DNA of 64,000 nt from Leifsonia sp. 1010. Lineage in GTDB: Bacteria; Actinomycetota; Actinomycetes; Actinomycetales; Microbacteriaceae. This document shows positions 1 to 64,000 of this stretch, piece by piece. The stretch spans positions 62,001 to 126,000 of the forward strand of contig NZ_JAVDSL010000002.1 in NCBI RefSeq assembly GCF_031455295.1, read 5' to 3'. A program made the position numbers and the translations under genes. The notes beneath the pieces are model-generated. The model was not told where the DNA came from. It did no database searches and saw nothing but the letters and a program-made list of their open reading frames with translations. Positions within the stretch are counted from its first letter, which is position 1. Each line of letters starts with the position of its first letter.

Positions 1-296
1 GGTCGCTCGTCCCGGCTGCCTGAGCCGTCGGCGCGTCCGTCAACCGCGCCGTCACCGCGTGCCAGCACGGGCGCTATGCGCTTCAGCAGCGCCGCGGCCG
101 CTCCCGGCGGCGCGCCGGCCCGGTCCGCGAGCAGCTGCAGCCCCTGCCGGGTGACTCCGCACGCGAGCGCGGCGAGCATCCGTTCGTCGGCCGCACTGAC
201 GCCGTCGAGCACGAGCACCGGCTGTTCCACACCGAACTGCAGGCAGTCGGGAGTGCGCCAGACGCGTTGGATGCGGGGGTCGAGTGCGAGGGCCAT
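1..296 (-). CDS. Conserved hypothetical protein, 3' end outside the window
   Basis: The minus-strand frame opens at an ATG whose complement is at 294-296 and runs off the left edge without a stop, giving about 98 codons. It begins MALALDPRIQRVW and continues with an alanine/leucine-rich helical stretch containing VSAADERMLAALACG, which could be a winged-helix-like region. It sits directly upstream of, and in the opposite orientation order to, nothing else visible on its 3' side. The following DUF2342 gene lies 79 bases away on the same strand and would be transcribed before it. From memory, the equivalent place next to the DUF2342 gene in mycobacteria holds a ThiF-like or unknown protein, but too little is present here to assign a function. 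Confidence 0.6.
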   Translation of the reverse strand, partial: MALALDPRIQRVWRTPDCLQFGVEQPVLVLDGVSAADERMLAALACGVTRQGLQLLADRAGAPPGAAAALLKRIAPVLARGDGAVDGRADGSGSRDER

Positions 297-374
297 CCCC
301 GCATCCTGCCGGATGCCGGTGCCCGGTCAGCGGTTGTCCACAGCCGCCGACCGCGGGCCCCGGTCATCCACAGG

Positions 375-1724
375 TCAGGCTTCGGTCGGCCGGTCCCGGT
401 CGTCGCGCAGGAGGTCCTCGATGGCCTGGTCGAGCGCATCCTGCTCGGGCTCCTGACCGGTCGCGGTAGCGGTGAGGCGTGCGACCAGCGCCGACGGGTC
501 GTCGAGGTCGGACGACTGCGGAAGAAGGTCCGGGTGCGACCACAGGTCGTCGCGCGCATCCATGCCGACCGCCTCCGTCACGGCCTGCCACATCGCCGCG
601 GCGTCGCGCAGCCGCCGCGGGCGCAGCTCCAGTCCGACGAGGGTCGCGAACGCGGACTCCGCCGGACCGCCCGATGCACGCCGACGCCGCACCGTCTCGG
701 CGATCGCTTCGGCGCGGGGGAGCAGACGGGTGGCGTTGGCGGTCACCACGTCGACCCAGCCCTCGACCAGCGCGAGGACGGTCTCGAGACGCGCGAGCGC
801 CTCCTGCTGCTCCTCGGTGCGCGGCGGGATCAGGCGGCCGCTGACCATCGCCTCGCGCAGCTCGTCGGGGTTCGACGGGTCGAAGTTCTCTGCCAGCGAC
901 TCCAGGGCATCGGTATCGATCGTGATGCCCTTGGCGAAGGCGGTGATCTGCGTGATCAGCTGGAGCCGCAGCCATTTCGCGTGCCGGAACAGGCGTGCGT
1001 GAGCGAGCTCGCGGACCGCGAGGTACAGCTGGATCTGGTCGTCGGGGATGTCGAGTCCGTCGCCGAACTCCGCGATGTTCTGCGGGAGCAGCGCCGCGGT
1101 GCCGTCGGGCAGCAGCGGGATGCCGATGTCGCCCCCGGACACGACCTCCTTCGACAACTGCCCGACCACCTGGCCGAGCTGCATCGCGAACAGGGCGCCG
1201 CCGATGGAGCGCATGACCTGGCCGGCGTTCTGCAGCATGGCCTGCATCTCCTCGGGGGCCTGCTCGGCGAGGACGCGAGTGAGCGCGTCCGAGATGCTGA
1301 GCGCCACCGGCTCGGCCAGCTGCGTCCACAGCGGCATCGTCTGCCGTGCCCACTCGGCGCGGCCGATCAGCTCGGGCGTCGCGCTGAGGCCCGCGACGCC
1401 GGTCGCCTGGTCGAGCCAGAGGGCGGCCACGTGGAAGGCCTGGTCGAGCGAGGCGCGCTCGGCCGGCGTGACCGCATGGGCGCCGTCGGCGGCCAGCTGG
1501 CGCGCCTGCTGCTCGGCGATGTCCCAATTGATGCCGCCGCCCGGATTCATCAGCGCGTTCTGCAGTTGTCCGAGCAGCGCCTGGATGCTGGCGGGATCGT
1601 TCGGGAGGCCCGCGGCACCGGCGAGGCGGCTCGGGTCGATCGATGCGCCGTTCCCCGACAGGAACTGGTTCAGCATGTCGCGGAACTCGTCGTCGTCCCG
1701 CTCCTCGTTCTGGTCGTCGGCCAT
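375..1724 (-). CDS. DUF2342 / zincin-like zinc-dependent metalloprotease family protein
   Basis: A 449-residue protein of the actinobacterial DUF2342 family (TIGR03624-type putative hydrolase, zincin-like). The family signature is at about residues 238-246 (RELAHARLF) with a second histidine in the following RHAKWLR; these are the candidate metal ligands. The N-terminal 60 residues are acidic, rich in Asp and Gln, and probably flexible. The C-terminus is acidic and carries a coiled helical tail. The start is ATG at 1724, preceded by an AGGGA-type ribosome site. There is no signal peptide, so the protein is cytoplasmic. The divergent neighbour is the PDZ-Lon protease, and the order DUF2342 / PDZ-Lon / UPF0182 recalls the mycobacterial order Rv3195-Rv3194c-Rv3193c (from memory). 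The natural substrate is unknown, and proteolytic activity is a family inference. Confidence 0.85.
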   Translation of the reverse strand: MADDQNEERDDDEFRDMLNQFLSGNGASIDPSRLAGAAGLPNDPASIQALLGQLQNALMNPGGGINWDIAEQQARQLAADGAHAVTPAERASLDQAFHVAALWLDQATGVAGLSATPELIGRAEWARQTMPLWTQLAEPVALSISDALTRVLAEQAPEEMQAMLQNAGQVMRSIGGALFAMQLGQVVGQLSKEVVSGGDIGIPLLPDGTAALLPQNIAEFGDGLDIPDDQIQLYLAVRELAHARLFRHAKWLRLQLITQITAFAKGITIDTDALESLAENFDPSNPDELREAMVSGRLIPPRTEEQQEALARLETVLALVEGWVDVVTANATRLLPRAEAIAETVRRRRASGGPAESAFATLVGLELRPRRLRDAAAMWQAVTEAVGMDARDDLWSHPDLLPQSSDLDDPSALVARLTATATGQEPEQDALDQAIEDLLRDDRDRPTEA

Positions 1725-1900
1725 CGTCGTTCCCTACTCCTCGAAGTGAGCCGGCCGTCCGGTGAGCAGCCGTCGGGCTCGGCTTCAGGCTTGTCATCTA
1801 CGCTAGCCGCTGGCGCCGGGATGCCGGGTGGGAATTGCCCTATGCTCGCTTCCGGACCGTGCGCCTGTGGCGAACACGACCCTGACGAGAGGACGCCCCC

Positions 1901-3040
1901 GTGACGCTGTTCGGCGACGAGGACCCCACGCTGCGCACCCAGGAGCGCGCGCGCATCGCGCCGCCGCGGCGCGTGATCATCGGCTGGGTCGCGATCGGCG
2001 TCGCCGTCGTCCTCGCGCTGGTGCTCGCGCTCGTCCCCGCGCCCTTCGTGATCGAGCAGCCGGGGCCCGTCTACAACACCCTCGGCACCGACCAGCAGGT
2101 CGGCGCGAAGGAGGGCGGGGACGCCAAGGAGCTCATCAGCATCTCGGGCCAGAAGACCTATCCGACCTCCGGCTCGCTCGACCTGCTCACCGTCTCGGTG
2201 GTCGGCAATCCGGAGCAGCGCCCGTCGTGGATGGAGATCGCGGGCGCGTGGTTCCAGCCGAGCAAGGCGGTCCTGCCGCTCGAGTCGGTGTTCCCGCCCG
2301 GCACCACCACCGAGCAGTCGAACGCCGAGAACGCCGCCCTGATGGTCGACTCCCAGCAGGATGCGATCGCCGCCGCCCTCAACGAGCTCGGCTACACCTT
2401 CCCCGAGAACGTGGCCGTCAAGCAGCTGATCAAGGGCACGCCGGCCGCCGACGTGCTGAAGGTCGGCGACGAGATCACCTCCGTCAACGGCACGAAGATC
2501 GCCAGCGTCGACGAGCTCCGCAGCGCGGTGAAGGAGAACGGCACCGCGAAGCCGGCCGAGCTCGGAATCGTGCGCGACGGCGCGGCGACGACCGTCTCGA
2601 TCACCCCGACCGAGTCGCAGGGGCAGGTCGTCCTCGGCATCGGCGCGGGGATAGACTACACCTTCCCCTTCGACGTGAAGATCCAGCTCAACGACGTGGG
2701 CGGCCCGAGCGCCGGCCAGATGTTCGCGCTGGGCATCATCGACAAGCTGACGCCCGGCTCCCTCAACGGCGGCAAGCGCATCGCCGGGACGGGCACGATC
2801 GACAACACCGGTCAGATCGGACCGATCGGCGGCATCCGGCAGAAGATGTACGCCGCGCGCGACGACGGCAAGGCCGACTACTTCCTGGCGCCCGCCTCGA
2901 ACTGCGACGAGGTGACCGGCCACATCCCCGCCGGACTCCGCGTCTTCGCCGTGAAGACCCTGGACGACTCGCTCAAGGTGCTGAAGGCGGTGGAGGACGG
3001 ATCGAGCACCTCGGGCCTCGCCACCTGCCCCGCCCGCTGA
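1901..3040 (+). CDS. Membrane-anchored PDZ domain Lon-like (S16) protease, YlbL type
   Basis: A 379-residue protein with a short cytoplasmic N-terminus, one membrane anchor at about residues 25-48, a PDZ domain around residues 165-240, and a C-terminal S16 Lon-type protease domain. The catalytic serine sits in GGPSAG (Ser270) and the partner lysine in GIRQKMYAA (Lys315), so the Ser/Lys dyad is intact. There is no ATPase domain, as in the YlbL/Rv3194c family, and the protease domain should face the outside of the cell. The start is GTG at 1901. The gene is divergent from the DUF2342 gene and is followed 100 bases later by the UPF0182 gene on the same strand. In Bacillus, YlbL degrades a cell-division checkpoint protein; the substrate here is not known. 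Confidence 0.92.
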   Translation: MTLFGDEDPTLRTQERARIAPPRRVIIGWVAIGVAVVLALVLALVPAPFVIEQPGPVYNTLGTDQQVGAKEGGDAKELISISGQKTYPTSGSLDLLTVSVVGNPEQRPSWMEIAGAWFQPSKAVLPLESVFPPGTTTEQSNAENAALMVDSQQDAIAAALNELGYTFPENVAVKQLIKGTPAADVLKVGDEITSVNGTKIASVDELRSAVKENGTAKPAELGIVRDGAATTVSITPTESQGQVVLGIGAGIDYTFPFDVKIQLNDVGGPSAGQMFALGIIDKLTPGSLNGGKRIAGTGTIDNTGQIGPIGGIRQKMYAARDDGKADYFLAPASNCDEVTGHIPAGLRVFAVKTLDDSLKVLKAVEDGSSTSGLATCPAR

Positions 3041-3139
3041 GCGCACGGGTCGAGCGCACGGTCGCGTAGCAGCGTTCTCCAAGCGTCCCTTGCCTAGGAT
3101 GGTTCACATCCCCGCCACGCGAGACCAAGAGGGCCATAC

Positions 3140-6076
3140 GTGAGTTCAACAGCAGCAGCTCGACCCGCAGGCCGCCGGCGTGCGGCCATCTGGATCACTC
3201 TCGGGGTGATCGTCGCGGTGGTCATCCTGTTCTTCGTCTTCGCCGGGCTGTACGCCGACGTCCTCTGGTACGACCAGGTCGGCTACCTCCAGGTGCTGAC
3301 CACCCAGTGGTTCGCCGGCATCGCCATGTTCTTCATCGGCTTCTTCGGGATGGCGCTGCCGCTCTGGCTGTCCATCCAGCTCGCGTACCGGCTGCGCCCG
3401 GTCTACGCCAAGCTCAACTCGCAGCTCGACCGCTATCAGCAGGTCATCGAGCCCCTGCGGCGCCTCGCGATGTACGGCATCCCGATCGTCTTCGGCATCT
3501 TCGCCGGCGTCTCGACCGCGAGCCGCTGGCAGACGGCGGCGCTGTGGCTCAACGGCACGGCCTACGGCAAGACCGACCCGCTCTTCCACCTCGACATCGG
3601 CTTCTACCTGTTCGCCCTGCCGTTCTACCGCAGCGCGGTCGGGTTCGCTTCCGCGGTGGTCCTCATCTCGCTGCTCGCGACCCTGGCCACCACGTACCTG
3701 TACGGCTCGATCCGGGTCAGCGGGCGCGAGGTGCGCATCTCTCGCGCCGCGCGCGTCCAGATCTCTGTGATCGCCGCGCTGTACCTCCTCCTGCAGGGCA
3801 TCAGCATCTGGCTCGACCGTTATGCGACGGTCACCGACTCCAACGTCAACGACATGATCAACGGCGCCGCCTACACGGACGTCAACGCGACCATCCCCGG
3901 CCGCGCGATCCTGGCGGGCGCGACCGTCTTCGTCGCCATCCTCTTCGTGCTGACGGCGTTCATCGGCCGCTGGCGCTTCCCGATGGTGGGCACGGCGCTG
4001 CTCATCGTCGCCGCCCTGGTGGTCGGCGCGATCGTGCCGTGGGTCGTCCAGCGGTTCCAGGTCGACCCGAGCCAGAAGACGCTGGAGTCGCCCTACGTGC
4101 AGAAGGGGATCGACTACACCCGCGAGGCGTACGGGCTCAGCGACATCGAGACCATCCCGTACAACGCGAAGACGACCGCCGAGCAGGGGGCCCTGCGGCA
4201 GGATGCGCAGACCACCGCGCAGATCCGCATCCTCGACCCCGCCGTCGTCAGCCCCTCCTTCCGTCAGCTGCAGCAGTTCCGGCAGTACTACGCGTTCCCC
4301 GAGAAGCTGAACGTCGACCGCTACGAGGTCAACGGCACGCAGCAGGATGCCGTCGTCGCGGTTCGCGAGCTGCAGCAGTCCGGTCTGGGCGGCACCCGCA
4401 ACTGGTTCAACGACACCATCGTCTACACCCACGGCTACGGGCTCGTCGCCGCCTACGGCAACCAGCGCTCTCCCGACGGGCAGCCGGTGTTCATGGAGTC
4501 GGGCATCCCGACCACGGGGACGCTCGGCACCTACCAGCCGCGCATCTACTTCGGCGAGCAGTCGCCGACGTACTCGATCGTCGGTGCCCCGAAGGATTCG
4601 AAGCAGGTCGAGCTCGACTATCCGGGCGGTGCGGACGGCGCGCAGCAGACGTACACGACGTTCGACGGCAACGGCGGTCCGAAGCTCGACAACATCTTCA
4701 AGCGGCTGGTGTACGCGCTGAAGTTCCAGGACGAGCAGATCGTGCTCTCCGACGCGGTCAACAGCAACTCGCAGATCCTCTACGACCGCGACCCGATCAA
4801 GCGCGTGCAGAAGGTCGCGCCGTACCTCACGCTCGACTCGCAGGCGTACCCGGCCGTCGTGGACGGACGCGTCAAGTGGATCATCGACGGCTACACGACG
4901 AGCGACCAGTTCCCGTACTCGCACGTCGGCAGCCTGAGCGACGCCACGGCGGACAAGGACACCCCGAAGCCCGCCTACGCGTTCGACGACATCAACTACA
5001 TCCGCAACTCGGTGAAGGCCACGGTCGACGCATACGACGGCTCGGTGACCCTGTACGCCTGGGACACCACCGACCCCGTGCTCAAGACGTGGGAGAAGGT
5101 CTTCCCGACCACCGTCAAGCCGGTGAGCGACATGAGCGCGCAGCTGATGAGCCACGTGCGCTACCCGTCCGACCTGTTCAAGGTGCAGCGGTCGGTGCTC
5201 GGTCAGTACCACGTCGACGACGCCGGTTCGTTCTACTCGCGTGAAGACGCGTGGACCACACCGAACGACCCGACCTCGCCGTCGAGCAACCCGGCCCTCC
5301 AGCCGCCGTACTACCTGACCATGAAGATGCCCGGTCAGGACGCCCCCGCGTTCTCGCTCTACTCGACGTTCATCCCGGCGGGCACGAGCGAGTCCAGCCG
5401 GTCGGTGCTGAAGGGCTATCTGGCGGTGGATGCGGATGCCGGCGACACCAAGGGCAAGGTCGCATCCGGCTACGGCAAGCTCAGGCTCCTGCAGCTGCCG
5501 TCGAGCGACACCATCCCAGGCCCTGGCCAGATGCAGAACCAGTTCGACTCCGATCCGACCGTCTCGCAGCAGCTGAACCTGCTGCGACAGGGCAAATCGG
5601 AGGTCATCAACGGCAACCTGCTGACCCTGCCGGTGGGCGGTGGTCTGCTCTACGTGCAGCCGGTCTACGTCCGCTCCTCGGGTGAGACCAGCTACCCGCT
5701 GCTGCAGAAGGTGCTGGTGGCCTTCGGTGACAAGATCGAGTTCGAGGACACCCTGGACCAGGCGCTGGACGCCTTGTTCGGCGGCGACTCCGGTGCCACG
5801 GCCGGCGACAACAACGTTCCGACCGAGGGTGGAGGCACTGGCGGTCAGACCGGTGGCGGCACCGGCGGTGGCGAGCAGACCGGGGGAGGGACCGGCGGCT
5901 CCGCGGCCGGCAACACGGCTCTCCAGGAGGCGCTGCAGCGCGCGAACCAGGCGCTCAGCGACAGCCAGGCCGCTCTGAAGTCCGGCGACTGGACTGCGTA
6001 CGGCGAGGCTCAGAAGCGCCTGCAGCAGGCGATCTCCGACGCCGTCGCGGCGGAGGGGCAGCCCGCCGCCAAGTAG
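3140..6076 (+). CDS. UPF0182 family large membrane protein
   Basis: A 978-residue member of UPF0182 (COG1615), which is typical of actinobacteria and cyanobacteria. The N-terminal third (about residues 15-305) has six to seven hydrophobic segments. The central 600 residues form a large hydrophilic, presumably extracytoplasmic domain. A glycine/threonine-rich linker at roughly residues 895-930 separates it from a C-terminal amphipathic helix rich in Gln and Ala (ALQEALQRANQALSD). Length and layout match full-length family members. The start is GTG at 3140, with an AAGAGGG ribosome site. A TAGGAT box near 3092 is a possible -10. A strong hairpin terminator follows 20 bases after the stop. The molecular function of the family is unknown. 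Confidence 0.93.
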   Translation: MSSTAAARPAGRRRAAIWITLGVIVAVVILFFVFAGLYADVLWYDQVGYLQVLTTQWFAGIAMFFIGFFGMALPLWLSIQLAYRLRPVYAKLNSQLDRYQQVIEPLRRLAMYGIPIVFGIFAGVSTASRWQTAALWLNGTAYGKTDPLFHLDIGFYLFALPFYRSAVGFASAVVLISLLATLATTYLYGSIRVSGREVRISRAARVQISVIAALYLLLQGISIWLDRYATVTDSNVNDMINGAAYTDVNATIPGRAILAGATVFVAILFVLTAFIGRWRFPMVGTALLIVAALVVGAIVPWVVQRFQVDPSQKTLESPYVQKGIDYTREAYGLSDIETIPYNAKTTAEQGALRQDAQTTAQIRILDPAVVSPSFRQLQQFRQYYAFPEKLNVDRYEVNGTQQDAVVAVRELQQSGLGGTRNWFNDTIVYTHGYGLVAAYGNQRSPDGQPVFMESGIPTTGTLGTYQPRIYFGEQSPTYSIVGAPKDSKQVELDYPGGADGAQQTYTTFDGNGGPKLDNIFKRLVYALKFQDEQIVLSDAVNSNSQILYDRDPIKRVQKVAPYLTLDSQAYPAVVDGRVKWIIDGYTTSDQFPYSHVGSLSDATADKDTPKPAYAFDDINYIRNSVKATVDAYDGSVTLYAWDTTDPVLKTWEKVFPTTVKPVSDMSAQLMSHVRYPSDLFKVQRSVLGQYHVDDAGSFYSREDAWTTPNDPTSPSSNPALQPPYYLTMKMPGQDAPAFSLYSTFIPAGTSESSRSVLKGYLAVDADAGDTKGKVASGYGKLRLLQLPSSDTIPGPGQMQNQFDSDPTVSQQLNLLRQGKSEVINGNLLTLPVGGGLLYVQPVYVRSSGETSYPLLQKVLVAFGDKIEFEDTLDQALDALFGGDSGATAGDNNVPTEGGGTGGQTGGGTGGGEQTGGGTGGSAAGNTALQEALQRANQALSDSQAALKSGDWTAYGEAQKRLQQAISDAVAAEGQPAAK

Positions 6077-6096
6077 TCCGCCGCCTCTACCGGCTG

Positions 6097-6128
6097 AAAC
6101 GGCCCGCGCGTTCTCGCGCGGGCCGTTT
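6097..6128 (+). terminator. Intrinsic terminator after the UPF0182 gene
   Basis: A perfect 14-base-pair inverted repeat has arms at 6097-6110 and 6115-6128 with a TTCT loop. The stem is AAACGGCCCGCGCG, so its outer end is A/T-rich and ends in TTT, as expected of a high-G+C terminator. Confidence 0.85.
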
Positions 6129-6178
6129 CGCGGTTCCGCGCCCGCCGCGCCCTCGACGCGCCCCCGTCGGAGCCTCAT

Positions 6179-6434
6179 GCGCCCTACAGGTCGAAACACG
6201 GGCGCTACCCTCGGAGATTCGCCCCGCGTCGCGCCGAATCTCCATCCAGGCCGCGGTGCGTCGGAGATTCGGGGCACTTTCTCCGACGGAAGCGCCCGCC
6301 GGTACGCCTCGGCCTAGCCGCGCCCTACGCGCTGAGATACCGGCGCGACCGTCGGAGATTCGTCCCGCTTCGCGCTGAATCTCCATTTCGGCCGCGGTGC
6401 GTCGGAGATTTGGGGCACTTTCTCCGACGGAAGC
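6179..6434. repeat. Two tandem 115-bp palindromic repeat units (141-bp period)
   Basis: Two copies, 6179-6293 and 6320-6434, both start GCGCCCTAC and end CTCCGACGGAAGC. Each contains two inverted repeats. The first is GGAGATTCG/CGAATCTCC (6213-6221 with 6235-6243; 8 bp in copy 2, 6354-6361 with 6377-6384). The second is a perfect 9-bp pair CGTCGGAGA/TCTCCGACG (6259-6267 with 6280-6288; 6400-6408 with 6421-6429). The core GTCGGAGATT(T/C)GGGGC recurs in the larger array at 34.4-34.96 kb, so these belong to one dispersed family. The rest of the 6129-6591 gap shows no convincing gene. Confidence 0.85.
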
Positions 6435-6591
6435 TGCGCGCAGGGATCTGCCCAGGCGCAGGCGGCGGGGCCGGTCCTGGCGGAGAAAGCGGCGCCCCGG
6501 AATGCTCAGCGCCCGTGCAAAGTGCGGATCGCGACAAGACGAAGGCCGAAAACTCTTGCGTCGACTTTGATTGTCAGCTTTACTAACAAAC

Positions 6592-7785
6592 ATGTCGATC
6601 GACCTGGCCAAGCGCACCACCGCCGCCGATCGGGGTGCGCCGTCCGACCACGGGCTCGTCCCCGGCCGGGCGCTCCGCCCGCGGACGAAGGTGCTTCCCG
6701 AGCACGCACGCGGTCACAACCGCTCGCTCGTGCTGCAGTCCCTGTACCGCTCCGGGCGCGCCAGCCGAGCGGATCTCGCCAGGACGACGGGCCTCACCCG
6801 CGTCACCATCTCGGACCTCGTGGGGGAGCTGATCGCCGAAGGCCTGGTCGTCGAGCTCGGCCAGCGCGACGACGCCCGCCCGGGAAAGCCCGCCGTGCTT
6901 CTCGACGTCAACCGGGGCGCGACGCAGATCGTCGGCGTCGACCTCAGCGAGCACGCCGTGTTCCGCGGAGCCGTCCTCGACATGGACGGCCGCATCCTGC
7001 AGACCGCGGAGGTCGAACTCGCCGGGAGCCGCGGCGAGGACGCGACGGCCAAGGTCCTCGCGCTCGTCGATCGATTGGTCGAACTGACGTCAGCGCCCGT
7101 GCTGGGCATCGGCATCGGGTCTCCCGGCATCGTCGAAGCGGATGGCGTGGTCGCCACCGCCCCGAACCTCGGCTGGGTGGATGAGCCGCTGCAGCAGCGC
7201 ATCGCCGAACGCACCGGGCTCCCGGTGTTCGTCGCGAACGACGCGAACGTCGCGGTGCTGGCGGAGCACGGCTTCGCCGACGCGCAGGGCGACATGATGC
7301 TCGTCAAGGTGGGCCACGGTGTCGGCTCCGGCCTGCTGGTCGCCGGTGCGCTGGTCTTCGGCAGCCGTTTCGCAGCGGGCGAGATCGGTCAGGTGATGGT
7401 CGGAACGGATGCGGGGCCCGAGGCGCCGTACGACCGCGAGCGGTGCCTGGAGGCCTGGCTGGCGGTGCCGCGGCTGGAGTCGCGCGTGGCGGCCGCCGAG
7501 GCCGCCGGAGCATCGGCCGAGCCGGTGCTCCGTGAGGCCGGCCAGCGGCTCGGCGTCGCGCTCGCGCCGATCGTCGGCGCGCTGAACCTGTCGGAGGTCG
7601 TCCTCGCCGGTCCGGAGGAGCTGCTCGACGGCGTGCTGCTGGATGCCGTGCGCGAGACCCTCCGCAACCGCACCATGGCCGGCTTCCACTCCGGCGTCAC
7701 CGTCCGGATGACCAGCCAGGGCCGCGATATCGTGCTCCGCGGGTGCGTCGTCATGGTGCTCTCCGCGCAGTTGGGGGTGTCGTGA
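6592..7785 (+). CDS. ROK family protein / transcriptional regulator with degenerate metal motif
   Basis: A 397-residue protein with an N-terminal winged helix-turn-helix (about residues 44-90, RADLARTTGLTRVTISDLV) followed by a ROK sugar-kinase-like domain. The phosphate loop region IGIGSPGIV and the sugar-site motif NDANVAVLAE are present. The usual zinc-binding block (GEIGH followed by CxCGxxGCxE) is altered to GEIGQ and YDRERCLEAW, so two of three cysteines and the histidine are gone. The first ATG at 6592 is preferred over an upstream TTG. An AT-rich stretch (TTTACTAACAAA) just before the ATG may carry promoter or operator sites. The stop overlaps the ATG of the next gene, so both are co-transcribed. 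The ligand is unknown, and kinase activity is unlikely. Confidence 0.85.
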   Translation: MSIDLAKRTTAADRGAPSDHGLVPGRALRPRTKVLPEHARGHNRSLVLQSLYRSGRASRADLARTTGLTRVTISDLVGELIAEGLVVELGQRDDARPGKPAVLLDVNRGATQIVGVDLSEHAVFRGAVLDMDGRILQTAEVELAGSRGEDATAKVLALVDRLVELTSAPVLGIGIGSPGIVEADGVVATAPNLGWVDEPLQQRIAERTGLPVFVANDANVAVLAEHGFADAQGDMMLVKVGHGVGSGLLVAGALVFGSRFAAGEIGQVMVGTDAGPEAPYDRERCLEAWLAVPRLESRVAAAEAAGASAEPVLREAGQRLGVALAPIVGALNLSEVVLAGPEELLDGVLLDAVRETLRNRTMAGFHSGVTVRMTSQGRDIVLRGCVVMVLSAQLGVS

Positions 7786-8261
7786 TGACCCTGCTCGCCG
7801 ACGCTGTCGACCTCGGCCGGGATGCCGCGGAGGACTTCCGGTTCGCCCCCGGAGTGCGCGAGGCGCTGACCGCATTCCGTGGCCGCTGCACGGTGGTCCG
7901 GCTGGCGACGCTCGACAACGACGTGCTCGGCGTTCCGCGCTGGTACACGCTGCAGGAGGCGTGGGCCGAGCCGGGAAGCGACGCCGCTTCATCGTGGTCC
8001 GGCAACCCCGTCGTCGACGTGGGGCCGTCCGACGACCCCGAACTCGTGCTCGCGACGGCGACGCCCGTCGTGGTGGTCGGCGCCGACATCGCCGCGGCCC
8101 GCTGGACCCGCCAGGTGGTGGATGCGGTCCGTGCGACGTGCCGTTCGGTGCTGGTCGTCGACATGGGGGAGCGCCCCGATCCGTCGTACGCCGACATCGC
8201 GACCTACGGCCACGACCGCCGCCACGGCGCCGCGCTGCTCGGACTGCTGACCGGCCGCTGA
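7785..8261 (+). CDS. Stand-alone protein resembling the C-terminal domain of GH3 beta-N-acetylglucosaminidases
   Basis: A 158-residue protein whose second half (PVVVVGADI...WTRQVVDAV... then SVLVVDMGE, DIATYGHDRRHGAALLGLL) follows the pattern I recall for the C-terminal Rossmann-like domain of actinobacterial glycoside hydrolase family 3 N-acetylglucosaminidases. The catalytic TIM-barrel domain and its Asp nucleophile are absent. The ATG at 7785 overlaps the ROK stop (TGATG), so it is translationally coupled to the ROK gene. ROK regulators often sit beside sugar hydrolase genes, so this may be the remnant of a hydrolase or a repurposed sugar-binding partner. There is no signal peptide. The fold assignment rests on motif recall only. 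Confidence 0.6.
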   Translation: MTLLADAVDLGRDAAEDFRFAPGVREALTAFRGRCTVVRLATLDNDVLGVPRWYTLQEAWAEPGSDAASSWSGNPVVDVGPSDDPELVLATATPVVVVGADIAAARWTRQVVDAVRATCRSVLVVDMGERPDPSYADIATYGHDRRHGAALLGLLTGR

Positions 8262-8304
8262 CCCTGACCGGCCGCTGACCCGCCGCGCACCGGCCCCTCG
8301 CGCC

Positions 8305-9444
8305 TCAGCGCGCCCAGGTGACGCCGAGCGCCGACTTCAGCGCGTACTGCGCCGCCCCGCGGTACGGGTGCTCCTGACTCACGCGGGCGTACCGGAAGCT
8401 CAGCGGCATGGCGGCCTTCACGGGATGCCGCGCCGCTTCGGCACGCAGGTGCCCGATGAACTCCGGGCCGAGCCGAGGGGCCGCGCCGCCGACGACGATG
8501 TTCGGCACGTCGAGGGCGGCGGCGACGAGCAGGAGGGCGCGGGCGAGCACACGTGCGCCGTCCGCGATGCGCTCGCGCGCGTCCGGAGCGGCAGCCAGCG
8601 CCGCGAGGTCGAGCGCCTCCAGGTCGGTGCCGTGGGGGAGGCCCAGCAGGCTCGTCACCGAAACGATCTCCTCGAGGCAGCCGCGGTTGCCGCAGGCGCA
8701 GAGCGGCGCATCCGGCCCGAACAGCACCGGGACATGCCCGATCTCGCCCGCGCGGTGCGCGGCGCCGCTGACCACCTCCCCGTCGATGATGACGGCCGCG
8801 CCGACACCCGTGCTCAGCGAGACGAAGAGCTGGTTCGCCCCGAAGTCGTCCGACGTGATCGAGTCGGCGATCGCCTCCGCATCGGCGTCGTTGATGAGGT
8901 GGATGGGCGCGTCGACGATACCGGCCAGCTCTCGGCCGAGGTCCACGTCCGTCCATCCCAGCTGCACCGATTCACGGATCAGCGGGCCGTCGGCGATGCC
9001 CGGCACCTGCACGCCGACAGCGACGATCCGTGCCGAGGTGGATGCGACCAGCCGCCGTACGACGGAGCGCACGTCCTCGAGCGACCCCGGCGTCGCCGCG
9101 CGCTGCGTGACGGTGGCGAGCTCGTCGCCCAGCAGGTCGACGACCGCGCCGCGGACGAGTCCGGGCTGCACGAGCAGCGCGAGCAGGACGTGGTTCTCGG
9201 CCGCCACACGCAGGGTGGTGGCGCGCTTTCCTCCGGTGCTCTCCGCCAGCTGCCCTTCGATGACGAGTCCGTCGGCGATGAGCCCGGCGAGCAGGGAGGA
9301 GACGGTCGCGCTGGTGAGGCCGGTGCGGCGGGCGATGGCCGCCCGCGTCGCCGTGCCGTTCCCCGACAGCACGAGCTGCAGCGCGGTCGTGAGGTTCCGC
9401 TCGCGGACGGCGGCCTGCGTCGCCTTGCCGTGCTCCTCAGCCAC
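8305..9444 (-). CDS. ROK family transcriptional regulator
   Basis: A 379-residue classical ROK repressor. It has an N-terminal winged helix-turn-helix (about residues 15-62, RAAIARRTGLTSATVSSLL), then a ROK domain with NDADAEAIAD, GTGVGAAVI, AGEIGH and the complete zinc motif CACGNRGCLEE. The GTG at 9444 is chosen as the start because GGAGG lies five bases before it; an upstream in-frame extension has no ribosome site. The gene converges on the neighbouring ROK/GH3-like pair, so two ROK proteins face each other in this 3-kb stretch, one with and one without the metal site. The regulated genes and the ligand cannot be told from the sequence. Confidence 0.9.
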   Translation of the reverse strand: MAEEHGKATQAAVRERNLTTALQLVLSGNGTATRAAIARRTGLTSATVSSLLAGLIADGLVIEGQLAESTGGKRATTLRVAAENHVLLALLVQPGLVRGAVVDLLGDELATVTQRAATPGSLEDVRSVVRRLVASTSARIVAVGVQVPGIADGPLIRESVQLGWTDVDLGRELAGIVDAPIHLINDADAEAIADSITSDDFGANQLFVSLSTGVGAAVIIDGEVVSGAAHRAGEIGHVPVLFGPDAPLCACGNRGCLEEIVSVTSLLGLPHGTDLEALDLAALAAAPDARERIADGARVLARALLLVAAALDVPNIVVGGAAPRLGPEFIGHLRAEAARHPVKAAMPLSFRYARVSQEHPYRGAAQYALKSALGVTWAR

Positions 9445-9497
9445 TGTTCCTCCGCCGTGTCGTTGCGTCACGACACTAGCGAATCGGGGACACAAAG

Positions 9498-9536
9498 AAG
9501 GCCCCCTGATCAGCGATTCCCTGATCAGGGGGCCTT
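9498..9536 (-). terminator. Intrinsic terminator of the tRNA-fMet gene
   Basis: A perfect 16-bp inverted repeat has arms at 9498-9513 and 9521-9536 with a 7-base loop. Read on the minus strand, it lies immediately downstream of the tRNA and is followed by TTCTTTGTG. Confidence 0.9.
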
Positions 9537-9541
9537 ATCGG

Positions 9542-9615
9542 TTGCGGGGGCAGGATTTGAACCTACGACCTCTGGGTTATGAGCCCAGCGAGCTACCGAG
9601 CTGCTCCACCCCGCG
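9542..9615 (-). tRNA. Initiator tRNA-fMet (CAT)
   Basis: The minus-strand sequence folds as a cloverleaf with anticodon CAT in the loop CTCATAA. Two initiator hallmarks are visible: a C1-A72 mismatch at the end of the acceptor stem (CGCGGGG against CCCCGCA) and three consecutive G:C pairs at the bottom of the anticodon stem (GGG/CCC). The 3' CCA is not encoded: after discriminator A the genome reads CCG, so it must be added after transcription. Confidence 0.95.
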
Positions 9616-9734
9616 GCACAAGAAGAAACTCTAGCACGGGATCCGAGGGGCGTGAAATCGCGAACACCCGCCCGGGCGCGTCCGCTCGTGTGAACCGGTC
9701 GTCCTACTAGAGTCGTTCCCAGATAGGGGATGCG

Positions 9735-10817
9735 ATGACGAGTGTCGTGACGAAGTACCGGGTGGTCGTGGTCGAGGATGACCCGGATGTCGCCTTCTTC
9801 ATGAAGACCGTGCTCGAGAAGCGCGCGGACGCCGTTGCCATCGCGGTGACCGATCCGTCCATCGCCCTCGCCACGATCGCCGAGTTCGAGCCGGACCTCG
9901 TCATCACCGACATCGAGATGCCCGGCATCACCGGTCTCGACCTGCTCAAGGAGCTGCGCGCGCAGTATCCCGGGATGCCGGTCGTCGTCATGACCGCGCA
10001 CGTCTCGGTCGACTACGCCGTCTCCGCTCTCCGGGCGCAGGCGGACGAGTTCCTGAGCAAGCCGGTCGCCTCGGCGGAGCTCGTCGCGATCGTGAACCGC
10101 CTTGCCGCCGAGGGCCGCATCAAGCGGGCCGCCGCCCGTCGCCAGGTCGTCCTCGCGATCGGTGCGCACCCCGACGATGTCGAGATCGGCGTGGGCGGCA
10201 TCCTCGCCGCGCACCGCGAAGCGGGCAACGACGTCGTCATCCTCACCCTCTCGCGCGGCGCTCGCGGCGGGGACGCCGACGACCGCCAGCACGAGTCCCT
10301 CGCGTCGGCGGAACTCCTCGGCGCCCGGCTGTTCCTCGAAGACCTCGAGGACACCCACATCTCCGCGGCGGACCCGACGGTCGGCATCATCGAGCGCGTC
10401 GTCGCCGAGGTCCAGCCGGACATCGTCTACACGCACTCATCGCACGACCGTCACCAGGACCACCGGGCGGTCCACGCGGCGACGAACGTCGCCACCCGGT
10501 CCGTGCGCACGGTCTGCTGCTACCAGAGCCCGTCCGCCACCATCGACTTCCGGCCCACCCGCTTCGTACCCATCGACGGATTCACCGAGACCAAGCTGCA
10601 GCTGATCGACTGCTTCCGCTCGCAGACCGAACTGCGCGGGTACCTCGAGCCCGACTTCGTGCTCGCGACCGCCCGCTACTGGTCGCGCTTCGGCGGCGGC
10701 AAGAACTGCGAGCCGCTGGAGGTCATGCGCGACACCGCCGACATCTCGGTGCCCGCCTCCGCCATCCACAACGACGCCCGCGTCGCGGGAAACCGACTGA
10801 ACAGGACCGCTGAATGA
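9735..10817 (+). CDS. Response-regulator receiver domain fused to an LmbE/PIG-L family deacetylase
   Basis: A 360-residue two-domain protein. Residues 8-125 are a CheY-like receiver with the acidic pair EDD (14-16), phosphoacceptor Asp59 (ITDIEMPG), Thr87 and Lys109 (SKP). After a short Arg/Ala linker, residues 138-330 are an LmbE/PIG-L de-N-acetylase with zinc motif AHPDDVE (144-150) and the distal HDRHQDH (237-243). Family members remove acetyl groups from GlcNAc-linked small molecules, as in MshB and Bca enzymes. The fusion suggests that hydrolase output is switched by phosphorylation, which is an inference. The start is ATG at 9735 with GGGG upstream; a TAGAGT at 9718-9723 is a possible -10. 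It is the first gene of a coupled operon and overlaps the ATP-grasp gene by ATGA. The substrate is unknown. Confidence 0.9.
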   Translation: MTSVVTKYRVVVVEDDPDVAFFMKTVLEKRADAVAIAVTDPSIALATIAEFEPDLVITDIEMPGITGLDLLKELRAQYPGMPVVVMTAHVSVDYAVSALRAQADEFLSKPVASAELVAIVNRLAAEGRIKRAAARRQVVLAIGAHPDDVEIGVGGILAAHREAGNDVVILTLSRGARGGDADDRQHESLASAELLGARLFLEDLEDTHISAADPTVGIIERVVAEVQPDIVYTHSSHDRHQDHRAVHAATNVATRSVRTVCCYQSPSATIDFRPTRFVPIDGFTETKLQLIDCFRSQTELRGYLEPDFVLATARYWSRFGGGKNCEPLEVMRDTADISVPASAIHNDARVAGNRLNRTAE

Positions 10818-11827
10818 CCGACTCCACCCGTACCCGCGTCCTGGTGACGGGCGCCGGCGGCCCCGCGGGCGTCGCGGTGATCCGCTCGCTGCTGGCCCGG
10901 GACGATGTCGAGGTGTACGCCGCCGACATGGACGGGTGGGCCAGCGGCCTCTACCTCGTGGGGGAGGGCTGCAGGCGGATCGTGCCGCCCGGACGGTCGG
11001 ACGGCTTCGTCGATGCGCTCATCGCCATGAGCCGGGAGGACGGGATCGACGTCCTGTTCTCGACGGTCGACGTCGAGCTGCCGGGTCTCGCCGCGCGCCG
11101 CGACGAGCTCGAAGCGGTCGGAACGAAGCTGGCGGCCCCCTCGCGCGACACCCTGGTCACCTGCCTCGACAAGTTCGCCCTCATCCAGCGCGTCGGCGAC
11201 CAGGCGCGCGTGCCCGTCACGCGGCTGCTGAACCCGCAGGGCGTCGGTGCTGATTGGACGTTCCCGGTCATCATCAAGCCGCGCAGCGGCGCCGGATCGC
11301 GCGGCGTCCGCCTCATCACGGATCGCGGCACCCTGGAGGCGCTCGGCACCGACGAGAGCATCATCATCCAGGAGAACCTGCCCGGCGAGGAGTTCTCGGT
11401 CGACGTCCTCGCGGGGCTCGACGGCAACGTCATCGCGGCCGTCCCGCGCTCCAGGGAGCGCGTCGACTCGGGCGTCTCGATCGCCGGCCGGACGGTGCGG
11501 CGGGCGGAGCTCTCCGACACCGCCGCGGCGGTGGCCCGCGCGATCGGCCTCACCGGCGTCGCGAACGTGCAGCTGCGGTACAGCACCGACGGCACGCCGG
11601 CACTGCTCGAGGTGAACCCGCGCTTCCCCGGCGCCATGCCGTTGACCATCGCGGCCGGCGTCGACATGCCGTCCCTCCTGCTCGACCTGGTCCTCGGCCG
11701 GCCGGTTCCGTCGGCCGTCGACTTCGAGGAGCTCGCCAACGTCCGGTTCCTGGAGGACGTCTTCCTGTCACCCGCCGACGTGCTCGTCTCCGAGAACGCG
11801 GCGCACGCGGAGGGTCCGGAGGAGTGA
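10814..11827 (+). CDS. ATP-grasp domain ligase, carbamoyl-phosphate-synthase-like
   Basis: A 337-residue ATP-grasp protein. The N-terminus has a Rossmann-like start (VLVTGAGGPAGVAVIRSLL). The ATP-grasp core follows with FPVIIKPRSGAGSRGV (about residues 150-166), the hinge glutamate in IIIQENLPGEEFSVD, and the metal-binding end LLEVNPRFPGAMP (about 262-274). These proteins join a carboxylate to an amine or other nucleophile through an acyl-phosphate. It overlaps the receiver-deacetylase gene by four bases and the PHP gene by GTGA, so it is part of one translationally coupled unit. In this context it could ligate an amino or carboxylic group to the amine exposed by the deacetylase; that pathway is an inference. 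Confidence 0.88.
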   Translation: MTDSTRTRVLVTGAGGPAGVAVIRSLLARDDVEVYAADMDGWASGLYLVGEGCRRIVPPGRSDGFVDALIAMSREDGIDVLFSTVDVELPGLAARRDELEAVGTKLAAPSRDTLVTCLDKFALIQRVGDQARVPVTRLLNPQGVGADWTFPVIIKPRSGAGSRGVRLITDRGTLEALGTDESIIIQENLPGEEFSVDVLAGLDGNVIAAVPRSRERVDSGVSIAGRTVRRAELSDTAAAVARAIGLTGVANVQLRYSTDGTPALLEVNPRFPGAMPLTIAAGVDMPSLLLDLVLGRPVPSAVDFEELANVRFLEDVFLSPADVLVSENAAHAEGPEE

Positions 11828-12627
11828 GCGGGACGGAGGCCGGCCGGCTGCCCGCGCTGCTGCACGGCGACTTCCACGTCCACTCGACGTTCTCCGACGA
11901 CGCACGGAGCACTCTGGCGGAGAACATCGCGGCGGCGTCCGCGGTCGGCCTCCGGACGATCCGCCTCACCGATCACGTGCGCGCGTCGACCACCTGGGTC
12001 CCCGAGTTCCTCACCGCCGTCGCGGCGGAGCGCGTACCCGACGGACTGACCGTGCTCACCGGTGTGGAGGCGAAGCTGCTGGATGCGTCAGGCGCCGTCG
12101 ACACACCGCCCGGCCTGGTCGTCGGTCCCGGTGGGGTGGATGCCGTCGTCATCGGCGATCACCAGTTCCCCGGAACGGACGGGCCGTGGTCGCCCACGGC
12201 CACGCGCGAACGGCTCGACGCCGGCCTGTCGGTCGACGACGCGCTCGACCTGTTCGTCGAGGGCAGCATCCGGGCGATGGAGCGCACGCCGCACGCGCAG
12301 CTGGCGCACTGGTTCTCCATCCTGCCGAAGGTCGGGCTCGACGAGACCCAGCTCGGCGCGGAGCGGCTCGCCGCCTGGGCGCAGGCCGCCGCGGCGACCG
12401 GGACCATCGTCGAGGTCAACGAGAAGTGGAACTGCCCCGGCCCGGACGCCATCGCGGCGCTGCTCGATGCCGGGGCGCGTATCGTCGCCTCGACAGACAG
12501 CCACGTCGCCGCCGACGTCGGGCGCTACGACCGCGTCCGGCAGCTGCTGGACGCGGCCGCCTCCCGGGTCGCGGGAGAAAGGGTGACCGTGGGAACCGAG
12601 ACAGGGGAGAGGGAGGACGCACGGTGA
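11824..12627 (+). CDS. PHP domain phosphoesterase-like protein
   Basis: A 267-residue protein with PHP-domain motifs. The first is HGDFHVHSTFSDDA, with metal ligands His18 and His20, followed by RLTDHVR, then the late TDSHVAADVG containing Asp and His. PHP enzymes use two or three metals to hydrolyse phosphate esters, for example histidinol phosphate. The GTG start at 11824 overlaps the preceding stop (GTGA); a much longer in-frame extension upstream is antisense to coding logic of the ATP-grasp gene and has no support. It also overlaps the next small gene by GTGA. Its presence beside a deacetylase and a ligase suggests a biosynthetic or degradative role for a phosphorylated metabolite, which is inferred. 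Confidence 0.87.
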   Translation: MSGTEAGRLPALLHGDFHVHSTFSDDARSTLAENIAAASAVGLRTIRLTDHVRASTTWVPEFLTAVAAERVPDGLTVLTGVEAKLLDASGAVDTPPGLVVGPGGVDAVVIGDHQFPGTDGPWSPTATRERLDAGLSVDDALDLFVEGSIRAMERTPHAQLAHWFSILPKVGLDETQLGAERLAAWAQAAAATGTIVEVNEKWNCPGPDAIAALLDAGARIVASTDSHVAADVGRYDRVRQLLDAAASRVAGERVTVGTETGEREDAR

Positions 12628-12818
12628 GCCCAGCCCGACACTCGTCCGGAGAGCCGGCAGCGAACCCGGCCGAACCCTCCGCCGAGCTCCGCGAGCGCAT
12701 CCAGAACGAGCTGGACCGCGACCGCCGCTGGGAGTTCCGGCTCCCGCTGTACGCCGGCGTCGCGCTGCTGATCTGCGCCGCGATCGTCGTCGTCCGGACG
12801 GTGTTCCTCCATGTCTGA
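12624..12818 (+). CDS. Single-pass membrane microprotein of the signalling operon
   Basis: A 64-residue protein starting at GTG 12624 (GTGA overlap with the PHP gene) and ending eight bases inside the next receiver gene. Residues 1-40 are polar and helical (SAELRERIQNELDRDRRWEF), followed by one transmembrane helix (LPLYAGVALLICAAIVVVRTVF) split here as YAGVALLICAAIVVV and a very short tail. The overlaps at both ends and consistent codon use argue it is real. It could anchor or tether one of the soluble partners to the membrane near the histidine kinase; no family is recognised. Confidence 0.75.
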   Translation: MSPARHSSGEPAANPAEPSAELRERIQNELDRDRRWEFRLPLYAGVALLICAAIVVVRTVFLHV

Positions 12819-13200
12819 GCGCAAACGCGTCGTGATCGCCGACGACGATGACGACATCCGGGGCCTGATGACCATCGCCGCGAACCGCGCGGGCGTGGAC
12901 ATCGTCGCGGCCGTCGACAACGGCTCGGCGGCCCTCGCCGCCGTGCAGGCGGGCGGCATCGACCTCGCCGTCCTCGACATCTCGATGCCCGGACTGAACG
13001 GCGTGGAGGTGGCCGAGGCGATCCGGGCGGATGACCTCACGCGATCGACACTCATCCTGATGGTGTCGGCGTCGGTCCAGCTGCTCACCGACCACGGCGT
13101 CGTCGCCGACCGGTCGGACAGTTTCATCGTCAAGCCGTTCAGCCCGCGTGTGCTGTCGACCCGCATCCGCGAGATGCTCGAACTGGGGGAGCCCTCATGA
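12811..13200 (+). CDS. Receiver-only response regulator
   Basis: A 129-residue single-domain CheY-like protein. The acidic pocket DDDDD is at residues 11-15, phosphoacceptor Asp56 lies in LAVLDISMPG, serines at 85-87 (MVSAS) fill the Thr/Ser switch position, and Lys107 lies in IVKPF. No output domain follows. The ATG at 12811 lies inside the previous gene and the stop overlaps the kinase start (ATGA). Receiver-only proteins usually act as phosphate shuttles or bind partner proteins. Here it may link the adjacent kinase to the receiver-deacetylase in a phosphorelay, or compete with it for phosphate (inference). Confidence 0.92.
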   Translation: MSERKRVVIADDDDDIRGLMTIAANRAGVDIVAAVDNGSAALAAVQAGGIDLAVLDISMPGLNGVEVAEAIRADDLTRSTLILMVSASVQLLTDHGVVADRSDSFIVKPFSPRVLSTRIREMLELGEPS

Positions 13201-14975
13201 CCCTCGACCGCTGGCTCAGCCGCATCCCGCTGGACTCGCCCTCGGCGTTCATGAAGCAGGTGCCGACGATCGTCGGCTTCGCGATCGCCGCGTCGATCGC
13301 CGCGCTGCCGAACGGCGTGCCCATCACCAACGCGCCGCTGTTCCTGGCCGGCATCGCGCTGGTGGCCGTCGCGACCGTGTTCTCCCTCATCATCCCGTGG
13401 CGGCATCTGAATCCGGAGTGGGCGGTCGTCATCCCGGTGCTTTCGCTGCTCGCCGTCGGGCTGCTGCGGCTCGGGACGGGGTCCGCCGCCTCGCCGTTCG
13501 CGGTGCTCACCCTGCTGCCCTTCGTCTGGATCGCCTCCGAGGCCGGGCGCATCAACATCCTCATCGCGGCGCTCACCACCTTCGTCGTACTGCTCGCACC
13601 GCTCGTCGTCGACGGCGTCGGCCACACCGCAGGAGACATCGTCCGCGCCTTCTTCTCGCCGGTGATCTACCTCATCGTCGCGATCGTGATCAACGAGATC
13701 GCGCACAGGATGCGCGTGCAGCTCGCCGCGGCCCGTGCGGCGGGGGAGCAGCAGCAGCAGCTCCTGGCCCAGGCCGTGCAGGCGCAGGACGAGCTGGTGC
13801 TCAACGAGGCGCGGCTGAAGACCGCGAATCGTCTCATCCAGAGCATCTGGAACGCCGTCACCGAGCAGTCCGTCATCGGCACCGACCTCGACGGTCTCAT
13901 CGACGTCTGGAACCCCGGCGCCGAGAAGATGCTCGGCCTGACCGAGAAGCAGGTGCTCGACGGCAAGCACCACATCATCGACTTCCACCTCCAGTCGGAG
14001 CTCGCCGAGCGGCTTCAGGACATGGATGCGCGCTTCACCACCGTCGCCACCACCGACGAGTTCTCGGCGCTGGTGGACACCGTCCGCGCCGGGTCCGCCG
14101 ACGTGCGCGACTGGACGTACGTGCGGCCCGACGGCAAGCGCGTCGTCGTGCAGGTCGCGGCGACGCCGCGCATCGACGAGAACGGCCACCGGGTCGGCTT
14201 CATCTTCGTCGCGACCGACATGACCGAGGCCCGCGAGTTCGCCCGGCTCAAGGACGAGTTCGTCGGGCTCATCTCGCACGAGCTGCGGACGCCGCTCAGT
14301 TCGATCCTCGGCTACCTGGAGCTGCTCCGGGACGACGACGAGGATCCGCTGTCGGAGGAGCAGCTGCAGTACCTGGCGGTCGCTGAGCGCAACGCGCACC
14401 GCCTGCTCCGCCTGGTCGGCGACCTGCTGTTCACCGCGCAGGTGGAGTCGGGGCGCTTCCCCCTCGACATCAAGGACGTCGGGTTGAACACCGTCGTCGC
14501 GGCCTCCGTCGAGTCCGCCCGTCCCGTCGCCGCGAATGCGGGCGTGACGCTCGTCGCCGAGGTGCCGGACCACACGGTGGAGGTGCGCGGCGACACGCTC
14601 CGCCTGGGCCAGGCCGTCGACAACCTGGTGTCGAACGCGCTCAAGTTCACGCCGTCCGGCGGCACCGTCACGGTGGCGCTGCGCCAGGAGGCAGGCGAAG
14701 CGGTGATCGCCGTCAGGGACACCGGCATCGGCATCCCTGCCGTGGAGCTGAGCCAGCTGTCACAGCGCTTCTTCCGGGCGTCGACGGCGACCCGCAACGC
14801 GGTCCCGGGCGTCGGGCTGGGGCTCACCATCACCAAAGCGATCGTGACCGCCCACGGCGGCCGCCTCGACATCGCCAGCGAAGAGGGCGTCGGCACGTCG
14901 ATCAGCATCGTCCTGCCGGTGGAGACGCCCAGACCCGTGACCGAGGCCATCCCGCGCGTGGAGGTGGCGCCGTGA
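13197..14975 (+). CDS. Membrane PAS-domain sensor histidine kinase
   Basis: A 592-residue protein. The N-terminus has about six hydrophobic segments between residues 22 and 168. A coiled linker (GEQQQQLLAQAVQAQDELVL) spans about 183-210, and a PAS domain about 212-345 (IGTDLDGLIDVWNPGAEKMLG). The dimerisation box carries phospho-accepting His361 in ISHELRTPLSS. The ATPase domain shows the N box NLVSNALKFTPSGG, DTGIGIP and GVGLGLTI, so all catalytic boxes are intact. It overlaps the receiver gene upstream and the nitrilase gene downstream by four bases each. The kinase, the receiver-only protein and the receiver-deacetylase form a plausible phospho-signalling set. The membrane part resembles no extracellular ligand domain, so the stimulus is likely sensed in the membrane or by the PAS domain. 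Confidence 0.92.
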   Translation: MTLDRWLSRIPLDSPSAFMKQVPTIVGFAIAASIAALPNGVPITNAPLFLAGIALVAVATVFSLIIPWRHLNPEWAVVIPVLSLLAVGLLRLGTGSAASPFAVLTLLPFVWIASEAGRINILIAALTTFVVLLAPLVVDGVGHTAGDIVRAFFSPVIYLIVAIVINEIAHRMRVQLAAARAAGEQQQQLLAQAVQAQDELVLNEARLKTANRLIQSIWNAVTEQSVIGTDLDGLIDVWNPGAEKMLGLTEKQVLDGKHHIIDFHLQSELAERLQDMDARFTTVATTDEFSALVDTVRAGSADVRDWTYVRPDGKRVVVQVAATPRIDENGHRVGFIFVATDMTEAREFARLKDEFVGLISHELRTPLSSILGYLELLRDDDEDPLSEEQLQYLAVAERNAHRLLRLVGDLLFTAQVESGRFPLDIKDVGLNTVVAASVESARPVAANAGVTLVAEVPDHTVEVRGDTLRLGQAVDNLVSNALKFTPSGGTVTVALRQEAGEAVIAVRDTGIGIPAVELSQLSQRFFRASTATRNAVPGVGLGLTITKAIVTAHGGRLDIASEEGVGTSISIVLPVETPRPVTEAIPRVEVAP

Positions 14976-15808
14976 GCGACCGGCCGGCCGAGCTCACCAT
15001 CGACGACCGCACCGTCGCGGTCGCTGTCGCCCAGTTCGCGCCGGGCGACGACCGCGTGCACAACCGGGATGTGGTCGCCGGCCTGATCGCGGTCGCCGCC
15101 TCCCGCGGTGCCCGCCTCGTGATCCTGCCCGAGTACTCGTCGTACTTCACCGATCCCCTCGGGCCGTCGTTCGCCAGGAACGCCGAGCCGCTCGACGGCG
15201 ACTTCGTCGGAGCGCTCTCCGCCGCCGCCCGCGAGCACGGGCTGTTCGTGGTGGCCGGCCTCGTCGAGCGCACCGATCAGGCGCACAAGTTCTCGAACAC
15301 GCTCGTCGCGGTGGGGCCGGAGGGCGACGTGCTCGCGACCTACCGCAAGCAGCACCTCTACGACGCGTTCGGGGCGACGGAGTCGGAGTGGGTCGTCCCC
15401 GGCGACCTGGACGAACCGCAGACCTTCGAGGTGGACGGCGTGACCGTCGGCCTGCAGACCTGCTACGACCTGCGCTTCCCGGAAGTGACGCGCCGCCTCG
15501 CCGACGCGGGTGCGCTGCTGGTGGCGGTTCCCGCCGAGTGGGTGCGCGGACCGCTGAAGGAGTTCCACTGGTCGACGCTCCTCGCGGCCCGCGCCATCGA
15601 GAACACCGTCTACGTCGCCGCGGCCGACCATCCGCCGTCGATCGGGGTCGGCGCGAGCGCGATCCTCGATCCGATGGGGGTCACGTTGGCGGGGCTCGCC
15701 GACACGACCGGTGTCGCCGTCGCCGACGTGTCCACCGCTCGAGCGCGCGAGGTGCGGGAGCGCAATCCTGCTCTCGCCCTCCGGCGCTATCGGGTGAGTC
15801 CGCTCTGA
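14972..15808 (+). CDS. Carbon-nitrogen hydrolase (nitrilase superfamily amidase)
   Basis: A 278-residue nitrilase-superfamily protein with the Glu-Lys-Cys triad: Glu54 in LPEYSS, Lys126 in YRKQHLYD, and nucleophile Cys164 in QTCYDLRFPE. The YDLRFPE context is that of omega-amidase / deaminated glutathione amidase type branches (Nit2/YafV-like). Such enzymes hydrolyse small amides. The GTG start at 14972 overlaps the kinase stop (GTGA) and the stop overlaps the next ATG, so it belongs to the same transcript. Whether it acts in the deacetylase/ligase pathway or is simply co-transcribed cannot be told. Confidence 0.9.
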   Translation: MSDRPAELTIDDRTVAVAVAQFAPGDDRVHNRDVVAGLIAVAASRGARLVILPEYSSYFTDPLGPSFARNAEPLDGDFVGALSAAAREHGLFVVAGLVERTDQAHKFSNTLVAVGPEGDVLATYRKQHLYDAFGATESEWVVPGDLDEPQTFEVDGVTVGLQTCYDLRFPEVTRRLADAGALLVAVPAEWVRGPLKEFHWSTLLAARAIENTVYVAAADHPPSIGVGASAILDPMGVTLAGLADTTGVAVADVSTARAREVRERNPALALRRYRVSPL

Positions 15809-16188
15809 TGGCGACGACGCACGACTTCTTCCTCACCGGCGACCACGAGCAGGGCCGCAGGATCGTCCTCGACGCCCTGCGTGGGCAGGGTTTCGCGGTG
15901 ATGCCCGCGCCGAACGGCGCGTTCACCGTGCAGCGGGGGAGCACCGCCATGACGGTGCTCTTCGGCGGGCTCGCCGGGTCGCAGCTGCGGATCACGTTCC
16001 TGCTGCGGTTCCAGGTCGATCAGCAGGGGCGCCTGGTCGCCCGGCTGTCGCGCGACCAGGTGGGCGCCGCGGTGAGCGGCGGAGCGATCGGCGCGTCCAA
16101 GGCCAAGGCCGTGTTCGAGCAGTGCGTCGCCGACATCGGCGGCCGGTTGCGCGCAGCGCAGCTGTTCGCCGGCGAGGTCCGGCAGTGA
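15808..16188 (+). CDS. Conserved hypothetical protein
   Basis: A 126-residue protein starting at ATG 15808, overlapping the nitrilase stop by one base. It begins MATTHDFFLTGDHEQGRRIV and shows an alternating alpha/beta pattern with VQRGSTAMTVLFGGLAGSQLRITFLLRF, followed by a C-terminal helix with the motif AKAVFEQCVADIG. It has no transmembrane segment or signal. It may be a small ligand-binding domain, but no family was recognised. It is the last gene of the operon that starts at 9735. Confidence 0.75.
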   Translation: MATTHDFFLTGDHEQGRRIVLDALRGQGFAVMPAPNGAFTVQRGSTAMTVLFGGLAGSQLRITFLLRFQVDQQGRLVARLSRDQVGAAVSGGAIGASKAKAVFEQCVADIGGRLRAAQLFAGEVRQ

Positions 16189-16210
16189 CCGTTCGCTCGC
16201 CCGTGGTCGC

Positions 16211-17407
16211 CTAACGCGGCAGCCCGGCCAGACGGCGTGCCGCCTCCTCGAGCACGTCGATGCGCTTGCAGAACGCGAACCGGACGAGGGATGCGGTGCG
16301 CGCCGCGTACTCGCCGCGGCTGAACGCGCCCAGCGGCACCGCGACGACTCCGGCCAGTTCCGGCAGCCGACGGCACAGCTCGACACCCTCCGGGAAGCCG
16401 AGCGGGGCGGCGTCCGCGACCACGAAGTAGGTCCCGTCCGAAGGGAAGACGCCGAAACCGGCGGCCGCAAGGCCGGCGGAGAGCACATCCCGCTTGTGGG
16501 CGAGAGCCTCGGCGATGCCGGTGAAGTAGGCGTCCGGGAGCCGAAGCCCCGTCGCGATCGCCGGCTGGAACGGCGCGCCGTTGACGTAGGTGAGGAACTG
16601 CTTCACGGCGAGCACCGCGGTGACGAGCTCCGGAGGGGCCGTCAGCCAGCCGACCTTCCATCCCGTCGTGTTGAAGGTCTTGCCGCCGGACGAGATCGCG
16701 ACCGTGCGCTCCCGGGCCCCCGGCAGCGTCTCGATCGGGATGTGCTCCGGCCCGAACGTCAGGTGCTCGTAGACGGAGTCGGTGATGATCACGGCGTCGT
16801 GGCGTTCCGCCAGTTCCACGATCGCCGTGAGCGTCTCACGATCGAGCACGCTGCCCGTGGGATTGTGCGGCGTGTTCACCAGGATGGCGCGCGTACGGTC
16901 GGTCACCGTGTCGCGCAGCCGGTCGAGGTCCGGGCGGAAGGTCGGCGGCTCCAGCGGCACGGTGCGGTGCACGCCGCCCGCCAGCGCGATCACGGCGCCG
17001 TACTCGTCGTAGTACGGCTCGAAGGTCACCACCTCGTCGCCGGGTTCGAGCAGCGCGAGCAGCGTCGCAGCGATCGCCTCGGTCGCGCCGGCGGTGATGA
17101 GAACCTCGCGGTCAGGGTCGAGCTCTATGCCGTAGAACCGCTTCTGGTGCTCGGCGACGGCCAGGCGCAGGTCGGGGATGCCCATCCCGGGCGGGTACTG
17201 GTTCTCGCCGTCGCGGATGGCCGCCACCGCCGCTTCGAGCACCGCGGCGGGTCCGTCCTCGTCCGGGAACCCCTGTCCGAGGTTGATCGCGCCCGTCCGC
17301 GACGCCAGCGCGCTCATCTCGGCGAAGATCGTCGGCCGCACGGAGCCGTCGGCTCCGAGCAGTCCTGCACCCGTGGCGGCGCGCCGCCACCCTCCCGTGA
17401 TCGTCAT
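16211..17407 (-). CDS. PLP-dependent class I aminotransferase, DapC-like
   Basis: A 398-residue fold-type I aminotransferase. Features include GAINLGQGFPDEDGP at about residues 39-53, the NxPHNPTG motif (178-185), TDSVYEHL with the cofactor Asp/Tyr, and the PLP-binding Lys243 in SSGGKTFNTTGW. These match the family containing actinobacterial N-succinyldiaminopimelate aminotransferase and kynurenine aminotransferases. A role in lysine/diaminopimelate synthesis is plausible but not certain. The ATG start at 17407 is preceded by TAGCGT six bases upstream and no ribosome site, which points to a leaderless transcript. It converges with the operon ending at 16188. Confidence 0.88.
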   Translation of the reverse strand: MTITGGWRRAATGAGLLGADGSVRPTIFAEMSALASRTGAINLGQGFPDEDGPAAVLEAAVAAIRDGENQYPPGMGIPDLRLAVAEHQKRFYGIELDPDREVLITAGATEAIAATLLALLEPGDEVVTFEPYYDEYGAVIALAGGVHRTVPLEPPTFRPDLDRLRDTVTDRTRAILVNTPHNPTGSVLDRETLTAIVELAERHDAVIITDSVYEHLTFGPEHIPIETLPGARERTVAISSGGKTFNTTGWKVGWLTAPPELVTAVLAVKQFLTYVNGAPFQPAIATGLRLPDAYFTGIAEALAHKRDVLSAGLAAAGFGVFPSDGTYFVVADAAPLGFPEGVELCRRLPELAGVVAVPLGAFSRGEYAARTASLVRFAFCKRIDVLEEAARRLAGLPR

Positions 17408-17413
17408 AGGACA

Positions 17414-17455
17414 ACGCTACGGCCTTACTCGCATCCAACCCATTGGGTACGTTGG
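17414..17455. promoter_or_regulatory. Divergent control region with leaderless promoter and palindrome
   Basis: On the minus strand TAGCGT (17419-17414) lies exactly six bases before the aminotransferase ATG, as expected for a -10 element of a leaderless mRNA. An 11-base palindrome ACCCATTGGGT (17438-17448) is framed by CCAAC (17435-17439) and GTTGG (17451-17455). It could be an operator for either divergent gene; this is unproven. Confidence 0.45.
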
Positions 17456-17552
17456 GGAGAGTCATCGATACGCAGAAGGTCGCCCACAGCAACGGCAAAT
17501 AGAACGCCCAGGTTCGCATCCCAAGCTGTCTGTGCTTGGAAGGAGCAACACC

Positions 17553-19310
17553 ATGACCGACACCCCGAACACCCCGGAGCCCGCGAAGCCCCAGCACGAC
17601 GCCGACACCGACGCGGTCGTGGATGCTGCCGGCACTGAGCGCACCCCCGCCGCCCCGGCGGAGCAGACCCTGGCGGAGCAGACTCCCGCAGACCAGACCC
17701 CCGCGGACCAGACTCCCGCAGCCCAGACCCCCGCAGCCGGCGCCGGATGGACCGCACCGGCCGCGCACAGCGGAGGCGACGCCGGAGCGCAGCCGACCGT
17801 CCCACAGCCGACCGCCGCGCAGCCGACCCAGCCGCAGCCCACCGCTGCGCAGCCGACGGTTCCGCAGCCCACCGGCGCGCCCTACCAGGCGCAGCAGCAC
17901 CAGCAGCAGACGTACGGCCAGCCCTACGGCCAGCAGCAGCAGCAGCAGCCCCAGCAGTCCCACTACGGCAACGGCGCCTTCGGCCAGCCCGCGGGATACG
18001 GCCAGCAGCCGCAGCAGCCCTACGCTCCGAACGCCCACCAGCAGGGCTACGCCGGCGCACCGGGCGCCGCGACCGCCACGGCTCCGGCGAAGCCCGCCAA
18101 GAACCGCAGCACCGGCCTCATCATCGCGACGCTCGCCATCGGCGCGCTCGTCGGCGGCATCGCCGGCGCCGGAGCGGGAGTCGGCATCTACGCCGCCACC
18201 GACGGCGGCAGCGCGACGATCAAGACCGTCTCCGGCCCCCAGAACATCACGGTGAACGACTCCAACGATGCGAGCACCATCACCGCGGTCGCCGCCAAGG
18301 CGTCCCCGAGCGTCGTCACCATCTCGGTGAGCGCGTCGAGCTCCGGCGGCACCGGCTCCGGCATCATTCTGACCTCCGACGGCTACGTGCTCACCAACAC
18401 GCACGTGGTGACGCTCGACGGTCAGGCCGCCAACGTCAACGTGACGGTCACCGACAACGACGGCAAGATCTACACCGCCAAGATCGTCGGAACCGACCCG
18501 ACCACCGACCTCGCCGTCATCAAGCTGGACAAGGCCTCCGGCCTCACCCCGATCAGCTGGGGCGACTCGAGCAAGCTCAACGTGGGCAACACCACGGTCG
18601 CCATCGGTGCGCCGCTCGGCCTCTCCGGCACCGTCACCGACGGCATCGTCAGCGCGCTCAACCGCAGCATCAGCATCGCCTCCTCGGCCGCTCCGAAGGA
18701 CGACTCGAACAGCGACGGTGGCAGCCAGAACCCGTTCAACTTCGACTTCCCCGACCAGGGCGGCCAGCAGCAGCAACAGCAGCAGAGCTCCGGAACGATC
18801 TCGCTCCCGGTCATCCAGACCGACGCGTCCATCAACCCCGGCAACTCCGGTGGTGCGCTGCTCAACAGCAAGGGTGAGCTGATCGGCGTCAACGTGGCCA
18901 TCGCCAGCGCGGGCGGCTCCAGCTCCGACGGCTCGCAGTCCGGCAGCATCGGCGTCGGCTTCGCCATCCCGTCGAACCTCGCGAAGCGCATCTCCGACGA
19001 GATCATCAAGAGCGGATCCGCCACGCACGGCCTGCTGGGCGCGTCGGTCGCCGACGCGAGCACCGACAGCAAGGCCACCACGGTCGGCGCGCTCATCAAG
19101 AGCGTCACCAGCGGCGGCGCCGCGGCCGGCGCGGGCCTCAAGGCCGGCGACATCGTGGTGAACCTCGACGACACCCCGATCACCGACGCCACCGATCTGA
19201 CCGCCCAGGTGCGCGCGCAGGCAGCCGGCTCGAAGGTCGACGTGACGTACATCCGCGACGGTCAGACCAAGACCGCGACCGTGACGCTGGGAACCCTCCC
19301 GGCGGAGTGA
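17553..19310 (+). CDS. HtrA/DegP-like membrane-anchored serine protease with PDZ domain
   Basis: A 585-residue protein. Residues 1-184 are a low-complexity cytoplasmic region rich in Pro, Gln and Thr with repeated PADQTP, PTxPQPT and YGQP motifs. One transmembrane helix is at about 187-215, a trypsin-like domain at about 240-470 and a PDZ domain at about 480-585. The triad is His284 (TNTHVV), Asp319 (TTDLAV) and Ser432 (NPGNSGGA). A Gln-rich insert (about 381-414) lies between Asp and Ser. The ATG at 17553 has AAGGAG upstream. The architecture is typical of actinobacterial HtrA proteins that act in envelope quality control. A hairpin terminator follows the stop. Confidence 0.93.
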   Translation: MTDTPNTPEPAKPQHDADTDAVVDAAGTERTPAAPAEQTLAEQTPADQTPADQTPAAQTPAAGAGWTAPAAHSGGDAGAQPTVPQPTAAQPTQPQPTAAQPTVPQPTGAPYQAQQHQQQTYGQPYGQQQQQQPQQSHYGNGAFGQPAGYGQQPQQPYAPNAHQQGYAGAPGAATATAPAKPAKNRSTGLIIATLAIGALVGGIAGAGAGVGIYAATDGGSATIKTVSGPQNITVNDSNDASTITAVAAKASPSVVTISVSASSSGGTGSGIILTSDGYVLTNTHVVTLDGQAANVNVTVTDNDGKIYTAKIVGTDPTTDLAVIKLDKASGLTPISWGDSSKLNVGNTTVAIGAPLGLSGTVTDGIVSALNRSISIASSAAPKDDSNSDGGSQNPFNFDFPDQGGQQQQQQQSSGTISLPVIQTDASINPGNSGGALLNSKGELIGVNVAIASAGGSSSDGSQSGSIGVGFAIPSNLAKRISDEIIKSGSATHGLLGASVADASTDSKATTVGALIKSVTSGGAAAGAGLKAGDIVVNLDDTPITDATDLTAQVRAQAAGSKVDVTYIRDGQTKTATVTLGTLPAE

Positions 19311-19332
19311 TCGCGCAGCTCGAGCACACCCA

Positions 19333-19366
19333 GAAGGGCCGTCCCGCAGGCGCGGGGCGGCCCTTC
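19333..19366 (+). terminator. Intrinsic terminator after the HtrA gene
   Basis: A hairpin with arms at 19333-19347 and 19352-19366 (GAAGGGCCGTCCCGC against GCGGGGCGGCCCTTC, one G-T pair) and loop AGGC lies 22 bases after the stop codon. Confidence 0.85.
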
Positions 19367-19434
19367 CCCGTTCCCGGCTGCGCCGCAGACCCGGCTGATA
19401 GGCTCGACGCCGACCCGCTACAGCGAAGGACCAG

Positions 19435-20478
19435 ATGCCGGACGACATCGTGAACACCCTCCCCGGTGTCTCGTACGTGATGCCCGTGCTCAACGAGGTG
19501 ACGCACGTGCGGGCCGCCGTCGACAGCCTTCTGGCGCAGGACTACGCCGGGCCGTTCGAGGTCACCATCGCCCTCGGCCCGAGCATGGACGGCACGACCC
19601 AGCTGGTCGAGGAGCTCGCCGCCGTCGACAGCCGCATCCGGGTCGTCGACAACGTGGTCGGCTCGACGCCCGCAGGGCTCAACCTCGCCATCCGCGAGTC
19701 GCAGTACCCGATCGTGATCCGGGTGGACGCGCACAGCGTCCTGCCGCCCGACTACGCGCGCGTCGCCGTGGAGACCATCCTGGAGACCGGCGCAGACAAC
19801 GTGGGTGGACTGATGGATGCGCAGGGCACCACCGACTTCGAGCGCGCCGTCGCGCGCGCGTACGGCAGCCGCGTAGGGCTGGGCGGCACGAAGCTGCACG
19901 TCGGCGGCGAGGCCGGTCCAGCCGAGACGGTCTACCTCGGCGTGTTCCGCCGCGATCGCCTGATCGAGGTCGGCCTCTTCGACGAGGAGATCAAGCGCGG
20001 CCAGGACTGGGAGCTCAACCGGCGCCTCCGCACCACCGGCGGCACGGTCTGGTTCACACCGCGGCTCAAGGTCACCTACCGCCCGCGCCCGAACCTGTAC
20101 CGGCTCGCCCGGCAGTTCTTCTCCACCGGAATCTGGCGCGGCGAGCTCGCACGGCGGTTCCCGGCCTCCAACGGCCTGCGCTACTTCGCGCCTCCGGTGA
20201 TGGTGCTGGGCGTCGCGGTGGGGACGCTGCTCGGCATCGTCGGCATCGTCCAGGCCCTCCTCGGCGCCGCGCCGTGGCTGCTCTGGGGCTTCGCCATCCC
20301 GGCGCTCTACATCGTCATCGTCGTGGTCTCCGCGCTGGTCTGGGGGCGGCGCGACGGTTTTCGCCCGTTCCTGTGGTTTCTCGTAGTCTTGCCGTGCATC
20401 CACTTCAGCTGGGGGATCGGCTTCGTCCTCGGATACCTGTCGCTCACCCGCAACATCACGGCCCACACGGGAAGGTAG
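19435..20478 (+). CDS. Glycosyltransferase family 2 with C-terminal membrane segments
   Basis: A 347-residue GT2 enzyme of the ExoA-like type. The nucleotide-sugar domain starts at VSYVMPVLNE, with VDAHS (Asp-Ala-His) as the metal/donor motif, and QDWELNRRL as the late acceptor-side motif. Three or four hydrophobic segments follow from about residue 255 to 340. The ATG at 19435 is used; a TAGGCT box near 19398 may be its -10. It is followed two bases after its stop by a CDP-alcohol phosphotransferase and another GT2, forming an envelope-polymer operon. The sugar and acceptor are not predictable. Confidence 0.9.
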   Translation: MPDDIVNTLPGVSYVMPVLNEVTHVRAAVDSLLAQDYAGPFEVTIALGPSMDGTTQLVEELAAVDSRIRVVDNVVGSTPAGLNLAIRESQYPIVIRVDAHSVLPPDYARVAVETILETGADNVGGLMDAQGTTDFERAVARAYGSRVGLGGTKLHVGGEAGPAETVYLGVFRRDRLIEVGLFDEEIKRGQDWELNRRLRTTGGTVWFTPRLKVTYRPRPNLYRLARQFFSTGIWRGELARRFPASNGLRYFAPPVMVLGVAVGTLLGIVGIVQALLGAAPWLLWGFAIPALYIVIVVVSALVWGRRDGFRPFLWFLVVLPCIHFSWGIGFVLGYLSLTRNITAHTGR

Positions 20479-20480
20479 GC

Positions 20481-21299
20481 ATGACCGCACCCGGACCTGC
20501 GGCGCACGGCGCCCGTCCGTCCTCGATCGCCGAGCTGAAGGCCGTCGCGCAGCCCCCCGAGGTGCGCGGACGCCGCAACGCGGAGCACTGGACGGCCTCG
20601 CTGTACCTCCGCAACCTGTCGCCGTATCTGACGTGGGTGCTGCTCAAGACCTCGATCTCGGCGAACGGTGTGACCGGCCTGATGATCCTGACGGGATGGG
20701 CGACGGCCGCGGCCCTGCTCATCCCGGGTATCGCCGGCGCGGCTGTCGCGCTGGTGCTCGGCCAGCTGCAGATGCTGGTCGACTGCTGCGACGGCGAGGT
20801 GGCGCGCTGGCGCCGGACGTCGTCGCCCGCGGGCATCTTCCTCGACAACGTCGGCCACTACTCGACCGAGACGCTGATCGCGATCGTCCTCGGCATCCGT
20901 GCCGCCGGCTATCCGCTGGAGACGCCGGAGGACTTGCTCTGGACGAACCTCGGCACCCTGCTCGCCCTGGTGATCGTGCTGAACAAGGCGCTCAACGACA
21001 TGGTGCGGGTGGCGCGCGCCAACGCGGGACTGCCGAAGCTCGCCGACACGCAGTCGGAGTACGCGCCGACCCACGGGCTCATCGCGACGCTGCGGCGCGC
21101 GGCGAAGTTCCTGCCGTTCCACCGGCTGTACCACTCGGTGGAGCTCACCATCCTGATCTTCGTGTTCTCGATCGTCGGCCTGTTCATCGGCGCGACGCTC
21201 GCCGACCGCATCCTGCTCTGCGCGCTCGTCCCGTTGTCGATCCTGGCGCTGATCGGGCACTTCGTGACCATCATGGCGTCTCGGCGGGTCCGTGGCTGA
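20481..21299 (+). CDS. CDP-alcohol phosphotransferase with an altered last catalytic residue
   Basis: A 272-residue integral membrane protein. The CDP-alcohol phosphatidyltransferase signature runs from residue 101: Asp101, Asp104-Gly105, Ala108-Arg109, Gly118 and Asp122, but the final Asp of the D-x3-D pair is His126 (LDNVGHYSTE). About five to six hydrophobic segments are visible. The family transfers a phospho-alcohol from a CDP donor. The start is ATG 20481, and it overlaps the next GT2 gene by eight bases. Placed between two glycosyltransferases, it probably makes a phosphodiester linkage in a glycopolymer or glycolipid. The CDP donor could come from the nucleotidyltransferase at 25.8-26.5 kb; both points are inferences. 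Confidence 0.85.
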   Translation: MTAPGPAAHGARPSSIAELKAVAQPPEVRGRRNAEHWTASLYLRNLSPYLTWVLLKTSISANGVTGLMILTGWATAAALLIPGIAGAAVALVLGQLQMLVDCCDGEVARWRRTSSPAGIFLDNVGHYSTETLIAIVLGIRAAGYPLETPEDLLWTNLGTLLALVIVLNKALNDMVRVARANAGLPKLADTQSEYAPTHGLIATLRRAAKFLPFHRLYHSVELTILIFVFSIVGLFIGATLADRILLCALVPLSILALIGHFVTIMASRRVRG

Positions 21300-22176
21300 G
21301 CTGCCCGCGATCGCGGTCGTGGTGCTCACGCAGGGCTCCCGGCCGGTCGAGCTGCGCCGCGGCGTGGAGTCGGTGCTCGCCCAGGAGGGCGTGACCACCG
21401 ACATCGTCGTGGTCGGCAATGGATGGGATCCGGCCACCGCAGACCCGGCGCTTCCCGCCGGCGTGCACGTGCTCGCCCTGCCCGAGAACGTGGGCATCCC
21501 CGCCGGACGCAATGCCGGGGTGCCGCTGGTGCGCGGCGAGTGGCTGTTCTTCCTCGACGACGACGCGGACATCCCCTCGCGCACGTTCCTGGCGGACGCC
21601 GTGGCCAAGCTCCGTGACGACCCCGGCATCGGGATGCTGCAGCCCCGGCTTCGCGTGCCCGACGGCACCCCGGCGCCCCGGCGCTGGATCCCGCGCATCC
21701 GCAAGGGCGACCCGGAACGCTCCAGCAACGTGTTCGCCGTGCTCGAGGCCGCCGTGGTCCTCCCGCGTGCCGTCTTCGAGCGGGCCGGCGGCTGGGCCGA
21801 TCCCTTCTTCTACGCGCACGAGGGCATCGACCTCGCCTGGAAGGTCTGGGACCAGGGAAGGCGCGTCTGGTACGCGGGCGACCTCGTGGCGGAGCATCCG
21901 TCCGTGTCGCCGACCCGGCACTCCTACTACTACCGGCTCAACGCGCGGAACCGCGTCTGGCTGGCCCGCCGCAACCTGCCGGCCGTGCTCATCCCGCTCT
22001 ACGTCGGATCGTGGACGGGCATTCAGCTGCTGCGCTGGTTCCGCAAGCCCGCTGTCTTACGCGCGTGGTTCGGCGGTTGGGCCGAGGGCTGGCGCACCGA
22101 TCCGGGCGAGCGACGCCCGCTGCGGTGGAGGACCGTGGCGCGGATGACGGCCGCAGGACGGCCACCGATCGTCTGA
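21292..22176 (+). CDS. Glycosyltransferase family 2
   Basis: A 294-residue GT2 protein. It opens AIAVVVLTQGSRPVELRR and has the donor motif WLFFLDDDADIP (DDD at about residues 98-100) with NVGIPAGRNAG before it. A late region with EGIDLAWKVWDQG matches the acceptor/catalytic block of rhamnosyl- and galactofuranosyl-type GT2 enzymes. There is no clear transmembrane helix apart from a short hydrophobic stretch near AVLIPLYVGSW. The GTG at 21292 overlaps the preceding gene, implying coupling. It is the last gene of the GT2 / CDP-alcohol transferase / GT2 operon. Confidence 0.88.
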   Translation: MAELPAIAVVVLTQGSRPVELRRGVESVLAQEGVTTDIVVVGNGWDPATADPALPAGVHVLALPENVGIPAGRNAGVPLVRGEWLFFLDDDADIPSRTFLADAVAKLRDDPGIGMLQPRLRVPDGTPAPRRWIPRIRKGDPERSSNVFAVLEAAVVLPRAVFERAGGWADPFFYAHEGIDLAWKVWDQGRRVWYAGDLVAEHPSVSPTRHSYYYRLNARNRVWLARRNLPAVLIPLYVGSWTGIQLLRWFRKPAVLRAWFGGWAEGWRTDPGERRPLRWRTVARMTAAGRPPIV

Positions 22177-22202
22177 ACGCCCGGTGGGCCGTGTGGATGC
22201 GG

Positions 22203-23207
22203 TCAGCCGACCTGGCGCCGGCTTCCGGCCTCGCCATCGTCAGTTGAGCCGTCAGCAGCCGCCCCACCGTCTGCAGGCGCCTCGGCCTGAGCACCGGACG
22301 AACCGGGCTCGATGACGTACGGACCCCGCGGCAGCTCGGACTCAAAGGCCTCCGTCGGCGCATCCTTCCGCCGCCCGCGACGGGGGAGTGCGCCCCGGAG
22401 CACAGTGCCCACCCGGACCACGCGCGTACCGGTCGCCGTTCCGAGGCGACGCACGGCTCCCGGGCCTTCGTTCGGGGTGAGGACCTCGGGTATGACGAGC
22501 GGTGCCGGTCCGAAGGCGAGACGCGCGTTCTGCACGACGCGCCGGCCGAGGATGTTGTTGCCTGTACCGCCGATGACGGCGCCGACGCCGAACGGGATGG
22601 CGCGGGCCAGGATGCTCGCCCCGCCGCGCACGGCGAACTGGCGGATGAACGCGTTCTTCAGCCGGTCGACCAGCGGGCCGACGACCATGCTCGGAAGTGT
22701 CGAGGTGACGAGCTCTCCCCAGTACGCGGTGCGCGTCACACCGCCTCCGCCGAACTGGCCGGCCAACTGGCGCACGAGGTCGGATCCCTCTTTGCCGAGC
22801 ATCATCGTGAGCACGAGAGCCCTGGCGCGCTCGGGGTCGTCGACGGCGATGCCGTGCAGCTCGCTCATCGACTGCGCGTACAGCGCGGTCGCCTCCAGGA
22901 ACCCGGCCGTCTCGAGTCCCGAGAGGGCCAGCGTGATGCCGGTGCCGATCGCCGGGATGACGGCGGTGGCTCCGACCGCGGCGCCGCCGCTGGTCACGGC
23001 GGCGAGATACCGGCGTTCGAGGATGCGGGCCAGTTCGTCCGCCGAGGCGTCCGGGTGTCGGCGGCGGATGCTGCGCAGGTGCGCCACCACGACCGGCCGT
23101 TGGATGCCGAGAAAGCGGTCCAGGGTCGTGTTCACCGCGCGGGGCGTGTCTCCGCCGCGGGCGAGTCCTCCGGTGACGGAGATGATCGGTTGCTGCTTCT
23201 TAGCCAT
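22203..23207 (-). CDS. Conserved hypothetical protein with hydrophobic central region
   Basis: A 334-residue protein starting MAKKQQPIISVTGG. The middle has a glycine/alanine-rich hydrophobic segment (TSGGAAVGATAVIPAIGTG) and a second one near ARAIPFGVGAVIGGTGN. The last 60 residues are acidic, Ala/Gly-rich and disordered. It is weakly reminiscent of EcsC-like proteins, but no diagnostic motif was seen. It converges with the GT2 operon and is preceded by a separate XRE regulator gene on the same strand, 27 bases away. Function unknown. Confidence 0.75.
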   Translation of the reverse strand: MAKKQQPIISVTGGLARGGDTPRAVNTTLDRFLGIQRPVVVAHLRSIRRRHPDASADELARILERRYLAAVTSGGAAVGATAVIPAIGTGITLALSGLETAGFLEATALYAQSMSELHGIAVDDPERARALVLTMMLGKEGSDLVRQLAGQFGGGGVTRTAYWGELVTSTLPSMVVGPLVDRLKNAFIRQFAVRGGASILARAIPFGVGAVIGGTGNNILGRRVVQNARLAFGPAPLVIPEVLTPNEGPGAVRRLGTATGTRVVRVGTVLRGALPRRGRRKDAPTEAFESELPRGPYVIEPGSSGAQAEAPADGGAAADGSTDDGEAGSRRQVG

Positions 23208-23234
23208 CTCCTCAGAGTGTAGGCCGGTTCCCGA

Positions 23235-23543
23235 TCAAGACGACCGGCGGCGCCGTTCCCGGGCGCTGAGGTATTCGCGCGCCGACAGGACGCGGACGTC
23301 GCTCGGCAGGTGCTCCGTCGAGATGTCCTGCGTGAGCGTCGAGACGTCGGTCCCGAGCACTGCCGCGATGCGCATCATGGTCAGCAGGCTCGGGTTGGCC
23401 CCTCCACGCTCGATCTTGCCGAAGTTGGTCACATGCATGGCGGCGAGACTCGCGATCGCCTCTTGGCTGAGGCCCAGGCGGACACGGGCACGACGGATGC
23501 GTTCGCCGAGCAGGAGGGCGGCGGTCCCTGCGGGGTTCTTCAT
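23235..23543 (-). CDS. XRE-family helix-turn-helix regulator
   Basis: A 102-residue protein with a Cro/C1-type helix-turn-helix at about residues 14-68 (LGERIRRARVRLGLSQEAIASLAAMHVTNFGKIERG, read in parts). A short basic tail ends RERRRRSS. It lies 27 bases upstream of the hypothetical gene at 22203 on the same strand, so it may regulate itself and that gene. No strong ribosome site is visible before the ATG. Confidence 0.88.
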   Translation of the reverse strand: MKNPAGTAALLLGERIRRARVRLGLSQEAIASLAAMHVTNFGKIERGGANPSLLTMMRIAAVLGTDVSTLTQDISTEHLPSDVRVLSAREYLSARERRRRSS

Positions 23544-23654
23544 AGTTCATCAGTGAAGAGCCGAACGCCCCTTCTGCTCCAGAGCACGAGCACCCTGAAC
23601 CTCGAACCTCACGCGTTGGTCGCCGAAAATGCCGGTGATGCCCGTATTCGGTGG

Positions 23655-23688
23655 GAGCCCTCCGGGCAGCGCGCGCGACCCGGAGGGC
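23655..23688 (-). terminator. Intrinsic terminator of the 23.7-kb gene
   Basis: A perfect 12-bp inverted repeat GAGCCCTCCGGG / CCCGGAGGGCTC has arms at 23655-23666 and 23677-23688. It lies six bases beyond the stop of the minus-strand gene at 23694. Confidence 0.75.
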
Positions 23689-23693
23689 TCTCG

Positions 23694-24011
23694 TCAGAAG
23701 CTGATCTGCCAGAGGTACTCGCGGCCGTCGGGCGGGAACCAGCGAACGACGAGCACCGTGTCGCGGGCGGGCTCCGGGCCGGAGAGGCTCGCCCGGACCG
23801 CCTCGCCAGGCGACACGGAGGTGGGCGCGCTGACCCGCAACCGGGCGCTTCCGGAGACGCTCAGGGTGACACCGCTCAGCGTCTCCTTGCCCGTGTTGAC
23901 CAGGCGGTAGTGGGGCGCCGCGGAGCGGTCGACCCGCCACGGGACGCGGTACGCCAGGCGGCGCGGACGAGGGGCGGAGGAGGGACTGCGAAGAAACCGG
24001 AGACGATTCAT
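23694..24011 (-). CDS. Small conserved hypothetical protein, Ig-like beta-rich
   Basis: A 105-residue protein starting MNRLRFLRSP. The basic N-terminus is followed by alternating beta-strand-like segments (YRLVNTGKETLSGVTLSVSG, VSPGEAVRASLSG, TVLVVRWFPP). The pattern of conserved NTG and W resembles an immunoglobulin-like or transglutaminase-associated beta domain. No signal peptide is evident. Function unknown; it lies downstream of the polysaccharide exporter genes but is separated by 126 bases. Confidence 0.7.
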   Translation of the reverse strand: MNRLRFLRSPSSAPRPRRLAYRVPWRVDRSAAPHYRLVNTGKETLSGVTLSVSGSARLRVSAPTSVSPGEAVRASLSGPEPARDTVLVVRWFPPDGREYLWQISF

Positions 24012-24136
24012 GCGACGACGCTAACCAGCCCCTCCGACGCTCGACGCCCCGAAATCGGGCACGAACACCACTTCCGGGGAGAACCCGCCGAAATCTTTTC
24101 TGGGGACGGTTTCACGCCCTGGGGAGAAGTTCGCGC

Positions 24137-24871
24137 TCAGGTGCCGTAATCGGAGTTGTACAGCTCCAGCACATCCCCGATCGGGCCGTCGAGCACGAGC
24201 GCGCCCTTGTCGAGGTAGAGCCCGCGTTCGCAGAAGCGCCGCAGATCCTTCTCGTTGTGCGAGACGAAGAACAGGGTCCGCCCGCCCGCGAGAAGCTCTT
24301 CGATGCGCCGGTAGCACTTCTCCCGGAACCCCCGGTCGCCGACGGCCAGCACCTCGTCGACGAGCAGGACCGGCTCCTCGAGCTGCGAGATGACGGAGAA
24401 GGCGATGCGCACCTTCATGCCGCTCGACAGGTGCTTGTACGGGGTGTCGACGAAGTCGCCGATCTCGGCGAAGTCGATGATCTCGCCGAAACGTTCGTCG
24501 ATCTGGGAGCGCGTCATGCCGTGCAGGCCGGCCGTCAGGTAGACGTTGTCGCGCACCGTCAGGTCGTCGACGAATCCACCCGTGATCTCGATCAGCGGGG
24601 CGACGCCGTCACGTACGGTCACGGTTCCCTCGTCCGGCAGCATGACGCCGGCGACGAGCTTCAGCAGCGTCGACTTGCCCTGGCCGTTGCGGCCGACGAC
24701 GCCGATCGCCTCACCCGGCTGCACGTCGAAGCTGACGTTGCGGAGTGCCCAGAAGTCGTCAGGGCGCACCCGGCGCTCCCGGGTGGAGAAGAGGTCCTTG
24801 AACGAGCGGCGGGCGCCGCGGTTGCGGCGGAAGCGCACGCCGAGACCGTCGACGGCGATGACGGGGGGCAC
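24137..24871 (-). CDS. ABC-type polysaccharide exporter ATPase (Wzt/TagH type)
   Basis: A 244-residue ABC ATPase with Walker A GRNGQGKST (about residues 58-66), the polysaccharide-exporter signature LSSGMKVRIAF in place of LSGGQ, and Walker B PVLLVDEVLAVGD. This signature variant is characteristic of Wzt/TagH/RfbE ATPases that export O-antigen or teichoic acid. There is no C-terminal carbohydrate-binding domain, so it is the short type. The stop-to-start spacing with the permease is zero. Together with the GT2 and CDP-alcohol transferase genes 2 kb away it suggests export of a phosphodiester-containing glycopolymer. Confidence 0.92.
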   Translation of the reverse strand: MPPVIAVDGLGVRFRRNRGARRSFKDLFSTRERRVRPDDFWALRNVSFDVQPGEAIGVVGRNGQGKSTLLKLVAGVMLPDEGTVTVRDGVAPLIEITGGFVDDLTVRDNVYLTAGLHGMTRSQIDERFGEIIDFAEIGDFVDTPYKHLSSGMKVRIAFSVISQLEEPVLLVDEVLAVGDRGFREKCYRRIEELLAGGRTLFFVSHNEKDLRRFCERGLYLDKGALVLDGPIGDVLELYNSDYGT

Positions 24872-25756
24872 TCAGATCTCCTTCAGGACGTCGCGCTCGA
24901 AGTGCTTGAAGACGAGCCAGCCGATTCCCAGCAGCACCAGCGACATCGCCGCGCTGACGCCGACCAGGAACCAGTCGAGCTCCTCGGCGAAGAACGCGGA
25001 GCGGTAGAGGCTGAAGATGCCGGTGAGCGGGTTGAACGCCGACCAGAAGTGCAGCGAGAACAGCACGTCCGTCTGGGCGCCGGGGTGGGCGGTCAAGTAG
25101 GCGGCGCAGTGCCGCGCGGCGACGCCGGCCCCGCACCCGCCGGGCAGGTCACGGGCGCTGTAGATGATGGGGGAGGCGTAGAAGAGGAAGCGGAGGGCCA
25201 ACTTCACGGCGCGCTCCAGGTCGCGGAAGAACACGACGAGCGGCGCCACGATCAGCCCGACGCCGATGGTCAGCACCGTCTGGATGAGGATCGCGACCGG
25301 GAAGAGCAGCACGTCGACATTGAGGCGCGCGCCCGTGAGCACGGCGAAGAACGCCAGCACCGGCAGGGACAGCAGGAACTCGATGCCCTTGGACGCCACG
25401 ATCCGGTTCACCCAGATGGTCCGCGGGATCATCGTCGAACGGATCAGCTTCGCCTCGCGGATGAACGCGCGTGTGCTGTCCGAGACGGCGCCGTTGAACC
25501 ACATCCACGGCAGTAGGGCGGCGAGCAGGAAGACGATGTAGGGGTTCTCGCCGACATCGCGCTTGAAGATGACCGTGAAGACGAACCAGTAGATCGCGCT
25601 CATCACGAGCGGATCGAGGATCGACCACAGGTAGCCGAGGACGCTCGTCGAGTAGCGGACGCGGAGGTCGCGCTTGGTCAGCAGCCAGAGCGAGTGCCGG
25701 TAGCGCGAGAAGCGCGAACGCTGCGCAGGGCGCACTTCAGTCGGGATACTGGTCAC
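24872..25756 (-). CDS. ABC-2 type polysaccharide exporter permease (Wzm/TagG type)
   Basis: A 294-residue ABC-2 membrane protein with about six hydrophobic segments. It has a cytoplasmic N-terminus RYRHSLWLLTKRDLRVRYS, typical of Wzm/TagG, and the ends LLGIGWLVFKHFERDVLKEI. A loop with cysteines (GGCGAGVAARHCAAY) lies between two helices on the outer side. It is adjacent, without spacing, to its ATPase and 52 bases downstream of the nucleotidyltransferase gene, so nucleotidyltransferase, permease and ATPase probably form one minus-strand operon. Confidence 0.92.
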   Translation of the reverse strand: MTSIPTEVRPAQRSRFSRYRHSLWLLTKRDLRVRYSTSVLGYLWSILDPLVMSAIYWFVFTVIFKRDVGENPYIVFLLAALLPWMWFNGAVSDSTRAFIREAKLIRSTMIPRTIWVNRIVASKGIEFLLSLPVLAFFAVLTGARLNVDVLLFPVAILIQTVLTIGVGLIVAPLVVFFRDLERAVKLALRFLFYASPIIYSARDLPGGCGAGVAARHCAAYLTAHPGAQTDVLFSLHFWSAFNPLTGIFSLYRSAFFAEELDWFLVGVSAAMSLVLLGIGWLVFKHFERDVLKEI

Positions 25757-25808
25757 GAGAACCCATCGTATTGATCGAAGCCGCGTGAAAGCTCACGCCG
25801 ACATCCGA

Positions 25809-26501
25809 CTATACGAAAAGATTCGCGCGCTCCAGGTCCTCCTGGAAGTCGACCTCGACGGCGTACAGGTCGGAGATGTCCACCGGCTCGACCAGCATGC
25901 GGTCCTGCTCGATCGCCAGCTCGATGCCGCGCTCGAAGTAGTCCTGGTCGCCGACGCGCTGCAGCTGACGCAGCAGGGCGGCTTTGTCGCCGGAGGACAC
26001 GTAGTTGATGCCGACGGCCTCGCCGAGACCGCCCTTGACGGTCTTGGACAGCTCGTGGATGTAGCCCTCCGGGCCGGTCGTGTACTTGACCTCCTCGTCC
26101 GCGACGGACGAGGTGTTCACGGTCACGAAGGTCTGGTCGCGGGCCACCATGGCGGCACCGCGCACGAGGACGGCCGGGTCGAAGACCACGTCGCCGTTCA
26201 TCCAGAGCACCCCGCCGGGGCCGGATGCCTGCAGGGCGCGCATGAGGCTCTTGGAGGTGTTGGTCTGGTCGTACTGCTCGTTGTAGACGAACTGGGCGTC
26301 GGGGAAGGCCTCGATGATGTGCTCCAGCTTGTAGCCGACGACGATCGTCACCTGGGCGTCCTTGCCGAAGGCTGCATGGATGTTGTCGAACTGCTGCTGC
26401 ATGATGGTGCGGCCGTCGTTCAGCTCGGTCAGCGGCTTCGGAAGGCTCCGTCCGAGTCGGCTTCCCATGCCGGCCGCGAGAATCACTACCTGGGTCGTCA
26501 C
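25809..26501 (-). CDS. LicC-like sugar-phosphate / choline-phosphate nucleotidyltransferase family protein
   Basis: A 230-residue protein of the NTP-transferase family. The nucleotide loop is VILAAGMGSRLG, followed by LPKPLTELN and the metal motif WMNGDVVFDP. The closest pattern I recall is LicC/phosphocholine cytidylyltransferase and inositol-phosphate cytidylyltransferases. The GTG at 26501 is chosen because AAGGAG lies six bases before it; an ATG six bases further upstream directly abuts the same ribosome site and is too close. It is the first gene of the exporter operon and may supply the CDP- or NDP-activated alcohol used by the transferase at 20481. Confidence 0.82.
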   Translation of the reverse strand: MTTQVVILAAGMGSRLGRSLPKPLTELNDGRTIMQQQFDNIHAAFGKDAQVTIVVGYKLEHIIEAFPDAQFVYNEQYDQTNTSKSLMRALQASGPGGVLWMNGDVVFDPAVLVRGAAMVARDQTFVTVNTSSVADEEVKYTTGPEGYIHELSKTVKGGLGEAVGINYVSSGDKAALLRQLQRVGDQDYFERGIELAIEQDRMLVEPVDISDLYAVEVDFQEDLERANLFV

Positions 26502-26507
26502 AATCAT

Positions 26508-26883
26508 CTCCTTGTCCTACGCGGCCCGGCCGTGTGCAGCGACTTCGTTCGTCGCCGCCGGCCTCGCCCGGGAGAGGCTCACCCAGGAATTCATCCGCGC
26601 TTACGCGTTTAGACACCCCTTCATGCCTCCCACAGACTACCGGGGGGCATACTCGGGGGGCAGGGGTTGACGGATGTCGTTGTTGGGTCGTTATGTTCCT
26701 CACAGGACATTCGGAGCAGACCGATCGCGTCACGCTCGTGCGGGGGGTACGCAGGCACGCGGGTATTGGTACGTTAGCGGGGTGAGTTCCGAGCACGCGC
26801 GTCCCCAGAGCACCGAGCCCGAGGAGGATCGGGCGCCGGAAGCGGCGGAGACGGCGAAACGGCATTCACAGAGGGGGGACACC
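26508..26883. other. Intergenic control region between divergent exporter genes
   Basis: This 376-base stretch holds no convincing protein gene apart from the possible N-terminal extension of the following ATPase (in-frame GTG at 26782). A TTGACG (26667-26672) with TTATGT 18 bases later (26691-26696) is a plus-strand promoter candidate. On the minus strand GGGAGGC precedes an ATG followed by only six further codons and a stop near 26608-26630, a possible leader peptide with no supporting structure. Confidence 0.35.
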
Positions 26884-27882
26884 ATGGCGGAGGCTGCAGA
26901 GCCGACGACCGCGCAGGGCGGGGCCGACACCGGCCCGGCACCACGGGCGAAGCGCGCCCCGGCGAAGACGGCTGCGGCCGCCGCCGGAACGAGCACGCGC
27001 GCCCCGCGGACGAGAACGACCGCGGCGAAGCCGCGACAGAGTGCACGCACGAAGACCGAGACGGCCGCGGCGGGCGCCGCCCCGACGGTCGTCCTGGAGG
27101 CGCCGACGCCGGCGGACACCCGGCCGACGGTGCTGGCCATCAGCGGCGTGCAGAAGCGCTACGGCGACACGGTCGCCGTCGACGGGGTGACCCTCGACAT
27201 CAGGGAAGGCTCCTTCTACGGGATCGTCGGCCCGAACGGCGCGGGCAAGACGACGACGCTCTCGATCGTCACCGGCCTGCTCCGGCCGGACGCCGGTCGT
27301 GTCGTCGTCCACGGCGTCGATGTCTGGGCCGAGCCCGTCCGTGCGAAGCACATCATCGGCGTGCTGCCCGACAAGCTCCGACTGTTCGACCGCCTCACCG
27401 GCGCCCAGTTCCTCCGTTACGCGGGCACACTGCGCGGGTTGAGCGCCAAGACCGTCCGGGCTCGGACCGGCGACCTCGCTGCCGCGTTCGGCATCGAGGA
27501 CGCGCTCGACCGCCTCGTCGCCGACTATTCGGCCGGCATGACCAAGAAGATCGCCCTGGCCGCCGCCATGATCCACTCGCCGCGGCTTCTCGTGCTCGAC
27601 GAGCCGTTCGAGTCGGTCGACCCGGTGTCGGCAGCGAACATCATCGACATCCTGCAGCGCTACACCGCCGCAGGCGGAACGGTCGTCGTCTCGAGCCACG
27701 GCATGGACATGATCCAGCGCGTGTGCGACAGCGTGGCCATCATCGTCCGCGGGCAGGTGCTGGCCTCCGGGACCATCGACGAGGTGCGCGGCGAGCAGAC
27801 GCTGGAAGAGCGCTTCGTCGACCTGGCCGGCGGTCGTAAGGCAGCGGAAGGCATGGAGTGGTTGCACAGTTTCTCGGACTGA
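26884..27882 (+). CDS. ABC transporter ATPase with Ala/Lys-rich N-terminal extension
   Basis: A 332-residue ATPase. The first 75 residues are a low-complexity Ala/Thr/Lys/Arg region (KRAPAKTAAAAAGTSTRAP), histone-tail-like. The ABC domain follows with Walker A GPNGAGKT, signature YSAGMTKK (a weak LSGGQ variant) and Walker B LLVLDEPFESVDP. ATG 26884 is preferred because GGGGGGACACC precedes it; GTG 26782 would add 34 residues and cannot be excluded. It overlaps the permease gene by 25 bases. This is a two-gene exporter of unknown substrate, distinct from the Wzt pair. Confidence 0.85.
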   Translation: MAEAAEPTTAQGGADTGPAPRAKRAPAKTAAAAAGTSTRAPRTRTTAAKPRQSARTKTETAAAGAAPTVVLEAPTPADTRPTVLAISGVQKRYGDTVAVDGVTLDIREGSFYGIVGPNGAGKTTTLSIVTGLLRPDAGRVVVHGVDVWAEPVRAKHIIGVLPDKLRLFDRLTGAQFLRYAGTLRGLSAKTVRARTGDLAAAFGIEDALDRLVADYSAGMTKKIALAAAMIHSPRLLVLDEPFESVDPVSAANIIDILQRYTAAGGTVVVSSHGMDMIQRVCDSVAIIVRGQVLASGTIDEVRGEQTLEERFVDLAGGRKAAEGMEWLHSFSD

Positions 27883-29435
27883 AGCTGCGGATCATGGGCA
27901 ACGCCTTCCGGCGGAGCCCGTGGCAGATCTTCGGCCTGGTGATCGGGCTGCTCTACGGAGGGTTCATCACCGTCCTCGTCGTCGGCTCGCTGGTCGCCGC
28001 ACGGCTCGTCCCGGATGTCGCGGCGACGCACAGCGTGCTCGTCGTCATCGGCTCGGTGGTGCTCGCCGGGTTCGCCCTGCTCCCGCTGCTCTTCGGCGTC
28101 GACGACACGCTCGACCCGCGGGAGTTCGCGCTGTTCGGCCTCCCGAACCGGACGCTCGCCACCGGCCTGCTCCTCGCCGGGCTCCTCGGCATCCCGTCGC
28201 TCGTGCTCATCATCTGCGCGGCGACCACCGTCGTCACCTGGTCGCAGAACCCCGGAACAGTGCTCGTCGCGCTGATCTGCGCGGTCGTCGTGGTGCTCAC
28301 CTGTGTGCTGGCCTCGCGCGTCACGACCGCGATCGCCCACTCGATGCTGTCGACGCGCCGCTCCCGCGAGGCGGGCGGCGTCATCGGCATCCTGCTGCTC
28401 GTGCTCATCGGCCCCGTGCTGCTCCTGCTCGTCACGGTCGACTGGGGCCGCGACGGCCTCGGAGCCCTCGGCGGCGCGGCCGGCTGGCTGGCGTGGACGC
28501 CCCTCGGCGCCATGTGGTCGGCGCCGGGCGCCGCCGCGCAGGGCGACTGGGGCGTTGCCGTGCTGCAGCTGATCATCGCGCTCGTCACGCTCGGCCTGCT
28601 CTGGCTGGGCTGGACGGCGCTCGTCGCCTATGTCGTCGCGTCGCCCGAACGCGAGCAGCGGTCGAAGGACTACCACGGCCTCGGCTGGTTCGACCGGCTG
28701 CCCGGCGGCCCGACCGCCGCGATCGCCGCGCGCTCGATGACCTACTGGGGCAGGGATGCGCGCTACTGGGTGTCGATCGTCCTCATCCCGGTGATCCCGG
28801 TCGCTGTGGTGGTCGCCCTCGCCCTCGCCGGGCTCCCGTGGCACTTCATCGCGCTCGTGCCGCTGCCGCTGGTGTGCCTGTTCCTCGGCTGGAGCATCCA
28901 CAACGACCTGGCGTACGACAGCACCGCGATCTGGCTGCACCTCGTGTCAGGGACGCGCGGCATGGCGGACCGCGCCGGGCGGATGTTCCCGCCGGTCGTG
29001 GTGGGCATCCCGGTGCTCGTGGTCGGCTCCATCGCCACGACGATCGTCTTCGGCGACTGGGCCGTGCTGCCGTCGGTCGCCGCACTGAGCGGGGCGATCC
29101 TCGTCATCGGCCTGGGCCTCTCCAGCATCTCGTCCGCGCTGTTCCCGTACCCGGCGACCAAGCCGGGCGACAGCGCGTTCACCCAGCCGCAGACCTCGGG
29201 CGCCTCCGCAGCGCTGGTCCAGTCGCTGAGCTTCTTCGCCATCCTGATCCTCGCCTCGCCGGTGCTGGTCTTCCTCGTGCTCGGGATCACCGTCAACGCG
29301 TTCTGGCTGGCCGTCGCACCGGTCGCGGCGGTGCTGATCGGCTTCGCCACCCTGTTCTTCGGGATCTGGCTGGGCGGCCGGGTGTTCGACCGCCGCGGGC
29401 CCGAGATCATGGCCTTCGCGAACCGCAACGACTGA
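27858..29435 (+). CDS. ABC exporter permease, large membrane protein
   Basis: A 525-residue membrane protein with about 12 hydrophobic segments and no soluble domain. It starts at GTG 27858 (VVAQFLGLKLRIMGNAFRR) inside the ATPase gene, in another frame. The amphipathic N-terminus before the first helix resembles coupling helices of ABC-2-type exporters, and a mid-protein motif AAIAARSMTYWGRDARYW is typical of this actinobacterial permease family. The 25-base overlap implies coupled translation. The substrate is unknown; antibiotic or lipid export is possible. Confidence 0.85.
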   Translation: MVAQFLGLKLRIMGNAFRRSPWQIFGLVIGLLYGGFITVLVVGSLVAARLVPDVAATHSVLVVIGSVVLAGFALLPLLFGVDDTLDPREFALFGLPNRTLATGLLLAGLLGIPSLVLIICAATTVVTWSQNPGTVLVALICAVVVVLTCVLASRVTTAIAHSMLSTRRSREAGGVIGILLLVLIGPVLLLLVTVDWGRDGLGALGGAAGWLAWTPLGAMWSAPGAAAQGDWGVAVLQLIIALVTLGLLWLGWTALVAYVVASPEREQRSKDYHGLGWFDRLPGGPTAAIAARSMTYWGRDARYWVSIVLIPVIPVAVVVALALAGLPWHFIALVPLPLVCLFLGWSIHNDLAYDSTAIWLHLVSGTRGMADRAGRMFPPVVVGIPVLVVGSIATTIVFGDWAVLPSVAALSGAILVIGLGLSSISSALFPYPATKPGDSAFTQPQTSGASAALVQSLSFFAILILASPVLVFLVLGITVNAFWLAVAPVAAVLIGFATLFFGIWLGGRVFDRRGPEIMAFANRND

Positions 29436-29479
29436 GCGGGTGCCCGTCGGGGGCCCGACGCATCCATCCGTACGGCGTC

Positions 29480-29485
29480 TAAACT
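29480..29485 (+). promoter_or_regulatory. Leaderless -10 element of the DUF3039 gene
   Basis: TAAACT ends exactly six bases before the ATG at 29492, and there is no ribosome-site sequence, so transcription probably starts at the ATG. Confidence 0.5.
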
Positions 29486-29491
29486 GGTGGC

Positions 29492-29770
29492 ATGAACGAA
29501 GCGAGCATCTCCGAGCCGGGCGGCCAGCCGAGCGGCGGCGGAGCGACGACGCTCGACCGCGAGCTCGAAGAGCTCCTGCAGAGCCAGGAGCCGGGCGACC
29601 ACGAGCGGTTCTCGCACTACGTAAAGAAGGAGCAGATCCTCGAGTCGGCTCTCACGGGCAAGCCGGTCAAGGCGCTGTGCGGCAAGATGTGGACGCCGAA
29701 CCGCGACCCCGAGAAGTTCCCGGTGTGCCCGACCTGCCGCGAGATCTACGAGGGCCTGCAGGGCGAGTAG
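29492..29770 (+). CDS. DUF3039 family protein
   Basis: A 92-residue protein recognisable as actinobacterial DUF3039. It has an acidic N-terminus, then DHERFSHYVKK, and a C-terminal treble-clef-like pair of cysteines in KALCGKMW and FPVCPTCREIYEGL (CxG... CPxC), likely binding one metal ion. Its length matches the family. It is transcribed toward the convergent pncB gene, 27 bases away. Function unknown. Confidence 0.9.
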   Translation: MNEASISEPGGQPSGGGATTLDRELEELLQSQEPGDHERFSHYVKKEQILESALTGKPVKALCGKMWTPNRDPEKFPVCPTCREIYEGLQGE

Positions 29771-29796
29771 CCTCGGGCCACGTCGCCCGGCCGGGC

Positions 29797-31113
29797 TCAG
29801 CCGAAGAGCGTGGGCAGCACGGGGTCGCCGCGGCCCAGACGGAACGCCTCGTCCGGCAGCTCCGCCATGGCGAGCGCGCGGTGCTCGCGCGCCCGGCGCG
29901 TCCCCTCGACGCCCAGGTGCTCGCGGTGCACCTCGCCGTCCGTGATCAGCGGCACCAGGAGGTCGCGCCCGCTGTCGTCCGGCGTGTCTCCCTTCTCGAC
30001 GATGTGCACCACCTCGGCGACCGCCGTCCCGCGCGCGTCGAGCCGGCGGATCGGGTGCTTGCGGCCGCCGATGCTGGCCTTGCCGTCCGACTTCTTCGCC
30101 ACGGAGATCCACTCGCCTCCGTCGCCGCCGCGGTGCGCGACGAGCTTGTAGACCATGCCGGAGGCGGGATGCCCGGAGCCGGTCACGACGGATGTGCCGA
30201 CCCCGTAGGAGTCGACGGGGGAGGCGGCGAGAGCGGCGATCGTGAACTCGTCGAGGTCGTTGGTGACGGTGATGCGGGTCTTCGTGGCGCCGAGGGAGTC
30301 GAGCTGCTCGCGCACCTGCTTCACCAGCTTGGGCAGGTCGCCCGAATCGAGCCGCACGGCGCCGAGCTCGGGACCGGCCACCTTCACGGCGGTCTCGATC
30401 GCTTTCTCGACGTCGAAGGTGTCGACCAGGAGCGTGGTGCCGGGGCCGAGCGCATCCACCTGGGCCCGGAAGGCGTCTTCCTCGGAGTCGTGCAGCAGTG
30501 TGAAGGCGTGCGCAGCCGTCCCCATCGTCGGCACGCCCCAGGTGCGGCCGGCTTCGAGGTTGGACGTCGCCGAGAATCCGGCGATGAAGGCGGCGCGGGC
30601 GGCGGCGACCGCCGAGCGCTCGTTCGCGCGGCGTGAACCCATCTCGGCCAGCGGGCGGGCGCCCGCCGCGGCCACCATGCGGGCTGCCGCTGAGGCCACG
30701 GCCGAGTCGTAGTTGAAGACGCTCAGTAAGAGGGTCTCGAGGATGACGCCCTCGGCGAAAGGCGCGTCCACGATGAAGAACGGCGATCCGGGGAAGAACA
30801 GCTCGCCCTCGCGGTAGCCGCGGATCGTGCCGGAGAAGCGGTAGTCGGCGAGCCAGTCGATGGTCTCGTCGCGCACGACGTGGTTGTCGCGCAGGTACTG
30901 GAGCTCCGCATCCTGGAACCGGAACTGCTCGATCAGCTCCAGAAGCCGTCCCGTCCCGGCGAGCACCCCGTAACGGCGGCCGGCGGGAAGTCTGCGCGTG
31001 AACGCCTCGAAGACGCATTCGCGGTCGTGCGTGCCGGCGAGCAGCGCGGCGTCGAGCATCGTGAGCTCGTAGCGGTCGGTCAGCAGGGCGGAGGACGCGG
31101 CTCTCTCGGTCAC
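29797..31113 (-). CDS. pncB: Nicotinate phosphoribosyltransferase
   Basis: A 438-residue nicotinate phosphoribosyltransferase (NAD salvage: nicotinate + PRPP to nicotinate mononucleotide). Diagnostic stretches are [11 protein letters not shown] at the N-terminus, the histidine-loop region [25 protein letters not shown] (read in parts), VRLDSGDL and [12 protein letters not shown] for the phosphate site. Start choice: a longer reading frame opens at GTG 31131, but TAGGCT (31126-31121) lies seven bases before GTG 31113 and would fall inside that longer frame. The leaderless GTG at 31113 is therefore preferred. It is divergent from murI. Confidence 0.93.
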
Positions 31114-31120
31114 GCCGCCC

Positions 31121-31160
31121 AGCCTACTCACGCCCTCCGGCGGGGATGGACCGGTAGGCT
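31121..31160. promoter_or_regulatory. Back-to-back leaderless promoters of pncB and murI
   Basis: Two TAGGCT boxes face away from each other: 31126-31121 on the minus strand, seven bases before the pncB GTG, and 31155-31160 on the plus strand, eight bases before the murI GTG. Neither start has a clear ribosome site. Confidence 0.5.
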
Positions 31161-31168
31161 GGAGTGCT

Positions 31169-31987
31169 GTGACGGATGCGCCGATTGGGATCTTCGACTC
31201 GGGTGTGGGCGGGCTGACCGTCGCCCGGGCGATCCGCGATCAGCTGCCCAACGAGTCCATCCTCTACGTCGGCGACACCGCGCACTCCCCGTACGGGCCG
31301 AAGTCGATCGCGGATGTGCGGCGCTACTCGCTCGAAGTGCTCGACTTCCTCGTCGACCAGGGCGTCAAGATGCTCGTCATCGCGTGCAACACCGCGTCCT
31401 CCGCCATGCTGCGGGATGCGCGCGAGCGGTACGACGTGCCGGTGATCGAGGTCATCCAGCCGGCTGTCCGGCGTGCCGTCTCGGCGACGCGCACCGGCCG
31501 GGTCGGGGTGATCGGCACGGTCGGCACCATCGCCTCGCGCGCCTACGAGGACGCCTTCGCGGCCGCACCGACCCTCCGGCTGTTCACGCAGGCGTGCCCG
31601 CGGTTCGTCGAGTTCGTGGAGGCGGGGGTCACCAGCGGCGAGGAGGTGCTGCGCGTCACCGCCGAGTACCTTCAGCCGCTCCGCGACGCCGACGTCGACA
31701 CGCTGGTGCTCGGCTGCACGCACTACCCGTTCCTGAAGGGCGCGATCTCATACGTGATGGGGGAGGGCGTCTCGCTCGTATCCAGCGACACCGAGACGGC
31801 CAAGGACGTCTACCGCACCCTCGTCGGCCAGGGGCTCGAGCGCCGCTCGCCGCTGCCGCCGACCATCCACTACGAAGCCACCGGCTCGGACGCCGACACC
31901 TTCCTGCGCCTGGCGCACCGGTTCATCGGCCCCGAGGTCTCGCAGGTCGACCTGGTGCACACCGGCGTCATCGACCTCCCGCTCTGA
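31169..31987 (+). CDS. murI: Glutamate racemase
   Basis: A 272-residue glutamate racemase that makes D-glutamate for peptidoglycan. Both catalytic cysteine motifs are present: IACNTASS and LGCTHYPF, together with the N-terminal [13 protein letters not shown] and GDTAHSPYG. Length is normal. The GTG at 31169 follows TAGGCT by eight bases. It is followed 49 bases later by rph and then rdgB, an arrangement I recall as common in actinobacteria. Confidence 0.96.
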
Positions 31988-32036
31988 CCATCCCATCCAC
32001 CCCCACCGAGCGATCGATCCCACCGAGGAGACCTGA

Positions 32037-32789
32037 GTGACCGACATCACCCGCGCCGACGGGCGCACCCCGGACCAGCTGCGTCCCGTGACCATCGAGC
32101 GGGGCTGGAGCCGCCAGGCCGAGGGCTCGGCGCTCATCTCCTTCGGCAACACCCGCGTGCTCTGCACCGCCTCCTTCACCAACGGCGTCCCGCGCTGGAT
32201 GTCGGGCAAGGGCCGCGGCTGGGTCACGGCCGAGTACGCCATGCTTCCGCGCTCGACGAACGAGCGCATGGACCGGGAGTCGGTGAAGGGACGGGTCGGG
32301 GGCCGCACGCACGAGATCAGCCGCCTGGTGGGCCGCAGCCTCCGGGCCGTCGTCGACATGAAGGCGCTCGGCGAGAACACGATCGTCCTCGACTGCGACG
32401 TGCTGCAGGCCGACGGCGGCACACGCACCGCCGCGATCACCGGCGCGTACGTCGCGCTGGCGGAAGCGCTCGAGTGGGGTCGCGAGCACCGCTTCATCGG
32501 TCAGAAGGCGACGCCTCTGATCGACTCGGTCTCCGCCGTCTCCGTCGGCATCATCGACGGGACGCCGATGCTCGACCTCGCCTACGTCGAAGATGTGCGG
32601 GCGGAGACCGACATGAACGTCGTCGTGACCGGCCGCGGCCTCTTCGTCGAGGTGCAGGGCACCGCCGAGGGCGCGCCGTTCGACCGCGGCGAGTTGAACT
32701 CGCTCCTCGACCTCGCCCTCGCCGGCACGACCGAGCTCGCGGACATCCAGACGGCGGCCCTCGCCCCGGCGGCGACCGCGGAGGCCTGA
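32037..32789 (+). CDS. rph: Ribonuclease PH
   Basis: A 250-residue phosphorolytic exoribonuclease that trims tRNA 3' ends. Recognisable blocks are [12 protein letters not shown] at the N-terminus, [14 protein letters not shown] with the catalytic region, [15 protein letters not shown], and [19 protein letters not shown] (read in parts). The GTG start at 32037 has GAGGAGACC upstream. rdgB follows after two bases. With two nearby tRNAs lacking an encoded CCA, active 3'-end processing is needed in this organism. Confidence 0.96.
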
Positions 32790-32791
32790 GC

Positions 32792-33385
32792 GTGGTCCGC
32801 GTCGTCCTCGCAACGCACAACCAGCACAAGGCGCGCGAGTTCCAGCAGATCCTCGGCCGGGAGGTTCCTGGCCTCGAGATCGTCGCCTACGACGGTCCCG
32901 AGCCGGTGGAGGGCGGCGTCAGCTTCGAGGAGAACGCGCTGGTCAAGGCGCGCGCTGCCGTCGCGCACACGGGGCTCCCCGCACTCGCCGACGACTCGGG
33001 CATCTGCGTGGATGTGATGGGCGGCGCCCCAGGGATCTTCTCCGCCCGCTGGGCGGGCTCGCACGGCGACGCGGCCGCCAACCTGCGGCTGCTGCTCGAT
33101 CAGCTGGCCGACATCCCGGACCCCGACCGCGGCGCGCATTTCACCGCGACGCTCGCGCTCGTCACGCCGGGCGGCGAGCCCACCGTGGTCCAGGGCATCT
33201 GGCCGGGAAGCATCGCCCGCGAGCCGCGGGGGGAGAACGGGCACGGCTACGATCCGATCTTCCTGCCCGACGGCCACGACGTGACGGCGGCGGAGCTGGA
33301 GCCCGCGGAGAAGAACGCGGAGAGCCACCGCGCCCGGGCGCTGTCGGCGATCGTCCCGGCGCTGCGCGAGCTCGGCGAGAGCTGA
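32792..33385 (+). CDS. rdgB: Non-canonical purine NTP pyrophosphatase, RdgB/HAM1 family
   Basis: A 197-residue HAM1/RdgB protein that removes ITP, dITP and XTP from the nucleotide pool. Family motifs: LATHNQHKAREF at the N-terminus, SFEENALVKA, LADDSGICVD, GAPGIFSARWAG and GYDPIFLPDG. The start is GTG 32792, two bases after the rph stop; an upstream in-frame extension runs antisense-free through rph and is not supported. Confidence 0.95.
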   Translation: MVRVVLATHNQHKAREFQQILGREVPGLEIVAYDGPEPVEGGVSFEENALVKARAAVAHTGLPALADDSGICVDVMGGAPGIFSARWAGSHGDAAANLRLLLDQLADIPDPDRGAHFTATLALVTPGGEPTVVQGIWPGSIAREPRGENGHGYDPIFLPDGHDVTAAELEPAEKNAESHRARALSAIVPALRELGES

Positions 33386-33457
33386 GAACGGCACTCATTC
33401 CCATCTAGGTCCGGGCCCTGGCGGTGGAGCGAACTTCTCCCTAGCGTAGAAGCTGAG

Positions 33458-34360
33458 ATGAGTCACGACCACGGCCACACCGCCAACCGCAACCGCCTGC
33501 TGATCGCCATCGGCATCGTGGCGGTCGTGCTCGTCGTCGAGGTCGTCGGCGCGTGGGTGAGCGGCTCCCTGTCGCTGCTGGCGGACGCCGGCCACATGCT
33601 CAGCGACCTGGCCGGCCTCATCATCGCGCTGATGGCGACGATCGTGGCCGCGCGTCCGGCGACGGACCGGCAGACCTTCGGTTTCCGTCGGGCCGAGGTG
33701 TTCGGTGCGCTCATCAACGGCCTCATCCTGGTCGTCGTCGCGGTGACGGTCACCGTCGGCGCGATCGGGCGGCTGCTGGGCGGCGAGACCGAGGTGCACA
33801 GCATCCCGATGCTCGTCGTCGCCTCGATCGGCCTGGTCGCGAACTTCGGCGCCCTGCTGGTGCTCCGGCCCTCCGCCGGCCACTCCATCAACATGCGCGG
33901 GGCGTACCTGGAGGTGTTCGGCGATCTGGTCGGGTCGGCCACCGTCATCGTCGCGGCCGTCGTCATCCTGCTCACCGGCTTCACCCCGGCCGACGCGATC
34001 GCGTCGCTGCTGATCGCCGCCCTCATCGTGCCGCGGGCGTTCGTGCTGCTGCGCGACGTCGTGCGGGTGCTGAGCGAGGCCGCGCCGGCGGACACGGATG
34101 TGGCAGAGATCCGGGACCACATCCTCGGCACACCGGGCGTGGTGGCCGTGCACGACGTGCATGTCTGGGCGATCACGTCGGGAGCCCCGGTGTTCAGCGC
34201 GCACGTCGTCTGCGAGCCCGCGGTGTTCCGCGAGGGACGGACGGGCACCCTTCTCGACGAGCTCTCCGGCTGCCTGTCGAAGCACTTCGACGTGGAGCAC
34301 TCCACCTTCCAGCTGGAGCCGGCGGAGCACGCGGCGCACGAGGACGAGTTCCACCGCTGA
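33458..34360 (+). CDS. CDF family cation efflux protein (CzcD-like)
   Basis: A 300-residue cation diffusion facilitator with six transmembrane segments and a C-terminal cytoplasmic metal-sensing domain. It begins with the His-rich MSHDHGH. The transport site has HxxxD in the second helix (His46, Asp50 in DAGHMLSD). In the fifth helix the usual His is Glu152 (LEVFGD, Asp156). The C-terminal domain shows HDVHVWAITSG and ends in a His/Glu-rich tail. Likely substrate is zinc or a related divalent metal. TAGCGT ten bases before the ATG may be the -10. A repeat array separates it from the convergent DedA gene. Confidence 0.92.
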   Translation: MSHDHGHTANRNRLLIAIGIVAVVLVVEVVGAWVSGSLSLLADAGHMLSDLAGLIIALMATIVAARPATDRQTFGFRRAEVFGALINGLILVVVAVTVTVGAIGRLLGGETEVHSIPMLVVASIGLVANFGALLVLRPSAGHSINMRGAYLEVFGDLVGSATVIVAAVVILLTGFTPADAIASLLIAALIVPRAFVLLRDVVRVLSEAAPADTDVAEIRDHILGTPGVVAVHDVHVWAITSGAPVFSAHVVCEPAVFREGRTGTLLDELSGCLSKHFDVEHSTFQLEPAEHAAHEDEFHR

Positions 34361-34390
34361 CCCGCCCGGCGGCCTGTCGGCCCGCCACGA

Positions 34391-34960
34391 TCGGAGCGCG
34401 CGCTGCTTCCGTCGGCGATGCGGCCCTGCGTGCCGCGTATCTCCATCCGCACCGCGGCCGGTCGGAGATTTGGGGCCCTTTTACCAACGCTGGGCCGGGT
34501 CGGAGTTTGCGCTGCTTGCGTCGGTGATGCGGCCCTGCCGCCCGCGCATCTCCGTCCGTACCGCGGTCGGTCGGAGATTTGGGACCCTTTCACCGACGCT
34601 GGGCCGGGTCGGAGTTTGCGCTGCTTGCGTCGTTTCTCCATCCGCACCGCGGTGCGTCGGAGATTTGGGGCTGTTTTACCGACGCTGAGCTGGGTCGGAG
34701 TTGGGGCTGCTTGCGTCGGCGATGCGGCCCTGCGGGCCGCGCGTCTCCATCCGCACCGCCGTCGGTCGGAGATTTGAGGCGGTTTTACCGACGCTGGGTT
34801 CGGTCGGAGGTTGCGCTGCTCGCGTCGGTGATGCGGCCCTGCGGGCCGCGTGTCTCCATCCGCACCGCGGTGCGTCGGAGATTTGGGGCTGTTTTACCGA
34901 CGTTGGGCTCGGTCGGAGTTCTCGCCGCTTCCGTCGGAGGCGACGCGGCAGCCGTTGAGG
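34391..34960. repeat. Array of five 109-bp tandem repeats with palindromic cores
   Basis: Units begin TCGGAG at 34391, 34500, 34609, 34695 and 34804, with a partial sixth from 34913. Four periods are exactly 109 bases; the third unit is 86 bases because the segment with GCGATGCGGCCCTGC is missing. Each unit has GTCGGAGATTTGGG(G/A)C, then TTTTACCGACG or a close variant (an inverted pair CGTCGG/CCGACG), and TCTCCATCCGCACCGCGGTGC. The last contains the 12-base palindrome GCACCGCGGTGC in units 3 and 5, flanked by CTCC/GGAG. Open frames through it are repeat-encoded artefacts. The array fills the 613-base gap between two convergent genes and shares its core with the 6.2-6.4 kb repeat. Confidence 0.92.
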
Positions 34961-34973
34961 CTGCCGCGTCGGC

Positions 34974-35696
34974 TCAGGCCTCCGGGTGCGTGGGCGCGGG
35001 TGCCGGCTGCTCGACGGCGGGGGCGGCGGCCGCGTTCTCGGCGGCCTTGCGCTTGGACTTGCGCACCGACTGGAAGTAGTGGAACAGGGTCGGCACCAGC
35101 GTGATGACGACCGCGCCGATCAGGATGACGTCGATGTAGCTCGAGACGAAGTTCGCCACCGGCGGGATGTAGCCGATCAGGTACCCGAAGAACGTCAGGC
35201 CGGCGCCCCAGAGCAGCGCGCCCAGGGCGTTGTAAAGCGAGTACTTCTTGTAGCTCATGTGACCGACGCCCGCGGCGACCGGCGCGAAGGTGCGCACGAT
35301 CGGCACGAACCGGGCCACGATGACCGCGAGGGCGCCGAAGCGCTCGAAGAACTGGTTGGTGCGCCGCACGTTCTCCATCGAGAACAGTCCGGTCTCTTTG
35401 CGTTCGAAGATCCGTGGGCCGGCCTTGTGGCCGATGAGGTACCCCGCCTCACCGCCGAGGAACGCGGCGAACGCGATGGCGAGGCAGACCCACCAGATGT
35501 CGACCCCGAACACCAGTGAGGTGTGCGTCAGCAACCCCGAGATGATCAGCAGGGTGTCACCGGGCAGCAGGAAGCCGACCAGCAGACCGGTCTCGGCGAA
35601 GACGATTCCGCAGACCACCAGGAGCGCCCACGGACCCGCCGAGTGGATGATGGTGTTCGGGTCGAGCCACGGGATGAGGCCGGCGTGATGGATCAC
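34974..35696 (-). CDS. DedA family membrane protein (VTT/SNARE-associated domain)
   Basis: A 240-residue DedA protein, now viewed as a lipid or undecaprenyl-phosphate flippase family. The conserved blocks FAETGLLVGFLLPGDTLL, LGGEAGYLIGHKAG and the arginine region ARFVPIVRTFAPVAAGVG are present, with about five hydrophobic segments. The tail (last 35 residues) is Lys/Arg then Ala/Pro-rich. The GTG start at 35696 has GGAGAACC in front, and a TAAACT (35739-35734 on the minus strand) could be the -10, giving a short leader. Confidence 0.92.
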   Translation of the reverse strand: MIHHAGLIPWLDPNTIIHSAGPWALLVVCGIVFAETGLLVGFLLPGDTLLIISGLLTHTSLVFGVDIWWVCLAIAFAAFLGGEAGYLIGHKAGPRIFERKETGLFSMENVRRTNQFFERFGALAVIVARFVPIVRTFAPVAAGVGHMSYKKYSLYNALGALLWGAGLTFFGYLIGYIPPVANFVSSYIDVILIGAVVITLVPTLFHYFQSVRKSKRKAAENAAAAPAVEQPAPAPTHPEA

Positions 35697-35819
35697 GGTT
35701 CTCCAGGAGGGATCGGTGGGAAAGCTGAGCCCGAGTTTAGCGTCGGCCGTGGGCTGGAAGCTGCACGAAGCGTGCGAATTCGGATCCGCCCGGGAAGATC
35801 ATCCTGGGGTCGTACACGG

Positions 35820-35899
35820 TGCGGGAGAAGGGACTCGAACCCTCACGCCGAAGCACAGGAACCTAAATCCTGCGTGTCTGCCAGTTTCACCACTCCCGC
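35820..35899 (-). tRNA. tRNA-Leu (TAG)
   Basis: The minus-strand sequence GCGGGAGTGGTGAAACTGGC... folds as a class II tRNA with acceptor pair GCGGGAG/CTCCCGC, anticodon TAG in loop TTTAGGT, and a variable arm. It is 80 bases without CCA. The CCA end is not encoded (ACCG follows). Confidence 0.93.
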
Positions 35900-35915
35900 A
35901 GTGCGCTGGGCGCGG

Positions 35916-36953
35916 CTACGACATTAGCTCATGGACGCGCGGAGCGACCTCCGTGCCGTACAGCTCGATCGAGCGCATGAGGTCGTCGTGGGGCAGCGTC
36001 CCGTTGCTCATCTTGATGTCGAAGCGGGAGGCGCCGAGCCCCTTCGCGGCGTAGGCGATCTTCTGCGCGACCGTCTCTGGCGAGCCGACGACGAGCGCGC
36101 CGTCCGGCCCCGCCTCGTGCTCGAAACGAGCGCGGGAGGCCGGCGGCCAGCCGCGCTCGCGGCCGATCCGGTTCGTCATCACCTCGTAGTGCGGCCACAG
36201 GATGTCCTTGGCCTCCTGGTCCGTCTCGGCGATGAAGCCGGGGGAGTGCACGCCGATCGGCAGGCTGGTGTCCTGCCCGAACTGCTCCAGCGCCTTGCGG
36301 TACAGCTCGGCGAGCGGCTGGAACCGCATCGGGCCGCCGCCGATGATGGCGAGCACGAGCGGGAAGCCGTAGTGCGCCGCGCGCACCACCGACTCCGGGC
36401 TGCCGCCGACACCGATCCACGTCTTCAGCAGGCCGTGCTCGACGTGCGGGTACACCGACTGCCCGTCCAGGGATGGACGTAGCTCGCCCGTCCAGGTGAC
36501 CGGCTCCTGCTTGCGCACTTCGGCGAACAGGTTCAGCTTCTCCTCGAACAGCTCCTCGTACTTCGCGAGGTCGTACCCGAACAGCGGGAAGGACTCGATG
36601 AACGAGCCGCGCCCGAGGATGACCTCCGCGCGGCCTCCCGAGATGCCGTCGAGCGTCGCGAACCGCTGGAACACGCGCACCGGGTCGTCCGAGCTCAGCA
36701 CCGTCACGGCGGACCCGAGGTGGATGCGCTCGGTCTGGCCCGCGATCGCCGCGAGCACGACCTCGGGCGCGGACACGGCGAAGTCCTCGCGGTGGTGCTC
36801 GCCGACACCGAAGAAGTCGAGGCCGACGCGGTCGGCCTGCACCCCTTCGGCCACGACGTTGCGCAGTGTCTGCGCCTGCGACAGCGGCTTCCCGTCGGCG
36901 TCCAGCGTCACGTCGCCGAACGTGTCGATCCCGAGTTCCAGCTTCCCGGCCAT
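35916..36953 (-). CDS. LLM class flavin-dependent oxidoreductase
   Basis: A 345-residue luciferase-like monooxygenase family member (bacterial luciferase fold, FMN or F420 cofactor). Typical blocks are LDFFGVGEHHREDFAVSAP near the N-terminus, IHLGSAVTVLSSDDPVRVFQ, and LGRGSFIESFPLFGYDL. ATG 36953 is used because GAGGGATGAC precedes it; an ATG 27 bases further upstream lacks a ribosome site. The 3' end is 16 bases from the tRNA-Leu gene. The substrate is unknown. Confidence 0.9.
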   Translation of the reverse strand: MAGKLELGIDTFGDVTLDADGKPLSQAQTLRNVVAEGVQADRVGLDFFGVGEHHREDFAVSAPEVVLAAIAGQTERIHLGSAVTVLSSDDPVRVFQRFATLDGISGGRAEVILGRGSFIESFPLFGYDLAKYEELFEEKLNLFAEVRKQEPVTWTGELRPSLDGQSVYPHVEHGLLKTWIGVGGSPESVVRAAHYGFPLVLAIIGGGPMRFQPLAELYRKALEQFGQDTSLPIGVHSPGFIAETDQEAKDILWPHYEVMTNRIGRERGWPPASRARFEHEAGPDGALVVGSPETVAQKIAYAAKGLGASRFDIKMSNGTLPHDDLMRSIELYGTEVAPRVHELMS

Positions 36954-37024
36954 GTCATCCCTCGATTCATGCGTCTGCATGGAGAAGCGTATCCGGCCGC
37001 TCCTAAAATTTGGGCTTGAGCTGA

Positions 37025-39274
37025 CTAGACGTTCGTGGCCTGCCGGATGAGGCGAGCTTTTATTTCGGCTGTGAGGCCTGACTCGCCGGCCTTCGCTCTC
37101 GTACCCAGCAGGACTCTCGCCTCATCCAGCGTGTCACGGATCTTGCGACGCACTACGTGGGGCGGCAATGAGACCAGCTCTCGTCGCAGAGCGTCGGACA
37201 ACTCAATCAATTCCGCCGGCACCGCGTCGAGAATCGACATGTTCATCATCAGGGGTAGTACCTCTTCGGTGCTTCGGGAGAGCCGGGCGCGTACGGGCCC
37301 GACTGACAGGTAATGGATCATGAAGTCTGGGCTTATTGCGGGGCTCGAAGGCGGCCGCTCATCGAGCCGGTCGACTAGTTCGCGGCTCATTCTTAGTGCC
37401 GTGCTGTCCAAGGTGAGCCACCAGGTCTTGTAGCCGAATGTAGAGGTACGTTCGTTTCGACGCTCTCTTCGCATAACCGCGCCTAGGTAGTTTTCGACAT
37501 CGTGGTTCACGAGCAGGGTGCGGGTGGTCAGGTCTAAAGGTTGGCCGCCATGGGCCGCGAGTCGTTTGTCTCGTTCGTCTCTGCGCTCCTGCCATACCTC
37601 GGCAACCATCGCGCGCAAGAGAGGGCTGGCTAGTTCGGCATACTCCTCAAGGCTTCCACGGCTGATGCCATGAAACTCGTTTAGGTAGTCTGCAATGTCG
37701 TCCTCCGGCCGCGACGTCCCGCAGAAGTTCTCGAGCCAGCTGTCGAAGCCGCTAATGGGTCTCCCGGAAAGGCGATAACAGCCGAGAAGAAAAGGCTCCT
37801 GGCCATAGAGGGCCCCGTTCTGCAAGCTCGACCTGGCGTACGCCTGGCACTTCGCGACGTGAGTGGCCAGCTCTTGCAATACCCCGCCTGTAACGTAAAG
37901 ATCGAGTCCAGCCTCTCGTGCGGCGCTCAACAGGATGGTGTGCGACCGATCATCGTCCGCGAGAAGCGTCTCACCGAGCAGCGGCAATACGACATTTGTG
38001 TCCAGCCAAATATCGCCGTCTGAGAACATCTTGACGACAGCTGCTTGGACGTCGGGAGTTTCTCGGAGAAAGGCGAACAGCGTATAGGTGTCCGAAAGGT
38101 TACGGAGGTAGGCGCGAACCGAGTCAGGCGGTTCTACGAGCAGAGACTGGACAATCGAGATAATCAGCCGCGGATCGACGTCTTCGCTGTGCGTCGGTGG
38201 GCGCGACGATAGATCTGCGAATACAAGAGCCTCGATGTCCTCGAATCTGACGCTCGCCCCCTGCTCTTGCACCACAGCCTCGGCAAAGGTGGCGCCTCGA
38301 CTTAGCAGGACACGCTCAAGGACGCTCCTACAACGCCCGACCACTTCGGACCTACTCACTCTTGGCTCTGAAGACGGTTCGTTTTCTACGATTCGTGACA
38401 GCATCAGGTCCAGCTGATTATTAAGTTCAACATCCATTATCTGAAACTCAGCAAGACGGTCTCTCAAACGGGTTCGCTCGTCCCACGTCAGGCAGAATTC
38501 GTCCTGCTTTGTCCAGTGCCGAACATGGACCTTTGTTAGTTTCGCCAGGGCCGAGTCGACCTCTGCCGTCAAGACAGCAATTGGGTGGGCTGGGAGGATC
38601 TCTTCAACTGCTTTGTGAATCTGCGCCCGAGGCATTCTCTGCTCGGAAGTTGTGTCCCGCAACACTGCACGGACGATGGCCTCGAAGCTGAGCCGCGTTA
38701 GCCCCTTGTCTCGAGCGTCGTCTTCCCATTGCAATCCGAGGTAGACGAACGCTGCCTTGGCCTCCAGATCATCCAGAGCCTGCCCCTGTCGATCAATCGA
38801 GGAGTCTGAGCCGATGTATGGGTCGGCAGCGAATTCACAAAACTCTTCGGCTTCTGCCTCACACATCGCGTCCCGGTTGCGGTTGGCTAAAAACCACTCC
38901 CGATCCCTGACGTCGAGGTAAATGTCCCACCGTTGGCGACAGGTACGGGCCAGATCGCGTGCGGCGGGTCCGATCTCCAGATTCGTCATGAAGATCAGCA
39001 GCCGAGTCTCGGGAGAAGTGGCCTGAAGCCTCTCGCAGGTTTGCTTGACCTTCGTCTCCCAATCTCGGCGCAGAGAAAACTGGCACGCGACATCAGGGTC
39101 GTCGGTCGGGACATACAGAGTTGCGTCGACTCCTCCGTCGCCGCTAGTGGCCGCCATGGGGCGGAGCGTTCGGTGCTCGGATGCAAGAAAGACCGTGGAC
39201 AAGCGTTCGAATCGTCGCCAGTCGGCGCCTTCCAGATTCGAAAGTGCAAGCTTGAATCGCTCATATGTAGGCAT
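37025..39274 (-). CDS. Putative dual nuclease: Mrr-like PD-(D/E)xK domain fused to a PIN-like domain
   Basis: A 749-residue protein. Residues 15-130 look like an Mrr-type restriction endonuclease fold: a WRRFERL helix, GDGGVD at 45-50, and ACQFSLRRDWETKV at 63-76, where the expected QxK reads QFS. Residues 180-300 are helical, perhaps winged-helix. Residues 420-630 resemble a PIN domain: Asp425 in WLDTNVVLPLL, Glu468 in GVLQELATHV, Asp592 in NHDVENYL and Asp623 in WWLTLDSTAL. DNA composition drops sharply: 37441-37500 is 30 of 60 G+C by eye, unlike the neighbours. ATG 39274 has GAGGA six bases upstream. It stands alone between housekeeping genes. A self-contained anti-phage or plasmid-restriction role is a reasonable inference; activity is unproven and the Mrr lysine may be lost. 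Confidence 0.75.
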   Translation of the reverse strand: MPTYERFKLALSNLEGADWRRFERLSTVFLASEHRTLRPMAATSGDGGVDATLYVPTDDPDVACQFSLRRDWETKVKQTCERLQATSPETRLLIFMTNLEIGPAARDLARTCRQRWDIYLDVRDREWFLANRNRDAMCEAEAEEFCEFAADPYIGSDSSIDRQGQALDDLEAKAAFVYLGLQWEDDARDKGLTRLSFEAIVRAVLRDTTSEQRMPRAQIHKAVEEILPAHPIAVLTAEVDSALAKLTKVHVRHWTKQDEFCLTWDERTRLRDRLAEFQIMDVELNNQLDLMLSRIVENEPSSEPRVSRSEVVGRCRSVLERVLLSRGATFAEAVVQEQGASVRFEDIEALVFADLSSRPPTHSEDVDPRLIISIVQSLLVEPPDSVRAYLRNLSDTYTLFAFLRETPDVQAAVVKMFSDGDIWLDTNVVLPLLGETLLADDDRSHTILLSAAREAGLDLYVTGGVLQELATHVAKCQAYARSSLQNGALYGQEPFLLGCYRLSGRPISGFDSWLENFCGTSRPEDDIADYLNEFHGISRGSLEEYAELASPLLRAMVAEVWQERRDERDKRLAAHGGQPLDLTTRTLLVNHDVENYLGAVMRRERRNERTSTFGYKTWWLTLDSTALRMSRELVDRLDERPPSSPAISPDFMIHYLSVGPVRARLSRSTEEVLPLMMNMSILDAVPAELIELSDALRRELVSLPPHVVRRKIRDTLDEARVLLGTRAKAGESGLTAEIKARLIRQATNV

Positions 39275-39300
39275 CGCAAGTCCTCACAACTAGTGTGTCG

Positions 39301-39323
39301 GGACTATACAGAGTCCTCAGGAC
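39301..39323 (-). promoter_or_regulatory. Promoter and overlapping palindromes upstream of the dual nuclease gene
   Basis: TATAGT on the minus strand (39308-39303) is a good -10, giving a leader of about 20 bases with the GAGGA ribosome site. It lies inside GGACT-6-AGTCC (39301-39316), which overlaps a second palindrome GTCCTCAGGAC (39313-39323). A repressor binding there would block transcription. Confidence 0.45.
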
Positions 39324-39346
39324 GGAGGTACACCCTCATCCGGGTG

Positions 39347-40612
39347 TCAGGCGGGGCGGGGTCTGCGCGGGACGTAGCGCGGGATGTAGCGGGCCAGCAT
39401 CCCCGCGCCGACCAGTCCGAGCACGCCCATGACCCCGCTCGCGAACGAGATGGAGACGAGCGCGGTCAGCAGCGACACGAACAGGGGAGCGGCGGCCTGC
39501 CCGGCGTCGGCGGAGAACCGCCACGCGCCGAGGAACGGTGCGGGCCGGTCCTTCGGCGCCAGGTCTGCGCCGAGCGTCATCACGATGCCGGAGCCGATGC
39601 CGTTCGCCACCGAGAGGAACAGTGAGACGCCGATGTACCAGGCGACCGCCGAGCTCAGGTCGTGCGAGAAGGCGAGCACCAGGAAGCCGAGACCGAGGCC
39701 GAGCATCGACGGGATGGCGCTCCACATCCGCCCGAACCGGTCCATGATCTGCCCGCTGGCGTAGAACAGCGCGAAGTCGACGGCCCCGGCGAGACCGATG
39801 ATCAGCGCCGTGTTCGACTCGCTCAGCCCGATGGATACGGCCCAGAGCGGCATCAGGACCGTGCGGGCGGAGCGGATCGCCGCCACGAGGGAGACGCCGG
39901 CGCCCATCCGGATGAGCACCTCGCGGAACGACCAGATGGTGCGGAACAGCCCGTGGGTGCGCTCCTCGGCGTCCTCCTCGCCGGTGGTCACCTGAGCACC
40001 CGATCCGTCGGTCACCCGCGCCGACGGCCCGAACATCTTCTCCGGGTCGGGGAGCGCCAAGAGCACGACGACCGAGCCGAGGCAGCTGATGATGAAGATC
40101 CAGAAGACGGACTGCGTCGACCCCGTCACGGCGATGACGGCCGACGCGATGAGCGGGCCGATGAACCATCCCGCGCGGAAGATGCCGCCGAGCGTCGACA
40201 GCGCCCGGGCGCGGTAGCGGGCGGGAACGTACGAAGTCATGAAGGCGTGGCGCGCGAGCGCGAAGACGGCGGTCGCGATGCCGACGAGGAAGATGCCGGC
40301 CATCAGCACCCAGTAGTTCGGCGCAAGAAGACAGATGACGACGCCGACGATCGCCACGACGGCCGCGCCGATCATGGAGGTGCGCTCGCCGACACGCGAC
40401 ACGACCCATCCACTCGGGATGTCTCCGGCGAGCTCGCCCAGCATCACCATGGAGGCGATGAAGCCGGCCATCGCGAGGCTCGCACCGAGGTTGCCGGCGG
40501 CGATGGGGATGATCGGGATGATCGCTCCCTCTCCGACGGAGAACAGCAGCGTCGGGAGGAAGGCGGCGAGCGCGACGGAGCGGAAGCTGAAGGGGCGCTC
40601 TTCGGAAGTCAT
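39347..40612 (-). CDS. Major facilitator superfamily transporter
   Basis: A 421-residue MFS protein with 12 hydrophobic segments. The loop 2-3 motif is GDIPSGWVVSRVGER, matching the family G-x-x-x-D/P-R-x-G-R pattern, and a cytoplasmic central loop (GSGAQVTTGEEDAEERTHG) separates the halves. The ATG at 40612 is preferred to an upstream TTG. The substrate class cannot be assigned; the arrangement resembles drug or sugar efflux transporters. It is divergent from prfB and is 72 bases downstream of the nuclease gene start. Confidence 0.9.
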   Translation of the reverse strand: MTSEERPFSFRSVALAAFLPTLLFSVGEGAIIPIIPIAAGNLGASLAMAGFIASMVMLGELAGDIPSGWVVSRVGERTSMIGAAVVAIVGVVICLLAPNYWVLMAGIFLVGIATAVFALARHAFMTSYVPARYRARALSTLGGIFRAGWFIGPLIASAVIAVTGSTQSVFWIFIISCLGSVVVLLALPDPEKMFGPSARVTDGSGAQVTTGEEDAEERTHGLFRTIWSFREVLIRMGAGVSLVAAIRSARTVLMPLWAVSIGLSESNTALIIGLAGAVDFALFYASGQIMDRFGRMWSAIPSMLGLGLGFLVLAFSHDLSSAVAWYIGVSLFLSVANGIGSGIVMTLGADLAPKDRPAPFLGAWRFSADAGQAAAPLFVSLLTALVSISFASGVMGVLGLVGAGMLARYIPRYVPRRPRPA

Positions 40613-40701
40613 TTCGTTAACACCGTACAACTTCCGCTCGCGGGCGCTCGATCCGGATGCAGGGTCGGCGTCGGGGGCGGCCCGGTAGGCTGGAGGACGA
40701 C

Positions 40702-41814
40702 ATGATCGAACTCGACCTCTCCTCCCAGATCGCCGACCTGCGGTCCACCTTCTCCGATATCACCGCGGTGGTCGACGTGGACCGTCTGCGCGCCGACATC
40801 GCCGACCTCAGCGAGAAGGCGGGAGCCCCCGACCTCTGGGACGACACCGCGAACGCCCAGAAGGTGACGAGCGCGCTCAGCCACCGCCAGTCGGAGCTGG
40901 CCCGCATCACCGCCATCGAGCGGCGCCTCGACGACCTTGAAGTTCTCGTCGAGCTGGCCAACGAGGCGGAGGACGAGGAGTCGGCGGCCGAGGCCCGCGC
41001 CGAGCTCCAGTCGCTGCAGACCGCGCTCGGCGACCTCGAGGTGCAGACGCTGCTGAGCGGCGAGTACGACGACCGCTCGGCCATCGTCACCATCCGCTCC
41101 GGCGCGGGCGGCGACGACGCCACCGACTTCGCCGAGATGCTCATGCGCATGTACCTGCGCTGGGCGGAGCAGCACAAGTACCCGGTCAAGGTCATGGACA
41201 CGTCCTACGCCGAGGGCGCCGGCATCAAGTCGGCGACCTTCGAGGTGGATGCGCCCTACGCGTTCGGGACCCTGTCGGTCGAGGCCGGCACGCACCGCCT
41301 CGCCCGCATCAGCCCGTTCGGTTCGGCCGACAAGCGCCAGACGTCGTTCGCGGCCGTCGAGGTCATCCCGCTGATGGAGGAGGCGACCGAGGTCGAGATC
41401 CCGGAGGGCGACATCCGAGTGGATGTGTTCCGCTCGTCCGGCCCCGGCGGCCAGTCGGTCAACACCACCGACTCCGCTGTGCGCATCACCCACCTCCCGA
41501 CCGGCCTCGTCGTCTCGATGCAGAACGAGAAGTCGCAGATCCAGAACCGCGCGGCCGCCATGCGCGTGCTGCAGACCCGCCTCCTGCTGTTGCAGAAGGA
41601 GGAGGAGGCCGCGAAGAAGAAGGAGCTCGCCGGCACCATCACGGCGAGCTGGGGCGACCAGATGCGCTCGTACTTCCTCTACGGCCAGCAGTTGGTGAAG
41701 GACCTCCGCACGGGATACGAGTCCGGCAACCCGAGCGCCGTGTTCGACGGCGACCTCGACGGCTTCATCGCCGCGGGCATCCGGTGGCGCGCGGGGAACA
41801 AGTCGGGGGACTAA
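40702..41814 (+). CDS. prfB: Peptide chain release factor 2
   Basis: A 370-residue class I release factor that terminates at UGA and UAA. The stop-codon recognition tripeptide is SPF (204-206), and the catalytic GGQ is at 249-251 in [16 protein letters not shown]. The reading frame is continuous, with no in-frame UGA near codon 26, so the programmed frameshift known from many other bacteria is absent here. TAGGCT ends ten bases before the ATG, and GGAGGA lies between them. ftsE-ftsX-smpB follow on the same strand, a conserved actinobacterial order. Confidence 0.96.
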
Positions 41815-41901
41815 CTCCCGGGGAGCAAAGCCCGGGCGGTTGTCGCGCACGGGCATGTCGCTACTGCGGATCGGAGCGGGACTGCTTAGTCTCAAGGGGT
41901 C

Positions 41902-43068
41902 ATGATCCGGTTCGAACACGTATCCAAGCAGTACCCGGGCACAGCGCGCCCGGCACTCAACGGCATCAACCTGGAAGTGCTGCGCGGAGAGTTCGTCTTC
42001 CTCGTCGGCGCCTCGGGTTCCGGCAAGTCCAGCTGCCTGCGCCTCATCCTCAAAGAGGAGAAGCCGACCAAGGGCAAGATCCACGTGCTGGGGCAGGACC
42101 TCGGCACGATCTCGTCGCGCAAGGTGCCGTACTTCCGCCGCAACATCGGTGTCGTCTTCCAGGACTTCCGGCTCCTGCCGAACAAGAACGTCTTCCAGAA
42201 CGTCGCCTTCACCCTGCAGGTGATCGGCAAGTCGCGCGGCTTCATCCAGGAGGCCGTACCCGACGTTCTGAAGATGGTCGGCCTCGACGGCAAGGCGCAG
42301 CGCCTGCCGCACGAGCTCTCGGGCGGTGAGCAGCAGCGTGTGGCGATCGCCCGAGCGGTGGTCAACAAGCCGCAGGTGCTCCTCGCCGACGAGCCGACCG
42401 GAAACCTCGACCCCGCGACGAGTGCCGGCATCATGGCCGTGCTCGAGCGCATCAACGCCGGAGGCACGACCGTCGTCATGGCGACGCACGAGGCCGCGAT
42501 CGTCGACCAGATGAAGCGCCGCGTGATCGAGCTGGTCGGCGGCCAGATCGTCCGCGACGAGCGCCACGGTGGATACGGCTTCACGGCCGCGATCCCCATC
42601 GCGCAGCCGCTCGAGCGCGACGAACCGGTCTCCGCCGCGACGCCCGTCTTCGCGGGAGCCGCCGCCGCGTCGGCGCCGGCATCCGCCGCCCCGATGACCC
42701 GGCCGAACGCGCCGACCTCCACGCCGACCGCCCCGGTGGCGGTGCCGCAGACCGCTCCGCCGCAGACCGCACCCCAGCAGGCGGTGCCTCAGCAGGCGGC
42801 GCCCCAGCAACCCGCGCACGAGCCGCATCCCGCCCACCAGCCGCAGCACGCGCAGCCTGCGCACCAGCCGCAGCACGCGCAGCCCGCCGAGCAGCCGCAG
42901 CCCGCCGCCTACCCGGCGCCCGTGCAGTTCGCGACAGCGCCCGTCCCTCCCGCGCCCGCGTCGGAGGAGCTCCCCGAACACCTGAACTTCACGGCGAACC
43001 TCGACCTCAGCGGCCTCCGCGAGGACTCCGACCGTGACGGCGACCAGAATGTGGGGCCGACGAAATGA
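41902..43068 (+). CDS. ftsE: Cell division ABC ATPase FtsE with long C-terminal extension
   Basis: A 388-residue FtsE. The ATPase core (1-230) has Walker A GASGSGKS (36-43), signature LSGGEQQR (139-146) and Walker B VLLADEP (159-165), all intact. FtsE normally stops near residue 230. Here a further 158 residues follow, rich in Pro, Gln, Ala and His, with repeats [14 protein letters not shown] and HQPQHAQPA. FtsEX controls peptidoglycan hydrolases at the septum; the tail could bind another divisome protein (inference). The stop overlaps ftsX by four bases. TAGTCT nine bases before the ATG may be the -10. Confidence 0.95.
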
Positions 43069-43970
43069 GATTCGGACTCATCTGGTCGGAGGTCGGCAAC
43101 GGCCTCCGCCGCAACCTGTCGATGGTCGTCTCGGTCATCCTCGTCACGTTCATCTCGCTGACCTTCGTCGGCACGGCCGTCCTGCTGCAGATGCAGATCG
43201 GCCAGATGAAGACCTACTGGTACGACCGCGCGCAGGTCGCCGTGTACATGTGCACGACGACCGACAACTGCGCGAGCGGGCCGGCCACCGACCAGACCAT
43301 CGAGGCGGTCAAGAAGCAGCTCGAGTCGCCCGAACTCGCCCCCTACATCCAGAAGTTCTACTTCCAGGATCAGAAGCAGGGTTACGAGCAGTTCAAAGAG
43401 CAGTTCAAGGGCAACCAGATCGCCGACTTCGTCACGCCGGACATGATCCCGCAGACCTTCTGGGTGAACCTGAAGGACCCGAACCAGTCGGCGGTGCTGA
43501 CCGAGACGCTCTCCGGTTCGGCCGGCGTGCAGAGCGTTGTCGACCAGCGGAGCTACCTGGATCAGATCTTCAGCATCCTGAACGCCGCGAGCTACACCGC
43601 GATCGGCATCGCCGCGCTCATGCTCGTGGCTGCCGTGCTGCTGATCGCCACGACCATCCGGCTCTCCGCCTTCTCGCGACGGCGGGAGATCGGGATCATG
43701 CGGCTTGTCGGCGCGTCCAACCGCTTCATCCAGACGCCGTTCATCATCGAGGGCGTGATCGCGGCCCTGATCGGCTCGATCCTCGCCTCGGTCGTGATCG
43801 CGCTGGGCGTGCAGTTCTTCGTCCGCGGTTACCTCAGCCAGCGCATCCAGTCGATCAACTTCGTCGGGATGGAGCAGGCCTGGCTGGTGATCCCCATCCT
43901 GGTGGTGATCGGCGTGGTGCTGGCCGCCGCATCCGCGAACTTCGCGATCAAGCGCTACCTGAAGGTCTGA
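43065..43970 (+). CDS. ftsX: Cell division membrane protein FtsX
   Basis: A 301-residue FtsX with four transmembrane segments: one near residues 20-45 and three after residue 175. A large extracellular loop between the first and second (about 47-172) contains a CTTTDNC pair of cysteines. The FtsX-type motif [22 protein letters not shown] precedes the last helices. It overlaps ftsE (ATGA), and the pair is followed by smpB. The extracellular loop would engage a peptidoglycan hydrolase such as an RipC-type NlpC/P60 enzyme; none is encoded nearby. Confidence 0.95.
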
Positions 43971-44062
43971 CGCCCGCCCCGGAGACCGGCGGAGGGCGAT
44001 AGACTGGTCCGCTGCCCGACACAGTGCCGGGCGTTGACCATCGCCGACGTGAGGAGCGAGCT

Positions 44063-44539
44063 GTGCCGAAGGAACGTGGCCAGAAGGTCGTGGCCACCAA
44101 TCGCCGGGCGCGCCACGACTACACGATCGAGGACACCTTCGAGGCGGGCCTCGTGCTCACCGGGACCGAGGTGAAGTCGCTGCGGATGGGACGGGCGTCC
44201 CTCGTCGACGGCTACGCGTTCGTCGACGGCGGCGAGGCCTGGCTCGACGCCGTGCACATCCCGGAGTACGCGGACGGCACGTGGAACAACCACGCCCCGC
44301 GGCGCAAGCGGAAGCTGCTGCTGCACAAGGCGCAGATCCTGAAGATCGAGAACAAGGTCAAGCAGGGCGGCTACACGATCGTGCCGCTCTCGATCTACTT
44401 CAACGACGGCCGGGCGAAGGTCGAGATCGCGGTGGCCAAGGGCAAGCGCGAGTACGACAAGCGCCAGGCCCTGCGCGAGCGTCAGGACCAGCGCGAGGCG
44501 CAGCGGGCGATGTCCACGCGTGGGCACATGGGCGAGTGA
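44063..44539 (+). CDS. smpB: tmRNA-binding protein SmpB
   Basis: A 158-residue SmpB. Key blocks are [32 protein letters not shown], and the C-terminal basic tail [16 protein letters not shown], which enters the mRNA path on the stalled ribosome. The GTG at 44063 is the start, with GAGGAGCGAG before it; the longer frame upstream lacks support. The partner tmRNA is encoded 2.4 kb downstream, so both components of trans-translation are in this window. Confidence 0.96.
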
Positions 44540-44568
44540 CCGCCCGGGCCGAGTGACAGACTGAGGGT

Positions 44569-45309
44569 ATGGACTCGACCGCTCAGCGCATCCCGATCGA
44601 AGGCACGTACAACTTCCGGGATGTCGGCGGCTACCCGGTCGATGGCGGAACGACCCGCCGAGGCAAGCTGTTCCGGGCCGACGCCCTCGGCCGTCTCAGC
44701 CCGGCCGGACGCGAGGCACTGCGCGAGCTGGGCATCCGCATCGTGATCGACCTGCGCGACGACTTCGAGGTCGCGGCGCTGCCCGACGCCCTGGACGGGC
44801 TCGACGTCGAGGTGCTGCACCTCCCGGTGTTCGAGGGGTCCGGTGCGTCCGCATCCACCGTGGGGGCGACCATCGTGCACCTGTACGACAAGATCGTCTT
44901 CCAGCACACCGATGTGATCGTGCGCGCGCTCCGCGAGATCGCGGACACCGGGGAGGAGCCCGTCGTCGTCCACTGCACGGCCGGCAAGGACCGCACCGGC
45001 ATCGTCGTCGCCCTCGCCCTCTTGGCGGTCGGCGTCGACCGGGAGACCGTCGTCTCCGATTACGCCGTCACCGAGGACAACCTCCGCGGGCCGTGGCTGG
45101 AGGGGATGCTGGAGCTCGTCCGCGGCTATGGCGTAGAGGTCACACCAGACCTGCGCATCATCCTGGGCGGAAGCCCGCGGGAGGCGCTGGAGACGACGAT
45201 CGACCGCATCGAGGAGCGCGCGGGAAGCGTGCGGCAGTACCTGCTCGACGCCGGGCTCGACGAGCTGGAGCTCGCCAAGCTGCGATCCGTGCTGGTGGAG
45301 CCCGCCTGA
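44569..45309 (+). CDS. Protein tyrosine/serine phosphatase (PtpB-like)
   Basis: A 246-residue phosphatase. The P-loop HCTAGKDRTG has nucleophile Cys136 and Arg142, and the N-terminal FRDVGGYPVDGG block matches the MptpB/PtpB and IphP group, which act on phosphotyrosine, phosphoserine or phosphoinositides. RVIDLRDDFE-like sequence (IRIVIDLRDDFE) supports it. The LysxAsp variant (GKD) in the loop is typical of the dual-specific type. No signal peptide is present. A possible -10 (CAGACT) lies six bases before the ATG. Confidence 0.92.
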   Translation: MDSTAQRIPIEGTYNFRDVGGYPVDGGTTRRGKLFRADALGRLSPAGREALRELGIRIVIDLRDDFEVAALPDALDGLDVEVLHLPVFEGSGASASTVGATIVHLYDKIVFQHTDVIVRALREIADTGEEPVVVHCTAGKDRTGIVVALALLAVGVDRETVVSDYAVTEDNLRGPWLEGMLELVRGYGVEVTPDLRIILGGSPREALETTIDRIEERAGSVRQYLLDAGLDELELAKLRSVLVEPA

Positions 45310-45417
45310 CCGACCGGATGCCCGCGCTCTGACGCTCTCAGGGTGCGTTGCGGATTCTCATCGGACCCATAACCGCCTCCCAGCGCCAACAACGCTCGCG
45401 GCTGCTTTCATGTGAGC

Positions 45418-46092
45418 ATGAGCAACACGCAGCCCACCGATCCCACCGAGCCGCTGCCGCCCTATCAGGGCCACACGCCTCCGCCCGGCCCTGCTGCGCC
45501 TGGTGTACCGGCCGCACCGGCCGCGGGCGTCGCGGCGCCGGTCGTGCCGGAGCCGTTCTACAAGCGGCACGGTCTGGCGTTCGCGATCTCCACCCTCGTG
45601 CTCTCGATCGTCGTGCTGCTCGGCCTCGTCACCGCCGGCTCCTTCGCGGTCGCCAATGTCGTGTCGCACCTCGGCGAGCGTGCGATCTCGCGGGTCGTGC
45701 CCGGACAGGGTCATGGGCAGCCGGGAGTTCCCGGGATGCCCGGGCGGCCCGGGGACGGCGGCGGGAACGGAAAAGGCGACGGCCAGCAGGGCGGAGGAGA
45801 GGACCAGAAGGGTCGGGTCCTGCTCCGCGGCACCATCGCATCCATCTCGGGGGACACCTGGACGATCGACCGGGACAGCGGCTCGTCGGTCGACGTGCGG
45901 GTGACCTCGTCGACCGTGTTCGGCACGCCGAAGCAGTCGGCGTCGAAGTCCGACTTCGCGACAGGGGACGAGGTGATCGTCATCGCCAAGCGCGCCGACG
46001 ACAGCGTGACCGCGACGCGTGTGCTCAAGCTGGATGCGTTCCCGACCCGTCCGCCGTCGACGCCGGGGACGCCGCAGACCCCCGGTTCCTGA
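45418..46092 (+). CDS. Secreted/anchored hypothetical protein with DUF5666-like beta domain
   Basis: A 224-residue protein. The Pro/Thr-rich N-terminus is followed by one transmembrane helix (about residues 58-85, AISTLVLSIVVLLGLV). A glycine-rich flexible linker (GQPGVPGMPGRPGDGGGNGKG) is next, then a C-terminal beta domain starting RGTIASISGDTWTIDRD. That domain resembles DUF5666-type small domains in which a metal or polymer is not yet known. ATG 45418 is chosen; GTG 45412 is two codons upstream in frame. Neither has a strong ribosome site. Confidence 0.72.
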   Translation: MSNTQPTDPTEPLPPYQGHTPPPGPAAPGVPAAPAAGVAAPVVPEPFYKRHGLAFAISTLVLSIVVLLGLVTAGSFAVANVVSHLGERAISRVVPGQGHGQPGVPGMPGRPGDGGGNGKGDGQQGGGEDQKGRVLLRGTIASISGDTWTIDRDSGSSVDVRVTSSTVFGTPKQSASKSDFATGDEVIVIAKRADDSVTATRVLKLDAFPTRPPSTPGTPQTPGS

Positions 46093-46113
46093 CGCTGCGG
46101 GCGCGACCGCGCC

Positions 46114-46782
46114 TCAGCTGGCGGAGAACCGGGCGTGCACCTGCACGGCGATCGTCAGCTCCTCGGGCTTGAGCGAGAGCGTGGCACCGCCGGAGTCGGC
46201 GGAGACCGCCCGCGCGAACAACGGCTGCGGCGGCTGACCGGGGGCGGAACCGTCGCCGAGCATGCCCGGGTCGCTGAGGGCGAGCGGCTTCACCGTCGTG
46301 AGTCCGAGGCTCGTCGCGTAGACGGTGGCCTTCGCGACCGCGTTCTCGACCGCTCGTCGCCGCGCCTCCTGCGTCAGGCTCTGCCGACGCGCTTCCGTCA
46401 GCGACCACGTCACGCCGTCCACAGCGACGCCGTCGAGCAGCGACACCACGCCGACCCAGTCGGACAGCGCGGCGAGGTCGCTGAACCGGGCGTCGATCCC
46501 CACCTCTGCGTGATGCACGACGTCCAGCCGGCGGCCGTCGTTGCTCCACGGGCGGTCGCCCCAGACGCGCAGCTGGTCGGAGGACCATTGAGTGACGGGT
46601 CCGCTCTGCGGGTTGTGGAGTTCGCGCAGTTCGCTGCTGAGCTGGAGCTGGCGCTGCGTCGTGAGGGCGAGCACGTCATCCCGCGACGGGCCCTCGTAGG
46701 AGACCCGAAGCCGCACCGCTCCGCGCTCGGCCGGGTGCCGCAGCTCGTACTCTCCCTGGACGGTGATGATCGTGTCGGCCAT
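46114..46782 (-). CDS. SIMPL domain (DUF541) protein
   Basis: A 222-residue protein of the SIMPL/DUF541 family. Features are a beta-rich start IITVQGEYELRHPAERGAVRLRV, WSLTEARRQSLTQEARRRAVENAVAKA typical of the family helix (read in parts), and a C-terminal LSLKPEELTIAVQVHARF. The start is ATG 46782 (GGGGA in front); the longer frame to 46854 is weakly supported. No signal peptide is visible. The function of the family is unclear, and it often links to stress or adhesion. Confidence 0.85.
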   Translation of the reverse strand: MADTIITVQGEYELRHPAERGAVRLRVSYEGPSRDDVLALTTQRQLQLSSELRELHNPQSGPVTQWSSDQLRVWGDRPWSNDGRRLDVVHHAEVGIDARFSDLAALSDWVGVVSLLDGVAVDGVTWSLTEARRQSLTQEARRRAVENAVAKATVYATSLGLTTVKPLALSDPGMLGDGSAPGQPPQPLFARAVSADSGGATLSLKPEELTIAVQVHARFSAS

Positions 46783-46910
46783 TCCCCGATGGTGGCATAA
46801 ACGGCCGCGCGACGATGTTGTACTATGAGTAGCTGCCCGCCCTGGCGGCGGCACCCGTAACTGGACAACTCAACAGCGCGTGACAGCGACCCGGCCACTC
46901 GGCCGCGCAT

Positions 46911-47305
46911 GGGGATGATCGGTTTCGACATTGTCTGCGTGACTGTGAGAAGCGGGTCGAGGATGCATGGTTATCTCGTTAACGATCCATGCGAAAAAAT
47001 AAGTGCCAATAACAAGAGCACTGTCTCGGCCAAGGCCGACTTCGCCCTCGCGGCGTAAGTTCACCTCCGCCATTTGAGAGACCGTCAGACCGGGAATCGT
47101 CCTCTACCCGGATCCTGGCGTCAGCTAGAGGACTTGCTTCTGCATTGAGCATCAGGGTGCAGAGGGACTTCCACTGATACTGGGCCCGTCGGAGCAGGTG
47201 CCAGCGACAAGCTCCGGGGCCGAGAAAGCGATTTCACTGGCTACGCCCGTAGAAGGCACATGACCACAGCAGTGGACGGGGGTTCGATTCCCCCCATCTC
47301 CACCA
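46911..47305 (+). ncRNA. ssrA: Transfer-messenger RNA (tmRNA)
   Basis: A 395-base RNA. The 5' end GGGGATGATCGGTTTCGACA and 3' end GGTTCGATTCCCCCCATCTCCACCA form the tRNA-like domain with encoded CCA. The tag open frame is 47005-47058, resume codon GCC, encoding ANNKSTVSAKADFALAA. The terminal ALAA directs ClpXP-type degradation. TACTAT at 46821-46826 is a possible -10, with the 5' leader removed by RNase P. A terminator follows. smpB lies 2.4 kb upstream. Confidence 0.97.
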
Positions 47306-47330
47306 TCAGGTCGCTGTCACGTGTTGTTGT

Positions 47331-47362
47331 CGAAAGTCCCCCGGAAATCCGGGGGACTTTCG
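47331..47362 (+). terminator. Intrinsic terminator of ssrA
   Basis: A perfect 14-bp hairpin has arms at 47331-47344 and 47349-47362 (CGAAAGTCCCCCGG / CCGGGGGACTTTCG), loop AAAT, followed by TGTTTCTG. Confidence 0.92.
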
Positions 47363-47454
47363 TGTTTCTGACGCGTCGCAAACACTGCCTGTCCGCGAGT
47401 GGACCCTCCCTGCGACACTGAGCCGGAAATGACCGGACCAGTGGGAGGTACACC

Positions 47455-47928
47455 ATGACCGATGACGTTGAATCCGTCGCCCCGATCGACTTCGTGATCA
47501 TCGAATTCCCGGCGGGGCAGCAGAACTTCTCGGGGGAGGTGATCGACGAACTGCTCGCTCTGGTCGACGCGGGCATCATCCGCCTGGTGGATGCGATCGT
47601 CCTCGTCAAGGACGAGGACGGCTCGGTCGAGGCCGTCGAGCTGTCGGAGCTGGAGGGCCTGTCGGCCCTCGCCACGCTCGCGGAGCAGCTGGCCGACTTC
47701 CTCGCGGAGGCCGACATCGCGACCCTGTCCGAGGCGATGGAGCCGGGCAGCGTCGCCGGTGCGATTGTCTACGAGAACCTGTGGGCGGCACCCTTCGCGG
47801 CCGCCGCACGCCGGGCCGGAGGCAGGCTCATCGCCGATGGCCGCATCCACAGCCAGGACATCGCCGACGCCCTCGAGGCGGAGGCCGAACTCGAAGCAGC
47901 AGAAGCGCACGAAGAGCAGGGAGCCTGA
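47455..47928 (+). CDS. DUF6325 family protein
   Basis: A 157-residue protein of the DUF6325 type. It starts IDFVIIEFPAGQQNFSGEVIDELLALVDAG, then has an acidic helical centre (KDEDGSVEAVELSELEGL) and a C-terminal amphipathic helix EAEAELEAAEAHEEQG. The paired motif ENLWAAPFAAAARRAGGRLIADGRI is typical of the family. The ribosome site GGGAGG precedes the ATG. It is followed one base later by a 51-residue protein and then an arylsulfatase, a likely operon. Biochemical function unknown. Confidence 0.85.
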   Translation: MTDDVESVAPIDFVIIEFPAGQQNFSGEVIDELLALVDAGIIRLVDAIVLVKDEDGSVEAVELSELEGLSALATLAEQLADFLAEADIATLSEAMEPGSVAGAIVYENLWAAPFAAAARRAGGRLIADGRIHSQDIADALEAEAELEAAEAHEEQGA

Positions 47929-47929
47929 G

Positions 47930-48085
47930 ATGTTGAGAGCAGCACGAGTCGGACGGGTCGGCGTGGTCCGCGCGCCCGTCGCCAAGGCGGCCGTGGTCAC
48001 CCGCGCCGTCACACCGGGCCCCGCGCCCGTGGCCAAGGCGGCCGTCGTCGGCGCCGCCGTGACCCCGCGCCGCCGGCGCATCTGA
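47930..48085 (+). CDS. Basic repeat microprotein of the arylsulfatase operon
   Basis: A 51-residue protein starting at ATG 47930, one base after the DUF6325 stop, with an in-frame TGA at 48083-48085. It is made of Val/Ala/Arg/Pro-rich repeats (APVAKAAVV appears twice) and ends PRRRRI. Size and position suggest it is genuine, and it resembles small proteins I recall beside DUF6325 genes. A membrane- or nucleic-acid-binding role is possible. No known domain. Confidence 0.65.
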   Translation: MLRAARVGRVGVVRAPVAKAAVVTRAVTPGPAPVAKAAVVGAAVTPRRRRI

Positions 48086-48094
48086 GGGGGCGAC

Positions 48095-50461
48095 ATGGCC
48101 ATCGACCGCGCAGCCCGCAGCGTCCTGCCGATCCCGGACCGACCGTCGCCTGGACTCACCACGTATGACGCGAAGGACCCGGACACGTCGTATCCGCCGA
48201 TCACCCCGCTGCGGCCACCGGAGGGTGCGCCGAACGTCCTGGTGATCCTCATCGACGACGTCGGATTCGGCGCATCCAGCGCCTTCGGTGGCCCCTGCGC
48301 CACCCCGAACGCGGAGCGGCTCGCCGCGAACGGGCTGACCTACAACCGCTTCCACACGACGGCGCTGTGCGCCCCGACCCGCGCGGCGCTGCTCTCCGGG
48401 CGCAACCACCACTCGGTGGGCATGGGCAGCATCACCGAGACGGCGACTTCGGCCCCCGGCAACAGCTCGCTGCGGCCGAACACCAAGGCGCCCCTCGCGA
48501 TGACCCTCAAGCTGAACGGGTACTCGACGGCGCAGTTCGGCAAGTGCCACGAGGTCCCGGTCTGGCAGTCGTCGCCGATGGGGCCGTTCGACGCCTGGCC
48601 GTCCGCGGGTGGAGGCTTCGAGACCTTCTACGGGTTCATCGGGGGAGAGGACAACCAGTGGGATCCGGCCCTCTACGACGGGACGACCCCCGTCGAGCCG
48701 CCGGCGACCCCGGAGGAGGGGTACCACCTGACGGAGGACCTCGCCGACCACGCCTCCACCTGGATCCGGACGCAGAAGGCGCTCATGCCGGACAAGCCGT
48801 TCTTCGTATACTTCGCGCCCGGGGCGACACATGCGCCGCACCACGTGCCCAAGGAATGGGCCGACAAGTACGCCGGGAAGTTCGCCGGCGGGTGGGATGC
48901 GCTCCGCGAGCAGACCTTCGCGCGCCAGAAGGAGCTCGGGGTGATCCCGGCGGACGCCGAGCTGACCCCGCGGAACCCCGAGATCCCGGCCTGGGACGAC
49001 ATGCCCGACGAGCTGAAGCCGGTGCTGGAGCGCGAGATGGAGGTCTACGCCGGATTCCTCGAGCACACCGACCACCATGTCGGACGGGTGCTCGACACGA
49101 TCGACGACCTCGGCATCCTCGACAACACGCTGATCTACTACATCATCGGCGACAACGGGGCGTCGGCCGAGGGGACGCTGAACGGCGCCTTCAACGAGAT
49201 GGCCAACTTCAACGGCATGGCCGCGCTCGAGACGCCGGAGTTCCTGCTCTCGAAGCTGGACGAGCTCGGCAGCCCGAGCTCGTACAACCACTATGCGGTG
49301 GGCTGGGCCTGGGCGATGGACACGCCCTTCCAGTGGACCAAGCAGGTCGCCTCCCACTGGGGCGGCACCCGCAACGGCACCATCGTGCACTGGCCGGACC
49401 GCATCACCGACAAGGGCGGTCTGCGGTCGCAGTTCACCCACTGCATCGACATCGCGCCGACGGTGCTGGAGGCCGCAGGGCTTCCGGAGCCCACGTTCGT
49501 GAACGGAGTCCAGCAGTCGCCGATCGAAGGCACCAGCATGGTCTACACGTTCGACGGCGCGGACGAGCCGGAGCGGCACGATCTCCAGTACTTCGAGATG
49601 TTCGGCAACCGCGGAATCTACTTCAAGGGGTGGAGCGCCGTCACGAAGCACCGCACCCCGTGGAACCTGGTGGGCGGCACCGTCCCGGCGTTCGACGACG
49701 ACGTGTGGGAGCTGTACGACGGGAACGTCGACTACAGCCAGGCGCGCGACCTCTCGGCCGAGCAACCGGACCGCCTCCACGCGCTGCAGAGACTGTGGCT
49801 GATCGAGGCGGTGAAGTACAACGTGGTCCCGCTCGACGATCGAACCGCCGAACGGCTCAGCCCGCAGATGGCCGGGCGGCCGGTGCTCGTCCAGGGCAAC
49901 AGCCAGCTCCTGTATCCGGGCATGGGCCGGCTCTCGGAGAACAGCGTCATCAGCCTGAAGAACCGCTCCTTCTCGGTCACCGCCGAGCTGGAGATCCCGG
50001 ACGGCGGAGCGTCGGGCGTCGTGGTCGCGCAGGGCGGCCGGTTCGGTGGATGGGCCCTCTACCTGGTCGACGGCGTCGCGCGCTTCACGTACAACGTCCT
50101 GGGCATCCAGCTGTTCACGACCGAAGCCGGGGAACCGGTGCCGGCGGGCACGCGGCAGGTGCGCGCCGAGTTCGCCTACGACGGCGGCGGCCTGGCGAAG
50201 GGCGGCGACGTCACGCTCTACTACGACGGCCGGGAGGTCGGCTCCGGGCGGATCGGGGTCACCCAGCCCATGATCTTCTCCGCCGACGAAACGACCGATG
50301 TGGGCTACGAGTCGGGGACTCCCGTTTCGCCCGACTACACGACCGCCACGAGCCGGTTCACCGGGCGCATCCGCTGGGTGCAGCTCGATGCCGGGCTGGA
50401 CGACAACGACCACTTCATCGACGACGACGAGCGACTGCGGGTGGCGATGGCTCGTCAGTGA
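48095..50461 (+). CDS. Arylsulfatase (type I sulfatase)
   Basis: A 788-residue sulfatase. The metal-binding start is VLVILIDDVGFGASSAFGG. The sulfatase signature Cys92-x-Pro-x-Arg (LCAPTRAALLSG) marks the cysteine that must become formylglycine; the helper enzyme is not encoded here. The C-terminal domain after residue 620 is beta-rich. There is no signal peptide, so a cytoplasmic or non-classical location is expected. The ATG at 48095 follows a gap of nine bases from the preceding microprotein. The gene converges on the CopC gene across a strong bidirectional terminator. The substrate (sulfate ester) is unknown. Confidence 0.92.
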   Translation: MAIDRAARSVLPIPDRPSPGLTTYDAKDPDTSYPPITPLRPPEGAPNVLVILIDDVGFGASSAFGGPCATPNAERLAANGLTYNRFHTTALCAPTRAALLSGRNHHSVGMGSITETATSAPGNSSLRPNTKAPLAMTLKLNGYSTAQFGKCHEVPVWQSSPMGPFDAWPSAGGGFETFYGFIGGEDNQWDPALYDGTTPVEPPATPEEGYHLTEDLADHASTWIRTQKALMPDKPFFVYFAPGATHAPHHVPKEWADKYAGKFAGGWDALREQTFARQKELGVIPADAELTPRNPEIPAWDDMPDELKPVLEREMEVYAGFLEHTDHHVGRVLDTIDDLGILDNTLIYYIIGDNGASAEGTLNGAFNEMANFNGMAALETPEFLLSKLDELGSPSSYNHYAVGWAWAMDTPFQWTKQVASHWGGTRNGTIVHWPDRITDKGGLRSQFTHCIDIAPTVLEAAGLPEPTFVNGVQQSPIEGTSMVYTFDGADEPERHDLQYFEMFGNRGIYFKGWSAVTKHRTPWNLVGGTVPAFDDDVWELYDGNVDYSQARDLSAEQPDRLHALQRLWLIEAVKYNVVPLDDRTAERLSPQMAGRPVLVQGNSQLLYPGMGRLSENSVISLKNRSFSVTAELEIPDGGASGVVVAQGGRFGGWALYLVDGVARFTYNVLGIQLFTTEAGEPVPAGTRQVRAEFAYDGGGLAKGGDVTLYYDGREVGSGRIGVTQPMIFSADETTDVGYESGTPVSPDYTTATSRFTGRIRWVQLDAGLDDNDHFIDDDERLRVAMARQ

Positions 50462-50473
50462 CGGGGTGGTGGT

Positions 50474-50514
50474 TCCGCGCCGGCGGACGACGGTCGTTCG
50501 TCCGCCGGCGCGGA
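50474..50514. terminator. Bidirectional terminator between the arylsulfatase and CopC genes
   Basis: A perfect 17-bp inverted repeat has arms at 50474-50490 and 50498-50514 and a 7-base loop, between the convergent ends of the arylsulfatase (50461) and CopC (50519) genes. Confidence 0.85.
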
Positions 50515-50518
50515 GTGG

Positions 50519-51193
50519 TCAGGACTCTTCGTCCGCCTTCGGCTGAGCGGGGCGTCGGCGACCGGTGAGCACGACCACGAGCACGCCGAGCAGAGCGAGC
50601 ACCACGATCCCGACGCCGATGCCGATCACCAGCGCGATGCTTCCGGAGCCCGAACTCGCGGTCGCCTCGGCGGCCGGGGCCGGACTCGACGTCGCGGCGC
50701 CGGTGCTCTGTCCACCCGCTGTGGCCGCACCCGCCGCGCACGCCGGCGGGCCGTCGCTGCCGGGCGCTTCCGCGGTCCCTGCCGGAGGCTGGTAGGTGAA
50801 CGGGATGGTGCCGGACACGGTGTGCCCGTCCGCCGAGACGATCTGCCAGGTCACCGTGTACGCCCCCGGCGCACCGAGGGCCACCGGAGCCGTGACCGTG
50901 CGGTCGGCGATGGTCGGGCATCCGGTCTCGTAGTGACGGTTCGCGGCGTCGGTGACCTGCACCAGCGACGAGGAGCCGTCGCCGCTGAGATCGAGCACGC
51001 GGTCGTTGAACGTGAGGGATGCGCTCTCGAGCGGCGTCGACTGGGTGGAGCCGGCCGACGGCGTGCTCTGCACGAGGTAGTCGTGAGCGCTGGCGGCCGC
51101 GGCGGGGACGACCGCCAGCAGGCACGCCAGCGCGAAACCGGCAAGAGCGGACACGGCCGAGGGCCGCATCCGGGCGTGGGCTGTCCGGGTCAC
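50519..51193 (-). CDS. CopC-domain copper-resistance protein
   Basis: A 224-residue CopC-like protein with a signal peptide (about residues 1-36, ending ASA), and a mature N-terminus starting HDYLVQSTPSAG with the copper-ligand histidine. The beta-sandwich motifs are SLTFNDRVLDL and the later TVTWQIVSADGHTVSGTIPF, where His may be a second ligand. An Ala/Thr/Ser-rich linker and a C-terminal transmembrane helix anchor it (ALVIGIGVGIVVLALLGVL). It is the last gene of the minus-strand copper trio. Copper binding is a family inference. Confidence 0.92.
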   Translation of the reverse strand: MTRTAHARMRPSAVSALAGFALACLLAVVPAAAASAHDYLVQSTPSAGSTQSTPLESASLTFNDRVLDLSGDGSSSLVQVTDAANRHYETGCPTIADRTVTAPVALGAPGAYTVTWQIVSADGHTVSGTIPFTYQPPAGTAEAPGSDGPPACAAGAATAGGQSTGAATSSPAPAAEATASSGSGSIALVIGIGVGIVVLALLGVLVVVLTGRRRPAQPKADEES

Positions 51194-51197
51194 CCCG

Positions 51198-51932
51198 TCA
51201 GCCCCGCGGGCTCGTCGCCGCGCCGCGGCGCGTGAGGGCGAACACCGCCACGACCAGGGCGATCGCGCCCAGCGCGAGCCCGCCGATCCCGAGACCGATC
51301 GCGACGGCGTCGCTGGCCGCGGACGACGCCGTCGGCGCAGGCGCGGCCGGTGTACTCGTCATCAGCGGACCTGTGGCGCCGTCCTCCGCGGGCGGCGCGT
51401 CCGTGACGTAGAGGGTCGGGGCCGGGTGCTCCGGCTCTTTCCCGTCGGCGGGGGTCTTCTCATCCCAGTCCACGACCGTGCCGTCGGAGTAGGTCTGCTG
51501 GGTGGGCAGCAGGATGCTGCCGGTGTCGGGGACCGCCCCCGCCGAGATGACGAACTGCTGGAACTCGCCAGGTGCGACCTGCACGCCGGGGTCCGCCGTC
51601 CAGATCACCTTCACCGGCGCCTCCGTGATGGTGCCGTCATCCGTCTTCACCGGCTTCGCGAGCTTCTCGGTGACGACCTGGGTCGTCCAGCCGGTGAGCG
51701 GCTGGTAGGAGACGGAGGTGAACGGGGTCGCGGTGGGCAGATCCACCTCGAGTTTGACCGTGCCGGCGGTGGCGGACTCGGTCGGCACCTTGAAGGTGAG
51801 CGTGGCGTAGCTGCCGGGCTGAGCCTGGTCCGGGTTCACCCGGACGTGAGCGCTGGCGGCGAGCGGGAACGAGAGGGCGAGGGCGGCGGCGACCACGGTG
51901 GCGGCCGCGCCCGTGAGGAAACGCGTGTTCAT
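51198..51932 (-). CDS. YcnI family (DUF1775) copper-binding protein
   Basis: A 244-residue YcnI-type protein. The signal peptide ends SAA, and the mature part begins AHVRVNPDQAQPG, where the N-terminal His is a copper ligand in known YcnI proteins, together with a Trp later in the domain (WTTQVVTE or VIWTADPG). An acidic C-terminal region and one transmembrane helix follow (AIGLGIGGLALGAIALVV). It lies 4 bases upstream of the CopC gene and 102 bases downstream of the Met/His-rich membrane gene, so all three are likely co-transcribed. Confidence 0.92.
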   Translation of the reverse strand: MNTRFLTGAAATVVAAALALSFPLAASAHVRVNPDQAQPGSYATLTFKVPTESATAGTVKLEVDLPTATPFTSVSYQPLTGWTTQVVTEKLAKPVKTDDGTITEAPVKVIWTADPGVQVAPGEFQQFVISAGAVPDTGSILLPTQQTYSDGTVVDWDEKTPADGKEPEHPAPTLYVTDAPPAEDGATGPLMTSTPAAPAPTASSAASDAVAIGLGIGGLALGAIALVVAVFALTRRGAATSPRG

Positions 51933-52034
51933 GAGAAGGGTCCGATTCTCGACCGCGTGCTGCGGCCGGGTAGGCAGATGGGTGGGAGAACCGCGAGACG
52001 CGGCAGACCTCTGCCCGGCGGGGGAGCGGAGAGC

Positions 52035-52643
52035 TCAGGCCGGGCCCATCAGCGCCGGAGGACCCCGGTGCCGGAGACGCCCGAGCACGACCGTCCGATC
52101 GGGAAGGACCACCGGGACCGTCTCGACCCGCGCCTGCGCCACCGGCACGTCGACGACGGCGACCGCGGTCAGCAGTCGCCGCAGCGAGAAGGCGGTGAAC
52201 TCGGAGACGGCGACGAACACGCGCTCGCCGTAGCGGAGCGCCGCGAGGGTGAGAAGGGCGGCGGCGGCGTGGGCCAGCCACATCCACGATCCGCTGAGCG
52301 GCATGGCGGGCATCGGCATGGCGGGTGCACCGTCCATCACCATGGTCAGGTGCGATCCGGGATGGAGGTGGCCGGTCGCTCCCGCGAAATGCGCGGACGG
52401 GCTCAACGAGAACAGCGCGTGGAACAGGAACTGGCTGAGCGCGACCGACGAGGCCGACCGCCACAGCGACGACCGCTTGCCGGCGAGGACGATGCAGCCG
52501 AGCCCAGAGAACACGAGGCTGAGCGTCAACGCCACCGCGCTCGGCGGCAGCCCTCCGCCCGCGACGTGGAACAGCGCGGCGACGAAGGTCGCGAAGCCGG
52601 CGGCGATGAGGCCGCGAGCCACACGTGCGCTGCGCGTAGACAT
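52035..52643 (-). CDS. Membrane protein with Met/His-rich loop, copper-locus partner
   Basis: A 202-residue protein starting at ATG 52643, with GGAG five bases upstream. It has about four hydrophobic segments. A long loop carries HLHPGSHLTMVMDGAPAM and PMPAMPLSG, i.e. several His and Met residues arranged as in copper-binding regions. It ends with a basic, Pro-rich tail. It is the first gene before YcnI and CopC, so a role in copper handling is likely; this protein is not in any family I recognise. Confidence 0.78.
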   Translation of the reverse strand: MSTRSARVARGLIAAGFATFVAALFHVAGGGLPPSAVALTLSLVFSGLGCIVLAGKRSSLWRSASSVALSQFLFHALFSLSPSAHFAGATGHLHPGSHLTMVMDGAPAMPMPAMPLSGSWMWLAHAAAALLTLAALRYGERVFVAVSEFTAFSLRRLLTAVAVVDVPVAQARVETVPVVLPDRTVVLGRLRHRGPPALMGPA

Positions 52644-52711
52644 GTCACTCCGTCGAAGGTGGGGGCAGGTCGAGTCTAGCCGTAGGGGTCCGGCGCCGCC
52701 CGCGGTGGTGG

Positions 52712-53542
52712 CTACGCCGCCGCCTGGGCCAGCGCCCAGTCGAGCGTCACGCCGAGGGCGGTCAGTACCGAGATGTGTCCCTCTCGCGGGCGGATCCAGA
52801 GCTCGGCGTCGGGGAGGCGTTCGAGGAGGGAGGCCGCGTGCTGGGGAGGGACGACACGATCGGAGTCGCCCTGCACGAGGAGGACCGGCGGCCGGACGGA
52901 ACGCAGATCGAAGCCCCACGGCGAGACGTAGGCCAGGTCGTCGTCGGCCTCGCCTGCCGGGCCCTCCGCGGCCCCGGCGCCCGCGTCGGCGCCGAGCGGA
53001 CCCCAGTCGGCATTCAGCGTGTCGTAGTCGCGCGGAGTGAATGACTCGGGATCGAACTCGGCGGTCTCGGCGTAGGCCAGCCGGGCCTCGCGACCGGAGA
53101 GGGCGGAGCGCAGACCGCCGGGGGACGCCATCCCGGAGAACCAGTCGGGGGAGCCGTCGAAGGGAGAGAGGCCGGCGAGCGTGACGATCGCGGCCACTCG
53201 CGCAGGGTCTAGGGCTCCCAGCGCGAGAGCGTGCGGGCCGCCCCCGGACGCGCCGACGGTGACGAACCGTTCCACGCCGAGGAGGTCGGCCACGGCGAGG
53301 ATGTCGAGCGCCGCATCCGCGATCGAACGCCCAGGGCGGACGTCCGAGCCGGGATAGCCGGGCCGGGTGACGGAGAGCACGCGCATCCCGCGCGCCTCGG
53401 CGGCAGCGGCCACCGGCGCGATCACCGCGCCGGTCTGCGGGGTGCCGTGGTGCCAGACGAGCACCGGGGCATCCGGGGCGCCGCCCGTGTCGAAGAAGCG
53501 GAGCGCTCGGCCGTCGGCGGTGCGCACGTCCTGCCGGGTCAC
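52712..53542 (-). CDS. Alpha/beta hydrolase
   Basis: A 276-residue alpha/beta hydrolase. The oxyanion-hole region is LVWHHGTPQTG, the nucleophile serine is in VGASGGGPHAL (GxSxG), the acid is in LLVQGDSDRVV and the histidine is near REGHIS. The GTG start at 53542 overlaps the deaminase stop (GTGA) and so is translationally coupled to it. Residues upstream of this start are the shadow of the neighbour. The substrate is not predictable. Confidence 0.92.
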   Translation of the reverse strand: MTRQDVRTADGRALRFFDTGGAPDAPVLVWHHGTPQTGAVIAPVAAAAEARGMRVLSVTRPGYPGSDVRPGRSIADAALDILAVADLLGVERFVTVGASGGGPHALALGALDPARVAAIVTLAGLSPFDGSPDWFSGMASPGGLRSALSGREARLAYAETAEFDPESFTPRDYDTLNADWGPLGADAGAGAAEGPAGEADDDLAYVSPWGFDLRSVRPPVLLVQGDSDRVVPPQHAASLLERLPDAELWIRPREGHISVLTALGVTLDWALAQAAA

Positions 53543-54555
53543 GCCTGCCAGCCGTCCAGCTCGGCGAGGAGTTCCGCCTTGCGGACGTCCGACGCGAACG
53601 ACGCCTCGATCGAGGTGCGGGCGAACCGGCGGGCCTGATCCGCGGAGAGGCCCAGCGCATCCCGGACCGCGGCGAAGTTCTGCCCGACGTAGCCGCCGAA
53701 GTACGCGGGGTCGTCGGAGTTCACGGTGACGCGGACGCCCGCCGCATCCAGCCGGTGCAGGGGGTGGTCGCGGAGGTCCGGCGTCGCCTGCAGGCGAACG
53801 TTCGAGAGGGGGCACACGGTGAGCGGGATGCGCTCCTCCGCCAGCCGCGCGACGAGCTCCGGATCCTCGATCGAGCGGATGCCGTGGTCGATGCGCTCCG
53901 CGTGCAGCAGGTCGAGCGCCTCCCGCACGTACGCGGGCGGGCCCTCCTCGCCGGCGTGCGCGACCGCGTGCAGGCCGCGGGCGCGGGCGCGGGCGTAGAC
54001 GCCCTCGAAGAGCGACGGCGGGTAGCCGACCTCGGCGGAGTCGAGTCCGACACCGACGATGCGGTCCGTGCGGCGGAGCCCGGCGGTCAGGGCCTCCTCG
54101 GCGGAGGCGACCGGCTGATCGCGCAGGAAGCAGAGGATGAGGCCACCGGACATCCCGACCTCGCGCTCGGCCTCATCCAAGGCGTCGCCGATGCCGTCCA
54201 CGACGTCGTCGAACGCGACACCGCGCGAGGTGTGCGCCTGCGGGTCGAAGAACAGCTCGGCGTGACGGACGCCCTGCGCGTGCGCGCGGCGGAGGTAGCG
54301 GCGCGTCAGCTCCGCGAAGTCCTCGCGGGTGCGCAGCACGGCCATCGTCGCGTAATACAGGTCGAGGAACGACTGCAGGTCGTCGAAGTCGTACTGCGCC
54401 GACAGCTCCTCGACCGTCGCGTAGGGGAGGTCGATGCCGTTGCGGTCGGCGAGCTCGAACGCGAGCTCCGGCTCCAGCGTCCCTTCGATGTGGAGGTGCA
54501 GCTCGGCTTTCGGGAGGGAGTTCAGGGCGTCGTCGGTGAGGGCGTCGTCGGTCAT
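53539..54555 (-). CDS. add: Adenosine/adenine deaminase family enzyme
   Basis: A 338-residue deaminase. It opens LPKAELHLHIEGTLEPEL with the zinc HxH, and shows VAHAGEEGPP, RIDHGIRSIED, TVCPLSNVRL and NSDDPAYFGG, where the zinc ligands and catalytic Glu/Asp lie. The stretches LILCFLRDQP and VGLDSAEVGYPPSLF follow the adenine deaminase (Aah1) branch rather than adenosine deaminase, so adenine may be the true substrate. ATG 54555 is used, with GGAGG upstream. The alpha/beta hydrolase follows with an overlap. Confidence 0.9.
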   Translation of the reverse strand: MTDDALTDDALNSLPKAELHLHIEGTLEPELAFELADRNGIDLPYATVEELSAQYDFDDLQSFLDLYYATMAVLRTREDFAELTRRYLRRAHAQGVRHAELFFDPQAHTSRGVAFDDVVDGIGDALDEAEREVGMSGGLILCFLRDQPVASAEEALTAGLRRTDRIVGVGLDSAEVGYPPSLFEGVYARARARGLHAVAHAGEEGPPAYVREALDLLHAERIDHGIRSIEDPELVARLAEERIPLTVCPLSNVRLQATPDLRDHPLHRLDAAGVRVTVNSDDPAYFGGYVGQNFAAVRDALGLSADQARRFARTSIEASFASDVRKAELLAELDGWQA

Positions 54556-54623
54556 GCTCCGATCCTCCCACCGACGGACGGGGTTGCGCCGCACGGATGA
54601 CGCGGCGGGAGCGCGGGTCCCGT

Positions 54624-54629
54624 TAGCCT
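54624..54629 (+). promoter_or_regulatory. Leaderless -10 element of the DUF2809 gene
   Basis: TAGCCT ends exactly six bases before the ATG at 54636, and there is no ribosome site. Confidence 0.5.
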
Positions 54630-54635
54630 CGCGTC

Positions 54636-55082
54636 ATGAGACGTCGTATCGCGCTTGCCTGCGTCGGCGTCGCGCTGGTCGTCGTCGGAGTCACCGACGC
54701 GCGCGGGATGCACGGAGCGGTCGCGGCCTTCGTCGGCGACGCGCTCTACGCCGCACTCATCGTGGTCGTGATCGCGTTCCTCTCTCCACGTGCGTCCGCA
54801 GTGGCTGTGGCCGTTGCCGCCTTCGCCGTGTGCGCCGCCGTCGAGCTGTTCCAGCTGACCGGGGTGCCCGCAGCTCTGGCGGACGCCGTTCCGGCCGTCG
54901 CGCTGGTGCTCGGCACGACCTTCCAGTGGACGGACCTGGTGGCGTACGCGATCGGCGCGGCGCTGGCGGGAGCGGTGGATGCGGTCAGCCGACGCGCAGC
55001 AGGATCTTCCCGCGGTGGGCCGACGACTCCATCCGCCGGTGCGCGGCCGCCGCATCCTCCAGCGGGAACACCGAGTCGATGA
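54636..55082 (+). CDS. DUF2809-type small membrane protein
   Basis: A 148-residue protein with four hydrophobic segments in the first 118 residues, and the pattern VELFQLTGVPAALADAVPAVALVLGTTFQWTDLVAYAIG (read in parts), which is the DUF2809 signature. The tail (about 25 residues) is Arg/Pro/Ser-rich. The last 98 bases overlap, antisense, the 3' end of the quinone oxidoreductase gene. That overlap zone encodes only the polar tail, so the true stop could be meant to lie earlier. Function unknown. Confidence 0.78.
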   Translation: MRRRIALACVGVALVVVGVTDARGMHGAVAAFVGDALYAALIVVVIAFLSPRASAVAVAVAAFAVCAAVELFQLTGVPAALADAVPAVALVLGTTFQWTDLVAYAIGAALAGAVDAVSRRAAGSSRGGPTTPSAGARPPHPPAGTPSR

Positions 55083-55965
55083 CCGGGCGCACGCGGCCGT
55101 CGGCCAGCAGCGGCCACACGTTCGCACGCACGGCTGCGATGATCGCGACGCGCTCGGCGAGCGGCCGGGCGCGCAGCGTGGTGCCGTGGATGCTCGCGCG
55201 CTTCCGCATGAGCAGCCCCATGTCGACGGCGGCGGGAGTTCGATCGCGGACGGCGATGGACAGGATGCGGCCACCCGTCGTGAGAGCGTCCAGGTCGCGT
55301 GCGATGTACGCGCCGCCGACGATATCGAGCACCACATCCACTCCGCGTCCGTCGGTGAAGGCCCGAGCGGCCTCGACGAAGTCCTGCGTGCGGTAGTCGA
55401 CCGCGGCGTGCGCGCCCACCTCGCGGCAGAACGCCGCCTTCTCCTCGCTGCCCGCCGTGGCGATGACGTCCGCGCCGAGTACGCGGCCCAGCTGGATGGC
55501 CATGGTCCCGATGCCGCTCGACCCGCCGTGGACGAGCAGGGCTTCGCCCGCGGCGAGCCGCCCGAGGTCGAAGACGTTCGACCAGACGGTTGCGGCGACC
55601 TCGGGCAGTCCGGCCGCCTCGACCAGGTCGACCGAGTCCGGCACGGGAAGGACCAGGCCGGCGTCGACCGTGACCAGCTCGGCGTAGCCGCCTCCCGGGA
55701 GCAGGGCGCAGACGCGGTCTCCGACGTGCCAGGCGTCGACGCCGTCTCCGAGCGCGTCCACGACGCCCGAGACCTCGAGCCCCGGCCAGTCGGGTGCGCC
55801 GGGCGGCGGGGGATAGTACCCGCGCCGCTGACTCAGATCGGCGCCGTTGAGCCCGGCGGCCGTGACGCGGATCCGGACCTCGCCGGCCGCGGGCACCGGG
55901 TCGGGCCGCTCGGCGAGGGTCAGCGCGTCCGCGTCTCCCGGCTCCGGCACGACGACGGCGCGCAT
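54985..55965 (-). CDS. Zinc-type alcohol dehydrogenase family quinone oxidoreductase
   Basis: A 326-residue MDR-superfamily NADPH:quinone oxidoreductase (PIG3-like). Features are the start MRAVVVPEPGDADAL, AAGLNGADLSQRRGYYPPP, the nucleotide fold VHGGSSGIGTMAIQLGR (glycine-rich) and DVVLDIVGG. No zinc-cysteine cluster is present, consistent with the zinc-free quinone oxidoreductase type. The stop-to-start distance with the upstream ABC permease is one base (ATG overlap), so it may be co-transcribed with that exporter pair. Confidence 0.92.
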   Translation of the reverse strand: MRAVVVPEPGDADALTLAERPDPVPAAGEVRIRVTAAGLNGADLSQRRGYYPPPPGAPDWPGLEVSGVVDALGDGVDAWHVGDRVCALLPGGGYAELVTVDAGLVLPVPDSVDLVEAAGLPEVAATVWSNVFDLGRLAAGEALLVHGGSSGIGTMAIQLGRVLGADVIATAGSEEKAAFCREVGAHAAVDYRTQDFVEAARAFTDGRGVDVVLDIVGGAYIARDLDALTTGGRILSIAVRDRTPAAVDMGLLMRKRASIHGTTLRARPLAERVAIIAAVRANVWPLLADGRVRPVIDSVFPLEDAAAAHRRMESSAHRGKILLRVG

Positions 55966-57221
55966 CAGGCGCCCCTCGCAGGCTGGGTCGGCTCGACGCG
56001 GTCAGCGCGGCGGCCCAGCACATCCCGGATCCGCACCTTGCTCGAGTACTCGATCGATCCGTACCGGAACAGCCGGACGGCGATGCGCAGCACGATGACG
56101 GAGAGCACGAAGAGTTCGACGATGATGATGATCGCCTGCCACAGCGGTAGCGACCCGAAGGCGTTGAGGATCAGCGCCGTGATGGGGGCCGTGTACGGGA
56201 AGTACGCCAGCAACTGCACGATCGGCGAGTTCGGGGAGCTGATGGCGAAGCCCGACGCATACAGCGGGATGACGACGGCGAAGATCACCACGGAGAACAC
56301 CGGCGCCGCATCCTTCGCTGTCGGCATGACGGCGCCGACGGCCACCAGCGTTCCGGTGAACAGGGCGAACCCGCCGATCAGGATGAGCGCGCCGACGATC
56401 ATCTTCTGCGGATCGAACACGAGCCCGCTGAGGTCGAAGTTCGGCAATTGCAACTGATCGCGGAAGAACAGGTACCCGATGAGCATGGGCAGCGCGAACA
56501 CCGCCAGCTGGATGATGCCGATTGCGAAGAGCGAGATGACCTTGCCGAGAAGCAGGTTCGTCGGGTTGATCGTCGTCAGGATCATCTCCGTGACGCGGTT
56601 CTCCTTCTCCTCCAGCGTGGAGTTGAGCATCTGGTTGCCGAGGAACACGATGACGATGAAGAAGGCGGCCAGGAACACGAGGGCCGGGAGGATCGCTTCG
56701 AAGCCTGGCGCCCGCTTGCCGTCGGCGAATGTCGTGGTCGAGGTCTTCACATCCCCGCGGAGCACGGCGACATCGGTCGGGCTGTCCAGCTTCTGCTCGA
56801 CGCTCGCCGAGAGGAGCGACTCGGCGACGGCCGAGTACTTGCTGTTCTGGAAGACGCCGGAGTCCTCACCGTAGACGCGGACGGTCTGCTTCGCGGGATC
56901 GGCGGGGTAGGCGAAGTAGGCGGGCGTTCCGCCGATCTGGACCTCCTCGACCCCCTCCGCCTCGGAGGTGATCTGCGTGCCGCCGTACTGCTTCGCGATC
57001 GTCGCGTCGATGAGGCCGGAGTCGTCGGTGTAGAGGAACTCGAAGCGCGAGTTCTTCTGCTGGTCGGCGGTGTTCGCGGTCGACACGTTCGAGGCGATGA
57101 TCAGGCCGCCGAGGCCGAAGACGAGGATCGGGATGATGAGGGTGATCGCCCAGAACCGCCGCTTCGTGATCGTGCGGCGGAACTCGAACGAGATGACGGT
57201 GCTCAGATTGTGGCGGGCCAT
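55965..57221 (-). CDS. ABC-2 type exporter permease (NatB-like)
   Basis: A 418-residue permease with an N-terminal helix, a large extracellular region (about residues 50-170), and five to six C-terminal helices. The cytoplasmic start FEFRRTITKRRFWAITLIIP and the later NSTLEEKENRVTEMILTTINP are the hallmark of NatB-type permeases. It is two bases from its ATPase gene and overlaps the oxidoreductase gene. NatAB systems export sodium or act on antimicrobial compounds. Confidence 0.9.
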   Translation of the reverse strand: MARHNLSTVISFEFRRTITKRRFWAITLIIPILVFGLGGLIIASNVSTANTADQQKNSRFEFLYTDDSGLIDATIAKQYGGTQITSEAEGVEEVQIGGTPAYFAYPADPAKQTVRVYGEDSGVFQNSKYSAVAESLLSASVEQKLDSPTDVAVLRGDVKTSTTTFADGKRAPGFEAILPALVFLAAFFIVIVFLGNQMLNSTLEEKENRVTEMILTTINPTNLLLGKVISLFAIGIIQLAVFALPMLIGYLFFRDQLQLPNFDLSGLVFDPQKMIVGALILIGGFALFTGTLVAVGAVMPTAKDAAPVFSVVIFAVVIPLYASGFAISSPNSPIVQLLAYFPYTAPITALILNAFGSLPLWQAIIIIVELFVLSVIVLRIAVRLFRYGSIEYSSKVRIRDVLGRRADRVEPTQPARGA

Positions 57222-57223
57222 GG

Positions 57224-58159
57224 TCAGTCCTCCTCGCGGCTCTCGGCGCCGTAGACCTCGACGAAGATGTCGTCGAGCGACTTCCGGGTGGGGGAGAAGC
57301 GGGAGACGGGAATGCCCGCATCCACGAGCCCTCGCAGGATCGCCGAGGGGTCGACGCCGTCCACGGCCTCCAGTTCGGCGTGGCCGCTCTCATCCGACAG
57401 GATGCGGTAGGCGGGCGAGTCGGGCAGGCGCTCGGTGTCGTGGTCGACCTGGACGATGGTGCCGCCGAACTGCTCCTGCACCTCCTCGACCGTGCCGTAG
57501 GCGCGCGCGCCGCCGTCTTTCAGCAGGATGACGCGGTCGCAGAGCCGCTCGACCTCCTCCATCTGGTGGGTCACCATCATGACGGTGGAGCCCGCGCGCT
57601 TCTGGTCGTCGATGATGTCCATCAGCAGACGGCGGTTCACCGGGTCGAAGCCCTTCGTCGGCTCGTCGAGGATGAGCAGCTCCGGATCGTTCATGATCGT
57701 CACGCCCAGCTGCACCTTCTGCTGCTGGCCGCCGGAGAGCTTGTCGAGCCGCACCTTCTCCTTGTCGCCGATCCCCACGCGTTCGAGATACGAGCGGGAC
57801 CACCGCCTGGCCTGCTCGGCGCCGAGGCCCTTGAGTCGACCGAAGTAGACCATGACATCGATCACGGACTCCTTCTTGTAGAGCCCGCGCTCCTCCGGCA
57901 GGTAGCCGAGGCGCTCGCCGGCCTCCGGGCTGAACGGCTTGCCGTCGATGTGCAGGACGCCCGCCGTCGGCTGGTAGATGCCGAGCAGCGCGCGGATGGT
58001 GGTGGTCTTGCCGGAGCCGTTGCTGCCGAGGAACCCGAACGTCTCGCCGCGGTTGATGTCGAAGGACAGATCGCGGATCACCGTCGTACGCCCGAAGTCC
58101 ATCCGGAAGTTCGCGATGTGGACCAGCGGCTCCGTCGTCGTGGGGGTCTGTGCGCTCAT
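57224..58159 (-). CDS. ABC transporter ATPase (NatA-like)
   Basis: A 311-residue ATPase with Walker A GSNGSGKT, signature LSGGQQQK, Walker B LLILDEPTKGFDP and His-loop MVTHQM. The C-terminal 80 residues form a regulatory domain (RILSDESGHAELEAVDGVDP), typical of the NatA / CcmA group. The ATG at 58159 is preceded by TAGGCT seven bases upstream, a leaderless promoter. The permease follows after two bases, and the inositol-phosphatase-family gene lies just upstream. Confidence 0.92.
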   Translation of the reverse strand: MSAQTPTTTEPLVHIANFRMDFGRTTVIRDLSFDINRGETFGFLGSNGSGKTTTIRALLGIYQPTAGVLHIDGKPFSPEAGERLGYLPEERGLYKKESVIDVMVYFGRLKGLGAEQARRWSRSYLERVGIGDKEKVRLDKLSGGQQQKVQLGVTIMNDPELLILDEPTKGFDPVNRRLLMDIIDDQKRAGSTVMMVTHQMEEVERLCDRVILLKDGGARAYGTVEEVQEQFGGTIVQVDHDTERLPDSPAYRILSDESGHAELEAVDGVDPSAILRGLVDAGIPVSRFSPTRKSLDDIFVEVYGAESREED

Positions 58160-58166
58160 CGGGGTC

Positions 58167-58172
58167 AGCCTA
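58167..58172 (-). promoter_or_regulatory. Leaderless -10 element of the NatA-like gene
   Basis: TAGGCT on the minus strand (58172-58167) ends seven bases before the ATG at 58159 and overlaps the stop of the preceding gene, so the exporter has its own promoter. Confidence 0.5.
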
Positions 58173-58985
58173 GGGCAGCGGCCCGGCGTCGGCGAGCGCC
58201 TCGAGCAGCGCAGGATGCAGCAGGCCGTTCGAGGCGAGCGACGACCCGTTGCCCGGGCCGGGTGTGCCGTCCACCGACGTGAACGTGCCGCCCGCCTCCT
58301 CCACGATGGGGATGAGCGCGGCGAGGTCGTAGGTCTTCACGCCGAACTCGGCCACCGCATCCACCAGTCCCTCGGCCAGCAGCATGTACGACCACATGTC
58401 GCCGTACGCGCGGTCGCGCCAGATACGGCGGGTGAGGGCGATGAGGCGGTCGAGGTAGCCGGCTTCGTCCCACTGGGCGATGCTCTGGAAGCTGAGTGAC
58501 GCGTGCTCGAGGTCGGCGACGCCGGAGACACGGATGCGGCGCGGCTCGGCGCCGGGCGCATCCGTCGTCCATGCCCCGCCGCCGGTCACCGCCCACCAGC
58601 GCCGGCCGAGCGCGGGGGAGCTGACGACGCCGACGCGTGGGACGCCGTCAACGGCGAGGGCGATCAGCGCGCCCCAGACCGGCACCCCGCGCAGATAGTT
58701 GGCGGTGCCGTCGATCGGGTCGATGATCCACTGACGGGTGGTGTCGCCCTCTGTTCCGTACTCCTCGCCGAGGATGCCGTCTTCCGGGCGCTCGGCGGCG
58801 ATCGTCTCGCGGATGGCGCGCTCGACCGCGAGGTCGGCCTCCGTCACCGGCGAGCGGTCGGGCTTGGTCTCGACGTGCAGGTCGCGGTCGAGGAAATGCG
58901 TCAACGAGATGCGGTCGGCCTCTTCTGCGAGCCGGAGGGCGAGGTCGAGGTCGGCGGCGAGGGCGGTGGATGCGGTGTCGGGCAC
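58170..58985 (-). CDS. Inositol monophosphatase family enzyme, likely histidinol-phosphatase (HisN) type
   Basis: A 271-residue inositol-monophosphatase-fold phosphatase. The metal ligands are in GEEYG (Glu), WIIDPIDGTANYLRG (two Asp), and YGDMWSY with the final YDLAALIPIVEEAGG. SPVTEADLAVER precedes them. The WxIDPIDGTxN signature is common to the superfamily; the FWAL-like ending and substrate-site residues fit actinobacterial histidinol-phosphatase HisN, but inositol or fructose bisphosphate cannot be excluded. The GTG at 58985 follows TAGGCT by six bases. Confidence 0.88.
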   Translation of the reverse strand: MPDTASTALAADLDLALRLAEEADRISLTHFLDRDLHVETKPDRSPVTEADLAVERAIRETIAAERPEDGILGEEYGTEGDTTRQWIIDPIDGTANYLRGVPVWGALIALAVDGVPRVGVVSSPALGRRWWAVTGGGAWTTDAPGAEPRRIRVSGVADLEHASLSFQSIAQWDEAGYLDRLIALTRRIWRDRAYGDMWSYMLLAEGLVDAVAEFGVKTYDLAALIPIVEEAGGTFTSVDGTPGPGNGSSLASNGLLHPALLEALADAGPLP

Positions 58986-58991
58986 GATCCG

Positions 58992-58997
58992 AGCCTA
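58992..58997 (-). promoter_or_regulatory. Leaderless -10 element of the inositol-phosphatase-family gene
   Basis: TAGGCT on the minus strand (58997-58992) ends exactly six bases before the GTG at 58985. Confidence 0.55.
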
Positions 58998-59044
58998 GCG
59001 TCGCACCCTTGGCAGCCGGGGTGCCGGAGGGTACCTGTGGAAAC

Positions 59045-59392
59045 ATGCGAAAGATCGTGTACGCAGGCTCAACGTTCTATACCGGGGATGCGCTCGCGGA
59101 AGCGCTGATGGACTACGCGCGGGCACTCGCCCGGCACGATATCGCCGACACGATCTTCGTGCCGGGACGCACGATGCAGGGAGACACGGACAAGGTGGAG
59201 CTGCTCATCGGACCCGCGAGCCAGATCGTGAGCGAGCCGGTCGAGCTCATGGGGGTCGAGATCGAGGACGACGAGCTGGTCGCGCAGTTGCGGAGCCTGA
59301 CCGCGCAGCTGGCACCGCGGAAGCCCACGGCCGAGCCGGCCGACGGCTCCGGTGACGGGCGCGACGGCCGTCCCTTCGACGACATGCTCTAA
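59045..59392 (+). CDS. Small conserved hypothetical protein
   Basis: A 115-residue protein beginning MRKIVYAGSTFYTGDALAEALMDYA, with a middle region FVPGRTMQGDTDKVELLIGPASQI and an acidic Gly/Asp-rich tail. The pattern IVYAGSTFYTG and conserved GP are seen in small actinobacterial proteins I recall as hypothetical. ATG 59045 is chosen, although no ribosome site is strong. It is divergent from the phosphatase. Function unknown. Confidence 0.75.
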   Translation: MRKIVYAGSTFYTGDALAEALMDYARALARHDIADTIFVPGRTMQGDTDKVELLIGPASQIVSEPVELMGVEIEDDELVAQLRSLTAQLAPRKPTAEPADGSGDGRDGRPFDDML

Positions 59393-59498
59393 GGGGCCGC
59401 CCGCCCCGCGCACGACCGCGGCCTCCCGCCGAAGCTTGTTGCCCGGCGCCGCCTCCCAATACGCTCGCGGTAGCCCTGCGGGGCGGAGCGGAGGCACC

Positions 59499-60602
59499 AT
59501 GCGTTTCATCCGGCGACCCGTGAGTGCGCGGGAGCGTGCCGCCGCCGCTGCCCCGGAACCCCCGATGCGCCGCAGCCCGTTCCTGTTCGGCTACCTGATC
59601 GCGCTCGGGGCCATCGGCGCGGTCGCGACCGGCTACATGCTGTACGGCCTGCGCTCGATCATCTTCTCGGTCTTCCTGGCGATGTTCGCGACCGTCGGAC
59701 TCGATCCCCTCATCCGCTGGTTCCAGCGCCGCGGGATGCGCCGCGGCTGGGCCATCACCACCGTCATCCTCATCATCGTCGCCGTGCTGGTCGCGATCAT
59801 CTGGGTGGTGGTGCCGCTCATCGTCCAGCAGATCTCGTTCCTGGCGGCGGCCGTCCCGCAGGAGATCACGAAGCTTCGCGCCGAGGGCTGGTTCGACACC
59901 GTCAACGACGCGAGCAACGGGGTGGTCGGGCAGGTCGTCTCGTGGATCTCCGAGCAGGTGCAGAACCCGCAGACGTGGGCGACCATCGGCAACGGGCTCG
60001 TCGGGTTCGGCCTGTCGGTGCTGAACGCGGTCACCACCGGCTTCTTCATCGCCATCCTCACCATCTACTTCATCGCCTCCTACGACTCCACCAAGCAGGC
60101 CGCGTACCGGCTGGTGCGCCGCTCGCACCGCGACCGGTTCGAGAGCTACGCCGAGCGCATCCTGCAGAACTTCGGCAAGTACCTGAGCGGGATGGTCGTG
60201 CTGGCGTTCTGCAACTCGGTCTTCAGCCTCATCCTGCTTCTCGCCACCGGTGTCCCCGGCGCATTCCTCATCGCGCTCGCCGCGTTCTTCATCACGCTCA
60301 TCCCGCTCATCGGGACGGTGCTGACGACGGCCGTCATGTCGGTGCTCGCGTTCATCCACTCGCCGGTCAGCGGCGTGGTGGTGCTCGTGCTGATGCTCGT
60401 CTACATGCAGGTGGAGGCGTACATCCTCACGCCGCGGGTGATGGGGAAGGCGGTGCAGGTGCCCGGATCGGTCGTCCTGATCTCGGCGCTCGCCGGTTCG
60501 ACGCTGTTCGGTCTGCCCGGAGCGCTCGTCGCCATCCCGATCTCGGCGGGCATCATCCTCATCATCAAAGAGGTCGTGATGCCCCGGAAGGAGCTCCGCT
60601 GA
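59499..60602 (+). CDS. AI-2E family transporter
   Basis: A 367-residue membrane protein with eight hydrophobic segments of the AI-2E (TqsA-like) family, which are permeases, many now seen as ion or metabolite exporters. Typical is the N-terminal YMLYGLRSIIFSVFLAMFATVGLDPLIRWFQRRGMRRGWA and the late LMLVYMQVEAYILTPRVMGKAV (read in parts). ATG 59499 is the start; GGAGGCACC precedes it. A 147-base upstream in-frame region is not part of the gene. The ligand is unknown. Confidence 0.9.
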   Translation: MRFIRRPVSARERAAAAAPEPPMRRSPFLFGYLIALGAIGAVATGYMLYGLRSIIFSVFLAMFATVGLDPLIRWFQRRGMRRGWAITTVILIIVAVLVAIIWVVVPLIVQQISFLAAAVPQEITKLRAEGWFDTVNDASNGVVGQVVSWISEQVQNPQTWATIGNGLVGFGLSVLNAVTTGFFIAILTIYFIASYDSTKQAAYRLVRRSHRDRFESYAERILQNFGKYLSGMVVLAFCNSVFSLILLLATGVPGAFLIALAAFFITLIPLIGTVLTTAVMSVLAFIHSPVSGVVVLVLMLVYMQVEAYILTPRVMGKAVQVPGSVVLISALAGSTLFGLPGALVAIPISAGIILIIKEVVMPRKELR

Positions 60603-60679
60603 ACCGAGCGATCCTCGATTGGCGAGAACCGCGAAACGGATGCTAATGTTGAGCCTCGGTTCGGGAAACCGGATCGGAT

Positions 60680-60755
60680 GCGCCTCTAGCTCAATCGGCA
60701 GAGCAATTGACTCTTAATCAATGGGTTCAGGGTTCAAGTCCCTGGGGGCGCACCA
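60680..60755 (+). tRNA. tRNA-Lys (CTT)
   Basis: A 76-base cloverleaf, acceptor GCGCCTC paired with GGGGCGC, anticodon CTT in loop CTCTTAA, T-loop GGTTCAAGTCC, and an encoded CCA (60753-60755), unlike the other two tRNAs in the window. Confidence 0.96.
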
Positions 60756-60758
60756 ACG

Positions 60759-60795
60759 GAAAGCCCGGTCACATGTAGCGTGCGGCCGGGCTTTC
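60759..60795 (+). terminator. Terminator after tRNA-Lys
   Basis: A hairpin with arms GAAAGCCCGG (60759-60768) and CCGGGCTTTC (60786-60795), starting three bases after the tRNA. It also faces the 3' end of the convergent desaturase gene. Confidence 0.85.
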
Positions 60796-60831
60796 TCGTG
60801 TGTATTGCGCACCGCGCTCGCAACGCGGCCC

Positions 60832-61953
60832 TCACTCCGTCTTCGACGCGACCTGACGCAGTTCCAGGAGCGGGCAGCTGAACGGGTCCTTGTCTCCGAG
60901 GCCGACCTGGTTGATGTGGCGCGTGACGATCGCGTACGACTGCAGGAGACCCGTCTCGGTGTAGCGGGTGCCGTTCGCGTCGCAGAAGGCGCGGATCATC
61001 GGTGCGGCCCGACGCAGGTGCGGGCGCGGCATCGACGGGAAGAGGTGGTGCTCGATCTGGTAGTTGAGGCCGCCCATCAGGAAGTCGATGGTGCGTCCGC
61101 CGCGGATGTTGCGGCTCATCAGCACCTGCCGGCGGAGGAAGTCGAGCTTCATGTCGTGCGGCACCAGCGGCATCCCCTTATGGTTCGGCGCGAACGACAT
61201 GCCCATGTAGAAGCCGAACAGTCCCAGCTGGACGCCGAGGAACGCGGCCGCCTTGCCCGGCGGGAGGACCAGGAGCACGAGGGCAAGGTATCCGAGGATG
61301 CGGACCGCGAGGAACGACACCTCCACGGCCCGGCGCCGCAGCTCACCGCGCGCGAACACCCGCCGGACGCTCGACGCGTGCAGCGACAGACCCTCGAGAA
61401 GCAGGATGGGGAAGAAGAACCAGCCCTGGTGTCCGATCAGCCAACGCACCGGCCGGGAGCGTTTCGCCGCCACCTGAGCCGGGGTGAACGACATCACCGG
61501 GAGCTCGATGTCGGGATCGGCGCCCTCCTGGTTGGGATTGGCGTGGTGGCGCGTGTGCTTGTGCTGCCACCAGCCGTAGCTCATCCCGACGAACAGGTCG
61601 CCGACGATGAGGCAGATCCAGTCGTTCCAGCGCCCGGACCGGAAGATCTGGCGATGGGCGGCGTCGTGGCCGAGGAAGGCGATCTGCGTGAAGACGAACG
61701 CGAACACCACGGCGGTGGCGAGCTGCCACCAGCTGTCGCCGATGATGACGAACGCGGCGATCATCGCCGCGGTGACGACGGGGACCAGGATGAGTTTGGT
61801 CCAGTAGTAGCCGTAGCGGCGGTGCAGGAGACCGGCCTCACGGACCATCGTCGCGAGTTCGGAGTAGCCCCCGTCGCGTGCGGTCGTACGTGCGGTGGTG
61901 GTGCGTATGCCCGTGGGCTGCAGGCCCGTCGAGCGTGGAGACAGTTGCGACAT
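60832..61953 (-). CDS. Acyl-CoA / acyl-lipid fatty acid desaturase
   Basis: A 373-residue desaturase with the three histidine boxes: HDAAH, HKHTRHH and QIEHHLFP. The QxxHH third box places it in the front-end/linoleoyl-CoA-type desaturase group, as seen in actinobacterial DesA-like proteins. Four transmembrane segments flank them. The start is ATG 61953, and the first 25 residues are Thr/Arg-rich and probably cytoplasmic. It introduces a double bond into membrane fatty acids using electrons from a ferredoxin or cytochrome partner, neither of which is nearby. Confidence 0.93.
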   Translation of the reverse strand: MSQLSPRSTGLQPTGIRTTTARTTARDGGYSELATMVREAGLLHRRYGYYWTKLILVPVVTAAMIAAFVIIGDSWWQLATAVVFAFVFTQIAFLGHDAAHRQIFRSGRWNDWICLIVGDLFVGMSYGWWQHKHTRHHANPNQEGADPDIELPVMSFTPAQVAAKRSRPVRWLIGHQGWFFFPILLLEGLSLHASSVRRVFARGELRRRAVEVSFLAVRILGYLALVLLVLPPGKAAAFLGVQLGLFGFYMGMSFAPNHKGMPLVPHDMKLDFLRRQVLMSRNIRGGRTIDFLMGGLNYQIEHHLFPSMPRPHLRRAAPMIRAFCDANGTRYTETGLLQSYAIVTRHINQVGLGDKDPFSCPLLELRQVASKTE

Positions 61954-62052
61954 TGCGGGCCCCGAATCATTGCGAGTCGCGCCGGGGTCCTGGACGCTGT
62001 GACCGCGATTCTACGCCGCCCATCCCCGTTGTGGCGGTGTAGCGGCGACCTC

Positions 62053-62223
62053 TCAGGTGCGGTTGCGCTTGGCCAGCGTCGAGCGCCGCACCAGGCCGAT
62101 CACCAGGGTCGCGATCACCAGCACGATGCCGATGATCCCCAGCCACAGCAGCCCCTTGATGGCGAAGCCGACGATCGCGAGGATCAGCCAGAGCACGATG
62201 AGGACGATGACCAGGATGAGCAT
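62053..62223 (-). CDS. Tiny hydrophobic membrane protein
   Basis: A 56-residue protein with two hydrophobic segments (LILVIVLIVLWLILAIVG and LLWLGIIGIVLVIATLVIG) joined by FAIKG, ending RRSTLAKRNRT. The ATG is at 62223 and the stop at 62053-62055. It is shorter than most gene-finder cutoffs, but the hydrophobic profile and base use are convincing. GGAG lies rather far upstream (about 12 bases). Similar short hydrophobic proteins are common in actinobacteria with unknown roles. Confidence 0.72.
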   Translation of the reverse strand: MLILVIVLIVLWLILAIVGFAIKGLLWLGIIGIVLVIATLVIGLVRRSTLAKRNRT

Positions 62224-62280
62224 GCCCCGAACGTACTCCGCGGGCGGCCGGAAGTAACCCTGTTCGGGAATCGCAGATAC

Positions 62281-62949
62281 CTAGCGCGCTCCCAGAGACT
62301 CACGCTGCGCGAGGGCGAGGACCGTTGCGCGGATGACCAGGCCGGCCGTCGCACCGGACCAGACGGTCGGGTGGATGCCGTCGGCGGTCGTGCCCTCGAT
62401 CCACCTGCCGTCGGGGGCGCGGACACTCGCCCAGGGGTCGACGAACGACCAGCCGGAGCGGGCGGCGAGCTCGCGGAGGCGGGCATTGAGCGCCGATGTC
62501 TGGGCGGGTGCCGCGTTCTTCGGAGCGACGGCGGACAGGATCTTCGTGCGCACGCCGGCCTTCGCGAAGATGGCGGTGATGTTCTGCAGGGTCCAGGCGG
62601 TCGGAACGGGATGGCTCCCGTCGCCGATGTCGTTCGTGCCGGCCATGACGACGATGACATCCGCGTCGACCGGCCGGGTCCCCGCCAGCAGCTGCGCCGT
62701 GTCGTCGCCCCAGTAGCGGAAGCCGCCGGCATCCACCACGCGGCCCGTCGCCGCGCTGCGCACCCACGACCACCCGGTCGGGGTGCCGACGCGGTCCGTG
62801 AAGGCTGTGATCGAGTCCCCGATGGCCGCCATGCGAATGGGAATGGACGGCCCGGCCGCCGCGGGTGTGCAGCAGACGAGGGCCAGCAGGATGGCGACGT
62901 TGGCGAGGATCCCGCGGGCGAAGCGCTTCTGGCCGCTTCCGCGTCGCAT
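62281..62949 (-). CDS. Secreted SGNH/GDSL hydrolase
   Basis: A 222-residue SGNH esterase with an N-terminal signal sequence (about residues 1-32, NVAILLALVCCTPAAAG). Block I is AAIGDSITA (Ser46), block III AGTNDIGDG, and block V DGIHPTVW with the catalytic Asp/His pair, so the fold is complete. It follows the acyltransferase gene by four bases (same strand) and may act on acetylated envelope polymers made by it (inference). Confidence 0.9.
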   Translation of the reverse strand: MRRGSGQKRFARGILANVAILLALVCCTPAAAGPSIPIRMAAIGDSITAFTDRVGTPTGWSWVRSAATGRVVDAGGFRYWGDDTAQLLAGTRPVDADVIVVMAGTNDIGDGSHPVPTAWTLQNITAIFAKAGVRTKILSAVAPKNAAPAQTSALNARLRELAARSGWSFVDPWASVRAPDGRWIEGTTADGIHPTVWSGATAGLVIRATVLALAQRESLGAR

Positions 62950-62953
62950 CGGG

Positions 62954-64000
62954 TCAGTCGAGTCCCGCGCCGACCGTCGCCGGGCCCGTTACCCGCGGAC
63001 GCGCGACCAGGCGGTGGTGGAAGCGTCGCGCGAGCGGGCGCTCCAGAGCAAACCACGACACCGTCGCGGCGGCCACCGTGAGGGGGAGCGCCAGCAGGAG
63101 GGTGATGTTCGGGTCCGGGGCGAAGCGCACCTGGAGCAGCAGGATGATCGGGTAGTGCCACAGGTACATGCCGTAGGAGATGCGGCCCAGGTAGTCGAAC
63201 GGCGGCAGCGAGAAGATCCGGGTGAGCAGCGAGCTCTGGTGCGTCACGAGGAAGGCGATGAGCGCGCAGGTCGCGATGCCGACCGCCGGGAGACCGATCG
63301 TGTAGTACAGGTAGACCTTCTTCTCGGCGCCGGCCACGTTGAATTCGGGGACGAGCACCGCGACCGCGGCGAGGTAGACGAGCGCCGGGCCCACTGCCCA
63401 CGCGGAGACGCGGCGGAGGATGTTCCCGGCGCCCGCGTGGAACGCGACCGCCAGCAGGGCGCCCATCAGCAGCATGTCGACGCGGAAGGTGGTCGCGAAC
63501 GTCTGGTACAGGTTGCTCGGGTCGAAGACGAGGAAGCGCGAGACCACGACCGCCAGCACCAGCACGCCGATGAGGATGGTGAGGGCGCGCAGCGGCCGGC
63601 GGAAGCGCAGCGCCAGGATGACCAGCAGCGGCCAGAGGATGTAGAACTGCTCCTCGACGGAGAGCGACCAGAGCGGTCCGAACGCGCCGAGCGCTCCGCT
63701 GTTGGTGATGACGATGAGCCAGTTGGAGAAGTAGAACAGCACGCCCGGCGTGGACGACAGGGTCGCCGGGGCGAGCGTCCCGAACCGGCCGGGGAGGAAC
63801 AGTGCGATGGTGTCGACGACCAGGACGAGCAGCAGGAGCGCGGGAACCAGGCGGAGGATGCGGCGGCCCCAGAAGCGCAGCAGGTCGATGCGTCCCAGCT
63901 TCTCGTGCTCCCGGAGCAGCAGCGTCGTGATGAGGTAGCCGCTCAGGACGAAGAAGACGTCGACGCCGAATCCGCCGCCGTGCATCCACGAGACATGGGC
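62954..64000 (-). CDS. Acyltransferase 3 family membrane protein, 5' end outside the window
   Basis: The visible 348 codons begin AHVSWMHGGGFGVDVFFVLSGYLITTLLL and are the part just after the family's first helix (the usual start with LDGLR is missing), so the gene continues beyond 64000. About ten hydrophobic segments are present. The FVLSGYLI motif and the RILRLVPA region are typical of OafA/YrhL-type O-acyltransferases that acylate sugars on the cell surface. The C-terminus is a basic tail. The downstream SGNH hydrolase lies four bases away, a pairing often seen with this family. Confidence 0.9.
   Translation of the reverse strand, partial: AHVSWMHGGGFGVDVFFVLSGYLITTLLLREHEKLGRIDLLRFWGRRILRLVPALLLLVLVVDTIALFLPGRFGTLAPATLSSTPGVLFYFSNWLIVITNSGALGAFGPLWSLSVEEQFYILWPLLVILALRFRRPLRALTILIGVLVLAVVVSRFLVFDPSNLYQTFATTFRVDMLLMGALLAVAFHAGAGNILRRVSAWAVGPALVYLAAVAVLVPEFNVAGAEKKVYLYYTIGLPAVGIATCALIAFLVTHQSSLLTRIFSLPPFDYLGRISYGMYLWHYPIILLLQVRFAPDPNITLLLALPLTVAAATVSWFALERPLARRFHHRLVARPRVTGPATVGAGLD

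Follow-up and report, generated by a model that had tools for sequence, protein, structure and literature searches.

Bacterial two-component systems act mostly via transcription. CheB is a response regulator with an enzymatic output, and enzyme-fused receivers are already known as a kind. In archaea, a REC domain fused to a BcsA-like GT2 (PF13641) has been described (PMC5847659). The protein studied here is like CheB and the archaeal REC-GT2 in that its receiver is covalently joined to an enzyme, in this case a metabolic one, so that direct control by a kinase is possible. Furthermore, PF13641 is the very family of the GT2 glycosyltransferase that partners our fusion. What sets it apart from both is its output, a PIG-L/LmbE deacetylase, and an operon that also encodes a ligase, a phosphoesterase and a kinase. 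PIG-L and LmbE are absent from the text of the archaeal survey (PMC5847659), and neither receiver-LmbE nor the gene set turned up as described in the open-access literature that we searched. Within the PIG-L superfamily, the deacetylase resembles BshB, MshB and diacetylchitobiose deacetylase in its fold and in its HPDD and HxDH motifs. Unlike these, it has a fused receiver, and its identity to them is about 22-28% in structural alignments.

The fusion lies in a window of 64,000 nucleotides from Leifsonia sp. 1010, at the head of the following genes:

9735..10817, forward strand: receiver-LmbE (PIG-L) fusion, 360 aa (open reading frame; Pfam Response_reg and PIG-L)
10814..11827, forward strand: ATP-grasp ligase, ATPgrasp_Ter / PRK12767-like, 337 aa (open reading frame; Pfam)
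11824..12627, forward strand: PHP-family metallo-phosphoesterase, 267 aa (open reading frame; Pfam PHP)
12624..12818, forward strand: one-helix microprotein, 64 aa, transmembrane segment at about 37-64 (open reading frame)
12811..13200, forward strand: stand-alone receiver with Asp56 and Lys108, 129 aa (open reading frame; Pfam Response_reg)
13197..14975, forward strand: membrane PAS histidine kinase, 592 aa (open reading frame; Pfam PAS, HisKA and HATPase_c)
14972..15808, forward strand: nitrilase-family (carbon-nitrogen hydrolase) protein, 278 aa (open reading frame; Pfam)

A sequence-only reading of the window had described the first six genes as overlapping end to end, and this is borne out: all six open reading frames are where stated, and the five junctions, recomputed, are, in order, ATGA, GTGA, GTGA, 8 bases and ATGA. 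The nitrilase-family gene had been missed: its junction with the kinase gene is a GTGA overlap, and the operon therefore comprises seven genes. Pfam matches agree with the domain content proposed for the fusion, ATP-grasp, PHP, receiver and kinase. Phosphoacceptor Asp59 and the zinc motif (HPDDVE, from His145) do lie in one polypeptide, and kinase His361 is encoded in the same operon, as had been claimed.

In the fusion protein, the receiver spans residues 10-120 and has the acidic pair Asp15/Asp16, Asp59, Thr87 and Lys109 all present, while the deacetylase starts at about residue 136, matches PF02585 (PIG-L) at 82.5 bits (cut-off 28.2) and carries the HPDD and HxDH zinc/catalytic motifs with the catalytic set His145, Asp147, Asp148, His240 and His243. 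The AlphaFold model is continuous (mean pLDDT 92.3, pTM 0.82), and a single helix, predicted at 113-134, bridges the two domains. Fold comparison of this model gave Z 21 for the receiver and Z 22-27 for the LmbE part against solved PIG-L members, the value of 27 being reached with BshB 6ull and 2ixd. The nearest folds to the LmbE part are the GlcNAc-malate and diacetylchitobiose deacetylases, and MshB is among the matches at a lower rank. A frame error splitting receiver from deacetylase, which had been named as a possible refutation, is ruled out by the continuous model and by orthologues that keep both domains in one frame throughout the genus and in other families.

The ATP-grasp protein retains the conserved residues Lys120, Lys155, Glu193, Glu266, Asn268 and Arg270, and matches ATPgrasp_Ter (PF15632) at 111.5 bits against a gathering cut-off of 29.1. 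It is like the PRK12767 / ATPgrasp_Ter family in both sequence and fold, with PDB 2pn1 as the closest solved structure to its model (pLDDT 92.3). Unlike that family, it sits with LmbE, PHP and GT2, and it scores below the NCBIfam cut-offs. The fold search gives no indication of its substrate, the title of best match 2pn1 assigning none. The PHP enzyme matches PF02811, and its residues of metal-ligand type (His18, His20, Asp25, His51, Glu82, His113, His162, Asp225 and His227) are at least 97% conserved among 93 sequences. The family of the one-helix microprotein occurs at 45 of the 87 loci with PHP and at none of the 54 without. In the kinase, five hydrophobic segments (25-170) precede the PAS region (225-345) and His361. 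Finally, a nitrilase gene often adjoins receiver-LmbE in the window's family, whether pathway genes are present or not, and its presence and position vary between loci.

Elsewhere, the fusion is usually partnered by ATP-grasp, PHP, a membrane GT2, the one-helix microprotein, one or more receivers and a PAS kinase. The GT2 is missing from the window's operon because in this genus its gene lies elsewhere in the genome (G000:C1:416228); a loss of GT2 from the genus is thereby ruled out. With its DxD, ED and QxxRW motifs and transmembrane segments at both ends, this protein of family PF13641 is like the GT2 of PDB 6yv7 and cellulose synthase; it differs from these in that, in this genus, its gene lies away from the operon. 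Because of this separate position, and because G006, a genome of the same genus without the fusion, has the gene too, its membership of the gene set in this genus is assigned by homology only. The co-occurring enzymes of the sequence-only reading stand, but the GT2, invisible within the window, was absent from its gene set.

The fusion is found in 27 of 28 genomes of the genus, the window's own included, in 50 of 300 genomes in one draw from the window's family, and in 74 of 222 from a second family. One orthologue in the genus, L033, has an in-frame stop. That the fusion would co-occur with ATP-grasp, PHP and kinase, and not stand alone in most relatives, holds well beyond the genus: among 141 loci, ATP-grasp is linked to it in 111, PHP in 87 and a kinase in 121. 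PHP occurs in 31 of the 300 family genomes, all 31 of them among the 50 with the fusion (hypergeometric 2e-29, with no phylogenetic correction), and the genes are found in the order fusion, ATP-grasp, PHP, GT2 time and again, in different families and in deep branches of the phylum. A variant locus type, represented by 19 loci, has receiver-LmbE and kinase with GT2 and ATP-grasp on the opposite strand and no PHP, and PHP is therefore not universal in the gene set. Neither ATP-grasp nor GT2 was found anywhere in the 19 whole genomes that carry the fusion without a linked intact pathway, and PHP is absent too from 17 of these, namely those in the family draw. The enzyme set also persists at loci L218-L220 and L188, which have no linked kinase and whose receiver has degenerated or is missing; this makes the enzymes a unit of their own. 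Plasmid-borne spread was considered and dropped, there being no match among plasmid records.

Conservation of the two halves of the fusion follows different partners. All 108 scorable loci with a linked ATP-grasp have an undamaged set of LmbE catalytic residues; among those without one, the set is damaged in 12 of 28. All five residues are kept in the other 16, which rules out that pathway loss always destroys the LmbE site, and in the second family six loci without a linked pathway have it intact (L209, L212, L276, L278-L280). The receiver residues, in turn, are intact in 118 of 118 loci with a linked kinase and lost in 12 of 18 without. Within the window's family, pathway-bearing members conserve LmbE at 74.7% and the receiver at 62.2%, and pathway-less members at 58.2% and 68.0%, respectively. 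Part of this family combines an intact receiver with decayed LmbE motifs such as AHPND, AHPSD and ARPDE. In a tree test of the residue association, two to three of four supported pairs agree and none oppose it, a result that with few independent changes is not significant by itself. Gene order, co-occurrence and intact motifs are as such observed, and so is the way in which the catalytic motifs go with the pathway genes and, separately, the receiver motifs with the kinase.

We propose, with a probability of roughly 60%, that the locus is a conserved two-component-gated module for biosynthesis or remodelling, in which the kinase would act on the receiver fused to an N-deacetylase and so control this enzyme, which would belong to an envelope amino-sugar pathway. 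The substrate and product of the pathway, the sequence of its steps, the transfer of phosphate and the sign of the control are all what we infer. The membrane PAS kinase would pass phosphate to Asp59, with Asp56 of the stand-alone receiver as a possible further target; the receiver being part of the deacetylase itself, the enzyme would be switched directly and not via DNA binding. The CesA-like membrane GT2 would place an amino sugar on an acceptor, and the deacetylase would strip an N-acyl group, most likely the N-acetyl of this sugar. The amine that is set free could then be coupled by ATP-grasp to a carboxylate, possibly that of an amino acid. PHP may take phosphate off an intermediate, and the product is probably a cell-envelope glycoconjugate with an amino sugar. 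A phosphorelay acting on a deacetylation-ligation pathway had already been suggested, and the catalytic and receiver residue patterns speak for it, but that account was incomplete, lacking GT2, nitrilase and the reduced lineages. More tentatively, and at slightly less than even odds, this would be a new envelope amino-sugar pathway with a post-translational phosphorelay on its own deacetylase, several lineages having been stripped of the enzymes while receiver-LmbE survives with its kinase as a phospho-regulated pseudoenzyme.

Could the module instead make a soluble small molecule, by a logic like that of mycothiol or bacillithiol? The steps of thiol cofactor synthesis (glycosyl transfer, dephosphorylation, de-N-acetylation and ligation) do correspond to the module's four enzyme types. 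In addition, BshB is the nearest fold to LmbE (Z 27), and the BshB1 model matches it with an E-value of 1.9e-22. However, LmbE reaches only 80.1 of the 182.5 bits required by TIGR04001 for BshB1, and the GT2 is a membrane, CesA-like protein with QxxRW, unlike MshA/BshA, which are soluble GT4-type enzymes. Moreover, in outgroup locus L222 an LmbE with N-terminal hydrophobic segments lies beside ATP-grasp and GT2, which suggests a membrane-bound substrate, and within genera the gene set has a patchy distribution, in contrast to a core thiol. We therefore regard a soluble product as unlikely.

It is less probable still that LmbE chiefly binds a ligand or a protein, as a non-catalytic output of the response regulator, and is adjoined by enzymes that are not its pathway. 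The members that keep kinase and intact receiver beside a decaying LmbE site would fit such a role, yet the catalytic set is invariant in all scorable loci with a linked ATP-grasp, and LmbE is conserved more strongly than the receiver where the window's family has the pathway, which limits such a role to the reduced lineages. Gene starts often overlap in compact genomes of high GC, and together with the variable nitrilase this might point to ordinary crowding of a two-component system with functionally unrelated metabolic genes. This we consider highly improbable given the 31/31 co-occurrence of PHP with the fusion in 300 genomes, the same gene order in several families, three enzymes being missing together from whole genomes, and motifs that decay where their partners are lost. 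With respect to an anti-phage role, PADLOC models gave weak matches to the receiver and kinase domains only.

Under the envelope-pathway proposal, many environmental actinobacteria, soil forms and named Leifsonia and Microbacterium strains among them, seem to have a kinase whose direct target is a sugar-modifying enzyme in a conserved pathway. Natural controls are at hand: some relatives have the enzymes without a functional receiver, and others keep only receiver-LmbE and kinase while the LmbE active site decays. Comparison of close relatives, with both states present in one genus, g59, thus makes it possible to test the chemistry and also how a pseudoenzyme regulator arose.

Re-reading of the window together with a domain search found the six ORFs (receiver-LmbE, ATP-grasp, PHP, one-helix microprotein, stand-alone receiver and PAS histidine kinase), their overlaps and the named residues all as the sequence-only reading had claimed. 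A seventh gene, encoding a carbon-nitrogen hydrolase of the nitrilase family (14972-15808), overlaps the end of the kinase gene with its start via GTGA; the next gene identified past it, an aminotransferase, lies on the opposite strand. Two features were located upstream of the operon:

9540-9615, minus strand, tRNA-Met
upstream of the operon, minus strand, terminator-like hairpin

Because of these, the operon most likely starts within the gap at 9616-9735. No sigma-70-like site was found upstream, which means little at this GC content.

Gene neighbourhoods were compared at 141 non-duplicate loci with an LmbE match, using profiles from the window genes (and, for the membrane glycosyltransferase GT2, from locus L144) against six-frame ORFs. 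ATP-grasp was linked to the LmbE match at 111 of the 141, PHP at 87 and a kinase at 121, fractions that are not rates in nature, since the loci were picked by homology. Most often the genes run as receiver-LmbE, ATP-grasp, PHP, GT2, microprotein, receiver(s), kinase. At 19 loci, nearly all from a second family of the order, receiver-LmbE and kinase are accompanied by GT2 and ATP-grasp on the opposite strand and PHP is absent, and at 23 loci, of which one lies at a contig edge, receiver-LmbE and kinase stand alone. Four loci (L218-L220 and L188) combine an LmbE with a degenerate receiver or none with ATP-grasp, PHP and GT2, the kinase not being linked. At L222, L223 and L328 a receiver-less LmbE, which in the first two begins with hydrophobic segments, clusters with ATP-grasp and GT2, again with no linked kinase; these clusters may represent an earlier version of the pathway.

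Co-occurrence, proposed earlier as a check on whether these genes form a system, was borne out for PHP: in one draw of 300 genomes from the window's family, the fusion was present in 50 (23 of 85 genera) and PHP in 31, all 31 lying within the 50. Neither ATP-grasp (E 1e-30; no positive-control genome, the same query elsewhere finding homologues at 27-96% identity) nor GT2 (E 1e-60) was found in any of 19 whole genomes with the fusion but no intact linked pathway; 17 of these belonged to the 300-genome draw, where PHP was likewise missing from them, and the other two belong to the second family.

Residues were scored after setting aside five loci whose genes are truncated or run off an edge. 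Those of LmbE (His145, Asp147, Asp148, His240 and His243), whose roles we take from the PIG-L family, were intact at 108/108 loci with ATP-grasp versus 16/28 without (Fisher 6e-10, uncorrected for kinship). For the receiver, the three positions scored (Asp15 or Glu, Asp59, Lys109) were intact at 118/118 loci with a kinase versus 6/18 without (Fisher 4e-13, likewise uncorrected). Within the window's family, LmbE has a higher mean identity than the receiver in members that carry the pathway (74.7 vs 62.2%) and a lower one in members that have lost it (58.2 vs 68.0%). This inversion holds for that family; in the second family both parts are about equally conserved with and without the pathway. 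In one genus with both states, two pathway-bearing genomes keep HPDD/HQDH and two pathway-less genomes carry DADH or YPDD/DPVH. In a tree from which the motif columns had been excluded, four independent pairs had support: two to three of them fit the pattern and none contradicts it, a number too small to be significant. Site decay is not automatic: the LmbE site is still intact at six loci of the second family that lack the pathway.

Why the genes are linked, why they are missing together and why the residues of LmbE and receiver follow separate patterns would all be explained if the module were a kinase-controlled N-deacetylase inside a membrane-associated amino-sugar pathway, a reading to which we assign a probability of about 0.6 and which specifies neither a substrate nor whether control is positive or negative. 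Receiver-LmbE was modelled with high confidence (pLDDT 92.3, pTM 0.82), the linker extending the last receiver helix (113-134). Its LmbE part matches BshB with a Z of 27 (2.3-2.6 A across some 200 residues) and, with a Z of 25, diacetylchitobiose deacetylases, and its receiver part matches receivers (Z 21); for the ATP-grasp model the matches are 2pn1, biotin carboxylases and amino acid ligases. The GT2 of L144, with DxD, ED and QxxRW conserved, is similar in sequence to cellulose synthase and to 6yv7, presumably the structure described in the paper on a crenarchaeal membrane mannosyltransferase. PMC8993221 cites that enzyme, which has a minimal fold of the cellulose-synthase type. Same-genus operons lack GT2; a full-length homologue (63% identity) lies elsewhere in the window's genome (G000:C1:416228-417682), and such a homologue was found in 14/14 same-genus genomes searched, including one without the fusion (G006). 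Metabolic enzymes joined to receivers are an already described kind of protein (PMC5847659), with which receiver-LmbE shares this architecture; no description of the receiver-LmbE system itself was found in the open-access papers searched.

Counting the window's genome, 27 of 28 same-genus genomes carry receiver-LmbE. It is present in 74/222 genomes of the second family and, at a looser cut, in 21/297 of the order, a few of which match the LmbE part only. Named genomes that carry it belong to Leifsonia, Diaminobutyricibacter, Salinibacterium, Microbacterium and Leucobacter, with further cases in metagenome bins of Frigoribacterium and Glaciihabitans. The operon-type PHP is rare outside (8/395 genomes of the class, 2/346 of the phylum, the window's genome counted in each).

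Several loci depart from these arrangements. In two same-genus genomes of 2.6-2.7 Mb the operon is interrupted, in receiver-LmbE, ATP-grasp and kinase (L143, G022) or in ATP-grasp and kinase (L142, G017). At L193 (G210:C13), the reading frame of receiver-LmbE runs on into what is left of an ATP-grasp gene, adjoined by a kinase fragment; with PHP and GT2 gone, the locus resembles a scar left by deletion of the module. At L194 (G072:C159) and L049, receiver-LmbE precedes a series of receivers and a tandem of four histidine kinases of the same type. The single-contig genome G005:C1 has receiver-LmbE at both ends (423-1497, in pieces, and 3590370-3591446), probably reflecting unclosed contig ends. 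At many loci in the window's family the nitrilase-family gene adjoins receiver-LmbE, upstream or downstream, with or without pathway genes. Downstream of the operon, the plus strand encodes a trypsin/PDZ protease and two GT2 glycosyltransferases (17178-22176), and a tmRNA gene with the tag ANNKSTVSAKADFALAA lies at 46911-47305.
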